A DNA stretch of 62,485 nt. It comes from Bacteroidota bacterium. GTDB lineage: Bacteria > Bacteroidota > Ignavibacteria > Ignavibacteriales > Ignavibacteriaceae. The translations under genes and the position numbers were made by a program. The notes beneath the pieces were generated by a model that was not told the origin of the DNA, ran no database searches, and saw only the letters and a list, made by a program, of their open reading frames with translations. Positions 1-62,485 of this stretch are shown here, one piece after another; position 1 is the stretch's first letter; every line of letters starts with the position of its first letter. The stretch covers positions 1 to 62,485 of the forward strand of contig JAKAJV010000073.1 of the NCBI GenBank assembly GCA_021813585.1. Reading direction: 5' to 3'.

Positions 1-122
1 AGCTTGAGTGTCATACCCGCGAAAGCGGGTATCCAAGATGCGAAAATATGATAAAAAATGGATTCCCACTTTCGTGGGAATGACAATGCAGACATCAAAA
101 TGTATTCCTGCGTAACATGAGT
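1..122. repeat. Dispersed repeat family A, copy 1 (left end outside window)
   Basis: A palindromic block reading TACCCGCGAAAGCGGGTA is followed about 25 bases later by TGGATTCCCACTTTCGTGGG and then by TGCGTAAC. The same order and nearly the same bases recur at 37429-37573, where both ends are visible. The left GTTACGC end must lie before base 1. The two internal hairpins also resemble each other as inverted sequences. I see no reading frame. It lies just downstream of the histidine kinase gene (leftward). Confidence 0.75.
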
Positions 123-124
123 TA

Positions 125-1630
125 TTATTTAAAAATTAAAGTGAACGTCGACCCCACTTCTTTTTTGCTTTGTACTTTTATTTCAGCGTTGTTAATTTCG
201 GCGTAGCTTTTTACAAGGGCTAGGCCGAGGCCGTTGCCTTCAAACTTGCGCGAATACCCGGTTGATTCCTGTACAAAAGGCTTAAACAGGTTTGGCATAA
301 ATTCTTCCGAAATCCCTATTCCTGTATCCTGTATATCGATGCAGACCCGGTTCTGGTTGTTTTTATATAGCCGGACATCGACTTTTCCTTTCTGAGTATA
401 TTTAATTGCATTGTCAATCAGGTTCTGCATTATCTGGCTAACTGTATATTCATCGCAGGTTATATTAGCGTCGTTTATTTTAAAAGTATACTTTAGTTCT
501 AAATTCCTCATCGAGGCCGATCTCTGAAACTCATTAACAATACCCTTAACCGCCGGTCGAAGATCTACTTTCCTAAATACAGGCTCATATTTCCCGGCAT
601 GCAAAAGGGACATGTTCAGAATAAGATCAACCGTTCTGATGAGTCTCCTGCCGGCGGTTTCTATTCCGTCGAAGATAATTCTTTGGTCCTCGTTCATCTT
701 TCCTTCAAAATCCATTTGTAAAAGCGAGGAGAAGCTCATTATAGTATTTAAAGGAGTTCGTATTTCGTGCGAAATTTGTGCGAGGAATTCGGATTTCAAT
801 TTGTCGGCTGCTTCGGCTTTTTCTTTTGCCAATATCAGTTCAGCCTCGTTTTTTTTCATTCTGGAAATATCCATCATAGCTCCAACCATACGAATGAAGT
901 TTCCTTCCGCATCGTATACAAGGAAGCCTCGGTCTAGCACATAGGCATAACTTCCGTCGGATCTTTTAATCCTGTATTCACCGGACCAACAATTTTTCTT
1001 CCCGTCGATAATACTCTCGTAGCTTTGAACGATTCTATTCACATCCTCAGGGTGAATCTTGCTCAGCCAAAAGTCGTATTGCGTAATATCTTCATTTTCG
1101 TACGAGCCGAACAGTTTTGTAAAATTATCGCTCCACCATATCTTACCGGCAATGTTATCATAGTCCCAGATAACATCGTTAGCCGCTCTGGCAGCAAGTT
1201 CGAACCGCTCTTCACTTTTTTTAAGCTCTTCCTCGGCTCGTCTTATTTCTTTTTTGTCTTCAACTTCTTTAATAGCCCGGGAGATGGCGGGAACTAATCT
1301 GGCAAGGTTGTCTTTTATAATATAATCCGTAGCGCCGCGCTTTAGCGATTCGACGGCGCGTTCTTCTCCGATTGTTCCCGATACAAAAATGAACGGGACA
1401 TCCGGGAGCTTATCTTTTGCCAATGCAAGGGCTTCAATTCCGCTGTAAGAAGGAATAGAATAATCGCAGAGAATAATATCGAAATTTCCGTCTTCCACTT
1501 CCTTAAAAAACTGCTGTCTGTTCGAGACTAACTTTATATTGCAGTCTATGCCTTCTTTCATTATTCTGGTGTGAATTAACTCTGCATCCGAAATGTTATC
1601 TTCCAGATGCAGTATAGACAAAGGATACAT
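125..1630 (-). CDS. Hybrid sensor kinase: receiver-PAS-histidine kinase
   Basis: This 501-residue cytoplasmic protein should receive a phosphoryl signal and autophosphorylate on histidine. Residues 1-120 form a CheY-like receiver with acidic residues near 10, phosphoacceptor Asp56 and Lys106. A PAS/PAC segment (FxxxxRIKRSDGSYAYVLDRG type) covers about 145-260. A short coiled stretch leads to a HisKA domain with His288 in ISHEIRTPLN. The HATPase domain carries NLIDNAIKYT, DTGIGI and GNGLGLALV. There is no membrane segment and no DNA-binding output. The start ATG follows a GGAAAG-like ribosome site. A lone receiver protein lies upstream on the same strand and may be its partner, which is inference. 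Confidence 0.9.
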   Translation of the reverse strand: MYPLSILHLEDNISDAELIHTRIMKEGIDCNIKLVSNRQQFFKEVEDGNFDIILCDYSIPSYSGIEALALAKDKLPDVPFIFVSGTIGEERAVESLKRGATDYIIKDNLARLVPAISRAIKEVEDKKEIRRAEEELKKSEERFELAARAANDVIWDYDNIAGKIWWSDNFTKLFGSYENEDITQYDFWLSKIHPEDVNRIVQSYESIIDGKKNCWSGEYRIKRSDGSYAYVLDRGFLVYDAEGNFIRMVGAMMDISRMKKNEAELILAKEKAEAADKLKSEFLAQISHEIRTPLNTIMSFSSLLQMDFEGKMNEDQRIIFDGIETAGRRLIRTVDLILNMSLLHAGKYEPVFRKVDLRPAVKGIVNEFQRSASMRNLELKYTFKINDANITCDEYTVSQIMQNLIDNAIKYTQKGKVDVRLYKNNQNRVCIDIQDTGIGISEEFMPNLFKPFVQESTGYSRKFEGNGLGLALVKSYAEINNAEIKVQSKKEVGSTFTLIFK

Positions 1631-2239
1631 AATTCTTCTTTCCGTAAGATAATATGGTAATGTTATTTCTGTTGTATAAGATATTCGGATTAAAGGTGTA
1701 GAGAAATGTTTTATTTGCTTTAAAATCTGATGCGATAATAAAGTTTAGAAAAACTTTATTCCTAAAAGCTAGTTGTTCCGCATAGTAAACACCTTGGGCA
1801 GCTTTTCTCTTTTTTTGCATATATATTCCGGATAATATTTATAGATATTTCATCGCAATAATTAATTTTAACTATAAACGATAAAAATTTTCGTTTAGAG
1901 TAATATTGAAGCCTTAAGCAATATTCAGAGATTAAATAAGAATTTTGTTTCCGGGCGCTAAATTCTCTTTCGGTTCGAATATGACAAAAGACAGCTTCAA
2001 TAAATTTTTATGAATTGCGATTCTATTAAATTCTAACTGCGGAAACGCTCCATATTCCCGCTATCCTTCTTCCTCAGGCAGGGATTAACTAAAATTTAAT
2101 AAACTATCTCATATGCTTTTAAAAACTTAATATAAAAAAGATTTATTGTCAAATTCTTATAACTCTATAACAGTAAATGCATTAAAAGATCACAAATATA
2201 AGGCGGGCAGAATTAAATATATTTTAGGATAAATTATTT
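1631..2239. other. Intergenic stretch, no gene seen
   Basis: About 600 AT-rich bases separate the kinase from the lone receiver gene. Short open frames exist, including one running out of the kinase 5' end on the same strand, but none has a convincing ribosome site or a recognisable product. It presumably holds the kinase promoter. I see no repeat or strong hairpin. Confidence 0.5.
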
Positions 2240-2620
2240 TTAATCTAAAGATTCCCGGGCAAGCAAGATAGTTTTTATTGTTTCCACAAATCGCTTTAAA
2301 TCAAACGGTTTGGAAATATAATGAGAAAGACCTTTGGAAAGGAAGTATTCTTTATCGCCCTTCATTGCGTAAGCTGTAAAGGCAACTATGGGAACTGACT
2401 CGTAGCCTTTAAGCTGCCTTATCTGTTTTGTTGCATCGATGCCGTTTATGCCGTAATTCAATTTGATATCCATAAGAATCAGATCGTATTTGCCGGCTGC
2501 GGCCATTTCTACAGCGGTTTCTCCTTTTGTAGTAATCTCCAGGGTGCAAAATCCGTTCAACACATAATTTACTATAGAAGAACAAGATTCTTCATCTTCA
2601 ACCAGTAATACTCTATACAT
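2240..2620 (-). CDS. Single-domain response regulator (CheY-like)
   Basis: The 126 residues make up one receiver domain and nothing else. The acidic pair is at E8-D9, the phosphoacceptor is Asp51 in LILMDIKL, Thr82 lies in VAFTAY, and Lys104 lies in ISKPF. The Asp-to-Lys layout is complete, so it should be phosphorylatable. With no output domain it must act by protein contact or as a phosphorelay carrier. It lies upstream of the Rec-PAS-kinase on the same strand, separated by about 600 bases, so a shared pathway is plausible but not proven. Confidence 0.9.
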   Translation of the reverse strand: MYRVLLVEDEESCSSIVNYVLNGFCTLEITTKGETAVEMAAAGKYDLILMDIKLNYGINGIDATKQIRQLKGYESVPIVAFTAYAMKGDKEYFLSKGLSHYISKPFDLKRFVETIKTILLARESLD

Positions 2621-2947
2621 ATGGTATTTGTTAGTATTAAAAAAGAATTATGGTATAATTCAAAGAGAATATAACCGCTGTTAAATAAAACTTTTGGAAA
2701 AAATTTATGGAAAATAATAAAATATTTTTTATAGAATCAATTGAATTCTAAAAATTTCAATAATAACCTCTTAAGAGCGCGCATTTTTATTTTTATATTA
2801 TTTTTGAATTAAATTGGCAAGTTTTTAATAAAAAACGGGTGTTTTTTAATAAAAATTACAGATTTTCAGATTGCTGAATTTCTTGACTTTCAGACCTTAT
2901 ATACATATTTTTTTCTTCCTATTTATTAACAATTATTTAAAAGGATT
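2621..2947. other. AT-rich divergent intergenic region
   Basis: This 327-base spacer separates the leftward receiver gene from rightward efp, so it must carry promoters for both. It is very AT-rich with several A/T runs. A TTGACT at 2883 precedes TATACAT-like bases, but the spacing is too short for a confident call. No coding frame is evident. Confidence 0.4.
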
Positions 2948-3511
2948 ATGGCAGATACCTCAGATTTCAGAAACGGCTTAATTATTAAATTTAAAAACGA
3001 CCTTTATTCTATAGTTGAATTTCAGCATGTAAAGCCGGGCAAAGGCGGCGCTTTTGTTCGCAGTACATTAAAGAATTTGCGCAACGGTAAAGTACTGGAT
3101 AATACTTTTAGAGCAGGTGAAGGAATTGAGATAGTAAGAGTTGAACGGAGAAAATATCAGTATCTTTATAAGGATGGCGAATTTTTAGTTTGCATGGACC
3201 TGGATACTTATGAGCAAATCAATATTCCTGTTGAATACTTTGGCGAGGGTGCTAGTTATTTAAAAGAAAGTGAAGAGGTTGATATCTTATTTAACGGAAA
3301 TGATATTATTTCAGTTGAAATTCCTATCTTCGTTAATCTTAAGGTTGTAGAAACCGAACCTGGCTTTAAAGGCGATACGGCTACAGGCGCCAATAAGCCG
3401 GCAAAGCTGGAAACAGGAGTTTCCATTAATGTTCCGCTCTTTATAAATGTAGACGACATTTTAAAAGTAGATACACGAACGGGGGAATATGTTGAAAGAG
3501 TAAAATCTTAA
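2948..3511 (+). CDS. efp: Translation elongation factor P
   Basis: EF-P binds the ribosome between the P and E sites and relieves stalling at consecutive prolines. The 187 residues match the family's usual length and carry the KOW-like N-terminal domain and two OB-fold domains, ending in VDTRTGEYVERVKS. The tip loop reads KPGKGGAF, placing the modifiable residue at Lys32. No EpmA- or EpmB-like modification gene is seen in the window. The ATG follows AAAGGATT. It heads a run with accB (15-base gap) and accC, a common order in bacteria. Confidence 0.97.
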   Translation: MADTSDFRNGLIIKFKNDLYSIVEFQHVKPGKGGAFVRSTLKNLRNGKVLDNTFRAGEGIEIVRVERRKYQYLYKDGEFLVCMDLDTYEQINIPVEYFGEGASYLKESEEVDILFNGNDIISVEIPIFVNLKVVETEPGFKGDTATGANKPAKLETGVSINVPLFINVDDILKVDTRTGEYVERVKS

Positions 3512-3526
3512 AAATAGGACAGATAA

Positions 3527-3997
3527 ATGGATTTAAACCTCATAAAAAAACTTGTAAAGATTGTTGATACAAGTGAAATTACCGATTTGGAAGTGGAGGA
3601 AAACGGCTTAAGGATTAAGGTTGCTAAAAAGATTAGAAGCTTTAATGCATCAAGCCAGCCACAGGTACTAATCAGTCATCCTCAGGAAGTGATGCCGGCT
3701 GCTTCAAATTCTCCTGCGGTAGAGGCTGAAGTATCGGTGCATGAACCGTCTGCAAATCTGCACGAAATAAAATCCCCGATAGTAGGCACGTTCTATAGAG
3801 CGCCGGCACCGGATGCCGATCCTTATGTACAGATGGGCGATGTGGTTTCGGCCGGTTCGGTATTGTGTATAATTGAAGCGATGAAGCTGATGAACGAAAT
3901 TGAATCGGATACCAGCGGCAAGATTGTAAAAATCCTTGTGGAAAACGGCAAGCCTGTTGAATATAATCAGCCTCTCTTTTTAATTCAGAAGAGCTGA
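3527..3997 (+). CDS. accB: Biotin carboxyl carrier protein of acetyl-CoA carboxylase
   Basis: This is the biotin-bearing subunit of acetyl-CoA carboxylase, the first step of fatty acid synthesis. It has 156 residues: an N-terminal helical segment (1-40), an Ala/Pro-containing linker (about 42-75) and a C-terminal biotinyl domain. The biotinylation motif EAMKLMNE places the modified lysine at residue 120. It lies between efp and accC in one transcription unit. The accA and accD transferase genes are not in the window. Confidence 0.97.
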
Positions 3998-4023
3998 TTC
4001 TCATCTAAGATTTAGAGGTAATT

Positions 4024-5361
4024 TTGTTTAATAAGATTTTAATCGCAAACCGCGGCGAAATAGCTTTAAGAATTATTAGAACTTGTAAAGAAATGGGGAT
4101 TAAAACCGTCGCAATTTATTCCGAAGCCGACAAAGATGCCCTGCATGTAACTTTTGCAGATGAAGCAGTGTGCATAGGACCTCCGGCAAGCAGGGACAGT
4201 TATTTAAAAATCCCTTTGATAATTTCCGCAGCCCAAATAACCGGCGCAGATGCGATACATCCGGGATACGGTTTCCTTGCAGAGAATGCCAGCTTCTCGG
4301 AAATATGCACCGAATCCGGCTTAAAGTTTATCGGGCCCACGCCGAAGATGATAAATGCAATGGGAGATAAGTCATTTGCCAAAGAAACAATGAGGAGTAA
4401 TAATGTTCCTGTTATTCCCGGCAGCGACGGCATTATTGAAGAGCCGGGCGAAGGCAAAAGAATTGCCGATGAGATAGGCTACCCGGTAATAATTAAAGCC
4501 TCGGCCGGGGGAGGCGGTAAAGGAATGAGGATAGTTTGGGAGAGTAAAGATTTTGAGAGCGCATTTAGAACCGCAAAAATTGAGGCTGAATCCTCGTTCG
4601 GTAACTCCGATGTTTATCTCGAAAAATTTATCGAAAACCCTAGACACGTGGAAATCCAGGTAATGGGAGACATGTTTGGAAATGTTTACCATTACGGCGA
4701 AAGAGATTGTTCGGTACAGCGCAGGCACCAAAAATTAATTGAGGAATCTCCCTCCCCGGCTTTAGACCAATCGTTAAGAGAAAAGATGGGAGCGACTGCA
4801 ATACTCGGCGCCAAGTCTGTAGATTATGAAGGCGCCGGAACTATCGAGTTCCTGCTGGACAAGCAAAAGAATTTTTATTTTATGGAAATGAATACCAGAA
4901 TCCAGGTTGAACATCCCGTAACGGAATGGGTTTACGGCGTGGATTTGGTTAGACAGCAAATACTGGTTGCCGCAGGAGAAAAGATTGATACTCTTCCTCA
5001 CCAGCCTACTGGGCACAGCATTGAGTTTAGAATAAATGCAGAGGATCCGGAATTCGGCTTTAGACCTTCTCCAGGCAAAATACAATCTTTACATCTTCCG
5101 GGCGGGCAGGGAGTAAGAGTCGATACGCATGTTTACGCTTCGTATTCTATTCCCCCTTATTACGATTCGCTTATAGCAAAATTAATTGTCTGGGGAAAGA
5201 ACAGGAACCATGCTATTGCACGCGGTAAACGGGCCCTTGAGGAATTTGTTATTGAAGGCATTAAGACGACGATACCGTTTCATTTAAAGGTACTGGAAGA
5301 CGAAAGGTTTGTCAGCGGTAATTTCGATACCGGTTTTTTAGAGCATTTTGATTTTAAATAG
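4024..5361 (+). CDS. accC: Acetyl-CoA carboxylase, biotin carboxylase subunit
   Basis: This subunit carboxylates the biotin of AccB using ATP and bicarbonate. The 445 residues start with [17 protein letters not shown], contain the glycine-rich ATP-grasp loop [12 protein letters not shown] and the metal/biotin-site segment [14 protein letters not shown], and end at the usual family length. The start codon is TTG at 4024 behind GAGGT. No upstream ATG fits, and the conserved N-terminus begins exactly there. It lies 26 bases after accB and is surely cotranscribed. Confidence 0.96.
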
Positions 5362-5366
5362 ATAGG

Positions 5367-5410
5367 CAGTGCAGCCAAACATTTGGGCACTGTGTAGCAT
5401 TAGTTTTTAT
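5367..5410 (+). terminator. Probable terminator after accC
   Basis: CAGTGC at 5367-5372 pairs with GCACTG at 5387-5392, and inside it CCAAA pairs with TTTGG, leaving a two-base bulge and a two-base loop. A T-rich stretch follows from about 5402. It lies six bases after the accC stop. The gap before the T-run makes it weaker than a textbook terminator. Confidence 0.45.
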
Positions 5411-5491
5411 TTTTTGCTTAATTTGATATAGATAATCCTGTTATTTAATGAATGATAATATAAAAATTTAAAATTACTTAAAGAGGTTAAA

Positions 5492-5872
5492 ATGAATTTC
5501 CCGGATAATTTAAAATATACAAAAGACCATGAGTGGATTTTAGTTGAAGGAAATACCGGAACTATCGGAATAACCGATTACGCTCAGGGAGAATTAGGAG
5601 ACGTAGTTTTTGTGGATATTGATCCTAGCTTAACAGCCGTATATGCAGGTCAAACTTTCGGCACTATAGAAGCGGTTAAAACCGTAAGCGATCTGTTCGG
5701 GCCGTGCGGCGGAAAGGTAATCGAAATAAATAAAGCCCTGACCGATTCTCCGGAACTTGTAAATTCCGATCCTTACGGCAAGGGATGGATGATAAAAATT
5801 GAGATTAACGATTTAAGCGAACTTAACAGCTTGTTGGACAGCATTGCATACAAACAACAGATCGGCCAATAA
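5492..5872 (+). CDS. gcvH: Glycine cleavage system H protein
   Basis: GcvH is the lipoyl-bearing shuttle that carries the aminomethyl group of glycine between the P, T and L proteins. The 126 residues are full length. The lipoylation site is Lys63 in GTIEAVKTVSDL, within an H-protein-type barrel beginning KYTKDHEWI. The ATG is preceded by AAAGAGGT. It stands alone, without gcvT or gcvP nearby, and is followed by a strong terminator, so it is probably its own transcription unit. Confidence 0.97.
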   Translation: MNFPDNLKYTKDHEWILVEGNTGTIGITDYAQGELGDVVFVDIDPSLTAVYAGQTFGTIEAVKTVSDLFGPCGGKVIEINKALTDSPELVNSDPYGKGWMIKIEINDLSELNSLLDSIAYKQQIGQ

Positions 5873-5944
5873 TAATTATCCGGCTGTGTGCCCCCTTTCT
5901 AAAAGTTACTTTTGCTAAACAAGCTATTTTAATTAATCCTAACA

Positions 5945-5979
5945 GACAAAATCCCGTTGCGGATTTTGTCTTCTTTTTT
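5945..5979 (+). terminator. Intrinsic terminator after gcvH
   Basis: A perfect 10-bp stem, GACAAAATCC at 5945-5954 with GGATTTTGTC at 5961-5970, encloses a six-base loop. It is followed by TTCTTTTTT. It lies between gcvH and guaA. Confidence 0.85.
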
Positions 5980-6015
5980 AATATTAACCGTTGATTAGAA
6001 AACCCGCAAGAAAAT

Positions 6016-7557
6016 ATGAAGAACAAAGAGACAGTATTAGTTATAGATTTCGGCTCTCAATACACACAGCTTATTACCAGAAGAATAAGAGAGGCGAATG
6101 TTTACTCGGAAGTTCATCCTCATACAATTACTCTGGAAGAAGTAAAACAAATAGATCCCGCAGGCATAATTCTATCCGGCGGACCAATGAGCGTTTATGA
6201 TGAAGGCGCCCCCGGTCTCGATCCTGCGATTTTAAAACTAAATATTCCGGTGCTAGGTATTTGCTACGGCTTGCAAATGATCTGCAGAATATTCGGCGGC
6301 GAAGTAAAACCGGCCGATGATAAAGAATACGGAAAAGTTGTTCTCCGCGTAACCGGCGATTCGGACTTGTTCGAGTACGTTACTAAAAACTCAATTGTAT
6401 GGATGAGCCACGGCGACTATTTAACGCGTTTGCCGGATGGCTTCGAAATAAAAGCCGAATCGGACCATACCCCGATTTGTGCAATTGAAAATAAGGAGAA
6501 GTCAATTTACGGCGTGCAATTCCATCCCGAAGTAGTACATACTCAGGAAGGCGGTAAAATAATTAAGAATTTTCTTTTTGGAATATGCAGATGCCGGGGA
6601 GACTGGACGCCGCGTAATTTTATTGAAGAAAGCATAGGTAAAATAAAAAAGACGGTAGGCGACTCTAAGGTTATATGTGCATTAAGCGGCGGAGTGGATT
6701 CAACAGTAGCAGCGGTACTGGTAAAGCAGGCAATTGGAGATAACCTGATAAGCATACACATTGATACTGGCCTGATGAGGAAGAACGAGAGCTTGAAAAT
6801 AGGCAAGATGTTCGATGAAAAATTAAACTTGAACCATATTCATATAGATGCTTCGGAAAGATTCTTAAAAAATCTGGAAGGTATTTCCGATCCGGAAAAG
6901 AAGAGAAAAATAATAGGCAGCACATTTATAGAAGTATTTGAAGAAGAAGCAAAGAGACACGGCGACGCGGAGTTCTTAGTCCAGGGAACACTTTATCCGG
7001 ATGTAATAGAATCGCTGCCGGTTAAAGGCGCATCGGCAACAATAAAGTCCCACCACAATGTAGGCGGGCTTCCGGAGAAAATGAATTTAAAATTGATTGA
7101 GCCGTTCCGCGAGTTATTTAAAGATGAAGTAAGAAACGTTGGCCGCGTATTGAATATTTCGGAAGAATTTATAGAACGACATCCATTCCCTGGTCCTGGT
7201 TTGGCGGTAAGAGTGCTTGGAGAAATTACAAAAGAAAAACTTGATATTTTGCGCGAAGCTGACGATATTTTTATCGGTGAAATTAAAAATGCTATACTTT
7301 ATAACCAGATATGGCAGGCCTTTGCCGTTTTACTGCCGGTTCAATCGGTAGGAGTAATGGGAGACAACCGGACGTATGACAACGTGCTTGCAATAAGAGC
7401 GGTTACTTCCGTAGACGGAATGACGGCCGACTGGTATAGATTTGATCACGAATTTTTAGCAAATTTGTCCAATAAAATTATAAATAAAGTTAGAGGAATT
7501 AATAGGGTAGTGTACGATATAAGCTCTAAGCCCCCATCTACAATTGAATGGGAATAA
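6016..7557 (+). CDS. guaA: GMP synthase (glutamine-hydrolysing)
   Basis: GuaA converts XMP to GMP with ATP and glutamine. The 513 residues carry a class I glutamine amidotransferase domain (about 1-195) with nucleophile Cys83 in GICYGLQ and His170 in QFHPEV. The ATP pyrophosphatase domain follows with the PP-loop [11 protein letters not shown] near residue 225. The C-terminal dimerisation domain ends in the usual KPPSTIEWE. All three parts are intact. The following gene overlaps its end. Confidence 0.98.
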
Positions 7558-8470
7558 TAAATTGGAACAGGATTACAAATATAATCATAAGGTAAGGCAG
7601 GCGCATGATTTTGAAGCGCAGGGAAAATTACTGCATGCCGTACAAATTTACAACTCGCTGCTCTTGGAATTCCCTGAAAAGAACGAGCTGTATGTTAGTC
7701 TTGCCAACCTATATGAGTATATGGGCAATATAGACTCGGCGCTTAATCTTCTGAACTCTAACCTTTCGGATCATCCGGATAACGTTGAGCTAAGGATATT
7801 TCTCGGACAATTTTTGTTGAAGCATTCAAGATGGGAGGACTCGATAGAAGCGCTGAGCTTTGTCTTGCCGGAAGAAGAGCCGGTGGTTTCATTCTTTACC
7901 GGCTACGCCCACTTTATGCTTAAGGAATATGAGCTGGCAAAAATAAGCTTTCTTAATTTTATTTCTTTTGAACAGCAGACAGAGCTTCTGCACGAGGCCC
8001 ATATCTACCTGGCAAAGATAGAGCTGAAATTAAAGGAATATAACAGCGCTTTATACTATGCTAAGAAGGCCGAAGTACTGTATTCAAACTTTTGGGAACT
8101 GAATTTTATTTATGCCGAAACTTATTTTAGCCTCGGTATGTTTGCACATGCAGCGGCACCTATCGAGAAGGCAATTAAGCTTAGCCCGGAAGAAGCCTCG
8201 CCGTACGAGCTGGCAGGCAAGATTTATTTAAAGCTGGGTGATTACCTGAAAGCTGAAAAATATTTTCTCGAATACATTGAGAAGATTGAAAATGTCTCGT
8301 CGGATATTTATACGCGGCTTGCAGAAGCCTGTTTAAATGCAGAGAAGACGAAAGATGCTATCGCTTATTTTGAAATTGCCATTAAGCTAGACCCCGAAAA
8401 CAAAACTGCGCTTGCCGGAAAAGATAAAGCTGCTTCCATCTTAAAAAACAATATGGCTTCAGATGGTTAA
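7544..8470 (+). CDS. Tetratricopeptide repeat protein
   Basis: The 308 residues are built almost wholly of TPR-type helix pairs, for example [20 protein letters not shown] and [20 protein letters not shown], which form a protein-binding solenoid. There is no signal peptide or membrane segment. Only TTG codons are available at the front: 7544, overlapping guaA by 14 bases, or 7562. Neither has a strong ribosome site, so the start is uncertain by six residues. It is coupled to the next gene, another TPR-bearing envelope protein, by an 8-base overlap. Confidence 0.8.
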
Positions 8471-10211
8471 AAAAATAATTCCCGTTGTGGTAATCTTTAT
8501 TTGTCTTACATCCTTTTCTTTTGCACAAAACCAAACCGATACTGCAAAAGCCTCATCCGAGTTTAGCCTGGGTGTGGATCTCTATAATTCCGGGCAGTAT
8601 TCGGATGCCCATCAGATATTCAAAGGGATAATTTCCGGCTACGTTTATAATCCTCAAACTACGATCTCTTATGTTTTCGACGGCAAGTCCCTTCTTCAAT
8701 TAAAAAAGTACAGCGAGGCAGACAGTATATTGAGCCTATTCATTTCCCGGTTCCCCGGAAGCAATTACATAGACGAAGCCAGACTAACTCTTGCAAAATT
8801 ATATTTTGAGCGGAACAATTATCTTCAAACATTTAAAGAGCTGAGTAAAATTATAGAGACTACAGCTTCGCCGTTTTACAGCAGCTATGCAAAATCCACG
8901 GGGGAGAAGATTGCACTAAATTATCTTAATGCGGACGATATAAATAAACTATGCGATAGTACGGAAAGCCCTACCCTTAAGCCGTACCTGCTTTTGCTTG
9001 CGGTTAAATATTATTTAACTAGAGACGACTTAAAAAATGCAGAAGGTAAGCTTACAGAATTGACCAAATTGTTCCCCGGTTCAGAAGAAAAAAGCGAAGC
9101 CGGCGCATTGTACAAAAATATTCCGAATCAAAAATCCGCTTCTACATCGGGGCCGGTTATTGGCGTTATGCTTCCGCTTAACAGCAACGACAGCGCAGTG
9201 CATTCAAACGCGGGCGCTGAAATTCTGGAAGGCATAAAGTATGCTGTGGCTGAATATAACAGGAAGAGTGATCTGAAAATCGGTTTATTAATCCGCAATA
9301 CTGAAAGGAAAAAATCCGAGATAGAAAAAATTGAAAAAGAATTTTCCGGCATACCCTCGCTTAAGGTTATTATCGGTCCGATATTCAGCGACGAAGTAAG
9401 AGAGACTCTTGAAGAATTTAAGGGCACCGACATACCGATTATCTCTCCCACAGCAACCGAAAATGATCTGACAAAATTATATCCCAATTTCTTCCAGGCA
9501 AATCCTTCGTTTACAATTAGGGGCAAAGTAATGGCAGAATATATCTACTACGTTGAAAACAAAAGAAGGATGGCCGTGTTCAATGCCAACCAGGGATATT
9601 CCCAGACCTTGGGCGATGCTTTTATTAAAGAATTTGAAAAACTGGGCGGAAAGGTTATTATAAGACAAACCTACAACAGCAACAGCGTTTCTTACAGCGA
9701 GCAGGTATCAAAGATCGCCGCAGATTCCTCAAAACTGGAAGGGATTTACCTGCCGCTAGCCGATAAAAGAGATGTACCGATTATCCTTTCACAATTCAGC
9801 CAAAGCAATTTAAACCTACCTATTTACGGCAACCAAGACTGGCTTGAAGCGAGAGGATACGAATCATCTTCTACAATAAGCAACAACCTTACTTTTTCGT
9901 CGGATTATTTTATTGATTATACCGATTCTACTTTCCGTGAGTTTAATAAAAGCTTTTTAGCGCAGACAAATACAGATGTTGACAGAAATGTACTTTACGG
10001 TTACGACACGGCGGAATATCTGCTTAAAGCAGTGAAGGATTTTGACAGCGATAGAAAAACAATATTAAGCGATATGGAATCCGGTTATATATACAACGGC
10101 TTCCATAATAATTATTACTTTAACCGGGATAGAGTAAACGATTTCCTGAATATTATAAGGTATAAAGACGGTAAATTTCAGCTTGTGGATAAATTCAAAC
10201 TAAGCAATTAA
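8463..10211 (+). CDS. Exported TPR plus periplasmic-binding-protein-like protein
   Basis: The 582-residue product starts with an N-terminal signal peptide cut near FSFAQ (residue 20). Residues about 25-210 hold TPR-like repeats (FSLGVDLYNSGQYSDAHQIF). From about 225 onward there is a type 1 periplasmic binding fold resembling branched-chain amino acid receptors, with PVIGVMLPLN, EILEGIKYAV and PIISPTATENDL. This combination resembles LpoA-type proteins, in which the fold regulates cell-wall synthases rather than importing solutes. No ABC transporter genes are adjacent. The ligand or partner is unknown. Confidence 0.8.
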   Translation: MVKKIIPVVVIFICLTSFSFAQNQTDTAKASSEFSLGVDLYNSGQYSDAHQIFKGIISGYVYNPQTTISYVFDGKSLLQLKKYSEADSILSLFISRFPGSNYIDEARLTLAKLYFERNNYLQTFKELSKIIETTASPFYSSYAKSTGEKIALNYLNADDINKLCDSTESPTLKPYLLLLAVKYYLTRDDLKNAEGKLTELTKLFPGSEEKSEAGALYKNIPNQKSASTSGPVIGVMLPLNSNDSAVHSNAGAEILEGIKYAVAEYNRKSDLKIGLLIRNTERKKSEIEKIEKEFSGIPSLKVIIGPIFSDEVRETLEEFKGTDIPIISPTATENDLTKLYPNFFQANPSFTIRGKVMAEYIYYVENKRRMAVFNANQGYSQTLGDAFIKEFEKLGGKVIIRQTYNSNSVSYSEQVSKIAADSSKLEGIYLPLADKRDVPIILSQFSQSNLNLPIYGNQDWLEARGYESSSTISNNLTFSSDYFIDYTDSTFREFNKSFLAQTNTDVDRNVLYGYDTAEYLLKAVKDFDSDRKTILSDMESGYIYNGFHNNYYFNRDRVNDFLNIIRYKDGKFQLVDKFKLSN

Positions 10212-10237
10212 ATTATTAATAAGTAAACGGGGGTCGT

Positions 10238-10918
10238 ATGCTTAAAGTAAAAGATTTGCCGCTAGACGACAGGCCCCGCGAAAAACTTTTGCTTCGCGGT
10301 GCACAGAACCTAACCGATGCAGAGCTTATTGCAATTTTACTGCGCACCGGAAAAAAAGGAAAATCAGTAATTGATCTTGCCAGAGAAATAATAAAAGAGC
10401 ACAATAACCTAGCTGTACTCGCATCCAAGCCGGTTTATACTTTAACGCAAAATTCCGGCATCGGGAAAAATAAAGCGGCAACACTGCTTGCTGCCTTTGA
10501 GATTAGCAGAAGAATCCAGTCGCAGTCCAAGTGGTTTTCCGAAAGTAAAATAACCTCTCCAAAGGATGTGGCAGAAATTTTCATCCCGCTTCTTAAAGAT
10601 GAGCTTAAGGAAAAATTTATAATTATTTGTTTGAATTCGGCCAATAAAATAATTAAATTTGAAACAGTTTCAATTGGGAGTCTTAATTCTAGTGTGGTGC
10701 ATCCGCGGGAAATTTTTAAAGCGGCTATAGAATACAGTTCGGCAAGTATAATTTTACTGCACAACCACCCGAGTGGAAATACTGAACCCAGTAACGAAGA
10801 TATATCGATTACAAAGAAGCTGGTTGAAGCCGGAAAGATTATTGATATTCCAATTTTCGACCATATAATAATTGCGGGAGACTCTTATACTAGTTTTGTC
10901 GAACGAAGATTGATATAG
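10238..10918 (+). CDS. radC: RadC family JAB-domain protein
   Basis: The 226-residue protein begins with the family's helix-hairpin-helix-like region (LKVKDLPLDDRPREKLLLRG, NSGIGKNKAATLLA). It ends with a JAB/MPN metalloprotease-like domain bearing LLHNHPSGNTEPSNED, the metal-binding HxHPSG...D pattern. The old name, DNA repair protein RadC, is not well supported experimentally for the family. The ATG follows GGGG. It lies 26 bases after the preceding gene and may be in the same unit. Confidence 0.93.
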   Translation: MLKVKDLPLDDRPREKLLLRGAQNLTDAELIAILLRTGKKGKSVIDLAREIIKEHNNLAVLASKPVYTLTQNSGIGKNKAATLLAAFEISRRIQSQSKWFSESKITSPKDVAEIFIPLLKDELKEKFIIICLNSANKIIKFETVSIGSLNSSVVHPREIFKAAIEYSSASIILLHNHPSGNTEPSNEDISITKKLVEAGKIIDIPIFDHIIIAGDSYTSFVERRLI

Positions 10919-11047
10919 TTCGGTTATTTAGCACAAATTGTTATCTAAAGCATAATTTAAGAATTCAAATTTATCTAAGCTTGAATTTCTTAGGCTAATT
11001 TGTTATATATTCTGTTGCTATAAAAACTTAGTTTGTAATAATTTAGA

Positions 11048-11075
11048 TTGACTTTTACGAATAAGCGAAAATAAT
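11048..11075 (+). promoter_or_regulatory. Candidate promoter of the small lipoprotein gene
   Basis: TTGACT at 11048-11053 is followed after 16 bases by AATAAT at 11070-11075, about 65 bases before the lipoprotein ATG. The upstream spacer from radC is 221 bases and otherwise empty, so a promoter is expected here. The match is to a general sigma-70 form, not to the Bacteroidota TAnnTTTG form. Confidence 0.35.
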
Positions 11076-11139
11076 GCCATTAAATGTCCTTTAATAGTGA
11101 TTCAAATAATTTAATAAAATTAATAATTGGAGGTTCTAT

Positions 11140-11415
11140 ATGAAAATAGTAAAAGTAGTAAGAACTACTGCTATAATAGCCGCTTTTGCTGTTACTACTG
11201 CTTTCTTAAGCGGATGCGGGGGTGTTAGCGAAGCAGAAATGGCCCAACTAAATAATCTTAAAAGTGAGGTTAATTCCTTACAGTCTCAAGCAAATTCCTT
11301 AAAGGATGAAAGAGCCAGCCTGGAAAAAGAAATTGCTGCTAAAACAGCAAAACTGGCTGAGTGCAATAAGCAAAAGGAAGAAACTAAAGCTAATTTAGAA
11401 AAAATGTCTAAATAA
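11140..11415 (+). CDS. Small coiled-coil lipoprotein
   Basis: The 91-residue product has a short basic N-terminus, a hydrophobic core and the lipobox FLSGC, so Cys26 or nearby should be lipid-modified. The mature part is one heptad-like coiled coil (LNNLKSEVNSLQSQANSL), similar in build to Lpp-type and Pal-associated small lipoproteins. It is well translated (GGAGG before the ATG). It sits 45 bases ahead of a LysM protein that also contains a coiled coil, so an envelope-structural role for the pair is a reasonable guess. Confidence 0.85.
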   Translation: MKIVKVVRTTAIIAAFAVTTAFLSGCGGVSEAEMAQLNNLKSEVNSLQSQANSLKDERASLEKEIAAKTAKLAECNKQKEETKANLEKMSK

Positions 11416-11460
11416 GCTTAATTAAGTAATTAAATTAAAATTGAACTTGGAGGAATTAAT

Positions 11461-12141
11461 ATGAAATTAAGTAGAAATTTAATTGGCGTTTTTGCTCTCT
11501 TACTTTTCTTCTCTTTTACTGTGTTCGCACAAGAAAAAGAGATGACCAAAGACGAATGGCAGGCTGAAATGAACCGCCTGCAAACTGAAAAAGAAAGCCT
11601 AACTAAAGAAGTTAGTTCTTTGCAGACCGATGTTAACAACCTGAAATCAAAAAGTGTTCAAAGCTACGAAGACTGTATGAAAGAACTATATGCAATGGTT
11701 GGTGCCAATGCACAGGATGTTGATAATTTTAGAAATGCTGTTAACGAACTGGACGGCAAGATAAGCAGAAAAGAAGGACCGAAAGCAGACAGACAGAAAG
11801 ACCTGGATGCATTAAAGGAAAACAAGATAAGCGCTTTGCCGGAATTTTACGACAAAGTTCATAACCAGATGCAGGCTGCTTTAGACGCATGGGTAGAAGC
11901 TCCTAAAGAAATTACATACACAGTGGTTAAAGGCGATTGCTTGTGGAACATTGCCAAGAAGCCTACTATTTATTCCAACCCGTTCGCTTGGCCGAATATT
12001 TACAAAGCTAACCGCGATCAAATTAAAAACCCGAACCTGATTTATCCGAAACAGATATTCAAAATTCCAAAGCTGACTGAAGAAGAAAAAGCTAAATACG
12101 AAAAGATTAAAAATAACTACAAGCCGGCTCCTGTTAAATAA
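11461..12141 (+). CDS. Secreted coiled-coil protein with C-terminal LysM domain
   Basis: The 226 residues comprise a signal peptide ending near TVFAQ (residue 24), a coiled coil at about 30-65 (MNRLQTEKESLTKEVSSLQ), a helical middle and a LysM domain at about 158-215 (YTVVKGDCLWNIAKKPTIY ... NPNLIYPKQIFKIP). LysM binds peptidoglycan glycan chains, so the protein probably tethers to the cell wall in the periplasm. It follows the small lipoprotein in an apparent two-gene unit (GGAGG before the ATG) that ends at the terminator downstream. Confidence 0.9.
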   Translation: MKLSRNLIGVFALLLFFSFTVFAQEKEMTKDEWQAEMNRLQTEKESLTKEVSSLQTDVNNLKSKSVQSYEDCMKELYAMVGANAQDVDNFRNAVNELDGKISRKEGPKADRQKDLDALKENKISALPEFYDKVHNQMQAALDAWVEAPKEITYTVVKGDCLWNIAKKPTIYSNPFAWPNIYKANRDQIKNPNLIYPKQIFKIPKLTEEEKAKYEKIKNNYKPAPVK

Positions 12142-12180
12142 TTCCTGCGGCTTGATGTTTGTTTATCAAGATAGTTTGAA

Positions 12181-12217
12181 AAAAGCCCTTGTCATCCGGG
12201 ATGATAAGGGCTTTTTA
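12181..12217 (+). terminator. Intrinsic terminator after the LysM gene
   Basis: GCCCTTGTCATC pairs with GATGATAAGGGC (one G-U pair) around a three-base CGG loop, flanked by an A-run before and CTTTTT after. It lies about 40 bases after the LysM stop and just ahead of the phoH ribosome site. This shows that an in-frame TTG inside it is not the phoH start. Confidence 0.85.
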
Positions 12218-12236
12218 TATTTTATTAAGGAGTAAA

Positions 12237-13208
12237 ATGACGGCTGTTGAAAAACGATTGGTGCTAGAAAATGTTGATATGCTCTCGCTGCTCGGCTCAA
12301 ACGACAGCAATTTAAAATTAATTGAAGATAAATTTAACGCCTCGGTTGTTGTTAGAGGCGAAAACGTGGTTATAAAAGGCGTTCTGGAGGAAGTAGATGT
12401 AGTTGAAAAAGTTATTAAGGAAATGGTTTATGTCCTTAATACCAACGGCTCGTTAAGAACCGCCGATATTGAAGCAATACTTGATCTTACCATACACGGC
12501 AAAGAAATTATTACCGAAAAAGAATTTGACTCGATAGTACTCTATACAAAGAACGATGTTATAAAAGCTAAAACTGCAGGTCAAATAAATTATCTGCAGA
12601 CTGCATTGAAAAACGACATCTGTTTTGCAATCGGACCCGCCGGAACGGGCAAGACATATTTAGCTGTAGCCTTCGCAGTGTCCGCATTAAAGAAAGGTAT
12701 TGTAAGCCGGATAGTTCTAGCGCGGCCCGCTGTTGAAGCCGGAGAAAGCCTGGGATTTTTACCCGGCGACTTTAGAGAAAAGATCGATCCTTACCTGCGT
12801 CCCTTGTACGATGCCTTGGACGACATGATGCCTTCGGATAAACTTAAAGGCTACCTGGAAAAAAGGACAGTTGAAATCGTTCCGCTTGCATATATGCGCG
12901 GCAGAACCTTGAATAATGCGTTTGTTATACTTGATGAAGCACAGAATGCAACGGATGTTCAAATGAAAATGTTTTTAACAAGGCTGGGGGTAAATTCAAA
13001 AGCAATTATTACCGGCGACATCACTCAAATCGACCTGCCGCCTAGAACGGTAAGCGGACTGGTACAGGCAAGAGAAATATTAAAAAATATAGACGGTGTA
13101 GGATTTGTTTATTTCGAGAAGTCCGATGTTGTAAGACATAAGCTCGTTAAGGACATTATAAATGCCTATGAAAAGTTCAACTATAACGGAAACCATGTAA
13201 ACAATTAA
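12237..13208 (+). CDS. phoH: PhoH-like ATPase
   Basis: The 323-residue cytoplasmic ATPase has an N-terminal KH-like region (about 20-90) and a PhoH P-loop domain with Walker A GPAGTGKTYLA, the ARPAVEAGESLGFLPGD segment and Walker B FVILDEAQNAT. PhoH/YbeZ proteins are RNA-linked ATPases that often work with YbeY; no ybeY is adjacent. I chose ATG 12237 because AAGGAG lies at 12227-12232. The longer in-frame opening at 12189 runs through the terminator hairpin. Confidence 0.95.
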   Translation: MTAVEKRLVLENVDMLSLLGSNDSNLKLIEDKFNASVVVRGENVVIKGVLEEVDVVEKVIKEMVYVLNTNGSLRTADIEAILDLTIHGKEIITEKEFDSIVLYTKNDVIKAKTAGQINYLQTALKNDICFAIGPAGTGKTYLAVAFAVSALKKGIVSRIVLARPAVEAGESLGFLPGDFREKIDPYLRPLYDALDDMMPSDKLKGYLEKRTVEIVPLAYMRGRTLNNAFVILDEAQNATDVQMKMFLTRLGVNSKAIITGDITQIDLPPRTVSGLVQAREILKNIDGVGFVYFEKSDVVRHKLVKDIINAYEKFNYNGNHVNN

Positions 13209-13281
13209 AAATTAAAAATTCAAAATTAAAAATTGCATTACCTTTATATTGTAATAATTTTTAATTTTTAATTTTGAATTG
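13203..13281. terminator. Bidirectional terminator-like hairpin between phoH and mazG
   Basis: The convergent ends of phoH and mazG are joined by an AT-only inverted repeat. CAAAATTAAAAATT on the left pairs with AATTTTTAATTTT on the right, with inner ATTAC/GTAAT pairing. The right arm overlaps the last codons of mazG. An A/T-only stem is weak, so its efficiency is uncertain. Confidence 0.5.
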
Positions 13282-14034
13282 ATTTTTACTCTCGTTCCAG
13301 TATTTATCCATCTCCTCAAGATTCGATTCATTAATTTTCCTGCCCGTTTCATTTATTTTCTTTTCTATATAATGAAACCTATTAATGAATTTTTCATTTG
13401 TCCGGTTAAGCGCAGTTTCCGGGTTTATGCCCAGAAACCTTGCATAATTTGTCAGCGCGAAAAAGACATCCCCAATCTCGTTCTCAAGTTCATCCCTCGT
13501 CTCTTCTTTTTCGGATGCATGCATCTCTTCAATTTCTTCAATTACTTTCTTCCAGACATCTTCTTTTTTATCCCAGTCGAATCCTACCTTGGCAGCCTTT
13601 TCCTGAAGCCTGTACGCTCTGTGAAGTGAAGGAAGCCTTCCGGGAACGCCGTCCAGAACGGATTCCCTGCCTTCATCTAATTTAATCGCTTCCCAGTTCT
13701 TCTTAACCTCTTCCGAACCGTTAACCTGAACGTTACCGAACACGTGGGGATGCCGCCTTATCAATTTTGCTTTGATAGAAGAAATTACATCATCAAGTGT
13801 AAATTTGCCGTACTCCTCTGCAATTACGGAATGAAAGATTATATGAAAGAAAAGGTCGCCCAATTCTTTTTTAAATTCCTCGTCATCGTTCTTATCAATG
13901 GCTTCAACTGCTTCATAAGCTTCTTCAAGCGTTGCGGCTTTTATAGAATCATTGGTTTGCTCTTTATCCCATGGGCATTCGGCGCGCAGCTTTTTTACTA
14001 TCCCCACAAATTCGCTAAATTTACTTTCAGTCAT
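13261..14034 (-). CDS. mazG: Nucleoside triphosphate pyrophosphohydrolase
   Basis: MazG hydrolyses NTPs and dNTPs to the monophosphate and pyrophosphate and helps clear abnormal nucleotides. The 257 residues hold two MazG folds. The first carries the metal-binding pattern EEAYEAVEAI...KKELGDLFFHI and the second EEIEEMHASEK...ELENEIGDVFFAL. The typical YRLQEKAAKVGFDWDK linker is present. It converges on phoH and is divergent from the RidA-like gene. Confidence 0.96.
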   Translation of the reverse strand: MTESKFSEFVGIVKKLRAECPWDKEQTNDSIKAATLEEAYEAVEAIDKNDDEEFKKELGDLFFHIIFHSVIAEEYGKFTLDDVISSIKAKLIRRHPHVFGNVQVNGSEEVKKNWEAIKLDEGRESVLDGVPGRLPSLHRAYRLQEKAAKVGFDWDKKEDVWKKVIEEIEEMHASEKEETRDELENEIGDVFFALTNYARFLGINPETALNRTNEKFINRFHYIEKKINETGRKINESNLEEMDKYWNESKNQFKIKN

Positions 14035-14125
14035 AAAAAAATATCCTTTAATCTGAAATTTATTATATTAAATCATTTCAGATTGAAAAATACTAAAAAC
14101 TAAATACTATAGAAAAGGAACTTAT

Positions 14126-14581
14126 ATGATAGAGGACATTATTAAGGAACTTGGGTTCGAACTGCCGGAAGCGCCCAAACCACTAGCGGCTTATATACCG
14201 GCATTAAGAGTTAATAACCTTGTCTTTACCGCCGGTCAGCTGCCCACTGTAAAAGGAGAGCTGAAGTTTAAAGGTAAATTAGGCGCCGAGTTAAACGAAG
14301 ATGAAGGAAGACACGCAGCCGAAATTTGTGCTCTTAACTGTCTGAGTGTTATTAAAAGCGCCGCCGGCGGTCTTGACAAAATTGAGCAGGTGGTAAAAGT
14401 AACTGTGTTTGTTAACAGTGCGGCAGGGTTTACTGGCCAGCCTAAAGTTGCAAACGGCGCTTCGGAATTGCTTGCGAAGATTTTCGGAGAAAACGGAAAG
14501 CACGTAAGAAGCGCCGTAGGCGTAAACGAGCTTCCTCTAAATGCACCGGTTGAAATTGAGATGATTGTGAAGATAAATTAG
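14126..14581 (+). CDS. RidA family protein (YjgF/UK114)
   Basis: RidA proteins deaminate reactive enamine/imine intermediates released by PLP enzymes. The 151 residues give the long subfamily form with NNLVFTAGQLPTVKG, and keep the carboxylate-binding Arg in GKHVRSAVGVNELP. The C-terminus PVEIEMIVKI is canonical. Members of this longer group are less well characterised than RidA itself, so the exact substrate is uncertain. The ATG follows AAAAGGAAC. It stands alone between divergent mazG and convergent xth. Confidence 0.9.
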   Translation: MIEDIIKELGFELPEAPKPLAAYIPALRVNNLVFTAGQLPTVKGELKFKGKLGAELNEDEGRHAAEICALNCLSVIKSAAGGLDKIEQVVKVTVFVNSAAGFTGQPKVANGASELLAKIFGENGKHVRSAVGVNELPLNAPVEIEMIVKIN

Positions 14582-14586
14582 AAAAA

Positions 14587-15369
14587 TTAATTTTTACCCG
14601 TTGAAATTTCGATGCCGATGGGGCAGTGGTCCGAGCCCATAACATCGCTTAGTATGAACGAATTCTTTAAATCGTTTTTGGCGTTATCCGAAACGAAGAA
14701 ATAATCTATACGCCAGCCAACATTTCTTTCGCGGGCGCGTGTTACCATATCCCACCAGGTATAGTTGTTCGGTCCCTGGTTAAAAAGACGGAATGAATCG
14801 GCATAGCCGCTTGCTATAAAGTTGTCAATCCATGCCCGTTCTTCGGGCAGAAAGCCGGATACGGTTGAGTTCTCCTTAGGGCGGGCAATATCAATTTCTT
14901 TATGCGCCGTATTAACATCGCCGCAGATGATCAATTTTTTCCCGGCCTTCTTCAGCTTGCCGGCGTATTCTAAGAAGGCGTCATAGAATTCCATTTTGTA
15001 CTGCAGCCTCTCTGCGCTCGCTTTTCCGTTCGGATAGTAGATGTTGAATAATGTGAAATCCTGGAATTCGGCAATCAGAATTCTTCCCTCGCTGTCGAAC
15101 TTTTTTATACCGAATCCTTTTTTTATATCTACCGGTGTAAGCCTGGAATAAATAGCAACGCCGCTGTAGCCTTTCCTTTCCCCGGAACTAAAATAAGAAT
15201 TATACCCGTTCACTTTTATCAAGTCTTCAGGCAGCTGTTCTTCGTGCGCCTTTGTTTCCTGGATGCATAGCACATCGGGATTCTCTTTAGCGAACCATTC
15301 CAAAAAACCTTTCTTGTAAACAGCACGCAGCCCGTTAACGTTCCATGAAAGTATTTTGATTTTTTTCAT
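14587..15369 (-). CDS. xth: Exodeoxyribonuclease III / AP endonuclease
   Basis: This enzyme nicks DNA at abasic sites and removes 3' blocking groups in base excision repair. The 260 residues show every hallmark of the family: [48 protein letters not shown] and [10 protein letters not shown], supplying the metal-binding Glu and catalytic Asp and His. Its stop lies five bases from that of the convergent RidA-like gene. Confidence 0.96.
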
Positions 15370-15479
15370 ATTAAATGCAGTTATAGTTTAGGATTCCGTT
15401 ACGACTAAAATAAATATAGCAGATAATAAATCATAACTTCCCGCTCACAAAATGAAATATTTTGGGGAATAAGATTCTT

Positions 15480-16265
15480 TTATAAAAGATTCTTTTTTAT
15501 GCCGGCTATCAGTTCTATTGTCTTATCATATTCTCCGTCGTCTTGCATAAGGGATTTAATAACAGCGCTGCCAACTATAACACCATCGCAGTAAGGTGCA
15601 AACGCTTTTGCGTCTTCACCAGATGAAATTCCGAATCCAACGAGGAGTTTATTCTTCTTTACAGTAGACCGTGCCCGTTTAATGAACTCTATACTTTCCG
15701 ATTTATCATTAAGTTTAGAGCCTGTGGTTCCGCTTACTGAAACGCAGTAGACGAATCCGCTGCTCATTTCATCGATAACATTTATTCTTTCATCTGGAGT
15801 TGTAGGCGTAACTAAAAGTATTTTGTCCAGATTCTCAAACGATCCGTCGAAGAAATTTTCATACTCCTCAATCGGGATATCCGGAATAATTACGCCGTTT
15901 ACTCCTGCGTTTCCGGCATGGTCGGAAAATTCTTTCAGTCCGTAAGACAGAACCGGATTAGCGTATCCCATCATAATTACCGGTTTGCCGGAATTACTTT
16001 TAATTTCCTTCGCGAACCGAAAAGCGTCATCTAGACTGATGCCGTTATCCAGTGCGGCCTGGGATGAATGCTGGATGACCGGTCCGTCTGCAAGGGGGTC
16101 GCTAAAAGGGAACCCTATTTCCAGCATGTCCGCTCCGGCATTTAATATTTGCAAAGCCAGGTTAACAAAATTTTCTTTGCCGGGAAACCCGGCAGTTAAA
16201 AAAACTGAAAGTGCTTTCCCGCCTTTTTTATTTATCTCATCTATATAATTTGAAATTGATAGCAA
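15480..16265 (-). CDS. trpA: Tryptophan synthase alpha subunit
   Basis: TrpA cleaves indole-3-glycerol phosphate to indole, which is channelled to TrpB. The 261 residues are full length, with the catalytic Glu in MLEIGFPFSDPLADGP and phosphate-site motifs VGFGISSGEDA and DGVIVGSAV. The start codon is TTG (16265), behind AAGAGAG. It is the last gene of the trp operon but is separated from trpB by the mntA-hepT pair, whose stop lies 23 bases before its start. Its expression must therefore pass through or arise from that module. Confidence 0.96.
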   Translation of the reverse strand: MLSISNYIDEINKKGGKALSVFLTAGFPGKENFVNLALQILNAGADMLEIGFPFSDPLADGPVIQHSSQAALDNGISLDDAFRFAKEIKSNSGKPVIMMGYANPVLSYGLKEFSDHAGNAGVNGVIIPDIPIEEYENFFDGSFENLDKILLVTPTTPDERINVIDEMSSGFVYCVSVSGTTGSKLNDKSESIEFIKRARSTVKKNKLLVGFGISSGEDAKAFAPYCDGVIVGSAVIKSLMQDDGEYDKTIELIAGIKKNLL

Positions 16266-16288
16266 GTGCTTAACTCTCTTGAGGAAAA

Positions 16289-16723
16289 TTAAATGTCATT
16301 AAGATGAAGAAACTCCGATATACTTTTTAAAAATATTTTGAAGTCTTTTAGATTGTTTTGCAGATATACATATACTTGTTCATCATTTACCTCCCAATAA
16401 ATATGAACCAGCCTATTTCTGAATTTTGCCATAGACTTTAGATTACTTAAAAATTTTTTATCAAAAACATTTTGCTCGAACAAAACTTGAAAGGTATCTC
16501 CGAAGTCCTTTGGCAATCTATAATTGTTCTGAGAAATAATATGATTACAAATATCAATGGCAGATTCAATAGCTATAATGAAATTGTATTTGGCACTGTC
16601 AATTTTATCATAATTTTTCAAAAACTTTTCTTTTTGTATTGAACTTAAATTTCGTAGTCTATCAGAAGCCTTTCGCATTTCTGAAATTAACTTAGCTATC
16701 TTATCGGCATTATATTGAGGCAT
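16289..16723 (-). CDS. hepT: HEPN-domain toxin (HepT-like RNase)
   Basis: The 144-residue all-helical protein has the HEPN ribonuclease motif R-x4-H-x-Y as RNRLVHIY (Arg102, His107, Tyr109). In characterised HepT-MntA pairs, HepT is an RNA-cleaving toxin and this tyrosine is modified by the antitoxin. The gene overlaps mntA by 14 bases, toxin second, which is the usual order. Being wedged inside the trp operon is odd. Its function here is inferred from family. Confidence 0.88.
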   Translation of the reverse strand: MPQYNADKIAKLISEMRKASDRLRNLSSIQKEKFLKNYDKIDSAKYNFIIAIESAIDICNHIISQNNYRLPKDFGDTFQVLFEQNVFDKKFLSNLKSMAKFRNRLVHIYWEVNDEQVYVYLQNNLKDFKIFLKSISEFLHLNDI

Positions 16724-17144
16724 TTTGTGTTTCCCTCAAATATTCATTTCTCAAATGAACATAATCGAAATATTTTTTTAATGTTAAGCTCTCAAAATCA
16801 GACCTCAATAATTTGTTCTTATCTAAGATTACAAAACCGGATTTTAAAACGTTATATTGAAAAGGTAAAGGAGCGCCATTGAGTATTCTTACATCAAAAG
16901 GGATATGAAATAAGGTTTCAAGTTTATCTTCCATTTTAAGCTCAAAAATTAAAAAATCTTCCTTCTTTCCTTCGGATATATATATTGCGATATCAATATC
17001 GTTGTAGAAATTTTTTTTTGAGAGTCCTTTTACAAGCATGGCAAAAGAGCCGAATGTATATGCAAATTCAATTTCGTCAATTGATTTGAAAACGTCCGTT
17101 ATATCATTTAATAAATATATCTTGTTTACGTCTTGAGATTCCAT
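16710..17144 (-). CDS. mntA: Minimal nucleotidyltransferase antitoxin (MntA-like)
   Basis: The 144-residue protein has the polymerase-beta nucleotidyltransferase core, with GS at 32-33, the metal-binding pair Asp49-Asp51 in NDIDIAIYI and a third acidic residue, Asp84, in FDVRIL. The spacing between GS and DxD is 15 residues, longer than the 10 usually quoted for MntA. Known relatives AMPylate the HepT tyrosine and neutralise it. It is separated from trpB by 128 bases, enough for its own promoter. Confidence 0.85.
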   Translation of the reverse strand: MESQDVNKIYLLNDITDVFKSIDEIEFAYTFGSFAMLVKGLSKKNFYNDIDIAIYISEGKKEDFLIFELKMEDKLETLFHIPFDVRILNGAPLPFQYNVLKSGFVILDKNKLLRSDFESLTLKKYFDYVHLRNEYLRETQNASI

Positions 17145-17272
17145 TTTATAATATTTATTTATGTGAAAAATATCTTTATAATTTCAATTATGCAAAGGAA
17201 TACCTAATTGTTAAATTAGATTACAGTTTAATTGTTCTAATCAATTTTGCAATTGAATGGTTTAGCAATTTT

Positions 17273-18478
17273 TCATTGTCCTAAATTCAAATTTTTCCTT
17301 ATGGTATCCAAATCCTTATCTCCGCGCCCGCTTACGTTTACTATTATTATATCATCACTTTTTGTTTTAGGCATAAGATAATTTAAGTAAGCCACAGCAT
17401 GGGCCGACTCAAGGGCAGGAATTATCCCTTCACTTTTAGATAGAAGCTCCGTTGCTTCAATCGCCTCGTCATCGGTAACGGAATAATATTCGGCTATTAC
17501 ATTATCCTTCAGGTAGCTGTGTTCGGGGCCTACACCGGGGTAATCCAGCCCCGCAGAAATTGAGTGGACTTCCGAGACCTGCCCATCATCATTCTGCAGC
17601 AGGTAAGTCTTCATTCCCTGAAAGATTCCTTCTCTTCCGAGAGTGAGAGTAGCGCAATGCTTGCCGGTATTTATTCCGTATCCTCCCGCTTCGATGCCTA
17701 TAAGCTTTGTATCCGAATTAATAAACGGATAAAAAATGCCGATCGAATTGCTTCCGCCTCCAACCGAGGCCAGTATATAACCGGGCAGCCTTCCTTCGGC
17801 ATTAAGAATCTGCGCTCTAGCCTCTTTGCCGATTACCGATTGAAAATCCCTAACCATCATGGGATAAGGATGAGGGCCGACCACCGAGCCTATAATGTAA
17901 TGAGTATTTTTTACATTGGTAACCCAATCGCGTATAGCTTCGTTGGTAGCATCTTTTAAAGTTCTGCTGCCTGATGATACCGGTATAACCTCCGCGCCGA
18001 GAAGCTTCATTCTAAAAACATTTAAGCTCTGTCTTTCAATGTCCACCTCGCCCATATAAACCTGGCACTTCAATCCGAATTTTGCACAGACAGTTGCAGT
18101 TGCTACTCCGTGCTGCCCTGCGCCCGTCTCCGCAATAATCCTTGTCTTACCCAGTTTCTTTGCCAAAAGGATTTGTCCCAGTGCGTTATTTATTTTATGC
18201 GCGCCGGTATGGCACAGGTCTTCGCGCTTCAAATAAATTTTTCCTTTGCCGAAATGCCTCGTCAGGCTTTCAGCATAAGTAAGCGGAGTAGGCCTGCCTG
18301 TATATTCCGAGTTAAGCTTTAATAATTCATCCTGGAAGCTTTTGTCGTTTTTTAAATGATTATAAATTTCTTCCAGTTCTTTAAGCGGAGTAATTAGTGT
18401 TTCCGGTACATACTTGCCGCCGTATTTACCAAAGCGGCCGTTAAGATCGGGTAAATTATATTCAACAGGCTTTTGCAT
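17273..18478 (-). CDS. trpB: Tryptophan synthase beta subunit
   Basis: TrpB is the PLP enzyme that joins indole and serine to make tryptophan. The 401 residues include the PLP-lysine motif [11 protein letters not shown], the phosphate-cup motif GGGSNSIG, and the substrate-site segment [13 protein letters not shown]. It starts inside the 3' end of aroF (17-base overlap), so translation is coupled. Downstream, the expected trpA is displaced by the mntA-hepT pair. Confidence 0.97.
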
Positions 18479-19496
18479 AAACGTTTAGCTTCCTTTCTAC
18501 TATCGGAGCGAGCTGTTCGATTTTGTTTAACATAGTTTTAAAATTTTTGGGAGTTAAAGACTGGAATCCGTCCGATAAGGCTTTCTCGGGATGGTTATGG
18601 ACTTCGATCATCAGTCCGTCTGCGCCGCATGCAATTGCAGCCAAGGCCATCGGCGGCACCTTATCCCATATTCCGATACCGTGAGACGGGTCCACAAGGA
18701 CGGGAAGATGAGAATGCTTCTTTATCATCGGCACAGCATTTAAATCCAGGGTATTTCTAGTCATCGTTTCAAAAGTGCGTATTCCTCTTTCGCAAAGGAT
18801 GACATTAAAGTTGCCTTGTGAAAGGATGTACTCCGCGCTCATCAGCAAGTCTTCCACAGTTGCGGCCATGCCTCTCTTCAGCAATACTGCATTTTGCAGC
18901 TGCCCAACTTCTTCCAGCAGAGAAAAGTTCTGCATGTTGCGGGCGCCAATCTGGATTATGTCCGCTACTCCCGCAATTAAAGGCAGAGACCTGGTGTCCT
19001 TGGCTTCCGTAACTATCATCATTCCCAATTCGTTTTTCACATCGGCTAAATATTCAAGTCCCTTTTCTTTTAATCCCTGGAACGAGTAAGGGCTGCTGCG
19101 CGGCTTATAAGCGCCTGCGCGCATCAATCTTATGCCCATCTCTTTCAGTTCGCCGGCAATATCAAAAAGCTGCTGCCTGCTTTCCACTGAGCATGGTCCG
19201 GCTATTACGGCAAGTTCCTTACCGCCTATGGTAACATCCTGAATCTTAACTACAGTATCGTCCTGCTTCATCTCCCTGCTTACAAGCTTGTACGGCTTTG
19301 TAACGCGGATTACTTCTTCAACCGAATCCATCGTTAAAAAATCTTCTTCGTTAAGAAGATTTGTCGGGCCGGTTATTCCTATGCCTAGCTTGGTAGCGCC
19401 GGGAATCTCGTGAGCCACGCAGGTCTTTTCCGTTATCTTTGTTTTTACTTTTTCAATATCCCGCAAGGGAGAATGCAGGCTCATTATTATTAACAT
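18462..19496 (-). CDS. aroF: 3-deoxy-7-phosphoheptulonate synthase (DAHP synthase)
   Basis: This enzyme condenses PEP and erythrose 4-phosphate and commits carbon to the shikimate pathway. The 344 residues contain an N-terminal ferredoxin-like regulatory region (about 1-85) and a TIM barrel with [25 protein letters not shown] and VDPSHGIG, marking the type I-beta family. Its place between trpF and trpB puts entry into aromatic synthesis under trp-operon control. The ATG at 19496 is preceded by AAAGAA; a second ATG four codons in is possible. Confidence 0.94.
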
Positions 19497-19529
19497 AAAA
19501 TTCTTTCTTTAATATTAAAAGTCATTTCT

Positions 19530-19612
19530 AAATTTCTTACTCTTACTCCTTACTCTTCCTTGTTTTATACATGATTAAGATTAAGTAAGATTAAGAGTAA
19601 GATTAAGGCTAA
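19530..19612. repeat. Short low-complexity inverted repeat between trpF and aroF
   Basis: CTTACTCTTA at 19536-19545 is the exact reverse complement of TAAGAGTAAG at 19592-19601. The right half is a run of TAAGAT/TTAAGA words. The 112-base gap between aroF and trpF holds nothing else. It could form an RNA hairpin inside the trp mRNA; I see no T-run to make it a terminator. Confidence 0.4.
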
Positions 19613-20226
19613 GAAGAAGAACAAAGGGTACTAACTTTCCTAAAGAAATCTGTTACTTTTTCGTTATCCTTTTTACCCGGCTCTTTTTCCAGCGATGAAG
19701 ACAGATCAATTGCAGCCGGACCGATGTCTTTGTAAATCGCTTCTATATTTTCGGAGGAGATACCACCGGCGAGAATTATTTTATGCTTAATTCCGCCAGG
19801 AATAATTTCCCAGTTAAATTTATTTCCTGTTCCTCCGTGCTGAACTTCCGAGAAAGAGTCCAACAGGTGGTACACATTTTTATAATCGTCGAGCAGCGAA
19901 AAATTGAAGCTGTCATTAATCTTAAAGCTTTTGATGACCGGGAAATCTATTTCATCCGCTGTCCGCGGCGTCTCGCTTCCGTGCAGCTGCACCAAATTCA
20001 ATTTTAAATATGAAGCGATTCTGTTTACAAACTCCGCCGGCTCATCAACAAACACTCCCACCTTAATTATAAACGGAGAGAGCTTTCTAATAATTAGCGA
20101 TGCAACTTCGGGAGGTACATACCGCTTGCTGCCCGGATAAAAAATAAATCCCAGCGCATCTGCACCTGCAGACTGACAAAGAAGCGCATCGCTTAGATTT
20201 GTTATGCCGCAAACTTTAACTTTCAT
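19609..20226 (-). CDS. trpF: Phosphoribosylanthranilate isomerase
   Basis: TrpF catalyses the Amadori rearrangement of phosphoribosylanthranilate in tryptophan synthesis. The sequence has KVKVCGITNLSDAL with the catalytic Cys, GFIFYPGSKRYV, and the phosphate-binding end AIDLSSSLEKEPGKKD. I start it at ATG 20226, which gives the canonical MKVKVCGI and an 11-base overlap with trpC. An upstream in-frame ATG at 20250 would add eight residues. The acidic residue before SSSLE is kept, so it should be active. Confidence 0.95.
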   Translation of the reverse strand: MKVKVCGITNLSDALLCQSAGADALGFIFYPGSKRYVPPEVASLIIRKLSPFIIKVGVFVDEPAEFVNRIASYLKLNLVQLHGSETPRTADEIDFPVIKSFKINDSFNFSLLDDYKNVYHLLDSFSEVQHGGTGNKFNWEIIPGGIKHKIILAGGISSENIEAIYKDIGPAAIDLSSSLEKEPGKKDNEKVTDFFRKVSTLCSSS

Positions 20227-21007
20227 TAGAACACCATTCCTTAAGTTCATTAAGCATGCCGGAAATATTCTGAGACCGCATTAAAAGCTCGCCTACGAGA
20301 ACGGCGTTTGTGCCGCAGCTCCGCAAATAATCTATGTCTTCCTTGCTGCTTATACCGCTTTCCGAGACCAGCATTACATCACCGGGCAGCTGCACTGATA
20401 TTTTTTTTGTTGTTGATAGGTCGACCGAAAAGTCTTCCAGGTTGCGGTTGTTAACGCCGATGATTTTATTTAACCCGAAGTTAATCTTGCCCAATTGTTC
20501 TTCGGAGTGAAGCTCTAGCAGCACTTCAAGTCCGTTTTCAAATGCAGCCTGTGTTAGATCGGTTATTTGATTTTCGGATAATGCTTCGCAGATTAACAGT
20601 ACCAAATCCGCACCGTTTGCTTTTGCTTCTAGCACCTGGTATTCATCGATTATAAAATCCTTGCGCAGCAGAGGCGCCTTCTTAATCTTTGCGATATCTC
20701 TTAAGAACGAAATATCTCCCATGAAAAATTTTTTATCCGTTAGTACCGAAACGGCGCTTACGGAATTATCAAAATAAATTCCGGCAATCTTTAGATGATC
20801 GAAGTCTTCTCTTATTATTCCTTTAGACGGGCTGGCTTTTTTAATTTCGGCAATTATGGAAATATTTTTTCCTTCTCTTGAATTATAGAGGCTCAGAGCT
20901 TTCTCATCGAAGAATTCGCTGTCGGCAAAGGAAGTTACCTTCATGCGCTTCCTCAGCTTGGATACTTCGTCTCTTTTTACTTCCAGTATTTGTTCGAGTA
21001 TGTTCAT
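20216..21007 (-). CDS. trpC: Indole-3-glycerol phosphate synthase
   Basis: TrpC closes the indole ring from carboxyphenylaminodeoxyribulose phosphate. The 263 residues show IIAEIKKASPSKG, LLRKDFIIDEYQV, IGVNNRNLEDFSVD and VSESGISSKEDI, covering the catalytic Lys and Glu positions. It overlaps trpF at its 3' end. A 112-base spacer with a small CTCCTTCG-type hairpin separates it from trpD. Confidence 0.97.
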   Translation of the reverse strand: MNILEQILEVKRDEVSKLRKRMKVTSFADSEFFDEKALSLYNSREGKNISIIAEIKKASPSKGIIREDFDHLKIAGIYFDNSVSAVSVLTDKKFFMGDISFLRDIAKIKKAPLLRKDFIIDEYQVLEAKANGADLVLLICEALSENQITDLTQAAFENGLEVLLELHSEEQLGKINFGLNKIIGVNNRNLEDFSVDLSTTKKISVQLPGDVMLVSESGISSKEDIDYLRSCGTNAVLVGELLMRSQNISGMLNELKEWCSNES

Positions 21008-21119
21008 TTTAAGTTTTAGAAAATTATTTTTATAAACCTGTTCTGCCGTCTTCCCGCCTGCATCTCCTCCGAAGGAGTCCTTCGAACTTACAAAGGAGAA
21101 GGATTAAGTATGAGGTTAA

Positions 21120-22160
21120 CTATGCAGCATAAGCCGCGCTGAATTTTTTTAGTTCATTTAGTTTTGCCAGGGCAGCTCCGCTTAAGATTGATTCCTCCGA
21201 TGCTCTTCTGCATTCCAGCAGATCATCCGAATAGCCGGCAGCGTATAATGCTAAAGCAGCGTTTGCCGCAACCGTATGGAAAGCGCCGTTTGGTTTTTTG
21301 TTCGATCCGTTCTTTTGCGAAAAAATATTAAGAATAATTTGAGCATTTACCTCGGGAGTATCGCCCGCAATTTCATCGTGAGAAATTGCCGGGTAGCCGA
21401 ATGTTTCGTGGGAAAGGTAGTAAGATTTTAATTCCTCGCCCCGGTTGTATTCGTGTACTTCGGTCTTATCGCCCAGGAAAATTTCATCGTACTTATCCAT
21501 CCCGCAAAGGAAGCAGACTTTATTAAAGTCAAGATACTTTGCCGCTTCGGCCATTGTTCTGGCTGCTTTCAAATTAAATGTCCCGATAATTTGTTTTTTT
21601 ACGCGTGCAGGATTCGTTAAAGGACCGAGCATATTAAAAACGGTTTTTATTCCCAGCTCTTTTCTTACCGGCGCGGCGTACTTCATTGCTGGATGGTAAA
21701 GCGGCGCAAACAAGAATGCTATTCCGACTTTGTTAAGCGCCTCTTCCGATTGCTCTTTGGTTAGATTGATGCTCACGCCCAGAGCCGATAGTACGTCTGC
21801 ACTGCCGCTTTTGCTAGAGATAGAGCGGTTGCCGTGCTTCGCAACTTTTACTCCGGATGCTGCAACAACAAAAGAAGTAGCGGTAGATATATTGAAGCTG
21901 CCCGAATTATCGCCGCCGGTACCGCAGACATCTATAACGTTTTCATCGCCGCAATTAATTTTGATGCTCTTCTCCTGCATCGCTTTTGCAAAGCCGGCTA
22001 CTTCTGCGGGTGACTCTCCCTTGGATTTTAACGCAATAAGCAGACCTGCAAGGTGAGAATTATTTACGCTGCCGTTCATAATCTCGCTCATTGCTTCAAA
22101 GGATTCTTCGAATGTTAAATCCTGGTTATCTATTACCTTTTGCAAGTATTCTATTATCAT
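21120..22160 (-). CDS. trpD: Anthranilate phosphoribosyltransferase
   Basis: TrpD transfers phosphoribose from PRPP to anthranilate. The protein carries the glycine-rich PRPP loop CGTGGDNSGSFNIST, the KHGNRSISSKSG segment and VFNMLGPLTNPA, all diagnostic. I place the start at ATG 22160 because it overlaps the trpG stop as ATGA, a standard translational coupling. An in-frame start four codons earlier is less likely. It is a separate gene here, not fused to trpG. Confidence 0.96.
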   Translation of the reverse strand: MIIEYLQKVIDNQDLTFEESFEAMSEIMNGSVNNSHLAGLLIALKSKGESPAEVAGFAKAMQEKSIKINCGDENVIDVCGTGGDNSGSFNISTATSFVVAASGVKVAKHGNRSISSKSGSADVLSALGVSINLTKEQSEEALNKVGIAFLFAPLYHPAMKYAAPVRKELGIKTVFNMLGPLTNPARVKKQIIGTFNLKAARTMAEAAKYLDFNKVCFLCGMDKYDEIFLGDKTEVHEYNRGEELKSYYLSHETFGYPAISHDEIAGDTPEVNAQIILNIFSQKNGSNKKPNGAFHTVAANAALALYAAGYSDDLLECRRASEESILSGAALAKLNELKKFSAAYAA

Positions 22161-22723
22161 GATGCTACCCAATTTTTAATTATGTTTTTGCCTTCTATGG
22201 TTAAAAAAGATTCGGGGTGAAATTGAATTCCTTCAACCGGATATTCTTTATGCCTTATGCCCATTATGCTGCCGTCGTCGGTCTCTGCGGAAATTTCAAT
22301 TTCAGCCGGAAGAGATTCCCTATCTACTATTAATGAATGATACCTTGTCGCCTTAAAATCCTGAACAATATTTTTGAAGATTGTTTTGTTATCATGCTTT
22401 ATTAAAGATGTCTTACCGTGCATTAGAACCGGCGCTTTGGTAACTTTTCCTCCGTATGAAATTCCCATTGCCTGATGACCAAGACAAACTCCGAGTATGG
22501 GAACACTCTTGCCGAATTTTCTAAAAGCAATTAAAGATGCTTTTGAATCTTCCGGCCTGCCGGGGCCTGGCGAGATTAAAATCTTATCCGGACAGATTTC
22601 ACTTATGTCTTCCTCGGAAACCTTGTCGTTCCTTTTTACAACCAGCTCGCATTTAAAGTTCCCCAACAACTGCACCAGGTTGTATGTAAAGGAATCGTAG
22701 TTATCAATTACCAGAATTTTCAT
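22157..22723 (-). CDS. trpG: Anthranilate synthase glutamine amidotransferase component
   Basis: TrpG supplies ammonia from glutamine to TrpE. The 188 residues have the class I amidotransferase triad: Cys in GVCLGHQAMG, His and Glu in IQFHPESFLT. NYDSFTYNLVQ marks the N-terminus and SPGPGRPEDS the oxyanion region. It overlaps trpE by 20 bases and trpD by 4, so all three are translationally coupled. Confidence 0.96.
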   Translation of the reverse strand: MKILVIDNYDSFTYNLVQLLGNFKCELVVKRNDKVSEEDISEICPDKILISPGPGRPEDSKASLIAFRKFGKSVPILGVCLGHQAMGISYGGKVTKAPVLMHGKTSLIKHDNKTIFKNIVQDFKATRYHSLIVDRESLPAEIEISAETDDGSIMGIRHKEYPVEGIQFHPESFLTIEGKNIIKNWVAS

Positions 22724-24179
22724 CTATTACCTCCGCATATTTAAGTGCATTAACCATAGCTGCCGATTTATTTTTAATTTCCTTTGCCTCAAGTTCCGGC
22801 CTGCTGTCTGCAACAATGCCGGCGCCTGCCTGCCAGTAAATAGTTTTTCCTTTTGCAAAGAGAGTTCTAATTGCTATGCACATATCCAGGTTTCCGCTGA
22901 AATCAAAATAGCCAACCGCGCCTGCGTATACGTTTCTTTCTTCTTTTTCATAATCATTTATTAATTGGATAGCGCGTATCTTCGGTGCGCCTGTTACTGT
23001 GCCGGCAGGGAAGCACGACATCAATGCGTCTATCGAATCCTTTCCGTCAGCTAATTCCCCGGTTACTTTCGAAACAATATGCATTACGTGAGAATATCTT
23101 TGAATCTTCATTTTTTCCGTTACCGCAACAGAACCGTAGCGGCAGACTCTTCCCAAATCGTTTCTTCCTAAGTCCACCAGCATTGTATGTTCGGCTATTT
23201 CCTTAGGATCATTTAATAAATCCCGTTCCATCGCGTTATCTTCTTCGGGATTTCTTCCCCTTCTTCTTGTCCCTGCAATCGGCAGCAGCTGCGCTTTGCG
23301 GTTTTTTACTTTTAACAAATCTTCGGGTGAAGTACCTATTATCGTAAAATCATTTTCGTACTCAAGGTAATACATATAAGGTGAAGGATTGATTATTCGA
23401 AGAGCGCGGTAAACGTTAAGCAAGTCTCCGTTGTAGCCGGAAGAAAATCTTTTTGAAAGTACGATTTGAAAAATGTCGCCTTCAACAATGTTATGTTTAG
23501 CGGCTTCCACCTGCCTGTAGAATTCTTCCGGGTCAAAATTTTCTTCTATAGTTCCGCTCAGAGAAAAGTCGGAGTTATATTCAACCGGTTTTTTAAGCTC
23601 CGCTTTTAGTGAAGAAAGAATTTCTTTTGCGGAATAATATGCTTTATCAAGATCGGTATCTTTATCAATCCGTACGTTGGCAATTAGAATTATCTGGTGC
23701 TTGTAATGATCGAAGGCGAGGACTGTATTGTATATTCCGAAAATGGAATCGGGATTGTTGAAGCTGGCGGTATTAAATTTTATAACGTTCTCTATTAGAG
23801 ATATATTCTCAAAGCCCAGGTAGCCTACTATGCCGCCGGTAAAGTCGGGCAGTTCATCAATCTTTGGCTGTCTGAATTTATTTATTTCTTGGCGGATGTA
23901 TTCGAAAATTATTTTTTCGGATTCGGCCTTCTTGCCGTTAGCTTCTTCAGACAGCCTGCTGCCTTTATTGTGAATAACCTTATAAGGATTCTTACCTATA
24001 AAAGAAAATCGAGCCATGCTGGCGGAGCCTTCAACCGATTCAAGCAGAAAGCCCGGCTTTCCTTTTTCCCTTATCTTTAAGTATGCAAGTACCGGAGTAA
24101 GCATGTCGGCTGTTATTTTTTCATAGACGGGAACAAGGTTAAATTCCCCGGCCAGTGTTTTAAAGTTATCGATATTCAT
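22704..24179 (-). CDS. trpE: Anthranilate synthase component I
   Basis: TrpE makes anthranilate from chorismate. The 491 residues include the N-terminal LLESVEG motif, the tryptophan feedback-binding element of TrpE, and the chorismate-utilising domain with PIAGTRRRGRNPEED, LVDLGRNDLGRV and FPAGTVTGAPK. It should thus be end-product inhibited in addition to the attenuation seen upstream. It is the first structural gene of the operon, 65 bases below the leader terminator. Confidence 0.97.
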   Translation of the reverse strand: MNIDNFKTLAGEFNLVPVYEKITADMLTPVLAYLKIREKGKPGFLLESVEGSASMARFSFIGKNPYKVIHNKGSRLSEEANGKKAESEKIIFEYIRQEINKFRQPKIDELPDFTGGIVGYLGFENISLIENVIKFNTASFNNPDSIFGIYNTVLAFDHYKHQIILIANVRIDKDTDLDKAYYSAKEILSSLKAELKKPVEYNSDFSLSGTIEENFDPEEFYRQVEAAKHNIVEGDIFQIVLSKRFSSGYNGDLLNVYRALRIINPSPYMYYLEYENDFTIIGTSPEDLLKVKNRKAQLLPIAGTRRRGRNPEEDNAMERDLLNDPKEIAEHTMLVDLGRNDLGRVCRYGSVAVTEKMKIQRYSHVMHIVSKVTGELADGKDSIDALMSCFPAGTVTGAPKIRAIQLINDYEKEERNVYAGAVGYFDFSGNLDMCIAIRTLFAKGKTIYWQAGAGIVADSRPELEAKEIKNKSAAMVNALKYAEVIDENSGN

Positions 24180-24243
24180 TTTTTATCTTCTTATATATTT
24201 TAATCTTAGCTGTAAAATTCAATTTATCAGACCGCATAAAAAC

Positions 24244-24279
24244 AAAAAAACCCTTCCCAGTTGTCTGAGAAGGGTTTTT
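24244..24279 (-). terminator. Attenuator terminator upstream of trpE
   Basis: On the minus strand AAAAACCCTTCTCAG (24279-24265) pairs over 15 positions, with one G-U, to CTGGGAAGGGTTTTT (24260-24246) around an ACAA loop, followed by a T7 run. It sits between the leader ORF stop and trpE in the direction of transcription, so it would end trp transcription prematurely. Its 5' arm (24264-24271) can alternatively pair with 24296-24303, immediately after the leader stop codon. Confidence 0.9.
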
Positions 24280-24304
24280 CACCTTAAAATTATATTTCTC
24301 AAAG

Positions 24305-24400
24305 TTACTGGGTCATATTATTTTGCATACTATACCACCACCAATTGTTTTGGCCGTAAAGGTTGTTAGCCAGGTAATATGTTCCAGTAATATCTTTCAT
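24305..24400 (-). CDS. trpL: trp operon leader peptide with three tandem Trp codons
   Basis: A 31-codon frame runs from ATG 24400 to TAA 24305. Codons 20-22 (24343-24335) are TGG TGG TGG, read as NNWWWYS. It lies between the trp promoter and the attenuator terminator. The stop codon is two bases from a segment (24303-24296) that can pair with the terminator's 5' arm. A ribosome finishing the peptide would mask that segment and permit termination. One stalled at the Trp codons would leave it free and favour readthrough. The sequence and positions are seen directly; the mechanism is inferred from the classic attenuation model. Confidence 0.88.
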   Translation of the reverse strand: MKDITGTYYLANNLYGQNNWWWYSMQNNMTQ

Positions 24401-24411
24401 AATTCGTGATG

Positions 24412-24441
24412 CAAATATAATATTCTTTTTCTTTAAGTCAA
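24412..24441 (-). promoter_or_regulatory. trp operon promoter, Bacteroidota type
   Basis: On the minus strand TTG (24441-24439) is followed after exactly 19 bases by TATATTTG (24419-24412), an exact match to the Bacteroidota TTG-N19-TAnnTTTG form. TTGACT-N16-TATATT also fits a general sigma-70 pattern. Transcription should begin about 24406, only some six bases before the leader ATG at 24400. Confidence 0.75.
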
Positions 24442-24459
24442 GTGGTTAATTAAAGAGAA

Positions 24460-24930
24460 CTAGGGATTGAATTGATAAATATATTTAAATCCCGAAAACC
24501 AACCGATAATTATTCCTGCAACTAATCCCAAACCTGTACTGATTGTAAGAAAGTTACCTGCGGCTTTGCTGTTACTTTGGCTGTTATTTTTATCTATAAC
24601 TCCGTATCCAATTAGTCCTGTTATTATTCCCAAAGAAGTCCCTAAAAAAATCCTATAACTGTACTAGGCAAATGATTTTTGTAGCTTATATCTTTTTGCA
24701 TCAGTAATTGGAATATTAGATACTCTTGAAAAAAGCGTATCGCCTTTTATTTTAGCACCAATCATTTCAATAGAATTTTTATTCATTAAAGTTACTGTTA
24801 ACTTTTTATCTCTCACAGAATTGTTAATATTGTCATAAAACTTTTTCTTTGATGGAAAATCTTTAATTGTAAATATTGTTGCACAGCCATAAAGCATTAT
24901 TGATAAAAAAATAATAATTATAGTTTTCAT
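24460..24930 (-). pseudogene. Interrupted small lipoprotein, paralogue of the next gene
   Basis: From ATG 24930 (behind GGTGAT) the frame encodes a lipoprotein signal with lipobox LYGC and 88 residues, then meets TAG at 24664. Beyond the stop the same frame stays open for 67 codons and reads LGTSLGIITGLIGYG ... YIYQFNP. This matches the C-terminus of the neighbouring gene (LGTPFGLITGTVIGF ... YTYQFNP). The whole frame is 156 sense codons. It is either a recent nonsense mutation, a sequencing error, or a stop that is sometimes read through. Function is unknown. Confidence 0.75.
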
Positions 24931-25123
24931 ATAATCACCTTTAACTTTAATAGTTGGAATAAGAAATATATTGTTGTTGACCTGTATACCATGAATCATA
25001 AATGTACCAACTGCCCTGATTAGGCCAAACACAGTTGGTACATGGATTTGAATCCAGACATTTATATTCTATTACTATTAGCTTTTACAACCTAAGCAGC
25101 CAGGCTTCTGCCCGGCTGCATGG

Positions 25124-25762
25124 TTAGGGATTAAATTGATAAGTATAATTATATCCTACCAGCCAGCCTATTGCACCGCCGGTTAAAATTGTTAGAATCG
25201 GGTAAGCAATACTCGATTCATTAGTACCTCCATGTGTACTAGAACCATTTATATATCCTAATTCTAAAAAACCTATAACTGTACCTGTTATTAATCCGAA
25301 TGGCGTACCCAACCAATGCTTATTATAACTTACCGATTTTATTTTGCCTATTGGCAGACTTTCTACTTTATTAGCATAAATTAAAGTTTTAATATACGAC
25401 CCGGTAAGCATGCCTGCCTTTTTTGCTTGCAGCACTTTACCATCATTTAAAACTATTCTTGCTGCAATATTGGATGTAGCAGTATCAAAATATTGGATAT
25501 CTTTTATTTCATCTGATTTTATCTCTTCTTCTTTCAAAATATTTAACGTAAAAAAAAGTGAATCATTTGAAATTCCTCCAGTTTTAACTGCTGTAAATGA
25601 ACTATCATTTTTTAAGGTAATTTTTATTTTTTTATTTGCTGTAGATTTATTAAAGTCATAATAAAAATCCACTCTGGACGAATAATTTTTTATTGTATAG
25701 ATTGGAGAGCAGCTTTCTAAAATAAAAATGAATAAAAATAAAGTTAAATAAATAATTTTCAT
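25124..25762 (-). CDS. Putative lipoprotein with C-terminal glycine-rich membrane segments
   Basis: The 212 residues start with a hydrophobic signal and the lipobox LESC (Cys near 18). The middle holds two similar beta-rich stretches (KIKITLKNDSSFTAVK... and IAARIVLNDGKVLQAKK...), suggesting an internal duplication. The C-terminus has two Gly-rich hydrophobic helices (LGTPFGLITGTVIGFLELGY and LTILTGGAIGWLVGYNY). It is clearly related to the interrupted gene just downstream. I do not recognise a named family and propose no function. Confidence 0.7.
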   Translation of the reverse strand: MKIIYLTLFLFIFILESCSPIYTIKNYSSRVDFYYDFNKSTANKKIKITLKNDSSFTAVKTGGISNDSLFFTLNILKEEEIKSDEIKDIQYFDTATSNIAARIVLNDGKVLQAKKAGMLTGSYIKTLIYANKVESLPIGKIKSVSYNKHWLGTPFGLITGTVIGFLELGYINGSSTHGGTNESSIAYPILTILTGGAIGWLVGYNYTYQFNP

Positions 25763-25776
25763 TTTTTATACTCCAA

Positions 25777-26941
25777 TTAATAATATGTCCAACGATATGC
25801 AATATAATAAGAATCAACCAATGTCCATTTCCCGTTTGTTGGATCGCATGTTCCATCGGTATTCTGCCAAACCGTTACTAATTGTCCTTGCTGCCTAAGA
25901 AGCCAAATAGTTTCCCATGCTGTATTAGCAAAAGATTCAAAAAATCCTTCATTGACGTCGGAATCACCTCCATAAATCCAAATAGGATTCATTCCCCAAG
26001 GATTGGCTAAATTAAGTAAAGTTCCCCACTCAGAAGAATAATCAAGGCTTATCCAATTCGTCATGTTTCTGCTTGGTATTCCATAATAAGCTTTATATTC
26101 ATTCCAATAATCATGTGCAGAACCACACCCATTGCCAGAATATTGGTCACACATTATTCTTACATTAGGATTTGGGAACCAATATGTTTTAATAGTACTA
26201 CCATCATCTTCATTTGGCCAGCACAACGGATCATTTTCAGGCCACTCCCACTCACTAAATAAGAAAAAAGCATTTGGGTTCTTTATACTTATCCAATTCG
26301 CCATATTTAAAAAATATGAGTTGACTATTTCATTATGTAATGGTTCATCTAAATAATAATAATTATATGCCGGGTCATTTTGAATTTCTTGTTGATTTAC
26401 ATTTAAGGGTAAATTCACCATTAAGTTTTGTAAAGGGAAATAATTAGTTATTGATGTGTCTCCGCTTTGACCAAAACCAACTACATAATAAGTAAAGCCA
26501 TATTGATTATGTAATTTCATAGGACTTAATTTATCTGACCAAATACCTAAATACTTTCCTGCAACAGGTTGATATTGGTTCTGCAATACCCAATTAGTAT
26601 CATAGCGTAATGGGCACCATTGATAGTAAGGATTTATTGCCTTTGTATCAGGTGCTGTAGAAATTGTATGAGTTGAGAAATAATCATCCATGATTGCAAG
26701 TTTTTTAGCAGAATAATTTTTCTTTACAACAAATATCATTTTGCTTTTCGGCAAAGTAATTATTGTATCAACTGCATGGTTTATAGAACTTGCAGGCAAA
26801 GCAGCAGTCTTTGCCATTATATTTGTGCTGGTCTTACTTGCAAGGGGGGGTAGTAATAAGATTCTCATTACTGCAGCTTTGTAAGATGAATGAAAATAAA
26901 AAAAACGAAATGAAGAACAATGGATAGATGAAAGCTTTCAT
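25777..26941 (-). pseudogene. Frameshifted lipoprotein, possible TIM-barrel glycosidase-like; phase-variation candidate
   Basis: ATG 26941, behind an excellent GGGAGATT ribosome site, opens a lipoprotein signal with lipobox LQSC but stops after 34 codons. Just before that stop lies a run of seven C (plus-strand G, 26844-26850). Removing one C joins the signal exactly to the 363-codon frame ending at 25777, giving 387 residues. The body is rich in Trp and Tyr, with YYLDEPLHNE and LFSEWEWPEND, which recall extracellular glycoside-hydrolase barrels; that is a guess. The gene may be phase-variable, dead, or mis-sequenced. Confidence 0.75.
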
Positions 26942-27079
26942 ATAATCTCCCTGTAATTTAGTTGGTAAAATTTTAACCCAATTGAAATTATAAAAAGGAC
27001 GGATTAAAATCAAATAAGAAAATCTTGAATTGATTGGCCTAAACCACCTATATTTGGGCGCAAAAAAAATCGGATTAGT

Positions 27080-27436
27080 ATGCTTAGAGAAATGTTCCGC
27101 TCAAAAATTCACCGTGCAACAGTAACAATGGCCGAGCTTTATTATGAAGGCAGTATAACGGTAGATAAAGACTTGCTTACTGCCGCAGACATTCTGCCGA
27201 ATGAAAAAGTACAGGTAGTAAATTTAAATACCGGAAGCAGGCTGGAAACTTACATAATTGAAGGCGAGTCCGGCAGCGGGACGATTTGCCTTAACGGGCC
27301 GGCAGCAAGGCTTGGTGCTGCGGGCGACCAGGTAATTATTATCGCGTATTCACATATGTCTGATGAAGAAGCTAGACTGCATAAGCCCAAAATTGTTCTG
27401 GTTGATAAGGATAATAAAATTTCAAAGGTAATGTAA
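27080..27436 (+). CDS. panD: Aspartate 1-decarboxylase proenzyme
   Basis: PanD makes beta-alanine for pantothenate and coenzyme A. The 118-residue proenzyme self-cleaves between Gly24 and Ser25 (YYEGSITVD) to create the pyruvoyl cofactor. [11 protein letters not shown] and NGPAARLG complete the active site. The length is typical. No panB or panC is adjacent. It starts the rightward block after the accessory lipoprotein patch. Confidence 0.97.
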
Positions 27437-27528
27437 TCCAGTTTACACGAAGAAATTACTGCACCGTTAATTCATTGATTTTGTTTTTCGATTTCTGTAA
27501 TATTCCGGCGGATTTATAAGGTGATATT

Positions 27529-28035
27529 ATGAAAAAATTATTGTTATTATTGTTTGCTGCATTCACAGTAACATCCTTTGCACAATTTAAGGATTCAGGA
27601 CTTCCGTCATCCAATATAGACGATGGTATACTGGCAAAGCCTTCGAGCTCGCTGTTCGGATTTTTAAGCTCGCCGAATTTTCAAATGCATCAATCCTACA
27701 GCCTGTCCTACTCAACTTTTGCCGGACAGGGATTGGCAATGGGAGTTTATACAAACAGCATGTCTTATAAATTCAGCGATAACCTAAACGTGCAGCTAGA
27801 TGCCAGTATTGTACATACCCCGTACAGCACTTTGGGCGCGCAGTTTAATAATAGTCTTAACGGAATTTATATAAACAATGCCGCTATAAATTACAGGCCT
27901 TGGAAGGACTTTTCAATTTCGGTACAGTACAGCAGGCTGCCGTATAATTATTATTCACCGTTTTCATATTACGGCGGATTTGGTACGGGCTTTTATAACG
28001 GGTTCCGCAGCGGCGATCCCTTTGCGGGAAGATAG
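27529..28035 (+). CDS. Exported hypothetical protein
   Basis: The 168-residue product has a clear signal peptide (MKKLLLLLFAAFTVTSFAQ) and an aromatic, Asn/Ser-rich mature part with alternating beta-like stretches (LNVQLDASIVHTPYS, DFSISVQYSRLPYNYY). This pattern suggests a periplasmic or outer-membrane beta protein. No family is recognised. The ATG follows AAGGTGAT. It lies 55 bases before a LytR_C protein on the same strand. Confidence 0.7.
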   Translation: MKKLLLLLFAAFTVTSFAQFKDSGLPSSNIDDGILAKPSSSLFGFLSSPNFQMHQSYSLSYSTFAGQGLAMGVYTNSMSYKFSDNLNVQLDASIVHTPYSTLGAQFNNSLNGIYINNAAINYRPWKDFSISVQYSRLPYNYYSPFSYYGGFGTGFYNGFRSGDPFAGR

Positions 28036-28090
28036 CCTTTAATTTGGGAAAAATATTTAAATGATTTTTATCCATCTTGAGCAGGATTAA

Positions 28091-28576
28091 GTGAAGGAAA
28101 ATCCTCTGGAAGAAAAACTTTCTGAAGTTAACAAACCTAATAAATCGCTTACCGGTATCTTTTTAAATATTGTTATACTGCTGCTTGCATCAATTGTTAT
28201 CTTCATGTCGTATTCACTTTATTCGAAACTAAGCACCGGCAGAAAGCCGGAGGCTTATTTGAAGGATAAAGCCAAACCGCGCATCCTGCAGGTGGAAGTA
28301 TTGAACGGGTGCGGAATTTCCGGAGTTGCAGATAGGTTTACCGATTACCTGCGCCGCCGTAATTTTGATGTTGTGCAAATTGGCAATTATATTTCGTATG
28401 ACGTTGAAAAATCTATAGTGATAGACCGGACAGGAAATATGCTTAATGCATTTAAAGTTGCAGATACCCTGGGAATAAGCAGAAGCAACGTTATCCAGCA
28501 GGTAAACAAAAATTACTTCCTGGATGTATCGCTGATTATAGGCAAAGATTTTAATATTTTAAAACCATATCAATAA
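28091..28576 (+). CDS. Membrane-anchored LytR C-terminal domain protein
   Basis: The 161 residues contain one membrane helix (about 19-42, IFLNIVILLLASIVIFMSYS) and a LytR_C domain from about 65 onward (LQVEVLNGCGISGVADRFTDYL ... VVQIGNY). That domain accompanies LytR-CpsA-Psr proteins or occurs alone, and is thought to be extracytoplasmic. The start appears to be GTG. It lies ten bases before rsfS. In Bacteroidota this gene is often next to rsfS, so the linkage is expected. Confidence 0.85.
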   Translation: MKENPLEEKLSEVNKPNKSLTGIFLNIVILLLASIVIFMSYSLYSKLSTGRKPEAYLKDKAKPRILQVEVLNGCGISGVADRFTDYLRRRNFDVVQIGNYISYDVEKSIVIDRTGNMLNAFKVADTLGISRSNVIQQVNKNYFLDVSLIIGKDFNILKPYQ

Positions 28577-28586
28577 AGGATGAAGA

Positions 28587-28997
28587 TTGGATTCGAATCA
28601 ATTAACAAAAAGGATAACCGATTTAATATTCAATAAAAAAGGCTATGATATAAAAATCCTCGATCTGCGAAACCTTACGGCCATGTCCGATTTCTTTATA
28701 ATCTGCAGTGCCGACTCAGATACACAGGTAAAGGCCATAGCCGATGAAGTAGACGGCAGGCTCCGCCAGGACGGCATAAGGAGCTGGCACAAGGAAGGCT
28801 ACAAAGCGCTCTCGTGGGTACTGCTGGATTTTGTCGACGTTATTGTTCATATTTTTAAGAAGGACGCTCGGGAATATTATAACCTGGAAAAGCTATGGGG
28901 CGATGCGCCCATTACTGTTGTAGAAGACCCGGCTCTTGCACCTGCACTACCGGCTAAAAAGAAACCCGGCAGGCCGAGAAAAGTTCAAACTAATTAA
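28587..28997 (+). CDS. rsfS: Ribosome silencing factor
   Basis: RsfS binds ribosomal protein L14 and blocks subunit joining when nutrients are scarce. The 136 residues show the Iojap core: KKGYDIKILDLR, SDFFIICSADSDTQVKAIADEV and the C-terminal ARDFYNLEKLWGD-like segment (AREYYNLEKLWGDAP). It starts with TTG (28587). A tail beyond the family's usual end finishes in KKKPGRPRKVQTN, which resembles an AT-hook (GRP core in basic residues) and may bind nucleic acid. Confidence 0.93.
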   Translation: MDSNQLTKRITDLIFNKKGYDIKILDLRNLTAMSDFFIICSADSDTQVKAIADEVDGRLRQDGIRSWHKEGYKALSWVLLDFVDVIVHIFKKDAREYYNLEKLWGDAPITVVEDPALAPALPAKKKPGRPRKVQTN

Positions 28998-29041
28998 TTT
29001 TTTCACCCCGCTTTTTAGATCATTTAATTAGGATTATGTAA

Positions 29042-30670
29042 TTGAAAGAATATTTATACTCGCTTTATAAACAAGCCGCAAAAAATTTAAGCTACCTTAA
29101 CGATATAAGTATTACCTTTGATGTCCCCAAGCTGGAATCTCACGGCGACCTGTCTTCCAATGCCGCAATGCTGCTGCCTAAGATGTTAAAAAGAAAACCT
29201 GTAGAAATTGCCGGGGAAATACTTTCGGCTTTGCAAATCGACCCGGACGTTATAGAAAAAACCGAAATTGCCGGCCCTGGCTTTATCAATTTCTTCTTTA
29301 CCAAAAAATTTATTGCGAAAATTATTATGGAGGTATTATCGGATGAGAAGGGCTTCGGTAAAACCCAAAAGTATGCAGGTAAAAAAGCAAACGTTGAATT
29401 CGTGTCCGCAAATCCTACCGGTCCCTTAACGGTAGGGCACGGGCGGAATGCGGTCTTCGGCGATACCATTGCCAATCTACTTGAATGGGTTGGATACGAT
29501 GTTGACAGGGAATATTATTTTAATAATGCGGGCAGACAAATGCGGGTTCTGGGTGATTCCGTAAGGCTGCGTTACCTGGAATTGCTCGACCAGAAAGTTG
29601 AGTTCCCTGCAGACTACTACCAGGGCGAATACATAAAGGAAATTGCTAGAAACCTTTTTGATGAGTTCGGTGAAAAACTTTTCGACCAGCCTGCTGAAGG
29701 AATCTTTAAGCAGAGAGCCGAATCGGAAATCTTTAAGGATATTAAAAGATCTTTAGAAAGATTGAGCATAATCCACAAAATATTTTATAATGAGAACTCG
29801 CTGTATGAAGAAAATAAAATAAAGGAAACCATCGAGTCATTTAAAAGTAAGGGATTGGCGTATGATAAAGACGGGGCTACATGGCTAAGGCTAACAGAGC
29901 TAGGCAACGAGCAGGACAAAGTGATTGTAAAATCCACCGGAGAGCCGACGTACAGACTGCCCGACATAGCCTACCATGTAACAAAATTTAACCGCGGATA
30001 TGATCTGATGATCGATATTTTCGGCTCGGACCATAACGCCACTTACCCGGATGTACTTGCCGGTCTTAGGGCGCTCGGGTATGATTCGGAAAAAGTTAAA
30101 GTACTCATCCATCAGTTTGTTACTATTATGGACGGCGGAGAAGTGGTTAAGATGTCCACGCGTAAAGCAAACTACATAACGCTAGATCAGCTTGTCGATG
30201 AGGTCGGCGCAGACGTTGTCCGTTACTTCTTTAATATGAGGAATATAACTACTCATATGAACTTCGATCTTTATCTGGCAAAAAAACAGTCGGACGAAAA
30301 TCCCGTTTTCTACCTTCAGTATGCTCATGCTAGAATATGTTCAATCTTAAAGATGATTGAGAAAGAGAACCTTAATGCCTCCGTGGAGAATTTAAGTTTG
30401 CTTACTGCAAACGAAGAAGTTCAGCTGCTTAAAAAGCTTCATCAATTTAAGGATGAAGTGCTGCTTAGTGCAGAGACGTTCGAGACTCACCGCATTTGCA
30501 GTTACCTTGAAGAACTGGCTGCCGCGTTTCATAAGTTTTATACTTTCTGCAGAATTCTCGGAACGGAAAGGAAGCTTGCAGAAGCCAGGGTTGCTCTTGC
30601 CAAAGCAACCAAAGCGGTCCTAAAGAACGGTTTGACAATACTGGGTGTTAATGCACCGGAGAGGATGTAA
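29042..30670 (+). CDS. argS: Arginyl-tRNA synthetase
   Basis: ArgS charges tRNA-Arg. The 542 residues include the N-terminal additional domain (about 1-85), the HIGH-type motif in GPLTVGHGRNAVFGD, the class I catalytic domain with VKMSTRKANYITL in the KMSKS position, and the C-terminal anticodon-binding domain ending GLTILGVNAPERM. The start codon is TTG at 29042, with a weak AGGAT upstream. It ends convergently with the ComF-like gene, six bases away. Confidence 0.97.
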   Translation: MKEYLYSLYKQAAKNLSYLNDISITFDVPKLESHGDLSSNAAMLLPKMLKRKPVEIAGEILSALQIDPDVIEKTEIAGPGFINFFFTKKFIAKIIMEVLSDEKGFGKTQKYAGKKANVEFVSANPTGPLTVGHGRNAVFGDTIANLLEWVGYDVDREYYFNNAGRQMRVLGDSVRLRYLELLDQKVEFPADYYQGEYIKEIARNLFDEFGEKLFDQPAEGIFKQRAESEIFKDIKRSLERLSIIHKIFYNENSLYEENKIKETIESFKSKGLAYDKDGATWLRLTELGNEQDKVIVKSTGEPTYRLPDIAYHVTKFNRGYDLMIDIFGSDHNATYPDVLAGLRALGYDSEKVKVLIHQFVTIMDGGEVVKMSTRKANYITLDQLVDEVGADVVRYFFNMRNITTHMNFDLYLAKKQSDENPVFYLQYAHARICSILKMIEKENLNASVENLSLLTANEEVQLLKKLHQFKDEVLLSAETFETHRICSYLEELAAAFHKFYTFCRILGTERKLAEARVALAKATKAVLKNGLTILGVNAPERM

Positions 30671-30676
30671 TCTAAT

Positions 30677-31363
30677 TTAGTCAGCAATAGCAACCGCAGC
30701 TGCGTAAATTTTATTTGCGCCGCAGGCAACAAGTACTCTGCCGCATTCCGTAATTGTGGCGCCGGTTGTTATAACGTCGTCAATCAGCAAAACATTCCTG
30801 CCTTTCAGCTTTTCAGTGTATCTTGCGGTAAAGGCCCCGCTCATATTTTCCTCGCGCTCTTTTAAATTTAAGGAGGTCTGAGACTGAGTAAATCTTTTCC
30901 TTTTCAAATAACCGGCTTTGATTTTTAAGCCTGTTGCCTTGCTTATTCCTTTGGCTATAAAATATGACTGATTATATCCTCTTTCATTTTTTTTCAACTG
31001 ATGCAAAGGCACCGGTATAATAAAATCAATTTGCCATAAGGAAAAAGTCTTTCCCTTTTCCTTACCGAGAAATTCCCCCAGCAATTTTCCTGTTAAAAAT
31101 TTTTGGTTGTACTTTAGCGAGTGAATTATGCCTTGGAGTTCTTTGTTCTTCTCAAAAACGTAGAGTGAAGTAAAGCCGGAGATAATATTTTTTGTCGCGA
31201 ACTTTCTTTCAAATTCGTGTCTCAACCTTTCGCCGTCCGCAGCCGGAATTTTACCCAGGCACACGGAACAGACCGCTGTTTCATCAGGCTGAAGCTTTTT
31301 ATTGCATGCCGGGCAGAGCCTGGGCAGTAAAAAATCCAGTATTTCCGTAATGAAAATTTTCAA
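30677..31363 (-). CDS. ComF family amidophosphoribosyltransferase-like protein
   Basis: The 228 residues begin with a zinc-ribbon-like segment (LCPACNKK ... CSVCLGK). They end with a type I phosphoribosyltransferase fold with PRPP loop VLLIDDVITTGAT. The central QSQTSLNLKEREENMSGAF is characteristic of ComF. In naturally transformable bacteria ComF helps DNA uptake; the enzymatic substrate is not established. It is a single gene convergent with argS. Confidence 0.93.
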   Translation of the reverse strand: MKIFITEILDFLLPRLCPACNKKLQPDETAVCSVCLGKIPAADGERLRHEFERKFATKNIISGFTSLYVFEKNKELQGIIHSLKYNQKFLTGKLLGEFLGKEKGKTFSLWQIDFIIPVPLHQLKKNERGYNQSYFIAKGISKATGLKIKAGYLKRKRFTQSQTSLNLKEREENMSGAFTARYTEKLKGRNVLLIDDVITTGATITECGRVLVACGANKIYAAAVAIAD

Positions 31364-31404
31364 TTCAAAACCTGTCTACCGATAGGTAGATTAAAAATTA
31401 TTAA

Positions 31405-31500
31405 GTCACCTTACGCAAAACCAACTACTGGAGTAATGGAGTAAATTTCAATATTCCATTACTCCACTACTCCTTTTTTCGTGATGTTGCGTAACACGAG
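31405..31500. repeat. Repeat with GTTACGC-type ends (family A relative, different interior)
   Basis: The left end TTACGCAA (31411-31418) and right end TTGCGTAA (31487-31494) are inverted copies. The right flank CACGAGTTATTAA echoes the CATGAGTTATTA beside copy 1. Between them is a different inverted repeat, GGAGTAATGGAGTAA against TTCCATTACTCCACTACTCC. It lies in the spacer between the ComF-like gene and the VWA membrane protein. Confidence 0.55.
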
Positions 31501-31589
31501 TTATTAAGTTGTTCCAGTTAGTACAAAGTTCAAGAGACAAAATATAAAAAATATATCACCGAGACTAGAAGGCATCTGATTGAAATTTA

Positions 31590-33740
31590 TTACAACATTC
31601 CGGCTCTTTTCCTAAAAAACCATTCCAGCGCGAACAGAAGAATTGCGGCTAACAAAAGCCATTCGTCGGACCAAAGGTTAACGTCGCTTACTTCAATTTT
31701 ATTTTTTGAAGACCTGTTGTCAAGTTGTTTTAATAAGGGGAACAGCCGGGTGTAATCCGAATTATAGAAAAACTTTCCGCCTGTCCGGTTGGCAAGCAGT
31801 GAAAGGAATTCATAATTCATCCTTGGATTTACCATTTCAATATCAACCTCGCCTATATTAAAATTGCCTTTGTCGCTTCCAAGCTTGTTGTTGTTCTGGT
31901 AAGCGTCGCCTGCAAAGGTATAGTCGCCGGGTTTATTGGTCTGGAAAGTTCCCTCGTACAGGCCGTTGCCGATAGAATTTAAATTTATTTCATTGCTTCC
32001 GCTGCCGGAGTTAATCTTTATTTTCACATTCGCATCCGATACAGGGTTAAAAGTCTGGTCATACACTTGAGCCGAGAAGTCCACCTGTTCTCCGAGCGAA
32101 TAAAGCTTCTTGGAGGTCTTGATGGTAACCTGCTTATATTCGTCCTTTGTATTCAGCCATTTAACGCTGCTTATAATAAATCTGTCGAACAGGTCTAGGT
32201 TTTTCGGCGCCGTCTCAAGCTTCCACCGCCAGATGTCTTTTGCAAGCACGGCAATTGATTTTTTACTGCCGAGCCTTCTAGTAACAATTAGAGGCCTGTT
32301 CATCGGTATGTTGTTAATCTTTACTCTGGAGATGGTCTCGCTTTCCGGTTTGGCTTTCAAATCAATGTTAGGTTGATAAACCGGCGGCAGGTTATTCCAT
32401 GCATCTATAGGATTGACAGCATTATTTTGCAGTAAAGGATTATCAGATTGCACTGAGGAAATATCCGGTTGAATTTCCAGGTAATCGTTAGTGGTATTGC
32501 CCACAGTAAAAGGCAGCTCGCCTTGAAGTGCTTTTAATTTTGTGTAATCCACTCCGTCTGACAGCGAAATAAAAAACGGCTTGTCTTTGTTTGATATTCC
32601 ATTAACTACGCTTTGTAAAATTTGCGGAGAAGTTTCCTTGGAAGGAAATCCCACCAGGAAAAACACGTCTGCACTGTCGATTAGCTTTTGCCTGTCGTTG
32701 TGCTCGACGTATTTATCCTGTGCAACCTGTGTAATGGAATGTACTTCAAAATTACCGTCGGACAGCAGGGAGTACTTTATAAACGAAACATCCGAAGAAG
32801 GGCTGCCGGCTATTAAAAGAACCTTTACCTTGTTGCTCAGGACTTTTATATAAAACACTTTCCTGTTGTTTGCAAAAGTAAATTCGCCTGGAGTGTTTGA
32901 GACTACAACCGATAATTTTTTTTCGCCACCGGACTGAGGTGTATAAGTGAAATTTACATTTTGTACGCCGTCAGAATTAAGCGTAATATTTTTTTGTTCA
33001 GTCAAGGAGCCGTTCTCATATAAAGATGCGGTAACACTTTTGCCTATGAAACCGGTGTTCGTAATTACCGCTTCTATTGAAGTTGGAGTCTTTGCGTATA
33101 TCATTTCATTGTAAACTACGTTTTTAACTTCAACATCGTTCCTTGCCGAGGAGTCGCCCACCCCGACTGTGAATACCGGTATGTTCAGTTTCTCAGCCGT
33201 CAACAGAGGATCGCTTCCGTCGTTTATTACTCCGTCGCTTACTATTACTATGGATGCAATGTTCTTATCATTTTTTGCTGCAGTAGAAAATATATTTGCA
33301 AAATTAGTGCTGCCTTCCGAAAGATTTAATTTCTGCAGGCTATCGTAACCCATGCTTTCCACTTTTGAGCCGAAGATGTAAAGCGGCGAGTTGCCGGAAA
33401 GGCCGTTCGCCTTTAGTCCTTTTTCAAAATTAAGCTCAGTCTGGCTGCGGTTCGTTCCGTCTTTTATCTGGATTGATCTTGAGTTGTCGAGATAAATCAG
33501 GTTAACCGGCTCGAGTATCCTTTTCTTAGCAAGAGTTAAAATCGGCTCGAAGAATACAAACAATAAAAGAATTAGTGCGAGACTTCTTAATGCAACTAAA
33601 AATATTTTTTTAGGCGTGCTTATGGCAGGTATAGTGAACCTATAGACGTAGACAACATATCCAACAAGAATAATAAGGATTAAGAAAAAATAAAACGGCG
33701 GAAATGAGAAGTTGATACTGATTTTTTCGAAGTTAAACAT
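31590..33740 (-). CDS. Membrane protein with von Willebrand A-like domain
   Basis: The 716 residues have two N-terminal membrane helices (about 15-35 and 44-64), a VWA-like segment opening with LIYLDNSRSIQI, repeated beta-rich domains, and a final membrane helix (LLLAAILLFALEWF) near 693-708. The architecture resembles the BatA-like and DUF4159-type membrane proteins common in Bacteroidota, in which a periplasmic portion is held between terminal anchors. The role is unknown. It is transcribed alone, behind the terminator at 33785-33819. Confidence 0.75.
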   Translation of the reverse strand: MFNFEKISINFSFPPFYFFLILIILVGYVVYVYRFTIPAISTPKKIFLVALRSLALILLLFVFFEPILTLAKKRILEPVNLIYLDNSRSIQIKDGTNRSQTELNFEKGLKANGLSGNSPLYIFGSKVESMGYDSLQKLNLSEGSTNFANIFSTAAKNDKNIASIVIVSDGVINDGSDPLLTAEKLNIPVFTVGVGDSSARNDVEVKNVVYNEMIYAKTPTSIEAVITNTGFIGKSVTASLYENGSLTEQKNITLNSDGVQNVNFTYTPQSGGEKKLSVVVSNTPGEFTFANNRKVFYIKVLSNKVKVLLIAGSPSSDVSFIKYSLLSDGNFEVHSITQVAQDKYVEHNDRQKLIDSADVFFLVGFPSKETSPQILQSVVNGISNKDKPFFISLSDGVDYTKLKALQGELPFTVGNTTNDYLEIQPDISSVQSDNPLLQNNAVNPIDAWNNLPPVYQPNIDLKAKPESETISRVKINNIPMNRPLIVTRRLGSKKSIAVLAKDIWRWKLETAPKNLDLFDRFIISSVKWLNTKDEYKQVTIKTSKKLYSLGEQVDFSAQVYDQTFNPVSDANVKIKINSGSGSNEINLNSIGNGLYEGTFQTNKPGDYTFAGDAYQNNNKLGSDKGNFNIGEVDIEMVNPRMNYEFLSLLANRTGGKFFYNSDYTRLFPLLKQLDNRSSKNKIEVSDVNLWSDEWLLLAAILLFALEWFFRKRAGML

Positions 33741-33784
33741 AAGCCTGTGCTAAGAGGATATTGCTAAAAAATATATTCAAATGT

Positions 33785-33819
33785 AAACCTTACTAAACCT
33801 TAAAGGTTTAGTAAGGTTT
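33785..33819 (-). terminator. Hairpin terminator after the phzF-like gene
   Basis: A perfect 16-bp stem (AAACCTTACTAAACCT with AGGTTTAGTAAGGTTT) encloses a three-base loop. It lies nine bases past the stop of the leftward phzF-like gene. The minus-strand tail is TTTACATTTG, so the T-run is imperfect. It separates the surE-phzF unit from the VWA gene. Confidence 0.6.
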
Positions 33820-33827
33820 GGAATTAA

Positions 33828-34694
33828 CTAAAAAAACATTTCACCCTTCATTACCGTTACCGCTTTGCCGGAAATAAAGAGCTCATTTTCCTCCGAGGAA
33901 AATCTTACTCCGATTCTTCCTCTTCTGCCTATAAAATCTCCCTGTTCAAATGATACTTTAGTTTCACCGGTTCCAAGCTTTAACAGACCGAGGTAATTTA
34001 AAACCAAAAGCAGAGGGCCGTTTGCAGAGCCCGTTACCGGGTCTTCATCTATACCGTAATAAGGAGCGAAAAACCGGAGATGCGCATTATTGCCTTCTTC
34101 AATGGTCTCCTGTGTAAACACAACTACGCCGCCAAAGTTATTTTGTTTCGATAATTTCAGCAGGTCTTTGAAATTTGGCTTTAGCTTTCTGATGGTTTGT
34201 AATTTCTTTACGTAGATGTAAAGGTACCCGTTTTCTAAAATCAGGAACGGGATCGCATCAAAGACGTCGCATTTGTGCAGACCTACAGCTTTCAATATCG
34301 GGTCCCTGTCGTTTTTAAATTCATTTATTTTATAGATAGGAATCTGCATAAAATATTGTTTGTTTCCGGCTCTGCATTTTAAAATACCGGAGCGTGTATC
34401 GAACCGTATTTCTGTGTTCTCTTTAATTGTCTGCTGCTCGCTTAAAAAATGAAGTGATGCAATTGTAGCGTGGCCGCATAGATCGACTTCCATTTTGGGA
34501 GTAAACCACCGCAGGCTGTAATCAGCTTTATCCGAAGCAGAAAGGAAAGCGGTTTCAGCAAGGTTCATCTCTTTTGCAATATGCTGCATTTCATCTTTTG
34601 TTAAGCCATCGCCAAAGGTAACACCTGCCGGGTTGCCTTCGAACGATACGTCTGTAAAGGCATCTATCTGATAGATATTAATTTTTTTTCCCAT
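33828..34694 (-). CDS. PhzF family isomerase-like protein
   Basis: The 288 residues match the PhzF/YddE fold, with QIDAFTDVSFEGNPAGV, the EMNLAETAFL segment holding the conserved catalytic Glu, CGHATIASLHFL and DPVTGSANGPL. The family includes phenazine enzyme PhzF and many proteins of unknown substrate. No phenazine genes are nearby, so the substrate is open. It overlaps the 3' end of surE by 17 bases and is surely cotranscribed with it. Confidence 0.92.
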   Translation of the reverse strand: MGKKINIYQIDAFTDVSFEGNPAGVTFGDGLTKDEMQHIAKEMNLAETAFLSASDKADYSLRWFTPKMEVDLCGHATIASLHFLSEQQTIKENTEIRFDTRSGILKCRAGNKQYFMQIPIYKINEFKNDRDPILKAVGLHKCDVFDAIPFLILENGYLYIYVKKLQTIRKLKPNFKDLLKLSKQNNFGGVVVFTQETIEEGNNAHLRFFAPYYGIDEDPVTGSANGPLLLVLNYLGLLKLGTGETKVSFEQGDFIGRRGRIGVRFSSEENELFISGKAVTVMKGEMFF

Positions 34695-35457
34695 TTAACA
34701 AATGCTCAATGTTCCATGTTTTCATTTTTTTAAAAGTTTCATAATCGGTAAGATCGAAATGAATGGGAGAGACCGAGACGTAATTTTTTTTAATTGCAAC
34801 CTGGTCAATTTCAATTTCTTTATCCACTTCCATCAAGTTACCGGTCAGCCAGTAGTAGTCTCTACCGTAAGGGTCGATCCGCTGCTCGTATATATCGTCC
34901 CATTTGGATTTTCCCTGCTTGGTTAAGATTATTCCTGCAATATCGTTTTCATCAACGTCGGGCACATTAACGTTAAGCAGTGTTCCCTTGGGGATGTCTT
35001 TGCCGGCTATTTCCTTAGCCAGCAGTTTGGTAAGCTTGGCAGCAAATTTAAAATCCTTAACATCGTGGTTTGTAACCGAGACGGCCATAGCGGGTACGTC
35101 CATAATAGCGGCTTCCCTTGCGGCGGAAACGGTTCCCGAATAAATTATGTTGATAGCGGTGTTTGAGCCGTGGTTAATTCCGGATACTACAAGGTCCGGC
35201 GGTTCCTTCATTATATTACGGATACCAATTTTAATGCAGTCAGCGGGGGTACCGTTTACGGCGTATCCGAAAAACTTTCCTTCCTTATAAGATTTTGTTA
35301 CCCTAAGAGGAATCTGCATTGTAATTGCGTGTCCAACTGCGCTCTGTTCCATTAACGGGGCAACTACAGTAATTTCTGCAATTTCGCTAAGCGATTCTGC
35401 AAGCGCAAATATTCCTTCCGAATTTATTCCGTCGTCATTACTGATTAAGATTTTCAA
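34678..35457 (-). CDS. surE: 5'/3'-nucleotidase SurE
   Basis: SurE removes phosphate from nucleoside monophosphates in a metal-dependent way. The protein shows the metal site SNDDGINSEG, SGTVSAAREAAIM, GINHGSNTAINI and the C-terminal YVSVSPIHFDLTDYE. I start it at TTG 35457, giving MKILISNDDG, the normal family N-terminus, behind AGGT. An in-frame ATG 21 codons earlier (35520) would add residues not seen in the family. Confidence 0.94.
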   Translation of the reverse strand: MKILISNDDGINSEGIFALAESLSEIAEITVVAPLMEQSAVGHAITMQIPLRVTKSYKEGKFFGYAVNGTPADCIKIGIRNIMKEPPDLVVSGINHGSNTAINIIYSGTVSAAREAAIMDVPAMAVSVTNHDVKDFKFAAKLTKLLAKEIAGKDIPKGTLLNVNVPDVDENDIAGIILTKQGKSKWDDIYEQRIDPYGRDYYWLTGNLMEVDKEIEIDQVAIKKNYVSVSPIHFDLTDYETFKKMKTWNIEHLLNGKKN

Positions 35458-35629
35458 ATTTTTACCTAAAATATTTTCAATTCCGGATGTCAATATAACA
35501 TATACCGGGTATAGTCTCAATCGATTTGAAATGGGATTGAAGGGAATAGAGTTCTGCCATTTTAAGCCGGAAAATAAAAACTTAATAAATAAATCTGCTG
35601 CGGCTTTTGTGCGTATGGTATTCCTATTT

Positions 35630-36240
35630 TTCTCCCTTTAGTAAAGGGAGATGTCGACGAAGTCGACAGAGGGATTTGAAAATCCAAGCTTTATTTCGAA
35701 GTTGATTTTACCCATCAAAAAGAATTGAGCAAATAGTTCTGCTCATAAAGGTTAATGCAGATATAAAAGTACATCAAGATTTTCTAATAGAAGATTTTTT
35801 GCTAACAAATCCTCCGTCACCCGCCAGAAGCGGGTGCCACCTCCTTTACTAAAGGAGGACTTTGGTATTCCTATTATTCTCCCTTTAGCAAAGGGAGATG
35901 TCGACGGAGTCGACAGAGGGATTTGAAAATCCAAGTTTTATTTCAAAGTTAATTTTATCCGTCAAAATAAAAATTGAGCAAATAGTACTGCTGATAAAAG
36001 TTTATGTAGATATAAAAGTACATCAAGATTTCCTAATAGAAGATTTTTGCTAACAAATCCTCCGTCACCCGCCAGAAGCGGGTGCCACCTCCTTTACTAA
36101 AGGAGGACTTTGATTTGCTATATTTCTCCCTTTAGTAAAGGGAGATGTCGACGAAGTCGACAGAGGGATTTGAAAATAGCCAACCGTTCATCACTTAGGA
36201 AAACAAAAAAAATACTTGCTTCTTTAATAAAATATTCTTT
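35630..36240. repeat. Repeat family B, locus 1: about 246-bp tandem hairpin-rich units
   Basis: The block CTCCCTTTAGTAAAGGGAG-ATGTCGAC-GAA-GTCGACA-GAGGGATTTGAAA starts near 35632, 35878 and 36125, giving a period of about 246 bases. Between these, a second block reads CACCCGCCAGAAGCGGGTG then CCTCCTTTACTAAAGGAGG. Each unit thus has four short palindromes separated by AT-rich filler that is itself conserved. The same units, the same filler and the same right flank recur after uvrA at 53219-53665. There is no coding frame. Confidence 0.85.
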
Positions 36241-36311
36241 GCTGCGCAGATTTAATAAAATTATATCCATTTAATTTTTTTAAAATTATTAATATCTACG
36301 CAGCATTTTTT

Positions 36312-36455
36312 TGTTTAATCCGCCTTCTCCCGTAAGCTTTCGGGATTCGGCGGACGGCCAGATTCCCCGTCGCCCGCCTGCCAAAGCAAAGCGGCGGGCA
36401 GGTTGCGACGGAACAGGGTTCGGGGCTTGCCCCGAGGCTCATACCATTGATTTTT
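36312..36455. repeat. Repeat family C, copy 1
   Basis: A GC-rich block starts at AATCCGCC and contains the inverted pairs GCCCGCCTGCC/GGCGGGCAGG. It ends in GTTCGGGGCTTGCCCCGAG then ATACCATTGATTTT. The same start, end and hairpin recur at 48950-49065. The copy abuts pgeF and creates a misleading in-frame extension of that gene. Confidence 0.75.
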
Positions 36456-36530
36456 AAAAGAGGTTATTCTCTAATTTTTTTCTTAAATTTTGCCCGCTCA
36501 ATTTCAACTAGTATTTGCGGAAACATTTTC

Positions 36531-37265
36531 ATGCTGATAATCAAAGCTCAAATCTTTATTAAAAACCCGGAAGTGGTCTTCGGATTCAGTACAAAGTTAG
36601 GTGCGGGAAGAACTGCCCCATATTACTTTAATTTATCCCATTCTGTTGGCGATGTTAAAAATATTGTAGACGAAAACAGGGAAATATTTTTTAACAGATT
36701 AGGATTAAATTCCGGAAACGTTGCTCTTCAAAGGCAAGTTCATGGTGATGAAATAACCTATATAAACGAAGGCGGCAACTGCGGTGAAAGCGATGCCATG
36801 ATTACAAGCAAAAAAAATCTCGGCCTTGCCATAAGCACAGCCGATTGTGCCGCAATATTTATCTACGATAAAAAGCAAAAAGTAATCGCAGCCGTTCATT
36901 CCGGCTGGAGAGGTAGCCGGAAAAGAATTCTCGAGAAAACTCTGGTAAAATTACGCGATGACTTTAACTCCGGTCCGGGCGATCTGCTTGTCTATATTGC
37001 TCCTTCCATTTCAAAAAAAAATTACGAGGTAGACAAAGAGGTTGCCGGTCTTTTTGATAAAAAATATTATTCCCCATGGGGAGATAAATTCCTTTTAGAT
37101 ATTTCCCGGATCAATTACGAAATTCTTCTAGACTTTGGGCTAAATAAAAAGAACATTCAAGTTTCATCTCTCTGCTCGTACGGAATGACAAATTTGCTTC
37201 ACTCCTACAGGCGGGACGGCTTAAACTCCGGCCGCGCACTGGGTGTAATTGCGATTGTTGAATAA
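36531..37265 (+). CDS. pgeF: Peptidoglycan editing factor / laccase-domain protein
   Basis: PgeF-type (YfiH) proteins are metal-binding hydrolases acting on purine nucleosides or, in E. coli, implicated in removing misincorporated serine from peptidoglycan. The 244-residue product keeps the metal ligands: His in RQVHGDEI, Cys in ISTADCAAIF and His in AVHSGWRGS. I start at ATG 36531; a longer frame from 36447 reads back into repeat family C and is not family-like. It is a single gene between two repeat-bearing spacers. Confidence 0.92.
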   Translation: MLIIKAQIFIKNPEVVFGFSTKLGAGRTAPYYFNLSHSVGDVKNIVDENREIFFNRLGLNSGNVALQRQVHGDEITYINEGGNCGESDAMITSKKNLGLAISTADCAAIFIYDKKQKVIAAVHSGWRGSRKRILEKTLVKLRDDFNSGPGDLLVYIAPSISKKNYEVDKEVAGLFDKKYYSPWGDKFLLDISRINYEILLDFGLNKKNIQVSSLCSYGMTNLLHSYRRDGLNSGRALGVIAIVE

Positions 37266-37428
37266 GTATGCATGTAGCTGGAAGGAATAATTAGATACCA
37301 TGGGATACAACAACTCTACTTGCGATTATTTATCTGTTAACAATTATAAATTCGAAAGCGATTATAAGGTTACCAGATATTTCTTGAATATATGTTATTT
37401 TAATTTTAATTTAAAACTGAATTAAGTA

Positions 37429-37573
37429 ACTGAAGTTACGCAAGATGATAAAAAGTGTGTGCCATACCCGCGAAAGCGGGTATCCAGCATTCCAAAATAA
37501 GCAAAAAATGGATTCCCACTTTCGTGGGAATGACAATACAGTACATCAAAATGAATTTCTGCGTAACTTCAGT
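37429..37573. repeat. Dispersed repeat family A, copy 2 (complete, MITE-like)
   Basis: ACTGAAGTTACGCA at 37429-37442 is the exact reverse complement of TGCGTAACTTCAGT at 37560-37573, so the element has 14-bp perfect terminal inverted repeats and is 145 bases long. Inside are CCCGCGAAAGCGGG and TTCCCACTTTCGTGGGAA hairpins, as in copy 1 at the window start. It has no reading frame. It lies 19 bases before the YafQ-type antitoxin ATG, in an otherwise featureless 327-base spacer. Confidence 0.8.
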
Positions 37574-37592
37574 TAAGTAAGAAAGATTTTTT

Positions 37593-37811
37593 ATGCAAAC
37601 GTCAACAAGCTTAAACGATTTATTAGAATCTGTTTCTAAACTTCCTCTGGATGACCAGCTTTTGATTTCAGAAATTATTCACAAAAGAGTTGTTGAGGAG
37701 AAAAGGAAAATATTAGCTGAATCGGTGAAGGAAAGTAAGGAAGAATATCATTCGAACAAAACTAAGAGAGGATCGGTTAGTGATTTTGTTAGTGATTTGG
37801 AAAGTGAATGA
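37593..37811 (+). CDS. Antitoxin of a YafQ/RelE-type module
   Basis: The 72-residue acidic and basic helical protein (SLNDLLESVSKLPLDDQLLI) has the size and position of a type II antitoxin. It resembles the short addiction-module component proteins that precede RelE toxins. It overlaps the toxin gene by four bases (ATGA). No DNA-binding fold is obvious. Identification rests mainly on the partner. Repeat family A copy 2 ends 19 bases upstream and may sit in its promoter. Confidence 0.75.
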   Translation: MQTSTSLNDLLESVSKLPLDDQLLISEIIHKRVVEEKRKILAESVKESKEEYHSNKTKRGSVSDFVSDLESE

Positions 37812-38092
37812 TATATTTAAACTGGTCTTCATCATTTAAAAGAGCATTTAAGAAACTTGTGCAAAGCGATCCCCTTTTAAAGAGTAAAATCTTGATTACA
37901 ATGGAATTACTTCAGCAGGATCCTTTCCAACCTAAACTAAAGACACATAAGCTTAAAGGAATTTTGAAGGATAATTGGGCTTGTTCGGTTGATTATGATT
38001 TACGAATTATTTTCGATTTTGTAAAGAATCAGTTAACAGATGAAATTGAAGTCTTATTAATTAATATTGGAACTCATGATGAAATATATTAG
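37808..38092 (+). CDS. YafQ/RelE-family mRNA interferase toxin
   Basis: The 94 residues match the RelE/ParE fold in its YafQ-like form: WSSSFKRAFKKLVQSDP, THKLKGILKDNWACSVDYDLRIIF and the C-terminal NIGTHDEIY with the catalytic-type His. Relatives cut mRNA in the ribosomal A site. It forms a compact pair with the preceding antitoxin. The pair sits between pgeF and folB, without other mobile genes. Confidence 0.9.
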   Translation: MIYLNWSSSFKRAFKKLVQSDPLLKSKILITMELLQQDPFQPKLKTHKLKGILKDNWACSVDYDLRIIFDFVKNQLTDEIEVLLINIGTHDEIY

Positions 38093-38138
38093 GGGTTCCA
38101 TTTAATCAACAATAATTTTTATTATTCCGGGTTTTCCG

Positions 38139-38510
38139 ATGCTCAATATCATTCGAATTAAAAAAGCAGTCTTTTATGCTTATCACGGCGTCCTTTCGGA
38201 GGAACAGAAAGTCGGCGGCAAGTTTGAGGCAGACGTTGATATCTACACCAATTTTCAGGATGCGGCAAAAAGGGACAGCTTAAAACAGACAATAGATTAC
38301 GATAAAGCCTACAAGTTTATGTACCAGCTTGCTCTTGAAGAAAAGCATTACCTTATTGAAACACTGGCAACAAAAATAGCAGATGAACTGCTTAGGAAAT
38401 TTATGAATATCGAAAAGGTTGCTGTAAGGATTAGAAAAAACAATCCGCCCCTTGGCGGCGTTGTGGATTCCGTTGAAGTTGAGGTTGTAAAGGACAGAAA
38501 CGATTTATAA
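38139..38510 (+). CDS. folB: Dihydroneopterin aldolase
   Basis: FolB splits dihydroneopterin to hydroxymethyl-dihydropterin and glycolaldehyde in folate synthesis. The 123 residues have IKKAVFYAYHGVLSEEQKVGG with the conserved Tyr-His and Glu, DYDKAYKFM, and HYLIETLATKIADELL with the substrate-binding Glu. The C-terminus KNNPPLGGVVDSVEVEV contains the catalytic Lys region. FolK follows after 17 bases, so the two successive pathway steps are paired. Confidence 0.95.
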   Translation: MLNIIRIKKAVFYAYHGVLSEEQKVGGKFEADVDIYTNFQDAAKRDSLKQTIDYDKAYKFMYQLALEEKHYLIETLATKIADELLRKFMNIEKVAVRIRKNNPPLGGVVDSVEVEVVKDRNDL

Positions 38511-38527
38511 AAAACGCCGGTAGAAAA

Positions 38528-39028
38528 ATAGAAAACGTTGCATACATAGGGTTAGGTTCAAACAGAGGAAATAAGATTGAATATTTAAGGAAGGCTGTGC
38601 AGAAGCTGAATGAAAACGGCAGCTGCAAAGTTATCCGGGTTTCATCCGTGTACGAGACCAGACCGTACGGATTTCAGGATCAGGAAAATTTCTTAAACGC
38701 TGCAGCAAAGATTTCGACCGGTTATTCTTTTATTGAATTGCTCGACCGTCTAAAAAAGATTGAGAGCGAGCTCGGCAGAATAAAAAGGAATAAGTGGGGC
38801 CCCCGGGAAATCGATCTCGATTTATTATTCTTCAACGAGATTGTATATTCAGATGAAAGAGTTACTATCCCGCATAAGGAAATAACCGCCAGGGATTTTG
38901 TTCTTGTGCCTTTGTGCGAAATAACCCCTGAGCTTATTCACCCTGCATTAAATATAAAAATTTGTGATATTTGTATTGATGAATCCGGGCATTGTATAAT
39001 TAGAAAGTTAACGGATAATATCACATAA
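38528..39028 (+). CDS. folK: Hydroxymethyl-dihydropterin pyrophosphokinase, likely non-AUG/GUG/UUG start
   Basis: FolK pyrophosphorylates hydroxymethyl-dihydropterin. The conserved N-terminus VAYIGLGSNRGNKIEYL and the rest (SVYETRPYG, DQENFLNAA, WGPREIDLDLLFF, PHKEITARDFVLVPL) are all in one frame. Between the upstream stop codon at 38489 and the first usual start, GTG 38597, no ATG, GTG or TTG exists. Starting at 38597 would delete the invariant GLGSN motif. The best candidate is ATA at 38528, just before the family's normal first residues. Reinitiation coupled to the folB stop is plausible. Confidence 0.85.
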   Translation: MENVAYIGLGSNRGNKIEYLRKAVQKLNENGSCKVIRVSSVYETRPYGFQDQENFLNAAAKISTGYSFIELLDRLKKIESELGRIKRNKWGPREIDLDLLFFNEIVYSDERVTIPHKEITARDFVLVPLCEITPELIHPALNIKICDICIDESGHCIIRKLTDNIT

Positions 39029-39045
39029 ATAAAAAGAGGAATCAA

Positions 39046-39705
39046 TTGAGCGAAAATTCCGAAGTAAAGTTTATAGCCATAGAGGGAGTTATTGGTGCGG
39101 GCAAGACCTCCCTTGCGCGGAAGCTTAAGGAAAGACTTAATGCGGAACTTATACTTGAACAGTTCGAAGCGAACCCGTTTCTGGAAAGCTTTTATTCCGA
39201 TAGGAAGAGATACGCGTTCCAGACGCAGATGTTTTTCCTTGTTAACCGCTACAAGCAGCAACAGGAGCTTAACCAGGAAAATCTTTTTACGGAATATATA
39301 GTAAGCGATTACCTGTTTGATAAAGATAAAATATTTGCTTACCTGAACCTGAACGGCGAAGAGCTGAAACTATACGAAACACTTTTCCCGCTGCTGGCCA
39401 GAAATTTAAGAAAGCCGGACCTCGTCGTCTTTCTGCAATCAAGCATAGACAGGCTGATGTTCAATATTAAAAGAAGAAGCCGGAAGATAGAGCGTAACCT
39501 TACCTTAGGCTATATTGAAGAACTTAGCGAGGCTTATAATCACTTTTTCTTCAGGTACAACGATTCTCCGCTGCTAATAGTCAATTCAACTGAAATCGAT
39601 TTTGTGAACAGCGAAAACGACTTTAATGAATTGTTCAAGCAAATATTCAGGGAAGACAGGGGCGTTAAGGAATATTTTAAACCCGAGTCAAGAAGGATTG
39701 AGTGA
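39046..39705 (+). CDS. Deoxynucleoside kinase
   Basis: The 219 residues belong to the dNK/dGK family, which phosphorylates deoxynucleosides for salvage. They show P-loop EGVIGAGKTSLARKL, the YAFQTQMFFLVNRYKQQ substrate helix, the DYLFDKDKIFA segment (DRS/DYxFDK type) and the LID-like RRSRKIER. The start is TTG at 39046 behind AGAGGA. It is placed between folK and a DUF4834-type membrane protein in a tightly packed run. Confidence 0.93.
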   Translation: MSENSEVKFIAIEGVIGAGKTSLARKLKERLNAELILEQFEANPFLESFYSDRKRYAFQTQMFFLVNRYKQQQELNQENLFTEYIVSDYLFDKDKIFAYLNLNGEELKLYETLFPLLARNLRKPDLVVFLQSSIDRLMFNIKRRSRKIERNLTLGYIEELSEAYNHFFFRYNDSPLLIVNSTEIDFVNSENDFNELFKQIFREDRGVKEYFKPESRRIE

Positions 39706-39707
39706 TA

Positions 39708-39926
39708 ATGTTTAGATTTTTTTTGTTATTCATTCTGCTATATGTTTTGTTTAAGGTAGTAAAGTTTTTTTTCGGAGCTTTAACCGGCAGCAGCAAAGTA
39801 CCGCCTGCAGGCAGACCGAAGCAGTCAGAGTCGAAGTATAAGGATGTGGAAGAAGCAAAATTCATAGAAATAAAAGAAGACAAACAAACCGAGAAAGAGC
39901 AAACCGGTTCCAATGGCTCAAAATAA
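39708..39926 (+). CDS. Small single-pass membrane protein (DUF4834-like)
   Basis: The 72-residue product has one N-terminal helix (about 1-25, FRFFLLFILLYVLFKVVKF) and a charged, Lys/Glu-rich cytoplasmic tail. It resembles the DUF4834 proteins found in Bacteroidota. I start at ATG 39708, two bases past the kinase stop; a GTG two codons earlier is possible. Its tail overlaps the start of the glycosyltransferase gene by 14 bases. Function is unknown. Confidence 0.75.
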   Translation: MFRFFLLFILLYVLFKVVKFFFGALTGSSKVPPAGRPKQSESKYKDVEEAKFIEIKEDKQTEKEQTGSNGSK

Positions 39927-41058
39927 TTTTTTCCCCCAATTAGTCTATTCTTTTTTTTCAAAATTATTTTCGGTTAAGGAAAATAAAAGCGTTGAGATAG
40001 GCACGCCAAAAAAAATTTTAATTATTCGTCCGCATAACCAGCTTGGCGACCTGCTTGCAGGGGTATCCCTGCTAAGAGCAGTAAAGGAAACTTTCCCGGA
40101 ATGCCGCCTTACCCTTATCGTAAGCCCGTTCAACTATACCGGCCTTGTTAAAAATAAATTTATAGACAGGCTGGCTGTTTTTGACAAACTGAAAATATAC
40201 AATCCTTTATACTTTATTCGGTTTTATAGATTGCTAAAAGAGGAATACGACTTGGCAGTTGTTCCGGTTACAGTTTCAATTTCATTTACAAGTAACCTGA
40301 TAGCGCGTATCTCAAGCTCAAAAATACGGATAGGCCCGAACAGCCTAAACGGCAAAGAAAATAAGAGCGCTTTCTTTTTTGACAGGCGGGTAAACATCGA
40401 TTGGAGAAAACACCCGGACTCTAATGTATCGGAAAGAAGCCTGGATATTTTAAGACCCTTCGGGATAAATACGAAAGATTACCGTTCCGAAATTTCATTC
40501 GATGAAAATGATGTACAAGCCGCAAAGAGCTTTTTGGAATCACTGCCCATAGCGGACAAGACGCGGCACGAAAAGTTTAGCAGTGAGGCTAAAATCTTTT
40601 TGATCGGCTTCCACACTGGGGCCGGTAAAATTCCGAACCGGTGGTCGCTGGATAAATATATTCAGTTGATGAACGAATTAATTGAGAGATATCCTGTTAA
40701 GTTTTATTTAACGGGAAGCACTTCGGATAAAGAGGAAATAAGTTATATTAAAAGCCGTTCAGCATTCGATGCGGGCTTGTTTATAAACCGTAAGATTCCC
40801 GAAGTTGCGGCTCTAATCTCGTTATCGGATTTATTTATTTCTAACGATACCGGGATTATGCATGTTGCAGGAGCAACAGAGACGCCGCAGATTTCAATCT
40901 TCGGCCCTACAAATCCTTTTAACTGGGCGCCTGTTGGGAAGAATAAATATTTTATAAGGAAGTCCGAGCTTATAGACGATGTTTCGGTAAGCGATGTATT
41001 CGAGATGTGCACCGGTATACTAGACGGTAAACGTAATGAGATAAATTATGCCGAATAA
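39913..41058 (+). CDS. Glycosyltransferase family 9 (heptosyltransferase-like)
   Basis: The 381 residues match the GT9 family, which adds heptose or similar sugars to lipopolysaccharide core at the inner face of the inner membrane. Motifs are ILIIRPHNQLGDLLAGVSLL at the N-terminus, GFHTGAGKIPNRWSL, and NDTGIMHVAGATETPQISIFG with PTNPFNWAP near the sugar-nucleotide site. It overlaps both neighbours (14 bases before, 11 after), indicating tight coupling. Confidence 0.9.
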   Translation: MAQNNFFPQLVYSFFSKLFSVKENKSVEIGTPKKILIIRPHNQLGDLLAGVSLLRAVKETFPECRLTLIVSPFNYTGLVKNKFIDRLAVFDKLKIYNPLYFIRFYRLLKEEYDLAVVPVTVSISFTSNLIARISSSKIRIGPNSLNGKENKSAFFFDRRVNIDWRKHPDSNVSERSLDILRPFGINTKDYRSEISFDENDVQAAKSFLESLPIADKTRHEKFSSEAKIFLIGFHTGAGKIPNRWSLDKYIQLMNELIERYPVKFYLTGSTSDKEEISYIKSRSAFDAGLFINRKIPEVAALISLSDLFISNDTGIMHVAGATETPQISIFGPTNPFNWAPVGKNKYFIRKSELIDDVSVSDVFEMCTGILDGKRNEINYAE

Positions 41059-41998
41059 TTTTATTTCCGCAGTCGATATGGGAACTAATTCGTTCCACCT
41101 TATCATTGCTAAGGTTAAGAAAAACGGTTCGTTTAAAATTGTCGATAGGGAAAGGGAAGTAATCAGGCTCGGCTCTCACGAAGGACAAAACCTTAGCATA
41201 ATATCACCCGGAGAAATTGAAGCATCTGTTGAAGTACTGCTGAGGTTTAAAAAACTTTCCGGGATATACGGTACAAACATGAACGCCCTTGCGACAAGCG
41301 CGGTGAGAGAAGCAGAAAATAAGAACGAGTTTATCTCTTTAATTAAGGAGAGGACGGGCATAAAGGTAAAAGTTATCGAAGGTCACCACGAAGCCCGTCT
41401 TATTTACCTTGGTGTAAAAAAGGCTTTGCCTATCTCGGATAAAAAGGTGCTGTGCATAGATATTGGCGGTGGAAGCACCGAGTTTATTTTGGGAGATAAT
41501 GGTGAGCCGGCCTTTGCGGAAAGTGTGAAAATAGGGGCGGTAAGATTAAGCAAAAAATTTTTCCCGGACTATGTATTAACCCCAAAGTCGGTATCGGAAT
41601 GTGAAAAATTTATTGAGCAGGAAATTAAATCCAACCGCAGAATTAAGCTTAACACTGAGATTGATTTCGCAGTTGGAAGTTCCGGCACTATTCAGTCCGC
41701 TGCTTCCATTATCTGCTCGGTCAAATATTCCAAGCCGCCCGCTTCGTTAAACGGCTTTACATTTTCAAGCGATGAGCTCAAAATTATTTTTAACGATATG
41801 ATGAGGCTGAAGACGCCGTCCGAGAGAATAAATATAAAAGGATTGGAAGCGAAGAGAGCAGATATAATTCCTGCCGGCATGCTCGTCTTAAAAAAAATTT
41901 TCGATCTGTTTGGCATTAGGAAAATGACTGTTTCGGAATTTGCTTTAAGAGAAGGAATCCTTTTGGAAATGATATCGAAAAGCAGAGTTAAAGAATAG
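41048..41998 (+). CDS. Ppx/GppA family phosphatase
   Basis: The 316 residues form the two-domain ASKHA fold of exopolyphosphatase and guanosine pentaphosphatase: VDMGTNSFHLIIAKV, ATSAVREAENKNEF, LCIDIGGGSTEFILG and AVGSSGTIQSAA. It lacks the C-terminal HD domain of long Ppx forms. Whether polyphosphate or pppGpp is the substrate cannot be told from sequence. It overlaps the GT9 gene by 11 bases. A 131-base spacer then precedes lepA. Confidence 0.92.
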   Translation: MPNNFISAVDMGTNSFHLIIAKVKKNGSFKIVDREREVIRLGSHEGQNLSIISPGEIEASVEVLLRFKKLSGIYGTNMNALATSAVREAENKNEFISLIKERTGIKVKVIEGHHEARLIYLGVKKALPISDKKVLCIDIGGGSTEFILGDNGEPAFAESVKIGAVRLSKKFFPDYVLTPKSVSECEKFIEQEIKSNRRIKLNTEIDFAVGSSGTIQSAASIICSVKYSKPPASLNGFTFSSDELKIIFNDMMRLKTPSERINIKGLEAKRADIIPAGMLVLKKIFDLFGIRKMTVSEFALREGILLEMISKSRVKE

Positions 41999-42129
41999 CG
42001 GCGTGGAGTTTTAAAAAAATTTTTCTCCGGCAACCGGAATTTTCTTCATAGCTGTAACCTCATCGGCTCCTATTACCTTTTAAAATTCTGCTTTGGTAGT
42101 TATATTTGAGTCCAACTTTTAGGTATTTA

Positions 42130-43923
42130 ATGAATAACATTCGCAACTTTTGCATAATAGCTCATATCGATCACGGTAAATCTACAATAGCAGATTGTTT
42201 ACTTGAAAAAACCGGTGCTGTAACGGAGCGGGAACTAAAAGCTCAGGTTCTGGACGACCTTGAGCTAGAGAGGGAGCGCGGAATTACAATTAAGTCCCAC
42301 GCAATCCAGATGAAATACAAGGCGAGCGACGGGATAGAATATGTTTTAAATTTAATAGATACTCCGGGTCATGTCGATTTTTCGTATGAGGTTTCCCGGT
42401 CGCTGGCTGCATGCGAAGGCGCGCTTTTGGTAGTGGATGCGGCCCAGGGAGTTGAAGCCCAGACCATAAGCAACCTTTACCTGGCTGTAGAGGCCGGGCT
42501 GGAAATAATTCCAGTTCTTAATAAGATTGACCTGCCGAGCGCTGAAATAGAAAAAGTAAAAGGTCAAATAGTAGATCTTATCGGTTGCGACGAAAATGAA
42601 ATTATACTTGCAAGTGCAAAGAGCAAAATAGGCATCGAAGAAATTCTGGAGAGGGTGGTAAAAAAGATTCCTGCGCCAAAGGGCAATGCCGATGCGCCGC
42701 TGCAAGCGCTTATCTTCGATTCCATATTTGACGCCTACCGCGGAGCTATCGCTTACATCAGGATATTTAACGGGACAATAAGGACCAACGACAAGATAAA
42801 ATATTTCGCGGTTGATAAAGTGATTGAAGCCGAAGAGATCGGTGTGCTCGGCTTAAGGAAAATTAAATCCGAAGAATTGTCTGCCGGGAATGTAGGATAT
42901 CTGATTTCTGGAATTAAGGAAGTGCATGATATTAAGGTAGGCGATACGGTTACGCATGCAAAAGGAGGTGCTGACCATCCTCTGCCGGGATATAAAGAAG
43001 TAAAGCCGATGGTCTACAGCGGGCTTTATCCTACCGATGCAGATGAGTTTGAGGACCTTAGAGATGCGCTTGAAAAATTCCGGCTAAACGATTCGGCGCT
43101 TATTCATCAGCCGGAAACCTCTGCCGCTCTGGGATTCGGTTTTAGATGCGGCTTCCTGGGTTTGCTTCACATGGAAATAGTGCAGGAGCGGCTGCTGAGG
43201 GAATACAACCAATCGATAATTACAACCCTGCCCAATGTTGAATATTATGTGTTCAACCGGGAAGCCGAGAAAATAATTGTAGATAACCCTGCCATGATGC
43301 CGCCGCTGGGAGATATCGAGCATATTGAAGAACCTTACGTTAAAGCCCAGATAGTATGCCCGAGCGAGTATGTAGGAAATATAATGAAGCTTGCGATGGA
43401 GAAACGCGGAGTTTACAAAAACACCACATATATCGATCCTACCAGGGCTGATATAGAATATGAGTTTCCTCTTTCAGAAATAATTTTTGATTTTTACGAT
43501 AAGTTAAAGTCTACTACCCGCGGCTATGCCTCATTCGATTATGAATATACCGGCTACAGGGAGTCTGAGCTTGTTAAGCTGGATATACTGCTTAACGGCG
43601 AGCCTGTTGATGCACTCTCGATGATCGTGCATAAGAGCAAGTCGTACGACTGGGGAAGAAAAGTTTGCAGCAAGCTTAAGGATTTAATCCCGCGTCAAAT
43701 GTTTGAGATTGACATTCAAGCTGCGTTGGGTTCGAAGGTAATATCCAAATCGGTAGTTAAAGCTCTGCGCAAAAATGTTCTTGCCAAATGCTACGGCGGC
43801 GATATAACCCGTAAAAGAAAACTCCTTGAAAAACAGAAGGAAGGCAAAAAGCGCATGAAGCAGGTCGGTAATGTGGAAATTCCGCAGGAAGCATTTTTAG
43901 CGGTACTTCAAATAGAAGATTAA
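42130..43923 (+). CDS. lepA: Elongation factor 4 (back-translocase)
   Basis: LepA is a ribosome-bound GTPase that affects translocation and initiation. The 597 residues show the G motifs [24 protein letters not shown] and NKIDLPSAE, and the LepA-specific C-terminal domain ([21 protein letters not shown]). I begin at ATG 42130 ([10 protein letters not shown]), which has AGGT nine bases upstream, rather than the in-frame start eight codons earlier. It is followed after three bases by lepB, the classic lepA-lepB pair. Confidence 0.97.
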
Positions 43924-43926
43924 ATA

Positions 43927-44859
43927 ATGGTTCTGCCTTCATCGGAAAATAACAGTACAAACGGCTATGCAGACGGCAAGACAAACACCCTAAGCGAACA
44001 AGGAAGAAGAGTTAAAAGATTTTTCCGTTCCGCAATCCTTGCCTTAATTGCTGCTCTAATTATAAAAACTTTTTTTATAGAGGCAGATAAAATTCCATCC
44101 GCATCAATGGAAAACACGCTGCTGCCCGGAGATTTTATTCTTCTGAACAAAGCTGCATATTCCATCAACACTCCCAGGTATATCCCGTTTACAAATATTT
44201 CGCTGCCCTGGTTTAGAATTTTAAAAACCGGCTTGCCTGCAAGGAATGATGTAATAGTATTTGAGTTTCCCGGCTACCCAAACGAGCCTAATGCGGAAAA
44301 CGATGTAAATTATATAAAAAGAATAATAGGGCTGCCCGGCGACACGGTACAGATTAAAAATAAAGTTGTGTATCTAAACGGTGTAAAAATTCCGCTTCCT
44401 CCAAGTGCGGTTATCTCAGACAGTCAAATATTCCGGCCCGGAGAAAGGGATAGCAGAATTTATCCTCCCGGTAAAGATTGGAACCGGGATAACTACGGCC
44501 CGGTTGTAGTTCCCCAAAAGGGTATGGTTATTCCCATTAATGTAGACGATATAAAAAAGTGGGAACTGTTAATTGACAGGGAACAAAAAAAACTTGCTGT
44601 AAGCATAGAAGGAACCGTTGTTACTATTAACGGCGCGCCGGTCCGTTCCTATAAGGTGAAAGAAAATTATTATTTTGTTATGGGCGATAACAGAGACGAC
44701 AGCATGGACAGCCGCTACTGGGGCTTTGTACCTAAAGAGAATATTATCGGCAAGGCGGCTTTCATTTATTGGTCGTGGGATTTGTCCTCAAATTCCGGCA
44801 GCTTTTTAAGAAGATTAGAGAAAATAAGGTGGAATAGAATTTTTAAAGCAATTAAGTAA
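43927..44859 (+). CDS. lepB: Signal peptidase I
   Basis: LepB cleaves signal peptides at the outer face of the inner membrane. The 310 residues have one membrane helix (about 34-52), then IPSASMENTLLPGD with nucleophile Ser60, the general base Lys131 in NYIKRIIGLPGD, and MGDNRDDSMDSRYWG. A large insertion between the last two boxes (about 145-245) is typical of some Gram-negative enzymes. It directly follows lepA. Confidence 0.96.
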   Translation: MVLPSSENNSTNGYADGKTNTLSEQGRRVKRFFRSAILALIAALIIKTFFIEADKIPSASMENTLLPGDFILLNKAAYSINTPRYIPFTNISLPWFRILKTGLPARNDVIVFEFPGYPNEPNAENDVNYIKRIIGLPGDTVQIKNKVVYLNGVKIPLPPSAVISDSQIFRPGERDSRIYPPGKDWNRDNYGPVVVPQKGMVIPINVDDIKKWELLIDREQKKLAVSIEGTVVTINGAPVRSYKVKENYYFVMGDNRDDSMDSRYWGFVPKENIIGKAAFIYWSWDLSSNSGSFLRRLEKIRWNRIFKAIK

Positions 44860-44965
44860 GAATGTAAAGATTATATGTTTTTTTGTTTACCCGCAAAAAT
44901 TTATATTAACGGAAAAGAATTTCCCCTGATAAAATTATTTGGCAATATCTTATAAAAATTTACAA

Positions 44966-46942
44966 ATGAAAAAAATCATCCTTATCGTCTTACTTATTTT
45001 ACCATATGCTTTCCCGCAGACAAAGTATTTAATTTATTTTAAAGACAAAGGCATTCCTCAAGGCAATGCTCTTTATAAGAACGAAGCACTCTACAGCGAA
45101 ACATTGAATTCGCTTTCTACCCGGTGCATAGAAAGAAGAGAAAAAGTTATGCCGGCCGGTAAGCTTGTTACCTATGAAGATGTTCCTGTGAACAGTGGGT
45201 ACGTAAAAGATATCCGGAATTTGGGGATTAAGATAGTCAATCAGCTTAACTGGTTTAATGCAGTATCCGCATATTTAACAGATGCTCAATTAAGCAGCGC
45301 GATTAAGCTGCCGTTTATAAAAAAAATTGTCCCTGTAAAAATTTTTAGAATCGATACAAGCATACCGGTTGCAAAAAATTATTCCGGCAATACGGATAAA
45401 GTTCAGTCACCTGCCGATTACGGTCCCTCATACGGGCAATATGAACTGAGTGATATTCCAATCGTACAGTCTAAGGGAATAAACGGGAAAGGAATAATAA
45501 TAGGTATTCTTGATGACGGTTTTATCTGGCAGAACCACGAAGCGCTGGCCGCAAGAAAAGTACTGAACGAATACAACTTTGTGTTTCATACAACCTCAAC
45601 CGCACCGCAGCCCGGCGACTCGCCCGAATCCGGCCACCACGGGACTTATGTCTTTTCTATCCTGGCAGGTTACAAAGACGGCTCTATAATAGGCCCGGCT
45701 TATAATGCAAGCTTTATACTTGCAAAGACCGAAGACGATAGGAGCGAATCTCATATAGAAGAAGACAACTATGCGGCGGCGCTGGAATGGATGGAAGCAC
45801 AGGGAGTTGATATAACCACAAGCTCTCTGGGTTACAATATCTTTGATGATACTACATATTCGTATACCTATAAAGATTTGAACGGTAATACCTCAATAAT
45901 TACAAAGGCTATAAACCTGGCATTCGACCGGGGAGTGCTTACGTTTACCGCTGCCGGTAACGAAGGCGCTACGTCCTGGCATTATGTGGATATGCCTGCA
46001 GATGGGTTTAATGTGCTTGCAGTGGGCGCCGTGGATAAAAACAATATTGTCGCTTCGTTCAGCTCCCGCGGCCCCACATACGACGGAAGAATTAAGCCCG
46101 ACATAGTAACGCAAGGTGTAAATGTTTACGGCGCTAACGCCAACACTACGAACGGATATGAATACGCCAACGGCACTTCTGCCGCAACACCTATTGCAAG
46201 CGGCATAGGCGCTATGCTGCTTTCTACTTATCCTTATCTTACAAACGTTCAGGCAAGAAAAATTTTGATGGAGACTGCCGGCAATGCAGACAGCCCCAAT
46301 AACGATATAGGGTACGGACTGCTGTCTGCGGAAAAGGCAATATCGTTCCCGAATATTTTTGAGAACAACGGCACGTTTGGAATAAATAAAATTTTCTTCT
46401 CGTCAAACGGTGTAGTTCCCGGCAGCGCGCAAATTCATTATTCAAATACTAATATGACATTTTCAACTGCTTCTTTAAATTATGACGATACTTTAAAGTA
46501 TAGCTTTACCGTACCTGTTATGCCGAACAACAGCCGAATTTATTTTTATTATACATACAAAGACAGCCTTGGCAATAACGTCCGGGAACCGGCTGCCGAC
46601 TACTACACGTTTAATTACGGAAGCCCGGAGATTGTTACCGGCACGATGAATGATATAAATACTTCGGGAACAACTCTGGCGGTAAATTATCCCAACCCGT
46701 TTAACTCATCCACAAGAATTGATTTTTATTCCACCGCAAACCAGAGCGCTAAACTTATTGTTATGGATGCTATCGGTCAGGTAGTAAAAGTTTTATTCAA
46801 CGGTACCGCCGTCTCTGGCAGAAACTCTTTTGTGTGGGATGGTAAATCCGGCAGCGGCAGGCAATGTGCCAGCGGTGTTTATTATTATATTCTAAGACTA
46901 GGCGGCAGAGATTACGGCAACAAAATGATTTTGCTTAAATAA
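44966..46942 (+). CDS. Secreted subtilisin-family protease with T9SS sorting domain
   Basis: The 658-residue product starts with a signal peptide (MKKIILIVLLILPYAFPQ) and a propeptide-like region (about 20-130). The S8 peptidase domain has Asp183 in GILDDGF, His225 in GHHGTYVFSILAG and Ser405 in NGTSAATPIASG. The C-terminal domain from about 575 (NYPNPFNSSTRIDFY ... SGVYYYILRLGG ... KMILLK) is the type IX secretion sorting domain, so the enzyme should be exported across the outer membrane and cell-surface bound or released. It is a single gene after lepB. Confidence 0.93.
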   Translation: MKKIILIVLLILPYAFPQTKYLIYFKDKGIPQGNALYKNEALYSETLNSLSTRCIERREKVMPAGKLVTYEDVPVNSGYVKDIRNLGIKIVNQLNWFNAVSAYLTDAQLSSAIKLPFIKKIVPVKIFRIDTSIPVAKNYSGNTDKVQSPADYGPSYGQYELSDIPIVQSKGINGKGIIIGILDDGFIWQNHEALAARKVLNEYNFVFHTTSTAPQPGDSPESGHHGTYVFSILAGYKDGSIIGPAYNASFILAKTEDDRSESHIEEDNYAAALEWMEAQGVDITTSSLGYNIFDDTTYSYTYKDLNGNTSIITKAINLAFDRGVLTFTAAGNEGATSWHYVDMPADGFNVLAVGAVDKNNIVASFSSRGPTYDGRIKPDIVTQGVNVYGANANTTNGYEYANGTSAATPIASGIGAMLLSTYPYLTNVQARKILMETAGNADSPNNDIGYGLLSAEKAISFPNIFENNGTFGINKIFFSSNGVVPGSAQIHYSNTNMTFSTASLNYDDTLKYSFTVPVMPNNSRIYFYYTYKDSLGNNVREPAADYYTFNYGSPEIVTGTMNDINTSGTTLAVNYPNPFNSSTRIDFYSTANQSAKLIVMDAIGQVVKVLFNGTAVSGRNSFVWDGKSGSGRQCASGVYYYILRLGGRDYGNKMILLK

Positions 46943-47098
46943 TTCTTGGTAATCTTTTCCCTGATTACTTTAAATTGATCATTAACACACAAAGTTCTTT
47001 CCTACTTAAGTTTTATTAAGACGGATCGATAATACTGCAGTTGTTTGGACGGATCAAACATACTACCCCAATCTTAAACCTTAAGGAGGTGAATTATT

Positions 47099-47335
47099 AT
47101 GGCAATAGGTTCAGTAGGTGCTGTTGGAGGTAATTATTATTTTCCCACCGCATCAAACAGCGGCAGCAAAGTTAGCGGAAGTTCTATTTATAGTTCCAAC
47201 AACAGCAAGGATACAGCAACAATATCCAATACTGCCAAGGAACTGGCTGCCCAAAAGGCGGGCAATACTTTACGCGAAGAAGCGTCTGAATCGGTGAGCG
47301 AAAAGCTTGCAGAACAAGCGTCGGGAGGAAATTAA
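47099..47335 (+). CDS. Small Ser/Asn-rich protein, unknown
   Basis: The 78-residue protein has no signal peptide. The first half is Gly/Ser/Asn-rich and the second half is helical (DTATISNTAKELAAQKA). The phrase DTATIS-x-AKEL recalls the ends of small flagellar or YjfB-like proteins, but this is a weak likeness. The gene is well set up: AAGGAGGTGA at 47083-47092 is the strongest Shine-Dalgarno in the window, and a terminator follows. Strong expression is therefore likely. Function is unknown. Confidence 0.7.
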   Translation: MAIGSVGAVGGNYYFPTASNSGSKVSGSSIYSSNNSKDTATISNTAKELAAQKAGNTLREEASESVSEKLAEQASGGN

Positions 47336-47361
47336 TAAATAGGGATTTTAGTAGTGAAGAA

Positions 47362-47395
47362 GAGAAAGCAAATTAACCTGCTTTCTTTTCTTTAT
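47362..47395 (+). terminator. Intrinsic terminator after the 78-residue gene
   Basis: GAGAAAGCA at 47362-47370 pairs over nine positions (one G-U) with TGCTTTCTT at 47379-47387, around an eight-base loop. A T-rich run follows (TTCTTTATT). It lies 27 bases past the stop. Confidence 0.65.
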
Positions 47396-47764
47396 TGGCC
47401 CCTTCTAAATCCTCCCCAAAAGGGAGGACTTTAAATACCCCGACCCTTAGGTCGTGGGTGTCTTTTAACGCAGGTCGGAGTCAATACTCCGACCGAGTAT
47501 TTTTCTCTCCCCCCATTGGGGAGATGGAGGGGGCATTTATTTTTGTGCAGGCAGCCGGATGCCAAACAGAATGTATTTACCCCGCTGCTAAATCGATTAA
47601 GCATTTTAGTTTGTTTATTAGTAGATTAGTAACGAGTAAATGATCCCGTTCCAAGTGGGTTTATTTATAATCTAAAAATTTAATTACGGTTTGGAACCGG
47701 AAATAAAATTTTTGTACTTAACCTTTTAACTGCAATTCGTAAATTATAAAAGAACAGGCTATAG
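47396..47764. repeat. Hairpin-rich GC block, family B relative
   Basis: Within 47405-47540 there are consecutive hairpins: CCTCCCCAAAAGGGAGG, CCCCGACC-CTTA-GGTCGTGGG, GGTCGGAGT-CAAT-ACTCCGACC and CTCCCCCCATTGGGGAG. Each is like the palindromes of family B in style (CCTCC.../...GGAGG) but not in exact sequence. The remaining 220 bases up to the methyltransferase are AT-rich and show nothing. Confidence 0.5.
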
Positions 47765-48406
47765 ATGAGTAGCATTTTACTGGCTTCGCAGTTTAAATAT
47801 CTAGAAAAATTCCGCAATGAGTCTGATCCGCTTTTATTGGAGATGGAGTCGTTTGCAAAAGAAAAAAGCATTCCCATATTAAGCAGGGACTCTGCTGAGC
47901 TGCTGGAGCTTTTAGTAAATATATGTTCGCCCAAACGAGTTCTTGAACTGGGTACGGCTATAGCTTATTCATCTATACGAATAGCCCGCAACCTGAAGAA
48001 GAAAAGTGTTGTTCACACGATTGAGAAGAGCGAAGATAATATTGTAAAGGCAAAAGAAAATATTTCCAAGTCGGGTTTGCATGATAAAATTATCTTGTAC
48101 GCAGGCAACGCATTGGAAATTGTGCCGAGGCTGGATAAGAAATACGATTTCATTTTTCTTGATGCGGATAAAAACGATTACAAAAAGCTGTTCGATTATT
48201 CGATGATACTTCTGAAAAAAGGCGGGATACTTTTTGTGGATAACCTTTTATGGCATGGCTATGCGGCTGCTAAAACGGTTCCTAAAAACTACAGGAGCTC
48301 CGCCAAGATTATAAGGGAGTTTAACGAGATATTTTCCTCTCAGCCTAATTTGAAGACGACTATACTTTCCGTAGGCGACGGAATAGGAATAGGCGTGAAG
48401 GAATAA
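47765..48406 (+). CDS. SAM-dependent O-methyltransferase
   Basis: The 213 residues match the catechol/caffeoyl-CoA O-methyltransferase-like family (class I fold). Motif I is ELGTAIAYSSIRIA and the metal-site region is FLDADKNDYKKLFD with DNLLWHG later, matching the divalent-metal-dependent group. The substrate in bacteria of this type is not known. It lies five bases before a small helical protein and is likely cotranscribed. Confidence 0.9.
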   Translation: MSSILLASQFKYLEKFRNESDPLLLEMESFAKEKSIPILSRDSAELLELLVNICSPKRVLELGTAIAYSSIRIARNLKKKSVVHTIEKSEDNIVKAKENISKSGLHDKIILYAGNALEIVPRLDKKYDFIFLDADKNDYKKLFDYSMILLKKGGILFVDNLLWHGYAAAKTVPKNYRSSAKIIREFNEIFSSQPNLKTTILSVGDGIGIGVKE

Positions 48407-48411
48407 AAGCA

Positions 48412-48852
48412 ATGGCTCAGGTATACTCAAAGTTAGCCGCCGATTTTGCCTGCGAAGTTGAAAAGTTTTCCAAATCGAAACTAAAAAGAAAAGCCGAGCT
48501 CATAAGGCTTTATGAAGAAGCTCTTAAATACCGAAAGGAGAAATTATTCGAGGAATTGGTATTTACCGCTAAGTATGTTCAAGGATTAATGCGGGCGGTA
48601 CAAGCCGGCACTTACAGCAGCGAAATTTCCAATATCGAACAAATCAAAAAAGACTTCTCGGACAATTTGAATAAGGTGGTAGTTCAAATAAAAGAAATTA
48701 TCGTTTCGGCGGGCGATGAGATGAAAAGTCATTTTGAAAACACTTATTTCGAGCTGACGCAGCAGGGCTTCCTAAATTTATCCGAGCTTTTAAATGACCT
48801 GGAATGGAGCAAAATGTATATTAACGAGAGGAAGAGAAAAGAAAAACACTAA
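48412..48852 (+). CDS. Helical hypothetical protein
   Basis: The 146-residue protein is predicted to be almost entirely helical and highly charged (ELIRLYEEALKYRKEKLFEE; KERKRKEKH-type end). It has no signal peptide or membrane helix. No family is recognised. Its start is five bases after the methyltransferase stop, so it belongs to that unit. Function is unknown. Confidence 0.7.
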   Translation: MAQVYSKLAADFACEVEKFSKSKLKRKAELIRLYEEALKYRKEKLFEELVFTAKYVQGLMRAVQAGTYSSEISNIEQIKKDFSDNLNKVVVQIKEIIVSAGDEMKSHFENTYFELTQQGFLNLSELLNDLEWSKMYINERKRKEKH

Positions 48853-48949
48853 CCGCACCTAAAGCAGTTTAGCTTGCCGGGTAAGGACTGCAAATCAAAT
48901 CTCTTAAAAATTTTGCTAAAGTTTTTAATCAGACGGTTAAGGAATCCGC

Positions 48950-49065
48950 TTTTTAATCCGCCTACGCGTTCCACTTCGGCGGACGAGAAGGTTGGGTATA
49001 ATTCCCCGCCGCTTACGGAGGAACTGGGTTCGGGGCTTGCCCCGAGGTTCATACCATTGATTTTA
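48950..49065. repeat. Repeat family C, copy 2
   Basis: It starts TTTAATCCGCCTACGCG, continues with a GC-rich inverted stretch (CGCGTTCCACTTCGGCGG), and ends in GTTCGGGGCTTGCCCCGAG then ATACCATTGATTTT. The last 38 bases match copy 1 (36417-36454) at all but a very few positions. It ends eight bases before the marR stop codon. Confidence 0.75.
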
Positions 49066-49072
49066 CAAATAA

Positions 49073-49531
49073 TTATGTTTTGGAAATCCAATTTTGCAGC
49101 GCGGAAAGCAAGCTCGTCATAGCCGTTATAAGCGGCTGGTGCTGGCTTTCATCAATATCTTCAAGTATCTCGCGATGGATGTCCACGTATGCTTTGTTAA
49201 GAAGCTGAACTATCTGGATTCCTTTTCGGGAAAGAGAAACCCGCATATTCCTTCTATCGGATATGTCGATCTCCCTATTAATATATTCTTTCTTAACAAG
49301 ACCGTCAATAATCCTGGTTAACCTGCTCGGGCTTAATCCCATCCTTTCAGCAATCTGCTTGTTGTTCAGACTCTCATCCGCACTAAACAACCGCAGACAC
49401 CTGAACTCTGCTTGAGTTAATCCGTGCTGTTCTGCTAACCGGTTTTCCTTTTCCTGACAGCTTGCCAGCAGGCTAAAAGTTAAGTCTGCTAATTTGCCAG
49501 CGTTTTTTGCCACATCTTCTTTTATTGCCAT
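49073..49531 (-). CDS. MarR family transcriptional regulator
   Basis: The 152-residue protein has the winged helix-turn-helix of MarR regulators, with LTQAEFRCLRLF, NNKQIAERMGLSPSRLTRIIDGLVKKEYI and the wing RDISDRRNMRVSLS-like segment (EIDISDRRNMRVSLSRKG). I start at ATG 49531 (behind GGTGTAA); a frame reaching 49585 gives an unlikely N-terminus. The ligand is unknown. It is a stand-alone gene next to a YigZ-type gene on the same strand. Confidence 0.92.
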   Translation of the reverse strand: MAIKEDVAKNAGKLADLTFSLLASCQEKENRLAEQHGLTQAEFRCLRLFSADESLNNKQIAERMGLSPSRLTRIIDGLVKKEYINREIDISDRRNMRVSLSRKGIQIVQLLNKAYVDIHREILEDIDESQHQPLITAMTSLLSALQNWISKT

Positions 49532-49638
49532 TGAATTACACCATACATAATTGTTGCTTTTATCAAAATTCGTTAACGGAAACAATTAAGTCAAGTTGTT
49601 AAGCACATTTTTTAATTTTTTTTATTTTATTTCCCTAA

Positions 49639-50262
49639 TTATAAATATTCCACATCCTCCGGCTTAGTAAAATTAATTCCTCCTTTTGATATTCCAACTA
49701 GTTCCTTTTCGATAGAATCGATTGATTCAATCTCTGCAAAGAAAATAAAATTTACGTTTGAGTCGTATGATGTTTTATCTATGATTGCCTTATAGTCTGA
49801 AAGGATTCTATGCACTCTGCTAAGCAGATTGAAATCCACAGTTATGGAAATTTTTTTGTAAGGTCTTTTTATAACGATGTCTGCCGCTTCCAGAGTTTGA
49901 AAAGCCGAATAGTAATAAGCCTTGCCTAGCGGACCGACGCCTAATTTAACTCCGCCGAAATATCTGATAACTACAGACATTACCCCGCTCAATTCGAAAT
50001 GTTCAATTGCATTTAAGATTCTAATTCCTGCTGTTCCGTTCGGCTCTCCGTCATCGGAATATTTTAAAGTTCCCCCGGTTAATTTGTAAGCATAACAGTG
50101 ATGAGTAGCGTCGTAATATTCTTTTTTTATTCCGGCAAGCGTTTTCTCACACTCTTCTGCGGAGCTAATGGGGAATACTTTCCCGATGAACAAAGAACCT
50201 TTCTCTTTATATTTTGTTTCGCGTAAAGATTTTATGGTTTTTATCTGCCCGTAATTTTTCAT
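49639..50262 (-). CDS. YigZ/IMPACT family protein
   Basis: The 207 residues hold an N-terminal UPF0029/IMPACT domain (about 18-125) with the hallmark KYSDDGEPNGTAGIRIL and VVIRYFGGVKLGVGPLG. A C-terminal DUF1949-type domain follows. The function of the family is unresolved; a link to translation control has been suggested for eukaryotic relatives. The ATG follows GGAGA. Its upstream spacer is shared with divergent uvrA. Confidence 0.92.
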   Translation of the reverse strand: MKNYGQIKTIKSLRETKYKEKGSLFIGKVFPISSAEECEKTLAGIKKEYYDATHHCYAYKLTGGTLKYSDDGEPNGTAGIRILNAIEHFELSGVMSVVIRYFGGVKLGVGPLGKAYYYSAFQTLEAADIVIKRPYKKISITVDFNLLSRVHRILSDYKAIIDKTSYDSNVNFIFFAEIESIDSIEKELVGISKGGINFTKPEDVEYL

Positions 50263-50311
50263 CTTTCTCCGGTAATAAATAAAAAAGCGGTTTGATGTAC
50301 TTCAAATATAT

Positions 50312-50340
50312 TTGATTTTCAAAACATTGAATAGTAATAT
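50312..50340 (+). promoter_or_regulatory. Candidate uvrA promoter
   Basis: TTGATT at 50312-50317 is followed after 17 bases by TAATAT at 50335-50340, about 30 bases before the uvrA start. The fit is to a general sigma-70 form. I see no LexA-like palindrome around it. Confidence 0.4.
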
Positions 50341-50372
50341 AATTGTTTCAATAATTAAAATTTATTAGAACA

Positions 50373-53213
50373 TTGGAAAAAGATTCGATAATAATAAAAG
50401 GCGCGCGAGAGCATAATTTAAAAAATATCGATATAGAAATTCCCAGGGATTCATTTACAGTAATTACCGGGCTGTCCGGTTCGGGTAAGTCGTCGCTTGC
50501 ATTTGATACTATTTATGCCGAAGGTCAGAGGAGATATATAGAGTCTCTTTCTGCATACGCAAGGCAGTTTTTGGATATGCTTGAAAAACCCGATGTGGAT
50601 TTGATAGAGGGACTCAGCCCGGCCATATCTATAGAGCAGAAATCAACTTCGGGAAACCCGCGCTCAACAGTTGGTACTGTTACCGAAATTTATGACTATC
50701 TGCGCCTTCTATACGCCAAACTGGGAACGCCATACTGCTATAATTGCGGCAAGCCTGTAACAAGACAATCTTCATCTCAGATAATCGATACGATTGTCTC
50801 AACATTAAGCGGCAAACGGATTACAATACTGGCTCCGGTTATTAGAGGCAGGAAGGGACATTACCGGGAATTATTCGAAGAAATTTTATCCGACGGATTT
50901 TTAAGGGTGAGAGTTGATGACGAACTGTATGAAATAACCAAAGGATTACAGGTTGACCGGTACAAAATACACAACATAGAAATTGTGGTTGATAAGTTAA
51001 CAGTTAGCGATCACGGAAAATCCGGGTTTATAAGCAGGCTTACCGAATCGATTGAAGTAGGATTGAATTACGGCAACGGAATTGTAATTGTAAATGATTC
51101 GGAACAAGACTACGTATTCAGCAGGCATCTAGCCTGTCTTGACTGCGGAATAAGCTATACCGAACTTGCGCCTAATTCTTTTTCTTTCAACTCACCTTAC
51201 GGATCGTGCCCTGACTGTGAGGGCCTAGGTGAAAAGAAAGAATTGGATATCAATCTTATTATTCCCGACTGGGACAAATCAATTAATGAAGAAGGACTTG
51301 CACCCGTCGGCAAGCCCCGCTCTATCTGGTTCTTTAACCAGCTTACCGCCGTTGCGGAAAAATACGGATTCAATTTTGATACTAAGCTTAAAGACCTGAA
51401 CGAAGAACAAAAAGAAATTCTGCTATACGGCAGCAAAGATAAAATTGCTTTTTCTTACTCCTACAGCGGAAGCAAACCGGTTACCTACATGCACAGGTTC
51501 TCCGGTTTAATAAACTATCTGAAAAATTATTACAATACCACATCCTCTAATAACATACGCGAGTGGGTTGAATCATACATGAATACCGTTGCATGCCAGT
51601 CATGCGGCGGCGGCAGGCTTAAGCAAGAATCGCTTGCGGTAAAATTCCAGGGTATAAATATAAGCGAGGTAACAAAGCTTTCCATTAAGAAGAGCGAAGA
51701 GTTTTTTTCATCTTTAAAGTTGAACGGGCGGGAAGGAATTATAGCAAAGCCGGTGCTTAAGGAAATTGTAACCAGGCTCAGGTTCCTGCTTAATGTCGGC
51801 CTGGAATATCTTACTCTGGACAGGTCGGCCAGAACATTATCGGGGGGGGAGTCTCAAAGGATTAGGCTGGCTACTCAAATCGGCTCGCAGCTTGCGGGGG
51901 TTTTGTATGTTCTTGATGAGCCCAGCATCGGCCTTCATCAGAGTGATAATATAAAGCTGATAAATTCCTTAAAGGATTTGCGCGACCTTGGCAATACCGT
52001 AATTGTAGTTGAGCATGACAGGGAGACCATTGAAAGTTCGGACTACATGATTGACCTTGGCCCTGGCGCAGGCGAACACGGCGGCGAAGTTTGCCTGGCC
52101 GGAGATACCAGAGCATTAATCGAATCCCAGGATGGAGTTAATTCCTTAACGTTATCCTATCTTAACAACAAGAAAGAAATTCCCGTACCGGCTGAAAGAA
52201 GGAAAGGCATCGGTAATTTCTTAATCTTAAAAGGCGCCGCCGGGCACAACCTTAAAAATATAAATTTAAAAATACCTTTAGGCACTTTAACTTTAATAAC
52301 CGGCGTTAGCGGCTCCGGCAAATCTACTCTTATGAACGAAACTCTTGTTAAGATTTTGATGAACAAAATATACAAATCGAAATCCGTTCCGCTTCCATAC
52401 AAGTCAATTGAAGGACTGGAGTTTATAGATAAGGTAATTGAGATAGACCAGACTCCGATTGGCAGGACACCGCGGTCAAATCCCGCAACGTATACCGGGC
52501 TTTTTACATTTATAAGGGATTTATATTCGCAGCTCCCCGAATCCAAGATGCGCGGCTACTCTACGGGCCGGTTCAGCTTTAACGTTGCAGGCGGAAGATG
52601 CGAGGAATGCGGCGGCGACGGTTTAAGAAAAATTGAGATGAACTTTTTACCGGACGTGTACGTTGAATGCGAAGTTTGCCGCGGAAGAAGATATAACAGG
52701 GAAACCCTGGAAGTTTTGTTTAAGACAAAATCGATTGCAGACGTTCTGGAAATGAGAGTAAGCGAAGCTTTGGAATTTTTTGACGAGCTTCCCAGGATTA
52801 AAAGAAAAATAAAAGCGATAAACGATGTGGGGCTGGGATATATAAAGCTGGGTCAGCAGGCAACAACTCTTTCCGGCGGCGAGGCGCAAAGAGTAAAACT
52901 TGCAACCGAGCTGAGCAAAGTAAGCACCGGAAAAACCTTGTACATTCTGGATGAGCCCACTACCGGGCTTCATTTTGAGGATGTGAATATTTTATTGAAT
53001 GTATTGAACAAGCTAGTGGATAAAGGCAACACGGTTGTTATAGTCGAGCATAATCTAGATGTGATTAAAACTGCGGATTGGATAATTGATTTAGGTCCCG
53101 GCGGCGGCGATGCAGGCGGCATGATAATAGCCGAAGGCACGCCTGAAAAAATTATTAGAAGTAAGAGTAGCCTAACGGGGAAATACTTAATGAAAGAGCT
53201 TAAGCTTACTTAG
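50373..53213 (+). CDS. uvrA: Excinuclease ABC subunit A
   Basis: UvrA scans DNA for bulky lesions and loads UvrB in nucleotide excision repair. The 946 residues have two ABC ATPase halves: Walker [13 protein letters not shown] and [12 protein letters not shown], signatures [11 protein letters not shown] and [11 protein letters not shown], and the zinc modules CLDCG...CPDCEG and CEECGGDG...CEVCRGRRY. The start is TTG at 50373 with only a weak ribosome site. It is monocistronic, and repeat family B begins right after its stop. Confidence 0.97.
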
Positions 53214-53218
53214 TGATG

Positions 53219-53665
53219 TGCAAATCCTCTGTCACCCGCCAGAAGCGGGTGCCACCTCCTTTACAAAAGGAGGATTTGTATTTGTAATTTTCTCCCTTTA
53301 GTAAAGGGAGATGTCGACGAAGTCGACAGAGGGATTTGAAATCCAAGCTTTATTTCGAAGTTAATTTTACCCATCAAAAAGAATTGAGCAAATAGTTCTG
53401 CTCATAAAGATTAATGTAGATATAAAAGTATATCAAGATTTTCTAATTGAAGATTTATTGGAACAAATCCTCCGTCACCCGCATTATCAGAGGCGGGTGC
53501 CACCTCCTTTACTAAAGGAGGACTTTGATTTACTATTTTTCTCCCTTTAATAAAGGGAGATGTCGACGGAGTCGACAGAGGGATTTGAAGGCTGAGGGAT
53601 TTGAAACAACTAACAGTTCATCATTTTAGAAATTATTTTAGAAAATAAAAATATTTCTTGCTTCT
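53219..53665. repeat. Repeat family B, locus 2
   Basis: Starting six bases after uvrA are two (CACCCGC...GCGGGTG / CCTCCTTTA...TAAAGGAGG) blocks and two (CTCCCTTTAGTAAAGGGAG / GTCGAC) blocks in the same order and spacing as at 35630-36240, including the AT-rich filler TTGAGCAAATAGTTCTGCTC. One block has an expanded loop (CATTATCAGAG). The right flank (AGTTCATCA...TTGCTTCT) is also shared, so the whole mosaic was copied, not only the palindromes. Confidence 0.85.
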
Positions 53666-53977
53666 GTAAAAAAATATTATTTACTTACCATTGGTAATTG
53701 AGGGAAAAAGATGACGTTGAATTTTTATAATATAAAATTTTTAGTTCCGCCGGTAAATGACTGCCGAACTGCTGCTTATTACGGGGGCTTTATACTTACC
53801 AAAAATCTTCTTACTTACAGATGCGCCGACGGGGAGAGTAATAATAATATCTATCATTATTTCCCATTTATAAAATTATTTAGTTAAAATTTTTTATTCC
53901 GCTTTAACATAAGCAGCAGCAAAAAATAATCTTTCGAGTATTGAATTCTTTTTTATAGTATAAAAAGACAAATACAT
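53666..53977. other. AT-rich spacer upstream of ORF6N gene
   Basis: Mostly featureless. One small frame, ATG 53711 to TAA 53887 (58 codons), follows GAGGG and encodes a Tyr/Asn-rich peptide with no recognisable motif. I give it low weight as a gene. Confidence 0.25.
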
Positions 53978-54517
53978 ATGAACGAAGTTATACCAGTTGA
54001 AGTAGTAATAGGCAAGATTCTTTTAATTAGAAATCAAAAGGTAATGCTGGATGCTGATCTGGCAAAGCTGTATAAAGTAACAACTAAAAGGTTGAATGAA
54101 CAGGTAAAAAGGAATATAAAAAGATTTCCTTCCGATTTTATGCTTCAACTAACTAAGGGTGAGCCTGCTTCTTTAAGGTCGCAAATTGCGACCTTAAAGC
54201 GAGGTCAGCATTCTAAGTATTTACCGTATGTATTTACCGAATTAGGTGTGGCAATGCTATCCTCCGTCCTAAATTCCGATAGAGCTATTGAAATTAATAT
54301 CATTATAATGCGTGCATTTGTAAAATTGCGTGAGATTATTTCAACCAGCCAAAAGGTCGAAGAGAAATTAAAAGAAATAGAAGCCCGTCTTGATGTGCAT
54401 GATGAGCAAGTATTAAATATTATGGAGGCGATTAACCAACTGCTTGCACCGCCGGAAAAGTCGAAGACAAAAATCGGATTTCAAGTTAAAGAAAAAGCGG
54501 TCGGTTATACACGGTAA
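53978..54517 (+). CDS. ORF6N-domain protein (phage antirepressor-like)
   Basis: The 179 residues open with an ORF6N domain (about 8-95): VMLDADLAKLYKVTTKRLNEQVKRN, RFPSDFMLQLT and LPYVFTELGVAMLSSVL, followed by a helical tail with a coiled coil (VEEKLKEIEARLDVHDEQ). ORF6N/KilA-N proteins come from phages and often bind DNA, but many free-standing chromosomal copies are known whose role is unclear. It sits at the start of the accessory tail of the window. A 13-bp palindrome lies inside it. Confidence 0.9.
   Translation: MNEVIPVEVVIGKILLIRNQKVMLDADLAKLYKVTTKRLNEQVKRNIKRFPSDFMLQLTKGEPASLRSQIATLKRGQHSKYLPYVFTELGVAMLSSVLNSDRAIEINIIIMRAFVKLREIISTSQKVEEKLKEIEARLDVHDEQVLNIMEAINQLLAPPEKSKTKIGFQVKEKAVGYTR
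54172..54198. repeat. Perfect 13-bp-arm palindrome inside the ORF6N gene
   Basis: TTTAAGGTCGCAA at 54172-54184 is the exact reverse complement of TTGCGACCTTAAA at 54186-54198, with one base between. It encodes LRSQIATLK, a motif position typical of ORF6N proteins. It could be an operator, a site for self-recognition, or an RNA hairpin in the mRNA. Confidence 0.7.
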
Positions 54518-54809
54518 AAAAAATTAAATATTTCTAGGCTGACATGCTCTGCACCATGGCAGCGAGCGACTATGAGCTTTAGACATAGAAACAGCTGACT
54601 GAATGCAGTGTACTTCTGTTAAGGATTAGAAGTGGTAACCTAATAGGGATGGAAAGAAATTAATTAAAAATATGCAGTTCTGTCACGGAATGGTTCATAA
54701 CGCTATTGAAAATTATTAATTAACTAACAGCCATATTGATAGCCGCTGATTCGGCTTGAGTAATAGTAAGTTGTTGATGCAATTTTGAAGTAAAATTCAG
54801 AGGTTTAAT

Positions 54810-57800
54810 ATGAAAAATATTTTTTTACTATGTGTTTTAATTATTACAATTTCCTTTCTTCTGTATACGAAAACAAACGCACAGTTAATAGACAATCCGC
54901 AGCAAGCATTAAACAATGTCAATCATTACTTCTTTATCGCTAACAAAGGGCAATGGAACCCGGAAGTAAAATACCTTGCCCGTATTGGAGGCATGAATGC
55001 ATGGATTACTAATACGGGTGTGGTATATGATTATTACAAATTAGAGAAAAATATTGACCAAACAAAAATGCAGAAGATTAATCCTAAAGAACAGATTGCA
55101 TTTGAAGTGATGAATACTACTATAAAGGGACACGTAGTAAAAATGGAATTTATTGACGGTAATAAAAACATAACATGCCTACAGAATGATAAGAAAGAAG
55201 GGTACTATAATTATTTTCTTAGCAATGATAAAAGTAAATGGGCAAGCTTCGTACCCCTTTATGGTAATGTTGAATTAAAAGGAGTTTATAATAATATAGA
55301 TGTTAAATATTATTATGACAATGGGAAACTGCGATATGATTACATAGCCCAACCAGGTGCAGATGTTTCTCAAATAAAATTAAAGTATGACGGACAAGAT
55401 AATATTAGTGTAAACGAAAATGGAGAACTTATACTAAAGACAAGCATAGGAGAAGTAACGAACGGAAAGATTTATGCTTACCAGTTAGACAATGGAAATA
55501 AAAAAGAAGTACAATGCAAGTTTGAGCAAAGACAAGACGGAACGATAAGATTAAAAGCAGCAAGTTATGATGCAAAGAAAGAATTAATAATTGATCCATT
55601 AGTTTATTCTACTTTTATTGGTGGGGATGCTAGTGTAGGTACTTATAGCAGAGGGAATTCAATAGCAATAGACAATGCCGGTAATGCTTACATAAAGGGT
55701 TCTGCGGGCGATGTGCATTATCCTACGACAACGGGTTCATATCTAACCCAACTTGGAAGTTGTGGTTTTATAACAAAACTAAATGTAAACGGTAGTGGTT
55801 TGGTTTATTCTACTTTTATAGGTACGTATTTGTATTATCCATTACGTGTGTATGGTAAAGACAATTCATTAGCTATCGATAAAAATGGAAATGTTTATGT
55901 TACAGGTAACACCCTACAAGACTTTCCAACAACACAAGGAGCATTTCAAACTACTTATGGTGGTGGTTCCGGTGGAAAAGATATAGAATTTGGCGATGCA
56001 TATGTTACAAAACTAAACTCAACGGGGAGTGAATTGATTTATTCTACATATATTGGTGGAAGTGGAGATGAAAATGCTTGCGCAATAGCTATAGACACCG
56101 TTGGAAATGCGTATATAACTGGGACAACAAATTCAGTTGATTATCCGATTACAAGCGGAGCTTTTCAAACTGTTTACGGTGGTGGTAGTGGAAATATTTT
56201 TACTGGTGATGCTTTTGTGACAAAATTAAACACTACAGGTAGCGCATTAATTTACTCAACATATATTGGGGGAAGTAATAATGATTATTCCAATTCAATA
56301 GCAGTTGATGCTGCTGGAAGTGCTTATATAACAGGACACACCAGCTCTCAAGATTATCCCATAACTTCAGGGGCTTTCCAGACTACCTATGGGGGTGCTA
56401 CTGTTACTGATTATAATGGCAATGTATATGGAAATGCTTTTATAACTAAATTAAACTCGACCGGCAGCGGAGTAATATACTCAACTTATATTGGAGGTAA
56501 TGAGGCAGATGTAAGTAATTCGATAGCTGTTGATTCTGGCGGTTATGCTTATATAACAGGATGGACAAAATCTTCGAACTATCCTATAACAAAGGGTTCT
56601 TATCAAACTAAAATGATTAGCTCTGATGTAGCAATTTATTCTGAAGTTTTTTTAACAAAAATGAACTCAACAGGAAGCGATTTAGTTTACTCAACTTTTA
56701 TCGGAGGTGGTGGATATGGTGACGCAGGCTGTGCAGTCACTATCGATAATATTGGGAATGCATATATAACGGGATACACTAAATCCCAAATCTACCCCAC
56801 GACTCCAGGTGCTTTTCAGACTATTTATAAAGGTGATGTGATTAATAAATTGAACGATGCGTTTATAACTGAACTAAACACAACAGGAAATAGATTAATA
56901 TATTCTACTTATTTGGGAGGCAGCGGTGATGATTTAGGAAATTCAATAGTAATAGATGATAGTGAGAATGCTTATATAACAGGGCAGACATCATCAATAG
57001 ATTTTCCCACAACAAATGAAGCATATCAGAAATATTATAAAGGAGGTTATTATGACGTCTTTGTGACAAAAATAAATATACAGCAAATTTCCCCAAAGCA
57101 TGATGTCGGAATTCTCAAAGTCAATGGAACTAATCATTTTACAGGGGGTATGCAATATACTCCGTCTGTACAAATTCTAAACTTTGGAACTAGTCAAGAA
57201 AGTTTCAATGTTTTATGCAAGATTTACGACTATAAAGGAAACTTTTTAACACAGAGTTCTCAGGCTGTAACAAACCTTGTACCGGACTCAATTCAAACAG
57301 TTAATTTTACGCCTTACACTTTAACTGATAATTACCTTTACAAAGTAGGGTTTACTACGCAATTAACAGGAGATCTTAATATATATAATGATACCCTTGC
57401 TGAATATATTAATACTTATTCAACTTCTAAGAAAGCTGTTTTGGTAGAAATTGCTTCCGGAACGTGGTGTGGATTCTCTCCTCCAGCTCAATTGGGAAGT
57501 AATGATTTAATCAATAACGGTAAAAATGTTTCCATAATCGCATATCATTCTTCGGATACATATGCTACCAATGAAAGTTGGGACAGAAGCATCGGTTATT
57601 ATGGAATCTCTAATTTTCCGACTACATTATTTGATGGGACTTTAAAATCAGTGGGCGCTTGTTATAGCAACATGTATAGTAGTTATCTACCTCTTTACGA
57701 ATCAATGTATTCTGTTAAAACTCCATTGGATATTAGTATTGCAGGAAAGGTAACTACAAAAAATAATTATAATATAACTATTAACGTTCAGAAGCTTGCA

Positions 57801-59087
57801 CCTTTTATTAATTCTAATACTAAATTATTTGTAGCATTAACTGAAAATAAAATTCCATTTTCATGGTATGGGCAAACAGAAGTTGATTACTGCGAGCGTA
57901 CAATGCTACCTTCCGATGGGAAAGGATTTGCAATTGATATGGTAAACCATAATTCTGTTTCTGTTCCTTTTAATTTAACGATTCAGCCTTCCTGGTCATT
58001 AACAAATCTTGAACTTGTATCTTGGATACAAGATATATATACCAGAGAAGTTTTTAATACAACAAAAGTTAAATTAATTGATCTTTCAACATGGCAAGCA
58101 AATATTAATATTAAGGATAACGGAAATGTCTCACAGTTACTAACTTTTGGTCAGTCACCAATAGGTAAGGATGGAATAGATACAGCATTAGGCGAAGCGC
58201 CGCTTCCGCCGCCAGCGTTCGGATTTGATGCAAGATTACATTTACCAACCGGAGATGATTCTTGGAAGGATTTTCGTTCTTCAAACTTGGATACTGTTAC
58301 ATGGTTAATAAAATTCCAACCGGGAGAAGGCGGCTATCCAATTACCTTTTCTTGGGATACAACAAAGTTACCCCAAGGTAGTATTTTCTTAAAAGATGTT
58401 ATAACCGGAACTATTGTAAATGTTGATATGAAGAGAAATAATTCATATACATTAACAAACACTGGCATAACCTCATTAAGAATTGAATTTGTAAAAACAA
58501 AGCAAGATGTTCCGGTAGAACTTACTTCATTTACAGTAACAGCAAATAAAGATGAAGTAGCTTTAGAGTGGCAGACTGCAACGGAAAAAAATAATTCGGG
58601 TTTTGAAGTTCAGAGAAGTAAAGATCGTAACGAATATGGTAAAATTGGATTTGTAGAAGGAAACGGAACTACAACAGAAATTCATAAATACAGTTTTAAA
58701 GATATAAAACCGCCCACTGCTAAATTATATTATAGATTAAAACAAATTGATTTCAACGGCTCAGCAAATTATTCAAACGTCATTGAAGTTGATCCGTCTC
58801 TGCCAACAATTTTCAGTTTATCGCAGAATTATCCAAATCCATTTAATCCATCTACAACAATTAAATATGGATTGCCTTTTGTAAGCGATGTAAGAATAAC
58901 AATATATAATCTATTGGGTCAGGAGATTGAAACGTTAGTAGACGGAACTCAGAATGCCGGTTACCACGAGACAACGTGGAATGCATCAAATAAAGCTTCG
59001 GGGATATATTTATATACAATTACGGCAAATTCATTGGATGGTAAAGAAAAATTCCGTTCGGCGAAGAAACTAATTTTATTGAAGTAA
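54810..59087 (+). CDS. Giant T9SS cargo: SBBP beta-propeller plus Omp28-like domain
   Basis: The 1425-residue secreted protein has a signal peptide, an N-terminal region shared with SBBP-repeat proteins (about 40-260), and seven SBBP units (about 265-755; each has a DxxGxAYITG core and YSTYIGG), enough for one seven-bladed propeller. An adhesion-type beta domain follows (about 760-870). A thioredoxin-like Omp28 domain comes next, with CGFS at Cys887-Ser890, where a second Cys would be needed for a dithiol. Then come a fibronectin-like segment (VALEWQTATEKNNSGFEVQR, about 1250) and the T9SS sorting domain (NYPNPFNPSTTIKYGLP, about 1335 to the end). It is probably a surface protein; the ligand is unknown. 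Confidence 0.88.
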   Translation: MKNIFLLCVLIITISFLLYTKTNAQLIDNPQQALNNVNHYFFIANKGQWNPEVKYLARIGGMNAWITNTGVVYDYYKLEKNIDQTKMQKINPKEQIAFEVMNTTIKGHVVKMEFIDGNKNITCLQNDKKEGYYNYFLSNDKSKWASFVPLYGNVELKGVYNNIDVKYYYDNGKLRYDYIAQPGADVSQIKLKYDGQDNISVNENGELILKTSIGEVTNGKIYAYQLDNGNKKEVQCKFEQRQDGTIRLKAASYDAKKELIIDPLVYSTFIGGDASVGTYSRGNSIAIDNAGNAYIKGSAGDVHYPTTTGSYLTQLGSCGFITKLNVNGSGLVYSTFIGTYLYYPLRVYGKDNSLAIDKNGNVYVTGNTLQDFPTTQGAFQTTYGGGSGGKDIEFGDAYVTKLNSTGSELIYSTYIGGSGDENACAIAIDTVGNAYITGTTNSVDYPITSGAFQTVYGGGSGNIFTGDAFVTKLNTTGSALIYSTYIGGSNNDYSNSIAVDAAGSAYITGHTSSQDYPITSGAFQTTYGGATVTDYNGNVYGNAFITKLNSTGSGVIYSTYIGGNEADVSNSIAVDSGGYAYITGWTKSSNYPITKGSYQTKMISSDVAIYSEVFLTKMNSTGSDLVYSTFIGGGGYGDAGCAVTIDNIGNAYITGYTKSQIYPTTPGAFQTIYKGDVINKLNDAFITELNTTGNRLIYSTYLGGSGDDLGNSIVIDDSENAYITGQTSSIDFPTTNEAYQKYYKGGYYDVFVTKINIQQISPKHDVGILKVNGTNHFTGGMQYTPSVQILNFGTSQESFNVLCKIYDYKGNFLTQSSQAVTNLVPDSIQTVNFTPYTLTDNYLYKVGFTTQLTGDLNIYNDTLAEYINTYSTSKKAVLVEIASGTWCGFSPPAQLGSNDLINNGKNVSIIAYHSSDTYATNESWDRSIGYYGISNFPTTLFDGTLKSVGACYSNMYSSYLPLYESMYSVKTPLDISIAGKVTTKNNYNITINVQKLAPFINSNTKLFVALTENKIPFSWYGQTEVDYCERTMLPSDGKGFAIDMVNHNSVSVPFNLTIQPSWSLTNLELVSWIQDIYTREVFNTTKVKLIDLSTWQANINIKDNGNVSQLLTFGQSPIGKDGIDTALGEAPLPPPAFGFDARLHLPTGDDSWKDFRSSNLDTVTWLIKFQPGEGGYPITFSWDTTKLPQGSIFLKDVITGTIVNVDMKRNNSYTLTNTGITSLRIEFVKTKQDVPVELTSFTVTANKDEVALEWQTATEKNNSGFEVQRSKDRNEYGKIGFVEGNGTTTEIHKYSFKDIKPPTAKLYYRLKQIDFNGSANYSNVIEVDPSLPTIFSLSQNYPNPFNPSTTIKYGLPFVSDVRITIYNLLGQEIETLVDGTQNAGYHETTWNASNKASGIYLYTITANSLDGKEKFRSAKKLILLK

Positions 59088-59105
59088 AGTGGAGAATAAA
59101 ACTAT

Positions 59106-61484
59106 ATGAAAAAATTATTAGTTAGCGCAATTATAATAGTTTTTATTTCCAGCTTTTTACTTAAAGGGCAGCAGGTGCATAGAGGAGGTTTATTAATTGA
59201 AAATATTTCTAAAGCTCCCTGGATAAAAAAAGCGGAACCGAAAAAAGTATTATATAAGTTAGCATCACTTGCTGATAATTCAGTCAATTTACCGCCGGTA
59301 GGCAATCAAGGAATGCAAGGAAGCTGTGTAGCCTGGGCATTCGGCTACTACTATAAAACTTATCAAGAATGGCAGGAACATGGCTGGAGCGTTACAGACC
59401 ACAACCATATTTTTAGTCCTTCATTTATTTATAACAATATAGATGGAGGTGTAGACGGCGGCTCTTTTTTTTCGGATGCTATGAAATTACTTTTAGAAAA
59501 TGGCTGCGCTACAATTGCTGAATTCCCTTATCAAAGTGATTATACATTATTTCCGAATGAATCAGTATATCGCAATGCAATAAAGTATAGGGCAGACTCA
59601 GCATACTATATTCAAACCAATAACATGACCGGAATTGAACAGGTTAAACAACTTTTGGCAAGCGGCAATATAGCAATTCTCGGCATAAACATTTTTGGAA
59701 ATTTCGATAACATTAATAAATACAACAATACTTATTGTGTAAAGGATACAACAGGAAGTTTCCGCGGGGCGCATGCCCTTACGATAGTTGGTTATGATGA
59801 TAACAAAGCAACTGATGATGGAACCGGCGCTTTTAGGTTGGTCAATCAATGGGGAACTTCCTGGGGAGATAATGGATTTTGCTGGATGTCCTACCAGGCA
59901 GTTATGGATTCTACTTTATCCGGTAGATATGTTTTTTATACCACCGATAGGATACATTATTCTCCAACAATTATTGCATCAATTCAAATAACGCATCCGA
60001 ATATAAATGTATTGAAGTTAGGATTTGGAATAGGATTAAACAATGCCCCTATATATTCAAAGAATTGTTTTGATTTTTATATGAGCACAAATCGAAATCT
60101 TCCACCAAGGCAATTTCCAAATAACAAAATTGATTTCGATCTTTCCGATGGTTTAGCATATATAGATACTGTGCAAAGCAATAACATTTACTTGGGGACT
60201 CAAAGTACAGTGGTAGGAATTGTCAATAGTTTTTCAATTACAGATTTACGAGTTAGATATACGTCAACATCAACCGAGACGCCAAGATCAATTCCAGATA
60301 ATAACCAAAGCGTTTTTACAAATATTAATTTTAAGGTTTCGTACCAAAGTAACATTGCGACTTCAAACGTAGCTTTGCTGCCTGGTTGGAATCTTGTATC
60401 TGTTCCAGTCATCGCTGATAGTATGTCTTCAAGTTTACTTTTTTCGGGCGCCAATTCGCCAGTGTATAATTACACTGATAAATACAATGTAGTAACGAGC
60501 CTGGAAAACGGGAAGGGATATTGGATAAGATATCCAGATGCTGATACGGTTAGCATCACCGGTCGAATTGTAAATAGTACTTCAATTCCGGTAACAGCGG
60601 GCTGGAACTTAGTTAGCGGCTATGAAAAGGATGTTAATATAAGTCAGGTAACGACAACGCCATGGGGCATAATAAACTCCCCATTCTACGGATATACAAA
60701 TAAATATGAAGTAACTAGGGTAATGGAAGCCGGTAAGAGTTATTGGGTAAGAGTAGGCCAAGATGGCGTTATTAATATAGAAAATGCACTTGCAAAAAAT
60801 AATAATCAAATAATTCCACAAGGTGATATAAAACCTACATGGATTAAAATAATTGTAACGGACAGTAAAGGAAATAGTAGAATTGTTTACGGCACTACCG
60901 AGGCTATGAACTTCGACAATTATGTTTTACCACCATTACCGCCAGACGGAGTGTTTGATGTAAGGTGGGATAGTAATAAACTGGCGGATGAAATAAACAG
61001 TGGTGCAAAAGTTTTGGTAATTCACTCTGCTAAATATCCTATAACGTTGAAAGTTGTAGACGGCGATTTAAATATTAGTGATAAGATAGGTGGACATGTA
61101 ATTAACGCTGAAGTGAAGGATGGGCAAAGCATTGTAATTTCGAATCCAGGAATAGAAAGGTTGCAGATAAAGCCGATAGAATATCCGCTGGCATACGAGT
61201 TATTCCAGAATTATCCCAATCCATTTAACCCGATAACTGCAATAAACTACTCAGTTCCTAATGCCGGTTTAGTTACAATAAAAGTTTACGATATTTTAGG
61301 AAATGAAGTTGCTACTTTAGTAAATGAGGTAAAAACACCTGGCAATTATAAGATAGAATTTAATGCAAACGGGCTTGCAAGCGGGATTTATTTCTATAGG
61401 ATGCGCGCTTCGACCCATCTATTCGCCGGGCAGGCAAACTCACCAGCCTTTGTTGAGACGAAGAAATTATTATTGCTGAAATAA
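59106..61484 (+). CDS. Secreted papain-like cysteine protease with T9SS sorting domain
   Basis: The 792-residue product carries a signal peptide and a C1A peptidase domain (about 50-275). Its catalytic residues are Cys74 in GMQGSCVAWAFG, His223 in GAHALTIVGYDD and Asn247 in VNQWGTSWGDNGF. Two similar segments follow (GWNLVSVPV...GKGYWIRYP and GWNLVSGYE...GKSYWVRVG, about 420-555), evidently duplicated. The T9SS sorting domain closes it from about 697 (NYPNPFNPITAINY). Near the end an extra stretch, THLFAGQANSPAF, interrupts the usual RAS-FVETKK junction. It starts 18 bases after the SBBP gene, so they may be cotranscribed. Confidence 0.9.
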   Translation: MKKLLVSAIIIVFISSFLLKGQQVHRGGLLIENISKAPWIKKAEPKKVLYKLASLADNSVNLPPVGNQGMQGSCVAWAFGYYYKTYQEWQEHGWSVTDHNHIFSPSFIYNNIDGGVDGGSFFSDAMKLLLENGCATIAEFPYQSDYTLFPNESVYRNAIKYRADSAYYIQTNNMTGIEQVKQLLASGNIAILGINIFGNFDNINKYNNTYCVKDTTGSFRGAHALTIVGYDDNKATDDGTGAFRLVNQWGTSWGDNGFCWMSYQAVMDSTLSGRYVFYTTDRIHYSPTIIASIQITHPNINVLKLGFGIGLNNAPIYSKNCFDFYMSTNRNLPPRQFPNNKIDFDLSDGLAYIDTVQSNNIYLGTQSTVVGIVNSFSITDLRVRYTSTSTETPRSIPDNNQSVFTNINFKVSYQSNIATSNVALLPGWNLVSVPVIADSMSSSLLFSGANSPVYNYTDKYNVVTSLENGKGYWIRYPDADTVSITGRIVNSTSIPVTAGWNLVSGYEKDVNISQVTTTPWGIINSPFYGYTNKYEVTRVMEAGKSYWVRVGQDGVINIENALAKNNNQIIPQGDIKPTWIKIIVTDSKGNSRIVYGTTEAMNFDNYVLPPLPPDGVFDVRWDSNKLADEINSGAKVLVIHSAKYPITLKVVDGDLNISDKIGGHVINAEVKDGQSIVISNPGIERLQIKPIEYPLAYELFQNYPNPFNPITAINYSVPNAGLVTIKVYDILGNEVATLVNEVKTPGNYKIEFNANGLASGIYFYRMRASTHLFAGQANSPAFVETKKLLLLK

Positions 61485-61554
61485 CTATGCAAGGAGGTTG
61501 TCTTGTAAGTTAGGGATATAACACTTATGTTTAATATCAGTAATGAAAGAATGA

Positions 61555-61836
61555 ATGATAGTTTCATTTGGCGACAAAAATACTGAAAGTATTTGGAACG
61601 GTATCCCTGTCAGAACTCTCCCAATCCTAATTCAACAGATAGGGAGGAGAAAGTTAAGAATGTTAAACAACGCAGAGAATTTAATAGACTTAAAAACCCC
61701 TCCTTCAAATAGGCTAGAGAAATTAGCGGGAAGTTTCAAGAACTTTTTCAGTATAAGGATAAATGATCGATGGAGAATGATTTTCAAATGGAACGAAGGA
61801 CATGCTGAAAAAGTTAGCATTATAGATTATCATTAA
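61555..61836 (+). CDS. higB: HigB-like toxin (RelE superfamily)
   Basis: The 93 residues match the HigB family of ribosome-dependent mRNA interferases: MIVSFGDKNTESIWNG, RRKLRMLNNAENLIDLKTPP, and RLEKLAGSFKNFFSIRINDRWRMIF, with the basic active-site pattern. The toxin gene precedes the antitoxin, the usual order for higBA. It sits between a T9SS protease and a sorting-domain remnant. Confidence 0.93.
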   Translation: MIVSFGDKNTESIWNGIPVRTLPILIQQIGRRKLRMLNNAENLIDLKTPPSNRLEKLAGSFKNFFSIRINDRWRMIFKWNEGHAEKVSIIDYH

Positions 61837-61850
61837 AAAAGATATAAACG

Positions 61851-62135
61851 ATGAAAAGATTATTAAACATACATCCGGGTGAGGTTTTATTGGAAGAATT
61901 TTTAAAACCAATGAACATAAGCGCTTATAAATTATCAAAAGATTTAGGCATTCCTCAAAACAGGACCTCGGAAATTCTAAAAGGCAAACGCAGCATTACT
62001 GCAGATACTGCACTAAGATTAAGCAGTTATTTCGGTACTTCAGCTAAGTTTTGGCTTGGTTTACAGGATGATTATGATTTAGAGGAAGCTTTAGTCAATA
62101 AAAGAGATGAGTTAAAAAAAAATAAAAAGAACTGA
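61851..62135 (+). CDS. higA: HigA-like antitoxin
   Basis: The 94 residues include a helix-turn-helix (ISAYKLSKDLGIPQNRTSEILKGKRSITADTALRLS) and the family signature IHPGEVLLEEFLKPM with FWLGLQ. HigA neutralises HigB and represses the operon. It begins 15 bases after higB, so the two are cotranscribed. Confidence 0.94.
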   Translation: MKRLLNIHPGEVLLEEFLKPMNISAYKLSKDLGIPQNRTSEILKGKRSITADTALRLSSYFGTSAKFWLGLQDDYDLEEALVNKRDELKKNKKN

Positions 62136-62220
62136 AATAAACGCAGCTTAAGTTTATTGCCCAATATGTCTCTATGTAAAGGCAACACTTATATAAAGCA
62201 TAACCTTCCTAATCTTTCTT

Positions 62221-62485
62221 AATCCAACAACAATAAACTACTCGGTTCCCAGTACCAGCTTTGTTACAATACTTGTGTGCTGGCTTACCAAAATTGGTCA
62301 CTAAGTGAAAAGTTTATGATATGCTTGGTAGAGAGACAACAACGCTCGTTAATGAGAAAAAGAAACCCGGAAATTATAACGTGGAAGTCAACGCAAGCTC
62401 AGCGAGCGGTGCTTTGACTGGTTTGACAAGCTCACCAACCAACTCGACAACCTTTGTGGAAACGAAGAAATTAATTATTTTAAAG
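62221..62485 (+). pseudogene. Broken remnant of a T9SS sorting domain (runs off the window)
   Basis: From 62221 the translation NPTTINYSVPSTSFVTI matches the middle of a sorting domain. Then about 35 unrelated bases and a frame change intervene. From 62309 it resumes as KVYDMLGRETTTLVNEKKK...FVETKKLIILK to the last base. The second part contains the extra stretch TGLTSSPTNSTTF between NASSASG and VETKK, as the papain-like protein does. No start, signal or cargo domain is left. The stop must lie beyond the window. It may be a decayed duplicate of the upstream gene's end. Confidence 0.8.

Follow-up and report, generated by a model that had tools for sequence, protein, structure and literature searches.

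The window, that is, the whole 62,485-nt stretch of DNA analyzed here, carries a tryptophan biosynthesis gene cluster on the minus strand, headed by a short leader region. The features are given below in the direction of transcription, with the basis for each assignment.

24437–24441, minus strand: TTGAC, a -33/-35-like promoter element, 17 nt before the -7 box.
24412–24419, minus strand: TATATTTG, an exact TAnnTTTG and putative -7 box, ending 11 nt before the leader ATG.
24305–24400, minus strand: leader peptide ORF of 31 codons, MKDITGTYYLANNLYGQNNWWWYSMQNNMTQ* (ORF reading; leader and terminator parsed in relatives).
24375–24388, minus strand: segment 1, ACUGGAACAUAUUA, codons 5–9, a predicted anti-antiterminator pairing with 24320–24307 (folding).
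24335–24343, minus strand: three tandem Trp codons, codons 20–22, the proposed sensor (sequence reading).
24307–24312, minus strand: segment 2a, CCCAGU, the 5' strand of helix A, shared with the 1:2 helix and ending at the first base of the stop codon (folding, pairing).
24296–24303, minus strand: segment 2b, UUUGAGAA, the 5' strand of helix B (duplex prediction; weakly kept beyond close relatives).
24282–24304, minus strand: A-U rich 8-bp hairpin, CUUUGAGA / UUUUAAGG, a competitor for segment 2b in the full-length fold (folding).
24264–24271, minus strand: UUCUCAGA, terminator 5' arm plus first loop base, the target of segment 2b in helix B (duplex prediction).
24256–24261, minus strand: ACUGGG, last loop base plus the top of the terminator 3' arm, the target of segment 2a in helix A (column pairing).
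24245–24280, minus strand: intrinsic terminator hairpin of 16 pairs, with a T7 run at 24250–24244 and T-rich sequence to 24238 (folding).
22704–24179, minus strand: trpE, the first gene past the terminator (Pfam Anth_synt_I_N and Chorismate_bind).
15480–22723, minus strand: GATase (trpG), trpD, trpC, trpF, DAHP synthase, a PALP enzyme (trpB), a nucleotidyltransferase/HepT pair, and trpA (Pfam domains and gene order).

The genes from trpE to trpA are probably cotranscribed. The DAHP synthase gene (18462–19496, minus strand) lies between trpF and trpB; because it sits inside the trp cluster, control at the leader may also govern the entry step of the shikimate pathway. The nucleotidyltransferase (Polbeta) and HepT-like pair (16289–17144, minus strand) lies between trpB and trpA, and such pairs are known as toxin–antitoxin modules. 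Upstream of the leader, the gene at 24459–25032 (minus strand) looks broken: by eye, the ORF 24664–25032 ends early, and the sequence downstream of it, judged by eye and unaligned, resembles the C-terminus of the neighboring paralog 25124–25762. Either decay or an assembly error would account for this.

The initial annotation had described a 31-codon leader (ORF 24400–24305) with WWW at codons 20–22, a terminator, and trpE 65 bases beyond it, and all four were located as claimed. The T7 run that it gave to the terminator is present, although the stem, described as 15 bp, comprises 16 pairs. Predicted folding energies are -58.9 kcal/mol for the whole leader (z -5.1) and -25.1 kcal/mol for the hairpin region (z -5.0), and in neither case was any of 200 shuffles as good. 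Across 96 loci, 1094 of the 1127 cells in the terminator stem columns are paired. A predicted terminator between the leader and the first structural gene, as an attenuator requires, is thus conserved.

To place the locus among its relatives, trpE upstream regions were compared at four levels: its own family (48 loci), the next group (49), other orders of the class (40), and the rest of the phylum (40). The next group (f2/3) consists of 46 loci from two further families of the order plus the contigs L113, L136, and L147, to which no family is assigned; the record titles of the first two read Calditrichia and Chlorobiota, respectively. Of the 49 own-family genomes that have a TrpE match, all but G073, whose match lacks the N-terminus, were used; in f2 and f3, 46 of 49 matching genomes were used (G083, G099, and G131 omitted). 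The 40 class loci and 40 phylum loci beyond the order were hand-picked for spread over families, the latter among the matches listed, with families f32, f35, f37, f44, f47, and f48 outside the sample. L050, which is the L012 locus again, and L109, whose upstream sequence is identical to that of L052, were excluded. The named TrpE relatives are Ignavibacteriales, Ignavibacteriaceae, Melioribacteraceae, and 'Bacteroidetes bacterium', mostly metagenome-assembled but including Stygiobacter electus; nine Brevibacillus records (L137–L145) form the distant remainder and served as negative controls only.

A W-rich leader followed by a terminator precedes trpE at 47/48 own-family loci, 49/49 loci of the next group, 14/40 loci of other orders, and 29/40 loci of the rest of the phylum. 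The Trp codons are therefore conserved in relatives, and the absence of such conservation, which the initial annotation had named as one finding that would refute it, did not materialize. Among the 110 leaders of the first three groups, the longest run of W is four in 25, three in 57, two in 23, and one in 5. No leader was parsed at 26 of the 40 class loci and 11 of the 40 phylum loci; at many leaderless class loci a coding gene extends up to trpE, as judged by eye without a count. The parser passed over L029, which has two nontandem Trp codons, and L152, which has a WYWYW leader, and both are counted as misses though they look leader-like by eye. None of three sampled loci of family f36, which has many genomes among the matches listed, has a leader. 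L231 and L232, of family f53, have W-containing short ORFs before trpE and no parsed terminator, which may reflect a different type of control, an ORF that arose by chance, or a failure of the parser.

The leader signal is specific to the amino acid of the operon. When short ORFs with an ATG start were sought in 300-nt windows (for hisG, oriented by the match strands, the window spans approximately 370 to 70 nt upstream of where the domain match begins), those containing WW occurred before trpE in 92 of 97 regions and before hisG in none of 25, whereas those containing HHH occurred in 0/97 and 21/25, respectively. The reverse strand of the trpE regions gave WW in 0/97 and HHH in 8/97, and neither kind was found in the nine Brevibacillus trpE regions. 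The predicted leader, if translated, is thus rich in codons for the product of the operon, as expected of an attenuator. A pattern search, TGGTGG-N40..70-CCCTTCT-N8..24-GAAGGG, gave a single occurrence in the own genome (4.54 Mb, 142 contigs), at the attenuator site. Being strict, this pattern overlooks variant leaders, for example the one in G012; it matches in 15 of 21 genomes, and the reversed-pattern control matched once, in G001. One match of the pattern itself, on G146:C56, a contig different from that carrying trpE in that genome, looks like chance.

The putative promoter lies close to the leader. Exact copies of TAnnTTTG, which we take to be the Bacteroidota -7 box, occur in 28/47 own-family leaders, 22/49 of the next group, and 0/14 of other orders, compared with none of 110 shuffled 30-mers. 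An exact TTGAC accompanies 29 of the 39 own-family loci whose -7 box has at most one mismatch, a count made without a shuffled control. Because the -7 box ends 11 nt before the leader ATG, the 5' UTR is predicted to be only a few nucleotides long, with transcription starting just before the ATG. In all 110 leaders, the 15 nt preceding the ATG are free of GGAG, AGGA, and GAGG, and no exact TAnnTTTG was seen by eye between the terminator and trpE.

Duplex prediction pairs segment 2, which lies at or close to the leader stop codon, with the top portion of the terminator. Its pairing with its own terminator is better than the mean of its pairings with those of other loci in 100 of 108 distinct cases among the 110 leaders (mean -16.8 versus -12.1 kcal/mol). 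Against shuffled sequences, p<=0.05 is reached in 41/46, 37/48, and 9/14 (own family, next group, and other orders) and is not reached in 21 of the 108. In tests that ignore relatedness and on rows that were not deduplicated, helix A, the pairing of CCCAGU with ACUGGG at this locus, has 652 of 768 cells paired over 96 aligned loci, exceeding the best of 500 shuffles (619), and it does so in each group separately: 298/376 in the own family (best shuffle 287) and 354/392 in the next group (best 339). Compensatory exchanges are found in this helix (C-G 33 and U-A 33; A-U 59 and G-C 20). In the own family, the two columns of the helix nearest the loop are poorly paired (27/47 and 16/47). The covariation of helix A and the own-versus-cross preference (100/108) together argue for an alternative antiterminator that is mutually exclusive with the terminator.

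The antiterminator that the initial annotation had named is a different one, namely helix B, an 8-position pairing of 24303–24296 with 24271–24264 that includes one G-U. This pairing exists here and in close relatives; however, it is poorly kept, and the better-kept CCCAGU × ACUGGG had been missed. Over all 96 rows helix B has 342 of 556 cells paired, slightly above the best shuffle (337), but within a single group it never exceeds the best of 500 shuffles (188/264 in the own family, best 190; 154/292 outside it, best 159), and it was rejected as the sole antiterminator. Nor does the antiterminator segment begin two bases beyond the stop codon, as had been proposed; the strand, 24312–24296, straddles it.

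Upstream of the Trp codons, 12 of the 14 positions of segment 1, a pairing that the initial annotation had also missed, are paired with 24320–24307 in the predicted fold. In a test region starting 12 nt before the ORF, self pairing of segment 1 is better than the cross-species mean in 93 of 109 distinct pairs, and p<=0.05 against shuffles is reached in 32/47, 21/48, and 6/14 (median z -2.8, -1.1, and -1.3 in the family, the next group, and other orders). The 1:2 pairing is thus supported, best in the own family.

The preference between the two structures was examined by folding the exposed RNA with 4, 6, or 8 nt of the terminator 3' arm emerged or in full, and with the ribosome placed on the first Trp codon, placed on the stop codon, or left out. 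These are equilibrium prefix folds rather than kinetics, with assumed footprint edges of 15 nt for the stalled ribosome and 12 nt for the one at the stop. With 6 nt emerged, 46/47, 49/49, and 12/14 leaders (own family, next group, other orders) adopt the antiterminator under a stalled ribosome; the terminator is adopted by 43/47, 37/49, and 12/14 with a ribosome at the stop and by 33/47, 21/49, and 7/14 with none. In the next group, the antiterminator is favored in 28/49 of these ribosome-free folds, contrary to the role proposed for segment 1 there. With 4 nt emerged, only 32/47, 18/49, and 8/14 leaders fold into the terminator when the ribosome is at the stop, and with 8 nt, a stalled ribosome leaves the antiterminator favored in 29/47, 43/49, and 7/14. 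In full-length folds, the terminator prevails in all cases with a ribosome at the stop or with none, and also in 47/47, 47/49, and 13/14 of the stalled ones. The folding in both states that had been suggested as a check therefore yields the expected states with 6 nt of the 3' arm out, less clearly with 4 or 8 nt, and no longer at full length. Since the terminator wins there even with a stalled ribosome, the switch must, if these predictions hold, be kinetic and decided during transcription. Geometry and prefix folding, most clearly at 6 nt, are what indicate that a stall would free segment 2 and a ribosome at the stop would mask it.

Taken together, these results identify the site as a ribosome-mediated transcription attenuator of the trp operon, with a probability of roughly 90%: its parts, conservation, and covariation were observed directly, while its state preferences were computed. 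The initial annotation had arrived at the same reading, and it remains the best one, with the Trp codons conserved and helix A covarying. From this, we infer ribosome–polymerase coupling, stalling, and a response to tryptophan. Transcription would start a few nucleotides before the leader ATG, with a ribosome trailing RNA polymerase. When Trp-tRNA is ample, the ribosome would reach the stop codon and, because segment 2 spans the stop, cover that segment, allowing the terminator to form and to stop transcription short of trpE. Under a shortage of Trp-tRNA, the ribosome would stall at WWW, the first base of which lies 31 nt before segment 2 here. The median distance from the W run to segment 2 among relatives is 24 nt, in a search that by design starts 9 nt after the run in the main groups and 6 nt after it at phylum loci; from the leader stop to the terminator the median is 26 nt. 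Segment 2 would then be free, CCCAGU capturing the loop and 3' arm and UUUGAGAA the 5' arm, and the polymerase would read on. Without a ribosome, segment 1 would pair with segment 2a and should favor termination, at least in the own family.

An alternative is that the leader peptide itself is the sensor, its nascent chain arresting the ribosome in the tunnel on tryptophan, as in TnaC-like systems, with WWW just part of the motif. Residues beyond WWW are indeed conserved in close relatives, GTYY near the leader start and NMTQ at its end, and WWWP occurs in 10 of 11 leaders of family f42. However, the conserved residues of the family coincide with the RNA pairing segments ACUGGAACAUAUUA × UAAUAUGACCCAGU, and the nucleotides CATAT are kept before the W run in 66 of 110 leaders (36/47, 22/49, and 8/14; 15.1 expected from codon shuffling) while the residues encoded there vary (TYY, TYN, TYS, SYR, SYY). 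We read GTYY and NMTQ as probable marks of RNA constraint rather than peptide function. Arrest induced by tryptophan would presumably also have the wrong sign for a biosynthetic operon, and the his leaders follow an equal codon-run logic. A peptide sensor is therefore improbable.

Still less probable is control by a protein, a tRNA, or a ligand (TRAP-like, T-box, or riboswitch) with the short ORF incidental. The strongly structured element (z -5.1) would suit such control, but the Trp specificity resides in the codons, and no Rfam family reaches its gathering score within the window. The best match below threshold is PyrR (26.1 bits against a cut-off of 54), Phe_leader scores 17.6 and 16.7 bits against 55, and both T-box and Trp_leader, which we take to be RF00513, are absent from the 20 Rfam matches at E up to 10. 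Many of these subthreshold matches cover the terminator; we judged them to be chance, and Rfam membership was rejected, none being at gathering score. Least probable of all is that the hairpin simply terminates the upstream gene and that a promoter for trpE follows, with the short ORF there by chance. Although the upstream gene is co-directional, WW short ORFs precede trpE and not hisG (92/97 versus 0/25), the stop-codon region covaries with the terminator, and the TAnnTTTG precedes the leader, with no exact one seen by eye between terminator and trpE.

Within ribosome-mediated attenuation, the wiring at this locus differs from that of the textbook case. The stronger contiguous helix of segment 2 is with the loop and 3' arm of the terminator in 97 of the 110 leaders, with 9 ties and 4 favoring the 5' arm, and its lead exceeds 1 kcal/mol in 42/47, 44/49, and 11/14 (own family, next group, other orders). 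At this locus the values are -12.95 for the loop and 3' arm versus -10.37 for the 5' arm, with which the weaker helix B also forms. The same test on E. coli trpL (L254) returned the 5' arm, as expected, and the 29 parsed phylum loci elsewhere (of L214–L253) favor the 5' arm in 22, the loop and 3' arm in 5, and neither in 2; all three loci of family f40 favor the loop and 3' arm. A main antiterminator of the E. coli type (II:III, using the 5' arm of the terminator) was thus not found here. The design is therefore a variant of known attenuation, in which the first element resembles the terminator 5' arm and competes for the 3' arm, and the antiterminator strand probably enters the terminator through its loop. 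In family f42 (L214–L224), where WWWP occurs at 10 of 11 loci and WWWR at L221, segment 2 (GCAGUGG or similar) pairs with the terminator 5' arm in an E. coli-like topology at all 11.

E. coli trpL (PMC1183508) likewise combines a short leader peptide with tandem Trp codons, a terminator before trpE, an exclusive antiterminator, early 1:2 pairing, and a stop codon whose position lets a ribosome completing the peptide act on region 2; its region I holds the Trp codons, whereas segment 1 here lies well before them. Two further differences from E. coli trpL are that its antiterminator uses the terminator 5' arm, while here it is mainly the loop and 3' arm, and that the 5' UTR here is apparently very short and lacks an SD-like sequence. 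Actinobacterial trp attenuators (PMC1262725) also have a leader with double or triple UGG, a terminator, an antiterminator, and conserved complementary triples, but their triple is gGCC-rGCy-GGCC, unlike the first element here, which is similar to the 5' arm and has the 3' arm as its main partner. Flavobacterium psychrophilum, of the same phylum, has candidates for leader-peptide attenuation before amino-acid operons, although no pairing model is offered in the section of PMC9723704 on attenuation. Leaders with W runs from other lineages in the phylum resemble the present one in their W-rich leader, terminator, and trpE and differ in topology, 22 of 29 favoring the 5' arm. Since W-run leaders precede trpE elsewhere in the phylum too, the suggestion that this is an independent compact version is not established.

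Ribosome-mediated attenuation is textbook knowledge. A 2010 survey (PMC2965389) states that, to its authors' knowledge, leader-peptide systems had previously been shown only in Proteobacteria and Actinobacteria, ermC aside, and adds a his case in Firmicutes. Later work describes his leaders in further Firmicutes (PMC9413887), and PMC8632094 describes a Cys leader motif upstream of cysS in Rhodobacterales. Within the phylum there is some precedent, since the Flavobacterium psychrophilum transcriptome, in the main text of PMC9723704, yields 'strong clues' of leader-peptide attenuation before amino-acid operons and structured 5' elements before hisG and pheA; the words 'trp' and 'tryptophan' do not occur in that main text. 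PMC7366714 mentions B. thetaiotaomicron sORFs reminiscent of leader peptides, with no 'trp' in its main text, and PMC4833913 counts Bacteroidetes leader genes and cites earlier large-scale attenuation searches. A full-text search, with most subscription papers outside its scope, listed no paper that, judged by its title, the opening of its abstract, or passages from it, reports a trp leader in Ignavibacteria or other Bacteroidota. The principle is thus known; the version here is kept across relatives and has an RNA wiring that departs from the classical one.

A broader proposal, to which we give an even chance, is that trp (and his) leader-peptide attenuation is widespread in Bacteroidota and possibly ancestral, and that in Ignavibacteria it has been rewired, with an antiterminator strand that contains the leader stop invading the terminator through the loop and 3' arm, so that the decision falls at a later point of transcription than in E. 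coli. Classical attenuation needs a ribosome close behind RNA polymerase, an arrangement not shared by all bacteria; if the rewiring in Ignavibacteria is real, close coupling of ribosome and polymerase is implied there. With an attenuator conserved in Ignavibacteria and other Bacteroidota, such coupling becomes testable with a single reporter, and the loop and 3'-arm design probes how late in transcription an antiterminator can still win. Annotators also gain a signature for trp (W-run) and his (H-run) leaders where Rfam is silent, as it is in the window.

Two further observations concern variation in leader regions. At eight loci (L015, L016, L020, L059, L069, L076, L080, and L081), the distance from the leader stop to trpE is 157 to 279 nt, compared with approximately 75 nt in many others; the leader and terminator are intact and are followed by extra sequence that by eye is often repeat-like. 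The 25 hisG loci, 21 of which have an upstream HHH short ORF, belong to the own family, and the own genome itself carries a his leader, MYNKAHTIHHHHEVFNYLAGLY, with a terminator-like hairpin before hisG (L208, G000:C83 near 132742–133212, reverse strand 1210–1279).
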